IMG/VR virus record: IMGVR_UViG_3300027668_000131
Span: 1-20,921 of that record
Direction: 5' to 3' (one strand)
DNA: 20,921 nucleotides
From: a virus
In this document: positions 1 through 20,921 of the stretch, one piece after another
Layout: the number at the start of each line of letters is the position of its first letter
Numbering within the stretch: the first letter of the stretch is position 1
Program-made: the position numbers and the translations under genes
Notes under the pieces: generated by a model
Database searches by the model: none
The model's input: the letters and a program-made list of their open reading frames with translations, nothing else
Told to the model about the DNA's origin: nothing

Positions 1-249
1 CTTGTAAATTATCTGATCTGGCTCTTTTATATTGTTTATTGTCTTGATCCTCTGTATGCCTTGCTATATATGACCCCTAGGGGTTAGGTTCTTCTGGCCT
101 TATGCACTGAGCAGGTTGGAGCACCCTTTTCTTGCGTAGCGACAGCCATTAGACATTCACCGTATTTATAATACAAACTCTTATTTTGAAATTGATGTAT
201 ATATGAGTTATATTTACCATACAGAGTATAGATATTTATAAATAACAAT
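1..249. other. Left flank without a convincing gene; possible packaging (cos-like) region
   Basis: These bases precede the small terminase gene, the place where lambda-type phages carry their packaging site. I see a perfect 12-bp palindrome at 73-84, a 9-bp direct repeat TATATATGA (65-73 and 198-206) and a perfect TATAAT at 167-172 that has no good -35 partner. Frame 1 is open from the window edge to a stop at 85-87 and would encode 28 mostly hydrophobic residues. That could be the tail of an upstream membrane protein, but its start is outside the window. Assigning a packaging role is inference from gene order only. Confidence 0.3.
73..84. repeat. 12-bp perfect palindrome ACCCCTAGGGGT
   Basis: The twelve bases are self-complementary. 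The next pair outward (G72/T85) would be a wobble pair in RNA, and the following pair (T71/A86) matches. It is the most GC-rich short run in an AT-rich flank and lies 165 bp upstream of the small terminase start. It could be a protein-binding operator or part of a packaging site. With no loop, it is not a good RNA hairpin. Confidence 0.5.
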
Positions 250-774
250 TTGAGCACACGAAAGGAACTAGCAGAGCATTTGGACTTATCGATTCAGTCT
301 ATTTCAGACTTGATTGGCAAAGGAGTGCTATTAATAGGCTCTGGCAGATCGCCGGTGAACATTGATGCGTGTCGAATACAGTATATAAATTATATAAGGA
401 AAGCCGCTAGGTATACAAAAAGAGACGGCACTGGTGATATTACTGAAGAGAAGACAAAGCTAACGGCGGCTCAAGCAAGAAAGGCAGAATTGGAAGTAGA
501 AATAATGGAGGGAAAGCTTGTACCTATACAAGAAGTAGAAGAGTTCTTAATTGAACGCTTTTCCAATGCTAGGGCTAAGTGGTTGGCAGTACCTTCAAGA
601 ATTGCACATAAAGTAATAACTGTTGAAACTTTTGCTGAGGCAGAAATTGAAATAAAGGAAGGAATATACGAAGGCTTAAGCGAGCTTGCTAATGATGGAA
701 TACCTGAAAAATATAGAACGAGTGATCGAGGCTACCAATCAGATTTGGACTCCACCACCGAATCTGAAGATTAG
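250..774 (+). CDS. terS: Terminase small subunit (Nu1-like)
   Basis: This is the DNA-recognition subunit of the packaging motor. It binds the packaging site and loads the large subunit. The N-terminal ~45 residues look like a helix-turn-helix unit (KELAEHLDLSIQSISDLIGK), as in the Nu1 family. The middle (about residues 67-92) holds the LTAAQARKAELEVE segment and following KLVP that I associate with Nu1-like small terminases. Length (174 residues) is close to lambda Nu1 (181). The start is TTG at 250; an in-frame stop at 229-231 and the absence of ATG or GTG before residue 85 leave little alternative, and no Shine-Dalgarno sequence is evident. The 3' end overlaps the large-subunit gene in another frame. 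Its position directly before the GpA-type gene supports the call. Confidence 0.85.
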   Translation: MSTRKELAEHLDLSIQSISDLIGKGVLLIGSGRSPVNIDACRIQYINYIRKAARYTKRDGTGDITEEKTKLTAAQARKAELEVEIMEGKLVPIQEVEEFLIERFSNARAKWLAVPSRIAHKVITVETFAEAEIEIKEGIYEGLSELANDGIPEKYRTSDRGYQSDLDSTTESED

Positions 775-2530
775 CGATTGGGCTGATACTTACAGACGGC
801 TATCTCCAGAATCTTCTGCTGAGAGTGGGCAGTGGCGAACTGATAGAGCTCCTTATCAAAGAGAAATCATGGATGCTTTTAATGATCCAGAAAATCAACG
901 TATCGTTTGGATGAAGTCTTCTCAGGTTGGTGCTACTGAGGTGCTTTTAAATGTCATTGGTTACTACATAGACCAAGACCCAGCCCCAATGCTAATTATG
1001 CAACCGACACTTGCTATGGCTCAAGCTTTTAGTAAAGACAGGCTATCAACAATGATTCGTGATTCTGAGAAAATAAGAGATAGCGTCAAAGACCCTAGAA
1101 GTAGAGATTCAGGCAATACTGTTTTATCTAAGAAGTTTATAGGTGGCAATTTAACAATGGTGGGCTCTAACAGTGCAGCAGGTCTTGCTTCACGAGCCAT
1201 TCGAATAATGTTGGCGGACGAGTGTGATAGGTACGAGGCTAGTGCCGGAGCAGAGGGCGACCCTATATCCCTAGCAACAAAAAGAACCACTACCTTTTGG
1301 AATCGTAAAATATATCTATGCTCAACACCAACTATCAAGGGCTTATCAAGAATTGAAACTGCTTTTGAGGAATCAGACAAAAGATTTTATTATGTTCCTT
1401 GCCCCGAATGTGAGGTTAAACAAGTTTTAAGTTGGAAGAATATTGTATGGGATGAAAACAAACCAGAGACAGCAGCTTACGCTTGTAATGATTGTGGATC
1501 AGTAATTAATGAAACTAAGAAACAATGGATGATAAAGCACGGAGAATGGAGAGCAACGGCTAAAAAAACCAATACAGCAGGATTCCACATATCAGAACTG
1601 TATTCTCCTTGGTCTACATGGGCTGAAATGGCAATAAACTTCTTAGAGGCCAAAAAGAACCCTGAAATGCTAAAAACGTGGATTAACACCAGTTTAGGAG
1701 AATCTTGGGAAGAACAGGGCGAAACGGTTGAATATGAGACTTTACTTGGAAGAAGACTTAATTATGACCACACATCAATACCAGAAAGCGTATTAGTAAT
1801 AACTGCCGGAGTTGACACCCAAAAAGACCGTCTGGAATTACAATTGGTTGGTTGGGGTAAGGATTATGAAGCTTGGGTTTGTGACTTTAAGATATTTTGG
1901 GGCGACCCTAACGCAATGAATGTTTGGTCTGAACTTGATGAATATTTAAAACGAAGATTTAAAACAGAATCTAATAGATCAATTCCAATATCATGCTGCA
2001 CAATCGATTCAGGTGGCCATTCGACCAACGCCGTTTATGAATTTACAAAGCCAAGGCAGGCTAGAAGAATATTTGCGGTAAAAGGATTGAGTGTTGCAGG
2101 CAAGCCAATTGCAAACAGACCTTCCTTTGTTGGTAAAAACAAAGCTGTATTATATGGAGTAGGAACTGATACAGCTAAAGAGGCTATATTTTCACGCCTA
2201 GCAGCTCTTCCAGAGGCTACTACATTACATTTTTGCTCTGATCTTGACGAGGAATACTTTAAACAGCTAACTGCTGAGAAAAGGGTTACTAAATACATAA
2301 GAGGTCGTAAGCAACTAGTATGGAAGCAGGTTCGAAGTAGAAACGAGGCTCTTGACACGCTTGTTTACAATTTTGCAGCTATTTACATACTAAACCCTAG
2401 TTTCAATGCTATAGAAGAAAAAATAGTCACCGGCACTAAAGAGACCGAAGATGTTGATGATAATAGTCCATTAATCAGACAAAGAACCAGAGGCAATACC
2501 AATTTTGCTAGTAATTGGAAAGATATATAA
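692..2530 (+). CDS. terL: Terminase large subunit (GpA family)
   Basis: This is the ATPase and nuclease that cuts phage DNA and drives it through the portal. The DWADTYRRLSPESSAE segment near the N-terminus is typical of the lambda gpA family. Counting from the TTG at 686 (subtract 2 for the ATG used here), the P-loop equivalent KSSQVGATE is at about 77-85. It lacks the usual GKT, as is normal for gpA-like proteins. A Walker B-like IMLADE is at 174-179, CPEC (239-242) and CNDC (267-270) form a probable zinc-binding pair, and acidic AGVDTQKD (374-381) and TIDSGG (439-444) suit the RNase H-like nuclease domain. The start is uncertain: TTG 686, ATG 692, ATG 695 and GTG 722 are all in frame and none has a strong ribosome site. 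It overlaps the small subunit gene by about 80 bp. Confidence 0.95.
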   Translation: MMEYLKNIERVIEATNQIWTPPPNLKISDWADTYRRLSPESSAESGQWRTDRAPYQREIMDAFNDPENQRIVWMKSSQVGATEVLLNVIGYYIDQDPAPMLIMQPTLAMAQAFSKDRLSTMIRDSEKIRDSVKDPRSRDSGNTVLSKKFIGGNLTMVGSNSAAGLASRAIRIMLADECDRYEASAGAEGDPISLATKRTTTFWNRKIYLCSTPTIKGLSRIETAFEESDKRFYYVPCPECEVKQVLSWKNIVWDENKPETAAYACNDCGSVINETKKQWMIKHGEWRATAKKTNTAGFHISELYSPWSTWAEMAINFLEAKKNPEMLKTWINTSLGESWEEQGETVEYETLLGRRLNYDHTSIPESVLVITAGVDTQKDRLELQLVGWGKDYEAWVCDFKIFWGDPNAMNVWSELDEYLKRRFKTESNRSIPISCCTIDSGGHSTNAVYEFTKPRQARRIFAVKGLSVAGKPIANRPSFVGKNKAVLYGVGTDTAKEAIFSRLAALPEATTLHFCSDLDEEYFKQLTAEKRVTKYIRGRKQLVWKQVRSRNEALDTLVYNFAAIYILNPSFNAIEEKIVTGTKETEDVDDNSPLIRQRTRGNTNFASNWKDI

Positions 2531-2611
2531 ACTTCATACCATAGAGTTGACTTATTTATAAAAAACCTTAGTGTCTTATATAGATTAATTTAAAATATAT
2601 GAGGTTTTTAC

Positions 2612-3175
2612 TTGAGCAACGCTTTCGATTCAAACAACTATCCACTAGAAGTTGATCCCGTTTTACAAAAAGGTGATTTCTGGGCGTGGAAAAAAACTGG
2701 TTTAACAACCGACTACCCATTTTCCTTGTATTCAGTAAAGTATAAATTTCATCACCTAAGCGGTTCAACACCTCTTTTCTTTACTGTAACAGCAACAGAA
2801 GTAGATGATGAGTATGTATTCTCAACATCAACCACTACATCCCATCCGGCGGGTGAATATAAGTGGACGGCAATTGTAATAAGAACTTCTGACTCTGTAG
2901 AGGCAATAATTGGCGAAGGTTATGTAACTGTTGTTGATGATGCTATTAGATCACACGCAAAAATAGTTTTAGATAGTATTGAGGCTGTAATCGAAGGTAG
3001 AGCAAATATGGATCAGGCAAGCATGAGCATTGCTGGCAGATCACTTTCCAGAACGCCTATAGAAGAATTACTTCTATTAAGAAGTAGATATAAGTCTGAA
3101 TGGCTAAAAGAAGTAAAACTAGCAAGACTTAAAAATGGGAAAGCCTCTGGAAACACAATAAGGGTGCAATTCTAA
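2612..3175 (+). CDS. gpW-like head-tail joining protein with an extra N-terminal domain
   Basis: It lies between large terminase and portal, exactly where lambda has W, whose product closes the filled head and receives the tail. Lambda gpW has 68 residues; this protein has 187. The last ~75 residues read as a gpW-like unit: a helix (SHAKIVLDSIEAVIEG), a short hairpin region, then a second helix opened by RTPIEELLLLRSRYKSEW, ending in a basic tail GNTIRVQF. The first ~110 residues are rich in Thr, Tyr and Phe with alternating polar/apolar pattern, suggesting a beta domain of unknown role. The start is TTG at 2612 with GAGG at 2601-2604, seven bases upstream; the nearby ATG at 2599 gives only a short peptide. 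The stop overlaps the portal start (TAATG). The joiner role is inferred from position and pattern. Confidence 0.65.
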   Translation: MSNAFDSNNYPLEVDPVLQKGDFWAWKKTGLTTDYPFSLYSVKYKFHHLSGSTPLFFTVTATEVDDEYVFSTSTTTSHPAGEYKWTAIVIRTSDSVEAIIGEGYVTVVDDAIRSHAKIVLDSIEAVIEGRANMDQASMSIAGRSLSRTPIEELLLLRSRYKSEWLKEVKLARLKNGKASGNTIRVQF

Positions 3176-4662
3176 TGGCTTGGTACAACAACATACTTAA
3201 AAGTAGAAAATTACAAACAAAAACAATTTATGCCAAACAGCGTTCATACTCAGGGGCTAGTAGAGATCGTTTCTTTACAGACTTTTCATCAACATCCTCA
3301 AGCCCAGACTCTGAAATACAGCCAAATATAAGAATATTAAGAGCAAGAGCCAGAGAGTTGGCTAGAAATGATAGTTATGTTTCAAGATATTTAAACTTGA
3401 TGATTTCAAATGTTGTTGGTAAGTCAGGAATAAGAATAAGTTCTAAAGCCAGAACAGATAGTGGTAACTTAGATATGGATGCCAATCAGCAAATTGAAAA
3501 AGCTTGGAAAGAATGGTGTAAACGTGGCGTTTGTACAGTAGACGGAAGAATGAGTTTTTTGGATTGTCAAAAATTATTCATTGAAACTCTTTATAGAGAT
3601 GGTGAAGTTTTAATACTCCATCGACAAGTAAAAGATGTTAATAAATTTGGTTACGCAATACGTTTTATAGAAGCTGATCGCTTAGACGAAGACTATAACG
3701 ATATAGCAGCAAACGGCAATCAGATAAAGATGGGCGTGGAAGTCGACTCTCACGACAGGCCAATTGCATACTATTTGTTTAAAGATCATCCGTATGACAC
3801 TTTATATTCTCACAAAAGAGAACATGACAGAGTACCTAAAGAAGAATTGATGCACATATTTCTTGCAAATAGACCGGAACAAACAAGAGGAATATCGCCA
3901 ATAGCAACTTCAATGGCTAATATTAAGATGTTAAATGGCTATCTTGAAGCAGAAATAGTCGCTGCACGGGTTGGGTCTTCCAAAATGGGGTTTTTCACCT
4001 CACCCGAAGGAAATTCTTACGTTGGTGATGATACGGCTGAAGATGGCTATGCTCCGGTGATGAACGCTTCTGCCGGAACATTTGAACAGCTTCCTAGTGG
4101 AATGTCGTTTCAATCATTTGATCCCAGTCATCCGTCAACAGCTTTTGAATCATTTACAAAATCAGTTTTAAGATCAATAGCCTCTGGTTTAAACATTTCA
4201 TATCATTCGCTTTCAAATGATCTTACTTCGGTTAATTACTCTAGTATCAGGCAAGGAGCTCTCGAAGACAGAGCCGCTTATCAAATATCTCAGCAATTCA
4301 TGATTGAGCACATGATAGAGCCTATATTTAAACAATGGTTTCTCATGGCTATAGGATCAGAGCTTAAATTGCCACCGGAAAAGTTTGACAAATTCTTTAA
4401 TTCAACAAACTACATAGCAAGAGAGTGGGATTGGATCGACCCACAAAAGGAAATAAACGCAAAAATTGCAGGATTGCAAAATGGAATTACCACTTATTCA
4501 GACATAGCAAGCTCGCAGGGAAGGGATGCTGAAGAGTTAATGGAAATGCACCAGAAAGAGAAACAATTAATGGAACAATACGGAATAAAGTCCGCATATC
4601 AACCATTTGGACAAAAACAACCTGTACCGGCAGAAATTGACGGTTCAAAAGACGAGGAATAA
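3175..4662 (+). CDS. Portal protein (lambda gpB family)
   Basis: The portal is a dodecameric ring at one capsid vertex through which DNA enters and leaves and on which the tail is docked. The 495-residue length is near lambda gpB (533). Recognisable family stretches are RILRARARELARNDSYVSRY followed by a short Val/Gly-rich run (about residues 53-82), then FLDCQKLFIETLYRDGEVLI, RFIEADRLDEDYN, the HIFLANRPEQTRGISP segment that many lambda-type portals show, and the late DLTSVNYSSIRQGALEDR. The C-terminus is charged and probably flexible. The gene starts on the A of the preceding stop (TAATG), so it is probably translationally coupled to the gpW-like gene, and it ends two bases before the protease-capsid gene. 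Confidence 0.95.
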   Translation: MAWYNNILKSRKLQTKTIYAKQRSYSGASRDRFFTDFSSTSSSPDSEIQPNIRILRARARELARNDSYVSRYLNLMISNVVGKSGIRISSKARTDSGNLDMDANQQIEKAWKEWCKRGVCTVDGRMSFLDCQKLFIETLYRDGEVLILHRQVKDVNKFGYAIRFIEADRLDEDYNDIAANGNQIKMGVEVDSHDRPIAYYLFKDHPYDTLYSHKREHDRVPKEELMHIFLANRPEQTRGISPIATSMANIKMLNGYLEAEIVAARVGSSKMGFFTSPEGNSYVGDDTAEDGYAPVMNASAGTFEQLPSGMSFQSFDPSHPSTAFESFTKSVLRSIASGLNISYHSLSNDLTSVNYSSIRQGALEDRAAYQISQQFMIEHMIEPIFKQWFLMAIGSELKLPPEKFDKFFNSTNYIAREWDWIDPQKEINAKIAGLQNGITTYSDIASSQGRDAEELMEMHQKEKQLMEQYGIKSAYQPFGQKQPVPAEIDGSKDEE

Positions 4663-4664
4663 TT

Positions 4665-6683
4665 ATGTCAGAAAATTTAATAACAACTAGCGAGGAAAAT
4701 GAAATGGATGATATTAATATTGAAAACACCATTTCTGAGACTGAGGAAGTTGTAGAAACTGAAGTAGAGGAAGTGAAAGCTGAATCTGAAGAAGTGGAAA
4801 CGACTGAACCAGAGGAAATGGCTGTTGATGTTGATGAGAATGATGAGATGGATAGAGCGTGCTCTGGTGAAATTAATTACAGAACCATTGCTTTAGACAG
4901 ATCATCTTATATAGACGAAGAAAACAGAACTGTAAGAATTGGCGTATCAAGCGAGCAGCCTGTTGAAAGATCGTTTGGTTTAGAAGTCCTAGACCATAAA
5001 AGAGAATCTATAGATATGGAATTTATGGAATCTGGAAGAAGTCCTTTATTACTTGAGCATGACATGTCTCAGGTTATAGGCGTAGTAGAGAGATTTGAAA
5101 TTGATGAGACAGCAAAGAGGACAACTGCTGTAGTACGCTTCGGAAGAAGTGAACTTGCTTCAGAAATTTTTCAAGATATGTTAGACGGAATTCGTCAAAA
5201 CATATCAGTAGGTTACAGAATTAATAAAATGGAACGAGACAGCAATGACATCCTTGGAGATCATTATAGAGCTACTAGCTGGATGCCGATGGAAGTTAGC
5301 AGTGTGGCAATCGGGGCTGACAATTCGGCTGGGGTCGGGGTTGGACGTTCTAAAGAAAAACAAAATAAACAATTCAGGAAAATAAAAATGAGTGAACAAA
5401 ATAACATAGACGAAACGGCTGTAAGAGCTGAAGCGTCTGAAGCTGCTAAAGCAGCGATGCAAAAAGATAATGTAGGAATAGAAGCACTAGGCAAACTACA
5501 TAATCAAAGAGACTTAGCTGACAAAGCAATAAGAACAGGAACTAACCTAGAAAGCTTTAGAGGGGAACTTTTAGAAGCAATCCAGAGCAAACCTTTGGAA
5601 CTAGCACCAGCTACTGTTGGATTAAATGAAAAAGAGCAAAAAAGATATTCATTAATATCTGCTATTAATGCTGCTGGATCAGGCGATTGGTCAAAAGCTG
5701 GATATGAAAGAGAGATTTCAGAAGAAATCGCTAAAAGAACCGGAAGAGAAGCTAGAGGTTTTTATATGCCTTCAGATATCAACTTTGGAACAAGAACTCA
5801 GACTGTTGCCCCGAATGGAGCTGGTGGATTCTTAGTTGGTACAGATCACCTAGCCGACCAATTCATTGGTGCTTTATACGCCAAGCTAACAATTGGAAAT
5901 CTTGGTGCACGAGTTATGACCGGATTGCGTGGTGACGTGGCGATTCCGAAACTGGCTACTTCTGCTACTAATACAGCGTTTGTTGCTGAAGGTGGAGCAC
6001 CGACTGCTTCTGCCACTGTATTTGCTCAAGAAACGCTTACTCCTCGTACATTAGCAAATTTTGTTGATGTTTCAAGAAAACTGACACTTCAAAGTGACCC
6101 AAGTGTAGAAGCTATCTTAAGACAAGACATTATTAATGGTTTTGCTAGAAAAATTGACCAAGTTGCCATAAACGGCGGCGGTACAAATGAACCTAGTGGA
6201 ATTTTACAAAACAGTGATACAACTACTGTTTTAATGGGAACTAATGGAGCGGCTATAACATACGCAAAAATAGTTGAGATGATTAAAGCTGTAGACGTTT
6301 CTAACGCTATGGGCGGTAATCCTTCATTCCTAACTAACCCTAAAGTTATTGCTGCTCTTAGAACTGTTTCTAAGCAAGCTGGCGGTGCTGAAGGTAACTT
6401 CATAATGGAAGCGGTTAGTTCAATATTAGGCTACAACGTAGAAAGCTCTACATTAGTTCCAAGTAATCTTGTCAAAGGTAACTCAGGTGCTACATGTTCT
6501 GCTGCTATATTTGGAGACTTCTCAAACGTCATGCTTGGCTTCTGGTCAGGTGTTGATATTGTCGTTGACACATCTAGCTTATCTACTTCTGGTGGAACTA
6601 GAATTGCAACATTCCAAGATTTAGATGTTGGAATCAGACATGGTGAAGGCTTTGGTGTAATAAAAGATATCGTAGCTTCGTAA
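4665..6683 (+). CDS. Fused prohead protease and major capsid protein (HK97 type)
   Basis: One 672-residue frame carries two functions that HK97 splits into gp4 and gp5. Residues ~10-63 are strongly acidic and may act as a scaffold-like or targeting tail. Residues ~68-227 match the HK97-type prohead protease. The expected catalytic His sits in LLLEHDMSQVIG (H132) and the Ser in NISVGYRI (S181), the usual motifs of this family. Residues ~242-365 are charged and helical, resembling the delta/scaffold region that is cleaved off. Residues ~380-672 are the HK97-fold shell protein (GAGGFLVGTDHLADQFIGAL, AFVAEGGAP, DQVAINGGGTNEPSGIL). The start at 4665 has GAGGAA just upstream. A second in-frame start at 5388 is listed separately. 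Neighbours are the portal upstream and a terminator downstream. Confidence 0.92.
   Translation: MSENLITTSEENEMDDINIENTISETEEVVETEVEEVKAESEEVETTEPEEMAVDVDENDEMDRACSGEINYRTIALDRSSYIDEENRTVRIGVSSEQPVERSFGLEVLDHKRESIDMEFMESGRSPLLLEHDMSQVIGVVERFEIDETAKRTTAVVRFGRSELASEIFQDMLDGIRQNISVGYRINKMERDSNDILGDHYRATSWMPMEVSSVAIGADNSAGVGVGRSKEKQNKQFRKIKMSEQNNIDETAVRAEASEAAKAAMQKDNVGIEALGKLHNQRDLADKAIRTGTNLESFRGELLEAIQSKPLELAPATVGLNEKEQKRYSLISAINAAGSGDWSKAGYEREISEEIAKRTGREARGFYMPSDINFGTRTQTVAPNGAGGFLVGTDHLADQFIGALYAKLTIGNLGARVMTGLRGDVAIPKLATSATNTAFVAEGGAPTASATVFAQETLTPRTLANFVDVSRKLTLQSDPSVEAILRQDIINGFARKIDQVAINGGGTNEPSGILQNSDTTTVLMGTNGAAITYAKIVEMIKAVDVSNAMGGNPSFLTNPKVIAALRTVSKQAGGAEGNFIMEAVSSILGYNVESSTLVPSNLVKGNSGATCSAAIFGDFSNVMLGFWSGVDIVVDTSSLSTSGGTRIATFQDLDVGIRHGEGFGVIKDIVAS
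5388..6683 (+). CDS. Probable nested product: capsid protein alone from an internal start
   Basis: ATG at 5388 is in frame with the fusion gene (its residue 242) and is preceded by AGGAA at 5376-5380 with a seven-base gap, a better-placed ribosome site than many real starts here. It lies exactly at the domain boundary, just after the protease domain and a Lys-rich linker. Initiation there would give a 431-residue scaffold-domain plus capsid protein without the protease. Since a shell needs hundreds of capsid subunits and few proteases, such a product makes sense. Lambda C/Nu3 is an established precedent for a nested in-frame start in this region. Use of this start is inference, not shown by sequence alone. 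Confidence 0.55.
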   Translation: MSEQNNIDETAVRAEASEAAKAAMQKDNVGIEALGKLHNQRDLADKAIRTGTNLESFRGELLEAIQSKPLELAPATVGLNEKEQKRYSLISAINAAGSGDWSKAGYEREISEEIAKRTGREARGFYMPSDINFGTRTQTVAPNGAGGFLVGTDHLADQFIGALYAKLTIGNLGARVMTGLRGDVAIPKLATSATNTAFVAEGGAPTASATVFAQETLTPRTLANFVDVSRKLTLQSDPSVEAILRQDIINGFARKIDQVAINGGGTNEPSGILQNSDTTTVLMGTNGAAITYAKIVEMIKAVDVSNAMGGNPSFLTNPKVIAALRTVSKQAGGAEGNFIMEAVSSILGYNVESSTLVPSNLVKGNSGATCSAAIFGDFSNVMLGFWSGVDIVVDTSSLSTSGGTRIATFQDLDVGIRHGEGFGVIKDIVAS

Positions 6684-6697
6684 GTTACTTATTGATT

Positions 6698-6728
6698 GGG
6701 TAGCCTTAATTGGCTACCCCTTTTTTTT
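6698..6728 (+). terminator. Rho-independent terminator after the capsid gene
   Basis: A perfect 8-bp stem GGGTAGCC (6698-6705) and GGCTACCC (6712-6719) encloses the six-base loop TTAATT. It is followed by one C and eight T (6721-6728). This is the only textbook terminator I found. It sits 14 bases after the capsid stop and ends 12 bases before the next ATG, so it probably limits rather than stops readthrough, giving more capsid mRNA than tail mRNA. Confidence 0.85.
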
Positions 6729-6740
6729 AAGGAAAATAGT

Positions 6741-6929
6741 ATGGAAATAATGATGATAAAAGAATTTCATGTAAGAGGAATTCCAAGAGAAGTTGGTGAA
6801 GTAGTAGATGTCTCTGAGGCAGAAGCTCTTCAATATACAAGTGGCGGCGTTGCAGAAAATGTTACGGACAAGAAAAAACCACTAACAAACAAAACAGTCA
6901 AACCTCTAAACAAGAGAACGGCTAAATAA
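6741..6929 (+). CDS. Small protein with Lys-rich tail, gpFI position, function unknown
   Basis: The protein has 62 residues. The start is ATG at 6741 with AAGGAA at 6729-6734, six bases upstream. An in-frame TTG at 6696 would place the terminator hairpin inside the gene and is rejected. The first ~40 residues (including VRGIPREVGEVVDVSEAEAL) look like a small compact unit; the last ~20 residues are Lys/Asn/Thr-rich and probably disordered. It follows the capsid gene where lambda carries FI, a head-assembly and packaging helper, but it is half that length and I see no clear homology. A role in head completion is inferred from position only. Confidence 0.7.
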   Translation: MEIMMIKEFHVRGIPREVGEVVDVSEAEALQYTSGGVAENVTDKKKPLTNKTVKPLNKRTAK

Positions 6930-6931
6930 CA

Positions 6932-7336
6932 ATGCCTTTAGAGAGTAGCAGAGATTTTAACTCGTATGTAAACACGGCTACAGGCCATGGTGTTACAGCT
7001 ACTTTTTTTGAGGTTCAAGGAGTTCTATGGGATGACAGAACTTCTTTAATAGATACATGGCTAGATGTAGATTCTGGTAACTCGTATTCAGTTAATATTA
7101 TTATAGATCAGGAATACTTTAATATTGAAGGCGGTTCTATACCTGTTGCTGGTTATCAACCAAGAGCTATTATGAAAAGCTCTGATGCTCCTTATATATC
7201 CCAAGAGGACAAGCTAAGAGTAGATGCAATAACAACAAACAAGGGAAATGTATTAAAGCCAGAGACAACATTTATAGTTAAAACAGTTGAACCAGATAAC
7301 ACTGGTTTAGTTTCTTTAGTTCTGGAGGAAATCTAA
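6932..7336 (+). CDS. Head-tail connector-like protein, copy 1 (gpFII-like position)
   Basis: The 134-residue protein is the first of two adjacent paralogues. It opens with RDFNSYVNTATGHGVTATF and closes with TGLVSLVLEEI, and the neighbour shows the same opening, middle (NIIIDQEYFNIEGG against DIILNNEYVDLQEG) and closing pattern. The beta-rich pattern and the position between capsid genes and tail terminator suit a head-tail connector of the gpFII/attachment type, which sits between portal complex and tail. Copy 1 carries about 17 extra residues, around the DRTSLIDTWLDVDSGNSY stretch near residue 40. It starts two bases after the previous stop, and its stop overlaps the next ATG. The connector assignment is by position and fold impression; paralogy is directly visible. 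Confidence 0.65.
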   Translation: MPLESSRDFNSYVNTATGHGVTATFFEVQGVLWDDRTSLIDTWLDVDSGNSYSVNIIIDQEYFNIEGGSIPVAGYQPRAIMKSSDAPYISQEDKLRVDAITTNKGNVLKPETTFIVKTVEPDNTGLVSLVLEEI

Positions 7337-7689
7337 TGTCTGAATACAGAATGGAAACAGAGCAGGATATGAAGTCTTACTTAGACACCAGCTATGGACA
7401 TGGAGTTAATGCGGTTTATACAAATAGCGGTGGCACTGATTTTAGTATTGATATTATATTAAATAATGAGTATGTAGACTTACAAGAAGGTGCAGGCGTA
7501 GACTCTTTGAAGCCAATTGCTTATTGTAGAACCATTGATGTGCCTAGTATTGTTTTCGGCAATACATTATCCGTATCGGCAATTAAAGATACAGACGGCA
7601 ATATATTAAAAGCAGCAAATACTTATACGGTTGTAAATATACAAGCAGATAGAACAGGGTTTTCAGCTTTAATGTTGGAGCAAATCTAA
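7336..7689 (+). CDS. Head-tail connector-like protein, copy 2
   Basis: The 117-residue paralogue of the preceding gene shares the SYGHGVNAVY opening, the DIILNNEYVDLQEG segment, SVSAIKDTDGNILKAANTYTV (compare VDAITTNKGNVLKPETTFIV) and the end TGFSALMLEQI. It starts with ATG overlapping the previous stop (TAATG), preceded by a very good GGAGGAAA at 7324-7331. Its own 3' end carries GGAG (7677-7680), the ribosome site for the tail terminator gene. Two diverged copies suggest either two stacked rings in the neck or separate head-side and tail-side partners; this is inference. Confidence 0.65.
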   Translation: MSEYRMETEQDMKSYLDTSYGHGVNAVYTNSGGTDFSIDIILNNEYVDLQEGAGVDSLKPIAYCRTIDVPSIVFGNTLSVSAIKDTDGNILKAANTYTVVNIQADRTGFSALMLEQI

Positions 7690-8130
7690 ATGTCTAACCA
7701 TGTACGTCAGCAAATAAGAGAAAAGTTTGCAACACAATTAAATAACTTAACTACAACTGGGAATAGAGTATTTCAATCAAGGGTTTATCCCTTAGAAACA
7801 GTTCCGGCTTTAGTTATATATACAAAATCAGAATCATCTGAACCTATTGTTATAGGCGTAGATAGATTAATGAGCAGAGAATTAAGTGTAGTGGTTGAGG
7901 GTTATGCAAAAGCAACAAATAACTTTGACGATATTACAGACACTATATGCAAAGAGGTTGAGGAGGCAATAGCGGCAGACAGAACAATAGATGGCCTTGC
8001 TAAAGATTGCTATTTAGAATCAACAGAAATTGAGTTTAACGGAGAGGGTGAAAAGCCCTTGGGTTATGTCTCAATGACATTTTTAACCAACTACTATGTC
8101 AAGGAAACCAATCCTGATGTGGCGGTTTAA
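7690..8130 (+). CDS. Tail terminator protein (gpU-like)
   Basis: The tail terminator forms a ring that caps the finished tail tube and docks it to the head. The 146-residue length fits lambda gpU (131). The opening HVRQQIREKFATQLNNLTTT, followed by RVFQSRVYPLETVPALVIYT and ELSVVVEGYAKATNNFDDI, is the pattern I recognise for minor tail U-like proteins. The C-terminal part is beta-rich (GYVSMTFLTNYYV). It starts directly after the stop of connector copy 2 with GGAG upstream. Its position before the tube and chaperone genes agrees with the lambda order Z-U-V-G-T-H. Confidence 0.82.
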   Translation: MSNHVRQQIREKFATQLNNLTTTGNRVFQSRVYPLETVPALVIYTKSESSEPIVIGVDRLMSRELSVVVEGYAKATNNFDDITDTICKEVEEAIAADRTIDGLAKDCYLESTEIEFNGEGEKPLGYVSMTFLTNYYVKETNPDVAV

Positions 8131-8142
8131 CGGAGAATAATT

Positions 8143-8295
8143 ATGAAAATGATTAGTCCAAATGGCAAAAATTCTATAATTGCTCACCCTACAAAGGTTG
8201 AGTCGTTAAAGAACATGGGTTGGAAAGAAGAAGCAATCCATTCGGAAGATAAAAACAAACCTTCATCTAAAATAATTAAAAAAAAAGAGGAATAA
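8143..8295 (+). CDS. Short Lys-rich protein (50 residues), function unknown
   Basis: A 50-codon gene fills the gap between tail terminator and tail tube. It starts at ATG 8143, seven bases after GGAG (8132-8135), and ends three bases before the tube-protein start; the tube gene's own AGAGG site (8286-8290) lies inside its last codons. The first ~30 residues (MKMISPNGKNSIIAHPTKVE, then SLKNMGWKEE) look like a small folded unit and the rest is Lys/Ser-rich. Tight spacing and ribosome sites on both sides support a real gene. I recall similar short SPNG-type proteins near capsid and tail genes of other phages, but can assign no function. Confidence 0.65.
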   Translation: MKMISPNGKNSIIAHPTKVESLKNMGWKEEAIHSEDKNKPSSKIIKKKEE

Positions 8296-8298
8296 ATT

Positions 8299-8685
8299 AT
8301 GGCAACGCATAACGGATCAGAGGGAACTGTCCATATTGGAACAGACCCAATCGGAGAACTAAAATCATACTCACTTGAGGAAACAGCAGAAACTTTAGAA
8401 AATACTTCTATGGGTGACTTAGCTAGAACATATTCACCTTCATTAACATCATTCAGTGGAAGCGTTGATGTGTTTTGGGATGAAACTGATACAGCACAAA
8501 TAGCCTTAACTCTAGGCTCTACTGTACTTATTAAGATATACCCTGAAGGCGTACAAAGTGGTGATAAGTATTATAGTGGAAATGCAATCGTAACTGGCGT
8601 AACAAGATCAGCATCATTTGACGGACTAGTAGAAGCATCAATAACAGTGCAGGGCACTGGTGTATTAACTTTAGCAACAGTATAA
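8299..8685 (+). CDS. Major tail tube protein (gpV-like)
   Basis: This is the subunit that stacks as hexamers into the tail tube. It has 128 residues, about the size of the tube-forming N-terminal domain of lambda gpV (246 residues); the C-terminal Ig-like decoration of lambda is absent. The family pattern is visible in EGTVHIGTDPIGELKSYSLE, ETLENTSMGD, SFSGSVDVFWDETDTAQIAL and the closing ASFDGLVEASITVQGTG. The start is ATG 8299 with AGAGG at 8286-8290. It sits between the tail terminator region and the G/GT chaperones, as expected. No contractile sheath gene precedes it, which supports a siphovirus-type tail. Confidence 0.85.
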   Translation: MATHNGSEGTVHIGTDPIGELKSYSLEETAETLENTSMGDLARTYSPSLTSFSGSVDVFWDETDTAQIALTLGSTVLIKIYPEGVQSGDKYYSGNAIVTGVTRSASFDGLVEASITVQGTGVLTLATV

Positions 8686-8688
8686 ATA

Positions 8689-9027
8689 ATGTCAGCAATA
8701 GATAACGCAAAAAAGCATTTTGACGCTATAGAAACAAGAATTATAGAAGTCCCTGAATGGGGAGATGAAGAGGGAAGCCCTTTAATGGTTTATTGCAAGC
8801 CAATTACTCTTGCAGAGACTTCTAAGTTCATGAAATTAGCTCAAGATGACGATGTCCAGCTTTTAGCTTATGTTTTGATTCACAAAGCATTAGACGAATC
8901 TGGAGATAAGTTATTTACTATCGCTGATAAGAAAATCTTATTGGAGAGAGTGGATAGAGATGTATTAATTAGAGTATCAAGCGAAATGATGAATAACATA
9001 TCGCAGGATGAAGTCAAAAAAAAGTAG
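8689..9027 (+). CDS. Tail assembly chaperone (gpG-like)
   Basis: It has 112 residues. The protein is acidic and helical, with the opening AIDNAKKHFDAIETRIIEVPE, a beta segment MVYCKPITLAETSKF, and a helical remainder. This fits gpG-type chaperones, which bind the tape measure and feed tube subunits on to it. It lies between tube and tape measure genes. It ends in ...DEVKKK followed by TAG at 9025, and this end overlaps a slippery heptamer that produces the longer G-T product. The start ATG 8689 follows the tube-gene stop by three bases without a strong ribosome site, so it may rely on coupling. Confidence 0.85.
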   Translation: MSAIDNAKKHFDAIETRIIEVPEWGDEEGSPLMVYCKPITLAETSKFMKLAQDDDVQLLAYVLIHKALDESGDKLFTIADKKILLERVDRDVLIRVSSEMMNNISQDEVKKK

Positions 9028-9176
9028 ACAAAGATAAGCAGCTATATTTGAAATATGCCCTAGCTGAGAAGTTAAACAAAACTCTGCAAGAATTAGAAGA
9101 AATAACAGTAGAAGAGTTTCAAGGCTGGTTGGCTTATCTTGAATTAAAGGAAGAAAGAAATGGGAGCACTAAGTAA
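8689..9176 (+). CDS. Tail assembly chaperone fusion gpG-T by -1 ribosomal frameshift
   Basis: Slipping back one base on A AAA AAG (9018-9024) bypasses the TAG at 9025 and continues from 9024 for 50 codons to TAA at 9174-9176, giving a 162-residue fusion. The added part contains LKYALAEKLNKTLQELEE and EEFQGWLAYLELKEE, the helical, Trp-containing pattern of gpT-type extensions. It has no start of its own and would otherwise leave an unexplained ~130-bp gap in a tightly packed operon. It ends 17 bases inside the tape measure gene. In lambda the same device keeps a fixed G to G-T ratio needed for tail assembly (established); the ratio here is unknown. Confidence 0.85.
9018..9024 (+). other. Programmed -1 frameshift site A AAA AAG
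   Basis: In the G frame the codons are AAA (9016-9018), AAA (9019-9021), AAG (9022-9024), TAG (9025-9027), so the heptamer is in the correct phase for a -1 slip. AGGA at 9005-9008, nine bases before the heptamer, resembles the upstream Shine-Dalgarno-like stimulator known from E. coli dnaX, which uses the same heptamer. I see no strong downstream hairpin. Confidence 0.85.
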
Positions 9177-11094
9177 AAACGATATAAAGTTTAGTATTAT
9201 CGGTAACGATAAATCAAAAAACGCTATAAACAAGTTTAAAAAGAATGTTAATGGTGCTAATCAAGCACTAGCTACGCTTAGGAATACTATTGTTGCAGCC
9301 TTCAGTGTTCGTGAAATAGTTGATGCTGCTAATGTCATGATTGGCGTTGAAAATAGAATGAACGCTCTTACAGGCAGTGCTGCAAAAACAGCCATAGCTA
9401 TGAACCACATGCGAACAATAGCAAGAGATTCAAGGTCTGACTTTGATGCGGTTGCTATGTTATATACCCGACTTTCTTTAGCAACAGAGCATTTAGGAGC
9501 AACACAAAGAGATGTTGCTGATGCTACTCAAACAGTTGCAAATACTTTTATTATTGCTGGTTCTCATGCTCAAGAGGCAAATAACTCAGCCAGACAGTTA
9601 GCTCAGGGTTTAGCTTCAGGAGCTTTAAGAGGGGACGAACTACGTTCAGTCATGGAAAACAACACCATCCTTACGAAGATGTTGGCAGATGGTCTTAATA
9701 TGACTATTGGTGAATTAAGAGAATTTGGACATGCAGGTAAATTGACTGCTGAAACTGTAATGCCAATTCTTATTGCCGGAACTAAGGAGACGAATGAAGA
9801 AATAATGAAAATGCCTATGACTTTAGGACAAGCTTCGGTTGCCTTAAGAAATAACTTTCAATTCATGGTTGGAGATATTCAGGAAGCGACTCAAGGTTTT
9901 TCAAAAGTTGCAAGTGCTATAAACTTCGTTGCTGTTAATTTAGATGCTTTCTTAATACCAGCTCTTTTAGCTGCTGGATTTGCCGTAAGAACATTAACAA
10001 TTGCAATTATGGCTAACCCATTCGGTCTTCTTCTAACAGCCTTAACAACTGCTGCTATGGCCATCTATATATTTAGAAATGCAATTGCAGATACGTTTAA
10101 TGAAATTGGACAAAGAATAATACCAAAACTTACCTCACAATTTTTCTTATTTGGTGCTCAAGTAAGGCTTATGTTTGAAGAAAAATTAATGAATCCTGTA
10201 AAGAAAGCCTTTACAGATTTTATGAATTTTATTTTTAGTAATATAAATAGTGGGTTAGATAGAATTGATAGAGTTCTTGGCAAACTCCCAGACAAAATAA
10301 AAGAAAAACTTGGAATTGGAAAACTACCAAAGATAGATTTACTACCAAGCCCTAAAGACGGGACTGGTGAAATAGAAGAAAAAATAGAGGCTTATGTTAA
10401 GCAAATAGCAGAAATAACTGGAAAAGTTATTGATAAGGCAGATTTACCATCATTTATGGAAATGATTTTTGGTGAAAGAAATGAAGATGAAGGAGGTATA
10501 GAAACTGGTTTTGGGGCATTAACAGCTTTTGAAAGGTTTATAAAAGATACTGACAGAGGGTATAAGAAGTTCTTTAGCGGTATCAAATCAATGCAAGATG
10601 AAATGCAGGGCGTATTTAAAAAGTCTTACGATGGCATTACTGATTTAACTATGGATTTCTTAGAAAAGGGAAAGGCTTCGTTTAAAGACTATGCAACAAC
10701 CATAGTTAGAGAGCTTATAAGAATTGCAATGCAAAAGTTAGTGATAGATAAAATGTTTGCATCATTTAGTGGTTTATTTAAAACAACCCCAAGCATAGAT
10801 ACATCTGGCCTAACTATACCGACAGTAATACCTACTGCTGAGGGCGGTGGTTTTACAGGATTGGGAGCAAGGGCAGGAGGCGTGGATGGGCGTGGAGGAT
10901 TTCCAGCCATTCTCCATCCTAACGAAACAGTGGTAGATCATCAACAGGGTCAAGGTATGGGTGCAACAATTAATTTCAACATATCAGCAGTTGATGCCGG
11001 TGGATTTGATAACTTATTAAAATCAAGAAAAGGCTTAATAACCTCAATTATAAATAACGCCATGAACAGTCAAGGCAAAATGGGAGTTGTGTGA
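9160..11094 (+). CDS. Tail tape measure protein
   Basis: This protein sets tail length and is ejected during infection. Residues ~1-60 are helical and charged. Residues ~60-245 match the common tape-measure N-terminal region (MIGVENRMNALTGSAAKTAI, SRSDFDAVAMLYTRLSLATE, ALRGDELRSVMENNTILTKM). Residues ~260-306 are strongly hydrophobic and probably membrane-active. Residues ~485-540 resemble the lambda-type C-terminal region (FLEKGKASFKDYATTIVREL), followed by a Gly-rich AEGGGFTGLGARAGG and HPNETVVDH. At 644 residues, the usual ~0.15 nm per residue rule suggests a tail near 100 nm (inference). ATG 9160 has AAGGAAG at 9147-9153 and overlaps the end of the G-T frame. The stop overlaps the next gene (TGATG). 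Confidence 0.93.
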   Translation: MGALSKNDIKFSIIGNDKSKNAINKFKKNVNGANQALATLRNTIVAAFSVREIVDAANVMIGVENRMNALTGSAAKTAIAMNHMRTIARDSRSDFDAVAMLYTRLSLATEHLGATQRDVADATQTVANTFIIAGSHAQEANNSARQLAQGLASGALRGDELRSVMENNTILTKMLADGLNMTIGELREFGHAGKLTAETVMPILIAGTKETNEEIMKMPMTLGQASVALRNNFQFMVGDIQEATQGFSKVASAINFVAVNLDAFLIPALLAAGFAVRTLTIAIMANPFGLLLTALTTAAMAIYIFRNAIADTFNEIGQRIIPKLTSQFFLFGAQVRLMFEEKLMNPVKKAFTDFMNFIFSNINSGLDRIDRVLGKLPDKIKEKLGIGKLPKIDLLPSPKDGTGEIEEKIEAYVKQIAEITGKVIDKADLPSFMEMIFGERNEDEGGIETGFGALTAFERFIKDTDRGYKKFFSGIKSMQDEMQGVFKKSYDGITDLTMDFLEKGKASFKDYATTIVRELIRIAMQKLVIDKMFASFSGLFKTTPSIDTSGLTIPTVIPTAEGGGFTGLGARAGGVDGRGGFPAILHPNETVVDHQQGQGMGATINFNISAVDAGGFDNLLKSRKGLITSIINNAMNSQGKMGVV

Positions 11095-11690
11095 TGAGTG
11101 GTCAGTTTCCTACAAACCCAAACTTTTCTTCAATTAATTTTAAAGATACGCGACCTACACTAGTGAACCAAACGCTTTCTGGCAAAAAACAAGTCAGACA
11201 AATCGGAGGTCAATACTTTTCGTTTACAGTGCAAATGCCTCCTATGAAACAAGAAAAGGCTCAAGAAATATTTGCATTTTTGCAAAAACAAAAAGGCGGA
11301 TTTGAAGACTTTACTATAGCTGCACCATTGGACAATCTTGGCTCTGCAAAATTAGAAACAGACATACTTGTTAATGGAGCTCATGTTGCTGGGGATTCTT
11401 CAATTGCGATGGACGGCTTTACTGCTGGTCAAAGTGGAGTTTTGAAAGCTGGTGATTTAATTAAATTTGCCAATCATACAAAGGTATATATGGTCTCATC
11501 AACAGCAGACCATGATAGTTCTGCAATACTTATAAGCCCTCCCTTGGTTACAGCACTTACTAATAATTTATCAGTAACAGTAAACAAACCACAATTTACC
11601 GTTTATTTAGAATCAAATGAAATTACCTACTCAACAAGTACAAGTGGTTTTTATAGTATCTCTTTTGATGTTAGAGAGGTAATAGTTTAA
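11094..11690 (+). CDS. Minor tail protein, distal tail / gpM position
   Basis: The 198-residue protein directly follows the tape measure. It is beta-rich: FSSINFKDTRPTLVNQTLSG, QIGGQYFSFTVQMPPMKQEK, FLQKQKGGFEDFTI, then an inserted middle domain (VLKAGDLIKFANHTKVYMVS) and a final YSISFDVREVIV. I recall this arrangement as a tail-tip protein common in marine phages. In lambda terms it takes the place of gpM. ATG 11094 overlaps the tape-measure stop and has GGGAG at 11082-11086 seven bases upstream, so I prefer it to the GTG at 11091. The tail-tip role is from context and family memory, not from catalytic motifs. Confidence 0.68.
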   Translation: MSGQFPTNPNFSSINFKDTRPTLVNQTLSGKKQVRQIGGQYFSFTVQMPPMKQEKAQEIFAFLQKQKGGFEDFTIAAPLDNLGSAKLETDILVNGAHVAGDSSIAMDGFTAGQSGVLKAGDLIKFANHTKVYMVSSTADHDSSAILISPPLVTALTNNLSVTVNKPQFTVYLESNEITYSTSTSGFYSISFDVREVIV

Positions 11691-12238
11691 TGCCAAGAAC
11701 ATTATCATCAGCTCTACAGACTCAAGTTTCTTTACCGGCAATAAAGACGGCATTTCTGGTTGAATTGCAATTATCAACAACTATAAGATTGACTAATTGG
11801 TATTCTAACGTCACCTATAATTCAGAGGCTTATGAGGCTGGAGGTTCTTTTTTAGAAGTAGATTCAATAACCGAAACAGGTCAACTGCAAGTGGATGAGG
11901 TTGCAGTGGGTTTTTCAAACGTAACATCGCAAATTAGATCACTTGTACAAGACGGATCATTTACTGGTAAGGAAGTAGAAATTTATATAGCTTACTTTAA
12001 TGAGTCTGAGGAAATTGTAGGGGCAATACATTACTTTTCAGGAAAAATTAGAAATGTAGCAATATCTGAAGACATCTCATCATCTAATATAACCGTTACC
12101 GTAGCTTCTCACTGGGCAAATTGGGCTTTAACGCGAGGGAGGCATTTCAGCGAGGAATCTCAGGAGAGCTTTAGCTCCGGCGATAAAGGAATGGAATTTG
12201 CTACTCAGACAAAGTCAGACGTTAGGTGGGGTAGTTAG
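11690..12238 (+). CDS. Tail-tip/baseplate hub component (gpL position; BR0599/DUF2163-like)
   Basis: The 182-residue protein begins at the A of the preceding stop (TTTAATG). Features I associate with the BR0599/DUF2163 group of tail-tip proteins are an N-terminal LVELQLSTTIRLTNWYSNVT, the ITETGQLQVDEVAVGFSNVT segment, EVEIYIAYFNE, and an end with ASHWANWALTRGRHFSEES and SSGDKGMEFA. In lambda gpL, at the same position, a cysteine-bound iron-sulfur cluster is present; this protein contains no cysteine, so a cluster of that kind is excluded. It probably links the tail tube to the J-like hub encoded immediately downstream. Confidence 0.68.
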   Translation: MPRTLSSALQTQVSLPAIKTAFLVELQLSTTIRLTNWYSNVTYNSEAYEAGGSFLEVDSITETGQLQVDEVAVGFSNVTSQIRSLVQDGSFTGKEVEIYIAYFNESEEIVGAIHYFSGKIRNVAISEDISSSNITVTVASHWANWALTRGRHFSEESQESFSSGDKGMEFATQTKSDVRWGS

Positions 12239-15200
12239 ATGGGAGTATTCGCGACATTCTTTGCTTGGGTAGGTAGAACTTGGACAGCCGCCTCTACACT
12301 ACAAAAAATAAACATGGTCTTGACTGCTGCTACATTAGCAGTTGGTGTCAAAGGTTATATGCAGCAGAGAGCAATGCTTGCCAAAGGGCAGGATATATTA
12401 GCTAATAAAGTTGCTGCTGGGGGCAAATTACCAATCGTCTATGGCTCAAGACGAACGGGTGCACAGATTATTTACATGGACACGGCCGGCAATTCATCTA
12501 CACATTTATATGTTGTATACGCAATATCAGTAGGCGAATGTGAAGAGATAATGGGATCAACCATTGAGTTAAGTGGCAATTCTTTAAGAGATAGAAAGCA
12601 GTTTAGAAACGGTGGTTATATAGGTACAGATAAAATATCATCTGGCTCTGGCTCTTTATGCACAGCCAACCAAAACTCAGGTTCGGTCGATCTAGCTGCT
12701 GGTAGTTTTGGTACTAATCCTGCTCTTGGTGGTTATAGATATGTAATGAATATCCATCATGGACAAGCTTCGCAAACTGCTGACCCTATGTTAAGAGCTT
12801 CAATTGGATCTCAATGGACAACGGCTCATAGGTTGGACGGAGTTGCTTACATAGCCTGCTCTTTTATTTACGATGCCAAAGGACAGTTTCGTGGAGTTCC
12901 ACAACTAACAGTCCAAGTTAAGGGACGTAAAATCTTTGACCCTAGAGATAACTCAACAGCTTGGAGTGACAATCCTGCTTTGGTAATGCTCGACTACATT
13001 ACAAACTCAGCTTACGGAAAAGGATTAGCCACTTCTCAAATTAATATGAGCACTTTCAGTGCTGCTGCAAATAAAGCAGATACCTTGTTAGATATCCCTT
13101 ACTTTGGGGGAAATACAAAACCTCTTAACTGGTCAGGTTCTGCCGGTGATAATTTTATAACTATTGGAGGAAGTGCTGCAAATGATACATGGTGGCAAAA
13201 TAAAGTAGGTAACCTTATCGACCTTTATGACACTAACGGCAATGGCATTATAGATGGCAAAGAGATTAGTGCTTTGCAACGAGATGAATTTTTTGACGAG
13301 AATCCAGAGTTTATTGTTTATTTCAATGGTACTTTAGGTGGAAGTTATGCCAATCAGTCTGGTAGTTATTCAGCTAAATCAAAAAGATTTCATTGCAACG
13401 CATACATAGACGGCAACAAAACTGTTATGGAAAACGCAAGAGAGCTATTGGCTAATATGCGTGGACTATTTCTGTATATTGATGGCAAATATGAATTACA
13501 AATAGAGGACACTGGATCATCTACATTTAGCATTAATGACAGCCATATAATTGGAGACAGTGGAATTAGTGTTGATTATGGCAATAAAGATGCAAAGGCA
13601 AATGTTGTTATATGTGAATTTTTTAATGCCAACAAACGATATGAGATGGACACGGCTACTGTTTATCACACGGCAACTACTGATGCCAATGACTATACCT
13701 CAGATGATGATGGAGAAATACTTGAGATAAAAGCTGAATTTCCGCATACAACCAGTGCATATATTGCATACAACCACGCAAAAACAATTCTTACAAGAAG
13801 TAGGGCACAAACTTCAGTACAGTTCTTGGGAACGCCTGAGATGTATAAATTAAAAATAGGGGATATTGTAAATTTAACCTATTCCGGTCTAGGATTTAAC
13901 GGCAAGATATTCAGAGTTGAAGCTATGCAATTGCAGTCTGGTGGTCTTGTTTCGGTTTCTTTATTAGAATATTTTGATGTATATACTTGGACAGTACCTC
14001 CTCAAGAGGCTACAGAGGCCTTATCAAACATACCTTCTGCTTATGCTGTCAAAGCCCCAGCAAGTATTACATTTACTGATTCAGATGCCAGCAGTAGTGA
14101 CAGACCATTTTTATCATGGGCTTTGCCTACAGATTATCCTTACTATCAATGGAGAGTTAATGTAGTTGATAGTAGTGGTGTTCAGCAGCTTAATAAAATT
14201 GTTGATATAAATAATGTTGATCTAAACTTTATACCTGTAGGGGCAAATTATGTAGCAAGCGTTACTGCTCTCAATACTATGGGAGTTGAATCCAACGCTA
14301 GCACAAAAACTTTTACTGTTGGCGATCCGTCAACTGGAACACCTGATATAAAAGATGGTGCTATAACGAATGTTAAGGTTTTAAATTTATCTGCTGCAAA
14401 AATAAATACAGGTGAGTTAAATCTTGGAACTGCTTCTGGTATGTCAGTTCGACAAAACAAAACAGGCTACTCAAGTAATGCTGCTGGTTTTTGGCTTGGT
14501 AATGATGGCGGTACTGCTAAATTTAATATAGGTAATAGCTCAAGCTTTTTAAGATGGGATGGATCAGCTTTAAATATAGCAGGTAGTATTGCTGCAACTA
14601 CAGGTGTAATTGGTGGATTTACTGTTGGCTCTAATAGCTTAATTGCAGGTAGTGGCACATCAAGAATTTCATTATCAACTGCTACTGGAATACATCTTGG
14701 CAATAACACTTTTGGTAGTGCACCTTTTAGGGTTTCACTAGCTGGGGCTTTGGTAGCCACAAATGCAACAATCTCAGGAGCTATTACGGCCACAACTTTA
14801 AATGTTACCAATGCTACAGTTACAGGAACTCTTGATGCTTCTGTTATCACTTTAAATGGTGAGCCATTAAGCAATTTAATGTCTTACAGTTCTTCAGGAT
14901 CGGGATCAATTACCCTTTTAGAGGTTGCTAATATAAATGGCGATTTTGTTGTTAATGGTAATTTTGAGGCTACAGGGTCACAACCCGATTTAGTTATTGG
15001 CAAGGTTTTTAACGTATCTAATGCCAATGACAGAACTATACAAGCCGATGCAAGGTTGGTTAGTACAAATGGGAGTGGTAGTTTTGTAATACAACAACAA
15101 GTCCACAATAACGCTACATTAACAACCAAGGCATACTTCCAATATGATGCTTTTGGAAATACAACATCACTGGGAACGGCAGCAACTTTAAATATAAGTA

Positions 15201-17827
15201 GTGGCAATGCCCTTTCCTTAACTTTAGACACTTCACAAAATGCAACCTTTACTGGAGAAGTTACAGCCGATGCTATACAACTACCAGTCCAAACCCCATC
15301 AAGTACAACAAACAAAATTTATAATGTAGGCGGAGCTTTATACTTTAATGGAGCTGCTGTTGGCGGTGGTGGTGATGGTGATATTACAGCAGTTGTTGCA
15401 GGTACTAATTTAACTGGCGGAGGTACTTCAGGATCAGTTACTTTAAACCTAGCCAATGCAATATCTATATCAGGAGCTATAGCTTCGGGTGCAATTACAA
15501 CCACATCTAATACTTTAAATAAAATACGCTCATCCACTGATGGGTCAAATGCAGGTATAGAATTCTCAACCCTTGTCCCTAATTATTCGCAAAAAGGCAA
15601 TATATTTTTTAATCATTTAGATAGCTCGAGTTACGGAAGCAATGCTAGTTTTACTTTAAATTCTTCTGAACCAACTACCACAATTCTTGCTGATGGAAAA
15701 TTAATGTTTAAAGAGGGCTTGTATGTAAAGCCTTCAAGCGGTACTGGAGCAGGGACACAAATCATTACAAGTTCAAGGAATCTTGTAAATATTGGAACTG
15801 TTAATTCAGGAGCAATTACAACAACTAATTTATATGCAAATGATTCCTATGATGGTTTTATAGCAAAAATAGAAAATGATTTAGGTGCAAGCGGGGGTTA
15901 TGGTCTTTGGGTAGATACTCGTTGGAATACGTCTACTAATATACCTTTTAAAGTTACAAGCAATTCAGGAAATAGCGAATTATTTAAAATAACAGGTTTG
16001 GGAGCTATAACTGCAAATGGAACTATATCCCAAGTTGGTGCAGTTTCTTTAAACAGCAACAGTCTAAGTGATCCTGATAGTACATCAAGAACAAGATATC
16101 CAGCAGGGCAAATGCTTACACATATTGCAGAAGCTAATGGTGTTTCTATTATTGGTGGTCAGGGTAATTATCAAGGATGTAGCTTAACAATAGGAGAAGA
16201 AACAGGGCGTTCTGCAAACTTTAAACTTATCAGAGGTATATCAGATACTAATGGTAGTCCAGCAGAGGAGTTTTCTATAGATGGTGTTGGTAATGCTGTA
16301 TTCGCAGGAACTATTAATTCAGGTGCTATTACAGCTACAGGAGATATTTTTGCTTCTGGCGGTAGTCTTTTTACTGGAAATGGTGGCGTTGTAGCTAGTG
16401 ATAGCACATCTAGGCCTTTAAATTTTGCGATAGGAAATACTACTACTAAGATGACTCTTGATACTTCAGGCAGATTGCTTGTCGGTCTAACTGGAGCTTC
16501 AGGATTTGGACAATTAGAAGCAACAACCCTTGCTACAGTTGGTCAAACTATTTTAGCTAGAACTGGTGGCAAAGTTGGAATTGGACTTACTAATCCTGCC
16601 TATAAGCTCCATCAATCAGGTACAGGATTACAAAGATTTCAAATAGATGCAACAGATAATAATGCCAATGGTAGTGGTATGTACCTTAGAGTTTTAAATA
16701 GTGGCTCTGTTGTAAGTCAATCAACTATAACAATTGATAATGCAGGTAATCTTAAATTTTTCACTGGTACTTCAAGTGAAGCAGAACGCATGAGAATAGA
16801 TGGTGTTGGTAATGCTGTATTCGCAGGAACTATAACTAGCGGAGCAATAACAAGCACCAGTTCAATTAATTCTGCTGGGGGTTATTATGTTTCAGGTACA
16901 GAGGTTATAGATGCTTCGCGTAACCTAACTAATATTGGAACTATCGCTAGTGCAGGTATATTAGCAGGTAATATAAACATTACTTCAAATCAAATTACGT
17001 CTGGTTACAATCAAAACAATGATAATTTAGACGTTTGGATAAACTACAGAGGGTATCAGAATGGTACTAATTACTTTAGAGACTTTAGAGTTGGTAATGG
17101 CAAACAAGCACAATTACTTTTTGTGGATGGCAGTACAGGTGTTGTAGCAGTAACCAATGATTTAACGGTTGGAGGCAATGCCTCTGTTGGCTTGCTTAAA
17201 ATTGGCACAACAACTGTTTTGGATGGTTCTCGTAACTTAAAAAATATTACATCTTTAGCCATAGGTACAGCTTCAGTAACTTCAGGCTTTGGATTAGAAA
17301 TATCAAATGTTAATGAAGCTGCTATTTTAATCAGAGCAGATACAGACAATGTTGGCGAAGATGGCAACGCTATAATTAAATATTCTCAAGATAATACGAT
17401 AATAGAAGGCACGACAGGCTACACCGCCGATAACCATTTTGCTTTTACCAATGCTCATAACTCAAGCCGTTGGTTGTTTCAATCTGCGGGTACAACAAAG
17501 GTTACAATTTTACCTACAGGTGCAATTACTTCAGCAGACAACATAACAGCCTTCTCAGACGAACGATTAAAAACAAACATACAAACGCTTGATCCAAAAC
17601 TAGCGTTAAAAATGAGAGGAGTTAGCTTCACTAAAGACGAGAAACAAGGAAGCGGAGTCATAGCTCAAGAAATAGAAAAGATAGCCCCTGAACTTGTATT
17701 AACAGCAGATGACGAAATAGGAACTAAATCAGTTGCTTACGGTAACTTGGTTGGATATTTAATTGAGACTGTTAAAGATCAACAAAAGCAAATAGATGAA
17801 TTAAAAGAACTGATAGGGGCGGCGTAA
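12239..17827 (+). CDS. Giant J-like tail-tip hub and fibre protein with C-terminal S74 chaperone
   Basis: The 1862-residue protein forms the tail tip and host-recognition fibre. Residues 1-75 include a hydrophobic stretch (NMVLTAATLAVGVKGYM) and GKLPIVYGSRRTGA, typical of hub N-termini. Residues ~75-600 are the gpJ-like hub (FIYDAKGQFRGVPQLTVQVK, DYITNSAYGKG, FHCNAYIDGNKTVMENAREL). An EF-hand-like loop lies at 331-342. Residues ~605-696 look like an FN3 domain. Residues ~697-1770 are Gly/Ser/Thr/Asn-rich fibre with repeated GTI-SGAIT and SRNLTNIGT units. Residues 1773-1862 form an S74-type intramolecular chaperone: SDERLKTNI, the expected autocleavage Ser (S1773), GVIAQEIEKIAPELV, and a closing coiled coil. 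No separate K (NlpC/P60) or I gene precedes it, unlike lambda. It starts directly after the previous stop. Confidence 0.88.
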   Translation: MGVFATFFAWVGRTWTAASTLQKINMVLTAATLAVGVKGYMQQRAMLAKGQDILANKVAAGGKLPIVYGSRRTGAQIIYMDTAGNSSTHLYVVYAISVGECEEIMGSTIELSGNSLRDRKQFRNGGYIGTDKISSGSGSLCTANQNSGSVDLAAGSFGTNPALGGYRYVMNIHHGQASQTADPMLRASIGSQWTTAHRLDGVAYIACSFIYDAKGQFRGVPQLTVQVKGRKIFDPRDNSTAWSDNPALVMLDYITNSAYGKGLATSQINMSTFSAAANKADTLLDIPYFGGNTKPLNWSGSAGDNFITIGGSAANDTWWQNKVGNLIDLYDTNGNGIIDGKEISALQRDEFFDENPEFIVYFNGTLGGSYANQSGSYSAKSKRFHCNAYIDGNKTVMENARELLANMRGLFLYIDGKYELQIEDTGSSTFSINDSHIIGDSGISVDYGNKDAKANVVICEFFNANKRYEMDTATVYHTATTDANDYTSDDDGEILEIKAEFPHTTSAYIAYNHAKTILTRSRAQTSVQFLGTPEMYKLKIGDIVNLTYSGLGFNGKIFRVEAMQLQSGGLVSVSLLEYFDVYTWTVPPQEATEALSNIPSAYAVKAPASITFTDSDASSSDRPFLSWALPTDYPYYQWRVNVVDSSGVQQLNKIVDINNVDLNFIPVGANYVASVTALNTMGVESNASTKTFTVGDPSTGTPDIKDGAITNVKVLNLSAAKINTGELNLGTASGMSVRQNKTGYSSNAAGFWLGNDGGTAKFNIGNSSSFLRWDGSALNIAGSIAATTGVIGGFTVGSNSLIAGSGTSRISLSTATGIHLGNNTFGSAPFRVSLAGALVATNATISGAITATTLNVTNATVTGTLDASVITLNGEPLSNLMSYSSSGSGSITLLEVANINGDFVVNGNFEATGSQPDLVIGKVFNVSNANDRTIQADARLVSTNGSGSFVIQQQVHNNATLTTKAYFQYDAFGNTTSLGTAATLNISSGNALSLTLDTSQNATFTGEVTADAIQLPVQTPSSTTNKIYNVGGALYFNGAAVGGGGDGDITAVVAGTNLTGGGTSGSVTLNLANAISISGAIASGAITTTSNTLNKIRSSTDGSNAGIEFSTLVPNYSQKGNIFFNHLDSSSYGSNASFTLNSSEPTTTILADGKLMFKEGLYVKPSSGTGAGTQIITSSRNLVNIGTVNSGAITTTNLYANDSYDGFIAKIENDLGASGGYGLWVDTRWNTSTNIPFKVTSNSGNSELFKITGLGAITANGTISQVGAVSLNSNSLSDPDSTSRTRYPAGQMLTHIAEANGVSIIGGQGNYQGCSLTIGEETGRSANFKLIRGISDTNGSPAEEFSIDGVGNAVFAGTINSGAITATGDIFASGGSLFTGNGGVVASDSTSRPLNFAIGNTTTKMTLDTSGRLLVGLTGASGFGQLEATTLATVGQTILARTGGKVGIGLTNPAYKLHQSGTGLQRFQIDATDNNANGSGMYLRVLNSGSVVSQSTITIDNAGNLKFFTGTSSEAERMRIDGVGNAVFAGTITSGAITSTSSINSAGGYYVSGTEVIDASRNLTNIGTIASAGILAGNINITSNQITSGYNQNNDNLDVWINYRGYQNGTNYFRDFRVGNGKQAQLLFVDGSTGVVAVTNDLTVGGNASVGLLKIGTTTVLDGSRNLKNITSLAIGTASVTSGFGLEISNVNEAAILIRADTDNVGEDGNAIIKYSQDNTIIEGTTGYTADNHFAFTNAHNSSRWLFQSAGTTKVTILPTGAITSADNITAFSDERLKTNIQTLDPKLALKMRGVSFTKDEKQGSGVIAQEIEKIAPELVLTADDEIGTKSVAYGNLVGYLIETVKDQQKQIDELKELIGAA
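13229..13264 (+). other. EF-hand-like calcium-binding loop in the hub protein
   Basis: The codons give DTNGNGIIDGKE, residues 331-342 of the J-like protein. This fits the 12-residue EF-hand loop: acidic or Asn side chains at 1, 3, 5 and 9, Gly at 6, Ile at 8, Glu at 12. Helix-like LIDLY precedes it and ISALQRDEF follows. Calcium binding is inferred from the motif. Confidence 0.65.
16277..16314 (+). repeat. 38-bp direct repeat in the fibre region, copy 1
   Basis: These 38 bases are identical to 16796-16833, 519 bp downstream. They encode IDGVGNAVFAGT, followed by a similar SGAIT segment in both copies. Identity at all codon third positions points to recent duplication or recombination within the fibre. 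Confidence 0.9.
16796..16833 (+). repeat. 38-bp direct repeat in the fibre region, copy 2
   Basis: Exact second copy of 16277-16314, in the same reading frame (a 519-bp offset is a multiple of three), so loss or gain of the intervening 173 residues by recombination would keep the gene open. Confidence 0.9.
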
Positions 17828-18441
17828 TGTCCTTTTTACCTGTAACTAACTTATCCATGAACGCCATCCATGTTGAGGTGGGCGGAAGTAATAACAGCTC
17901 AGTTAGTCTAAATGATTCAGATGTTAGGGGTATTGGCTATACAAATAAAACCTATGATTCAAATGGAATAAATCAAGGAAGTGGAACGACTATAAGCATG
18001 GGAGAATTCAGAGATGCAAATGATTTAGATATTGATTGGTCACCACAAATTACTTCAGGTAACTTTCAAATCTCTAGTCCGGCTTATATTTATTGGGGTT
18101 ACGCAAGATTTTTAGGCGGTGGCTTTGGATCAACCAATGATCTAGGGTCTAATTTATTTAGTAATGCACCTTGGGAGTTTTGGAAAGTTACTGGACATGC
18201 TAGCGTGTTTGGAGCTATACAGAACGATACTTTTAAGCTCTATGGGATTTTTAGTAATTCAGGATGGGAAATATTAAAGATATATACCGGCACATCTAAT
18301 TCAGGAACTTATCTGGGCGAATACAGAAGGGCAAATGCAAACTATTCAGCAACAAGTGGTACTACCCAATGGATCATGGATAAGGTTCTTTTACCCAATA
18401 CAACAGGCGTAACTTATTTCTTAGAGTTCTTTTCAGAATAA
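17827..18441 (+). CDS. Putative tail-associated virion protein, function unknown
   Basis: The 204-residue protein has an N-terminal ~60 residues with MNAIHVEVGGSNNSSVSLND, DVRGIG and TISMGEFRDAND. I recall this opening (a SLND-D-RG and ISM-EF pattern) from structural proteins of marine phages. The remainder is rich in Gly, Ser, Trp, Tyr and Phe with a beta pattern (FKLYGIFSNSGWEILKIYTG), suggesting a globular receptor- or sugar-binding domain. The start overlaps the stop of the J-like gene (TAATG) and its own stop overlaps the next start, so it is translated as part of the fibre block. A role as fibre tip or accessory protein is inference. Confidence 0.6.
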   Translation: MSFLPVTNLSMNAIHVEVGGSNNSSVSLNDSDVRGIGYTNKTYDSNGINQGSGTTISMGEFRDANDLDIDWSPQITSGNFQISSPAYIYWGYARFLGGGFGSTNDLGSNLFSNAPWEFWKVTGHASVFGAIQNDTFKLYGIFSNSGWEILKIYTGTSNSGTYLGEYRRANANYSATSGTTQWIMDKVLLPNTTGVTYFLEFFSE

Positions 18442-18641
18442 TGGCTAGTTACATCAAAAATAATGTTCCTTACTATTATATTGAGGAATTATATGAGGAA
18501 GCACCTGTTAGATACGAAGTGCCAGCAGTTATAGATGCTGATGGTTCTATTGATGAAGAACTATGTATAAATAAATTGGAGGCAATAAAGCCTTCTTTTC
18601 AACACATGTTTGATATGGATAAATTATATCCACAAACCTAA
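18441..18641 (+). CDS. Small acidic protein, function unknown
   Basis: A 66-residue acidic protein with Tyr-rich N-terminus (NNVPYYYIEELYEEAPVRYE) and a predicted C-terminal helix. The ATG overlaps the preceding stop (TAATG). No domain is recognised and there is no signal peptide or membrane segment. A DADGSIDEE stretch resembles part of a calcium loop but lacks the first Asp and the position-12 Glu. It may be a fibre assembly helper, by context only. Confidence 0.6.
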   Translation: MASYIKNNVPYYYIEELYEEAPVRYEVPAVIDADGSIDEELCINKLEAIKPSFQHMFDMDKLYPQT

Positions 18642-18647
18642 ATACCT

Positions 18648-18654
18648 AGGAGGT
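18648..18654 (+). promoter_or_regulatory. Consensus ribosome binding site AGGAGGT
   Basis: This is the most complete Shine-Dalgarno sequence I noticed in the window, seven bases before the ATG at 18662. It fixes that start and suggests high translation of a small protein. Confidence 0.85.
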
Positions 18655-18661
18655 ATACAAA

Positions 18662-18901
18662 ATGGCAATAACATTAACAACAACAGTTCAAAGGGTTGAA
18701 ACATATCCAGCAATGACACCAGCACCAGAAGGTGAAGAAACATTTACAACAATGATGGTTGTCTACAATGATTTATTTGATGATGCTGATGACGATCAAC
18801 TACCTGTAACTGCTACTAAGGTTTTACATTTTACTAAAGGTGATGACATGTCCGGACAGGATGATTTGGTAAAAACAATTGCCACCGCTATTTGGTCATA
18901 A
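18662..18901 (+). CDS. Small acidic protein near fibre genes, function unknown
   Basis: The 79-residue protein has VQRVETYPAMTPAPEGEETF, a central MMVVYNDLFDDADDDQLPVT, and a C-terminal GDDMSGQDDLVKTIATAIWS. I recall similar small proteins beside tail-fibre genes in marine phages, without a known role. It is strongly acidic in the middle and has no membrane segment. The perfect AGGAGGT upstream implies more product than its neighbours, which would suit a chaperone or a multi-copy structural component (inference). Confidence 0.65.
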   Translation: MAITLTTTVQRVETYPAMTPAPEGEETFTTMMVVYNDLFDDADDDQLPVTATKVLHFTKGDDMSGQDDLVKTIATAIWS

Positions 18902-18955
18902 AAGATTTATAAATATCAAATGTAGGTATAAAATTAATAAAAATAGGAATTAAAT

Positions 18956-20921
18956 ATGGCAACACATGATTACAATATAGCCAATGCAAATGGTGCTACT
19001 TTTAGGGCAGATTTAAACAATGCGTTGCTTGCTATTGTCTCAACAAACAGCAGTAGCACCTCTCCTTCTACAACTTTTGCCCACATGCTTTGGATTGATA
19101 CCGCAAATAACACCTTGCGAATACGAAATGCCGCTAATAACGCTTGGATAACAACAGGTTTAAGTCTTACAGCAAGTAATACATTTACTGGTACTTTAAA
19201 CGGCAATGCAAATACAGCAACAATATTAGCCTCAGCCAGAACTATTAATGGCGTATCTTTTAACGGAAGTGCAAATATATCGTTTGGAACTGACTCTGTT
19301 GTTGAGGGTAGTTCAAATCTTTATTACACAAATGCAAGGGCAAATAGTGCTTTTGATATAAGGTTAGCCACAAAAGATACGGACAATCTAGCAGAGGGTG
19401 ATAACTTGTACTACACCCAAGCTAGGTTTGATTCTGCCTTTGGTGCTAAGTCTACAACCAACCTAACTGAAGGAACTAAGCTCTACTACACAACTGCAAG
19501 GGCAAATAGTGATTTTGATACCAGATTGGCTACAAAAGATACAGACAATTTAGCAGAAGGGGACAACCTTTATTACACACAAACTAGGTTTAATTCTGCC
19601 TTTGGTGCTAAGTCTACAACTAATCTACCTGAAGGAACTAAGCTTTATTATACTCAAGCTAGGTTTAATACTGCTTTTACAGCTAAATCCACATCTGGAT
19701 TATCCGAAGGTAGTAATCTTTATTATACTCAAACTAGATTTAATACAGCCTTTACGGCTAAGACTACGTCTGGATTATCAGAGGGTAGTAACCTTTATTA
19801 TACGCAAGCTCGATTTGATACAGCCTTTGCTGGTAAATCTACAACCAATCTAGCCGAAGGAACTAAACTATTTTTTACCGATGAAAGGGTAGACGATAGA
19901 GTCTCTTCATTAATAACAAACGGTGTTGGTATTAGTTGGGCATATAATGACGGCTCTGGAACTTTAGTACCAACAGTCACACTATCACCTTTTAACACAT
20001 CTAACTTATCTGAATCTGGAAATCTTTACTACACTGTTGCCAGAGCTAACTCTGCAATTGATTCTAAGGTAAATAAATCTTTTGTTGACGGCCTTGGTAT
20101 TGCAGCAACTACAGCAGATACCTTACTAAACGCTAGAAATATTAGTTTAAGCGGTGATGTAGTCGGCTCAGTTGCATTTAATGGCTCTGGTAATGTCAAC
20201 ATATCAACTGTTATTCAAGCCAATTCAGTGGCCTTAACAACTGACACAACCGGCGATTATATTAAAGCAATTACCGGAACTAATAATAAGATCACTGTAA
20301 CCGGTTCTGGCACTGAAGGCAGAGATGTCACTTTAACCTTACCCAATGATGTCCAGATAGCGAATAATTTAGTTGTTGCAAACAACCTTACAGTTAATGG
20401 AACGCTTACCTATCTCAACACTACAAACATGGCGATTGCGGATAATTTATTTGAATTAAATGCAGGACTAACAGGAACGCCAGTTAATGACTCTGGTATG
20501 TTTATCAATCGTGGTAATCAAAACAACGCTGTATTTATTTGGGACGAATCAGCAGACAAATTTACATTAGGATTAACAACAGCTAACGGAACTGCAACCG
20601 GTAATATATCGCTTTCAGCTTTAGGCACTTTAGTGGCAAATATAGAAGGGCAGTTAATTGGTAATGTCACAGGGCAAGTGTCATCTATTTCAAACTTTAC
20701 GACAGCAAATTTAACTGAAAATACTAATCTTTATTTTACAAACTCTAGGGCTAATTCAGCTATAGACTCTAAAGTAAATAAGGCTTTTATTGATAACTTA
20801 TCAGTTGTTGCTTCTTCTGTTTCTGGAAATGCAGGAAGTGCAACTGTACTTGCTACAGCCAGAACAATAGGGGGCGTTGCTTTTAATGGATCAGCAAATA
20901 TAGTCCCTACTACATTTAATG
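18956..20921 (+). CDS. Second tail fibre protein, repeat-rich, 3' end outside window
   Basis: ATG 18956 has AGGAA at 18945-18949, six bases upstream, and the frame stays open for 655 codons to the window edge. The N-terminus (HDYNIANANGATFRADLNNA, then FAHMLWIDTANNTLRIRN and AWITTG) is a phage fibre-type opening that I recall from marine phages and may attach to the tail. Residues ~121-315 are a tandem array of eight NLYYT-type units (19316-19900). Two further NLYYT units stand alone at 20021 and 20726. A second motif, AxTxLAxARTIxGVxFNGSANI, occurs near 19202 and 20822, with a diverged copy between. A segment with NLTVNGTLTYLNTTNMAIAD and WDESADKFTLGLTT resembles cyanophage-type fibre domains. 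The missing C-terminus should hold the receptor-binding part or another chaperone. Confidence 0.85.
   Translation, partial: MATHDYNIANANGATFRADLNNALLAIVSTNSSSTSPSTTFAHMLWIDTANNTLRIRNAANNAWITTGLSLTASNTFTGTLNGNANTATILASARTINGVSFNGSANISFGTDSVVEGSSNLYYTNARANSAFDIRLATKDTDNLAEGDNLYYTQARFDSAFGAKSTTNLTEGTKLYYTTARANSDFDTRLATKDTDNLAEGDNLYYTQTRFNSAFGAKSTTNLPEGTKLYYTQARFNTAFTAKSTSGLSEGSNLYYTQTRFNTAFTAKTTSGLSEGSNLYYTQARFDTAFAGKSTTNLAEGTKLFFTDERVDDRVSSLITNGVGISWAYNDGSGTLVPTVTLSPFNTSNLSESGNLYYTVARANSAIDSKVNKSFVDGLGIAATTADTLLNARNISLSGDVVGSVAFNGSGNVNISTVIQANSVALTTDTTGDYIKAITGTNNKITVTGSGTEGRDVTLTLPNDVQIANNLVVANNLTVNGTLTYLNTTNMAIADNLFELNAGLTGTPVNDSGMFINRGNQNNAVFIWDESADKFTLGLTTANGTATGNISLSALGTLVANIEGQLIGNVTGQVSSISNFTTANLTENTNLYFTNSRANSAIDSKVNKAFIDNLSVVASSVSGNAGSATVLATARTIGGVAFNGSANIVPTTFN
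19316..19900 (+). repeat. In-frame tandem array of eight NLYYT-type units
   Basis: Units start at 19316, 19403, 19478, 19565, 19640, 19715, 19790 and 19865. Lengths alternate 87, 75, 87, 75, then 75, 75, 75 bp. Each unit has (N/K)LYYT, then (A/T)R(A/F), then a short helix-like run and (L)xEG(D/T/S). Units 1-2 and 3-4 form a 162-bp higher-order repeat, with 28 identical bases at 19431-19458 and 19593-19620. The eighth unit is diverged (KLFFTDERVDDRV). Confidence 0.9.

Follow-up and report, generated by a model that had tools for sequence, protein, structure and literature searches.

The stretch of DNA that was analysed, referred to as the window, comes from a virus record and comprises 20,921 bases; its genes follow a head-to-tail order of the usual kind. 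One of these genes codes for a prohead protease of the S78 family, a scaffold (delta) domain and an HK97-type major capsid protein in a single ORF (Table 1). The capsid part passes as HK97-type major capsid protein with both PF05065 (131.8 bits; curated cut-off 24.2) and TIGR01554 (118.8 bits; cut-off 27.5). The protease part passes marginally with the prohead protease S78 profile PF04586 (21.4-24.1 bits; cut-off 21) and stays below the cut-off of TIGR01543 (25.8 bits; cut-off 59). The candidate catalytic residues H132 and S181 are invariant in an alignment of 42 relatives. Protease/capsid fusions are already known (NF045541, NF045540, PHROG 617 and phage MD8; PMC8508860). Indeed, the match to PHROG 617, a family of fused head proteins, spans protease and capsid (E 1e-130; residues 70-669, profile positions 8-624 of 626). 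With NF045541, a model of prohead protease/major capsid protein fusions, the window protein reaches 151.6 bits, as compared to a cut-off of 525, and only the protease half is matched. Judged by these profile scores, it is a fusion related to NF045541 and not a member of that model.

Table 1 Features of the fused gene in the window and loci with additional residues in relatives
Feature	Position	Strand	Basis or remark
SD (Shine-Dalgarno) motif AGGAA of the long product's ATG (4665)	4655..4659	+	sequence; duplex energy -5.9
Gene for the fusion of prohead protease (S78 family), delta (scaffold) domain and HK97-type major capsid protein	4665..6683	+	long product of 672 aa and 72.4 kDa
Match to Peptidase_S78 (protease domain), residues 124-230	5034..5354	+	Pfam profile, 21.4-23.7 bits (cut-off 21)
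Linker between protease and delta, disordered and hypervariable, residues 229-248	5349..5408	+	pLDDT <50; identity ~10%
SD motif AGGAA of the internal start	5376..5380	+	sequence; nucleotide motif conserved in relatives
Internal in-frame ATG, M242	5388..5390	+	M242 conserved to at least 90% among 42 aligned sequences
Nested ORF: scaffold (delta) and capsid, no protease	5388..6683	+	431 aa, 45.1 kDa; short product, production predicted from conservation
Delta/scaffold domain, mainly helices, residues 250-359	5412..5741	+	AlphaFold model
Expected maturation cleavage region, residues ~364-386	5754..5822	+	predicted from the R4C mature chain; model disordered from 375
HK97-fold major capsid domain, residues 387-667	5823..6665	+	PF05065 E 4e-38; TIGR01554
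Loci with extra residues ahead of the protease	L095 927-2000; L096 1311-2000; L102 1389-2000		

In the AlphaFold model of the fused protein (pLDDT 75), a beta-rich protease ends near residue 213-228 and is followed by disorder between residues 229 and 248, by long helices from residue 250, which form the delta domain, and by the capsid domain after residue ~400. M242 sits inside the disordered stretch. The initial annotation had placed an internal start exactly at the domain boundary, and this agrees with the end of the Pfam protease match at residue 230, the disorder around M242 and the delta helices that begin at residue 250. The sequence also confirms the AGGAA and the ATG that it had described within the fusion ORF: the internal ATG is offset by 723 bases, or 241 codons, from the start at 4665 and is thus in frame, and 7 nt separate it from the AGGAA. 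The short product was proposed to be a capsid protein free of protease. The nested ORF does lack the protease; however, it includes the delta domain and does not correspond to the mature capsid protein, since the Pfam capsid match starts at residue 387. For the long product, a second candidate start is present at 4692-4706, where M14 is preceded by GAGGAAAATGAA; therefore, the annotated start at 4665 may not be its sole start.

Within the window alone, the internal site stands out only moderately. The six largest genes contain 100 internal in-frame ATGs, of which two (5388 and 5766) are preceded at SD distance by an AGGA, GGAG or GAGG core. The anti-SD duplex energy at 5388 is unremarkable with -4.3 kcal/mol: 16 of the 100 ATGs, 5388 included, reach this value or a stronger one, and three of the 14 other ATGs of the same gene equal or exceed it. 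A judgement of the site from the window was therefore dropped as evidence, and the case for an internal start rests on conservation. The other ATG with an SD core, at 5766 (M368; GAGGTTTTTATATG), adjoins the expected maturation cleavage region; it falls inside a conserved motif, RGFYMPS, and is probably coincidental.

Conservation of the junction in relatives that keep the fusion

A DNA-level search of a phage collection returned no relatives of the window. The close relatives are 20-odd viral contigs with 67-77% identity, in which an AGGA about 8-11 bases ahead of the ATG is kept while the neighbouring codons have changed. For instance, the window reads TTC AGG AAA ATA AAA ATG, whereas close relatives read TTT AAG GAA/GAT ATT AAA ATG, and the residues encoded over the SD are R-K (AGG AAA) in the window and K-E/D (AAG GAA or AAG GAT) in the relatives. 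Codons have been inserted in L021, which carries AAAGGAAAAGAAATG; L023 carries AAGGAGGT, and AAGGAGGTCGAACCAATG is present in both L023 and L026. In L025 (218-2245) the capsid part extends over two frames, likely due to a frameshift or a sequencing error.

A discovery set of 33 representatives with less than 80% identity was taken from 102 fused relatives. All 33 have an ATG in the linker, which in 30 of them is aligned with M242. The mean SD energy at the linker ATG is -6.8, whereas the 443 other in-frame ATGs have a mean of -2.7 (p 5e-12). An ATG with an SD at dG<=-4 is present in 30/33 linkers and in 94/357 control windows of the same length from the same genes (p 2e-13). Moreover, the GG of the SD core is distributed over the three codon phases (23/4/2), and it is thus the DNA motif and not the peptide that is kept. 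For a second set, bacterial genomes were scanned once with peptide patterns that lie outside the linker, which yielded 74 representatives from many bacterial groups. Here, 70/74 linkers have an ATG with an SD at dG<=-4, as compared to 190/799 control windows (p 4e-35), and the stricter threshold of dG<=-5 leaves 65/74 linkers and 136/799 control windows. Across the two sets, about 24-26% of the control windows have such a pair at dG<=-4. One of the four representatives of the second set that failed at -4, L169, has a GTG behind AGAAGGAGAACCCTGTG (AAGGAG; dG -8.8).

Conservation along the protein is lowest in the linker, with a mean pairwise identity of 10% over both sets (protease 49%, delta 29%, capsid 39%), and within the linker the SD signal is limited to a peak between -16 and -11. 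The linkers are rich in Lys and Glu, which by itself raises their content of SD-like sequences. This composition, which could give AAGGA by chance, is an insufficient explanation because the SD exceeds synonymous-codon nulls that account for it (-6.3 vs. -4.2, p 7e-14). For this test the Met nearest to the M242 column was chosen, and not the strongest one; other Mets show no excess. For many single sequences the synonymous null was not rejected. Taken together, the SD and the ATG are kept among fusion-keeping relatives despite a hypervariable linker, shifts of codon phase and indels, as the initial annotation had anticipated, and these comparisons show that the pair is under strong family-wide selection at the nucleotide level.

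Relatives in which protease and capsid are separate genes at this boundary, for which a search had been suggested, were found. Among other ARRANGEMENTS, Cellulophaga phi39:1 has separate genes for prohead protease and capsid, which overlap as TAATG at this boundary, and Faecalibacterium FP_Epona has two genes with an AGGAGGT ahead of the capsid gene. The internal site may thus have its origin in a two-gene ancestor. That it is now merely an unused relic of two genes that fused is, however, very improbable: a relic is expected to decay, and the SD and ATG have been kept in about 94% of the relatives in a linker with an identity of ~10%.

The surroundings of the internal Met point to initiation as well. 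The residue that follows it is hydrophobic in 2% of the sequences of both sets, as compared to 30% after other Mets, and thus looks like an N-terminal one. Furthermore, the 60-nt RNA segment surrounding the ATG has less structure in the discovery set (MFE -8.0 vs. -15.0, p 6e-13). It could also be envisaged that the SD-like motif acts without initiation, as a programmed translational pause that helps the protease to fold before the capsid part is made, and the motif lies in a disordered linker between two domains, a position that would suit this role. However, a pause needs no start codon, yet an ATG, or a GTG in the case of L169, has been kept at SD spacing, and neither the N-terminal-like second residues nor the low RNA structure at the internal Met is in line with it. 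We regard such a pause as a highly unlikely function of the site.

Maturation, packing and relatives without a clear site

Instead of being translated separately, all capsid subunits could be made as the full fusion and be released by self-cleavage, in which case the internal ATG and SD would be incidental. The protease belongs to that chain, and both protease and delta domain are absent from the mature capsid anyway. The latter can be seen in the relative R4C, whose mature capsid chain (PDB 8gta) begins at ORF residue 362, which is aligned with residue 387 of the window protein; this supports a mature shell without protease and delta. The fused gene of R4C has the internal site (CGGAGGACGCAATG, -9.5). 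As maturation removes the scaffold, judging from R4C, N-terminal peptides at 5388, one of the readouts that had been proposed, are not expected in virions, and the N-terminus of the mature virion protein is uninformative for the internal start.

A few relatives have also retained the fusion but lack a clear SD, which fits with release by self-cleavage alone. The cyanophages S-LBS1 and S-CBS1 have the ATG and no SD, and the SD is weak in Xanthomonas M29, Serratia MQ-4, L135, L161 and L195. Hosts that do not use SDs were ruled out as the reason for the cyanophage exceptions because the annotated genes of S-LBS1 and S-CBS1 mostly have SDs. These exceptions may be due to self-cleavage alone, to SD-independent starts or to something else unseen. 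Loss of the site from a retained fusion, the outcome that the initial annotation had named as speaking against an internal start, is thus restricted to few cases such as S-LBS1 and S-CBS1. Two further peculiarities were observed among the relatives. In the Roseobacter phages CRP-821 and CRP-811 and in cyanophage S-CBS1, ~200-350 extra residues precede the protease in the same ORF (Table 1). A 141-kb record labelled as T4-like Gaprivervirus (L115, PQ671644.1) has an HK97-type fused protease-capsid gene, and either its label or its assembly looks odd.

Packing also speaks against a shell made of full fusions. The R4C shell has 415 copies per T=7 (PMC10276861). According to a rough estimate, which assumes T=7 and an inner radius of 190 A, 415 full fusions, each with 361-364 removable residues, would occupy ~70% of the sphere, as compared to ~23% with the delta domain only. 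Moreover, self-cleavage alone leaves unexplained why an ATG with a well-spaced SD is nearly universal in a hypervariable linker and exceeds the synonymous expectation.

The same device is found in further fusions. In fusions with a ClpP-like protease (NF045540), a junction ATG with an SD at dG<=-5 is present in 18/19 representatives and in 51/234 control windows, a set that carries less weight because its representatives are closer to each other. A junction SD and ATG are also present in distant fusions of Stenotrophomonas S1, a Helicobacter prophage and the record DCP80. The recurrence in ClpP-type fusions is likewise left unexplained by self-cleavage as the only source of capsid subunits, which we consider improbable.

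Two probable nested products from one gene

Translation of two nested products from one gene by means of an independent internal start is the best reading of these data, to which we assign a probability of roughly 0.87. Ribosomes that start at 4665 would make the 672-aa protease-delta-capsid fusion as a minor source of protease. Other ribosomes would initiate independently at 5376/5388 on the same mRNA and produce the 431-aa delta-capsid protein without protease, which would be the main shell subunit. Both chains have the same delta and capsid parts, by which they could co-assemble, and the protease would therefore enter the prohead as a minority subunit. Subsequently, it would remove itself and the delta domains, giving the mature capsid. 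The use of the internal start, the greater abundance of the short product, co-assembly and self-removal are all predictions, as is the high capsid-to-protease ratio. Phages with the fusion probably make mostly shell protein and little protease from one gene, since the same start recurs in about 95% of ~100 very different relatives.

It also appears fairly likely that tailed phages in which a single gene encodes protease and capsid generally use nested starts, an arrangement arrived at with at least two types of protease (S78 and ClpP-like), that most such genomes have an unannotated internal ORF as their real main capsid ORF and that the strengths of the two starts set the dosage of protease per prohead. 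This would explain how fusion phages can avoid carrying a protease on each of the hundreds of subunits in their shell, a question that the annotation of a single ORF leaves unanswered. It further suggests that many phages and prophages have a wrongly annotated N-terminus in their main structural protein, which would affect proteomics, structural work and capsid engineering. Moreover, the protease-to-capsid ratio becomes a testable and tunable quantity that would be controlled by two start sites in a single gene.

In-frame nested starts in phage head genes have a known precedent in lambda C/Nu3, where the protease enters the prohead via the scaffold sequence that it shares with Nu3. When the same measure was applied to lambda as a positive control, gene C had one strong site, at 5342 (AGGAGGGCGAATG, AGGAGG, -10.8), which is the established start of Nu3. 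The lambda record annotates Nu3 at 5132, a position without an SD (5132 and 5342 correspond to 833 and 1043 of L285), and this RefSeq start looks wrong. The parallel to lambda that the initial annotation had drawn holds for the conserved in-frame SD and ATG within the protease gene and for a short product that is the C-terminal part including the scaffold. It does not extend to the arrangement as a whole: the short product of lambda is the scaffold only and the capsid protein comes from a separate gene (E), whereas the short ORF of the window comprises scaffold and capsid. The protease types also differ, being S49/ClpP-like in lambda and S78 in the window.

For fusions like the one in the window, no description of an internal start was found in the open-access literature, most subscription journals lying outside the scope of the search. 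Gene product 5 of Pseudomonas phage MD8 combines protease, scaffold and capsid in one gene, and the passages of that paper covered by a term search contained neither 'internal' nor 'start codon' (PMC8508860). Likewise, PHROG 617, NF045541 and NF045540 are known protease/major capsid protein fusions whose family descriptions mention no internal start. With HK97, the window shares the domain order and the families of gp4 (protease) and gp5 (delta and capsid), and the short product would be the equivalent of gp5 because it includes the scaffold (delta) domain. HK97, however, uses two separate genes, whereas the window has a single ORF with an internal start.
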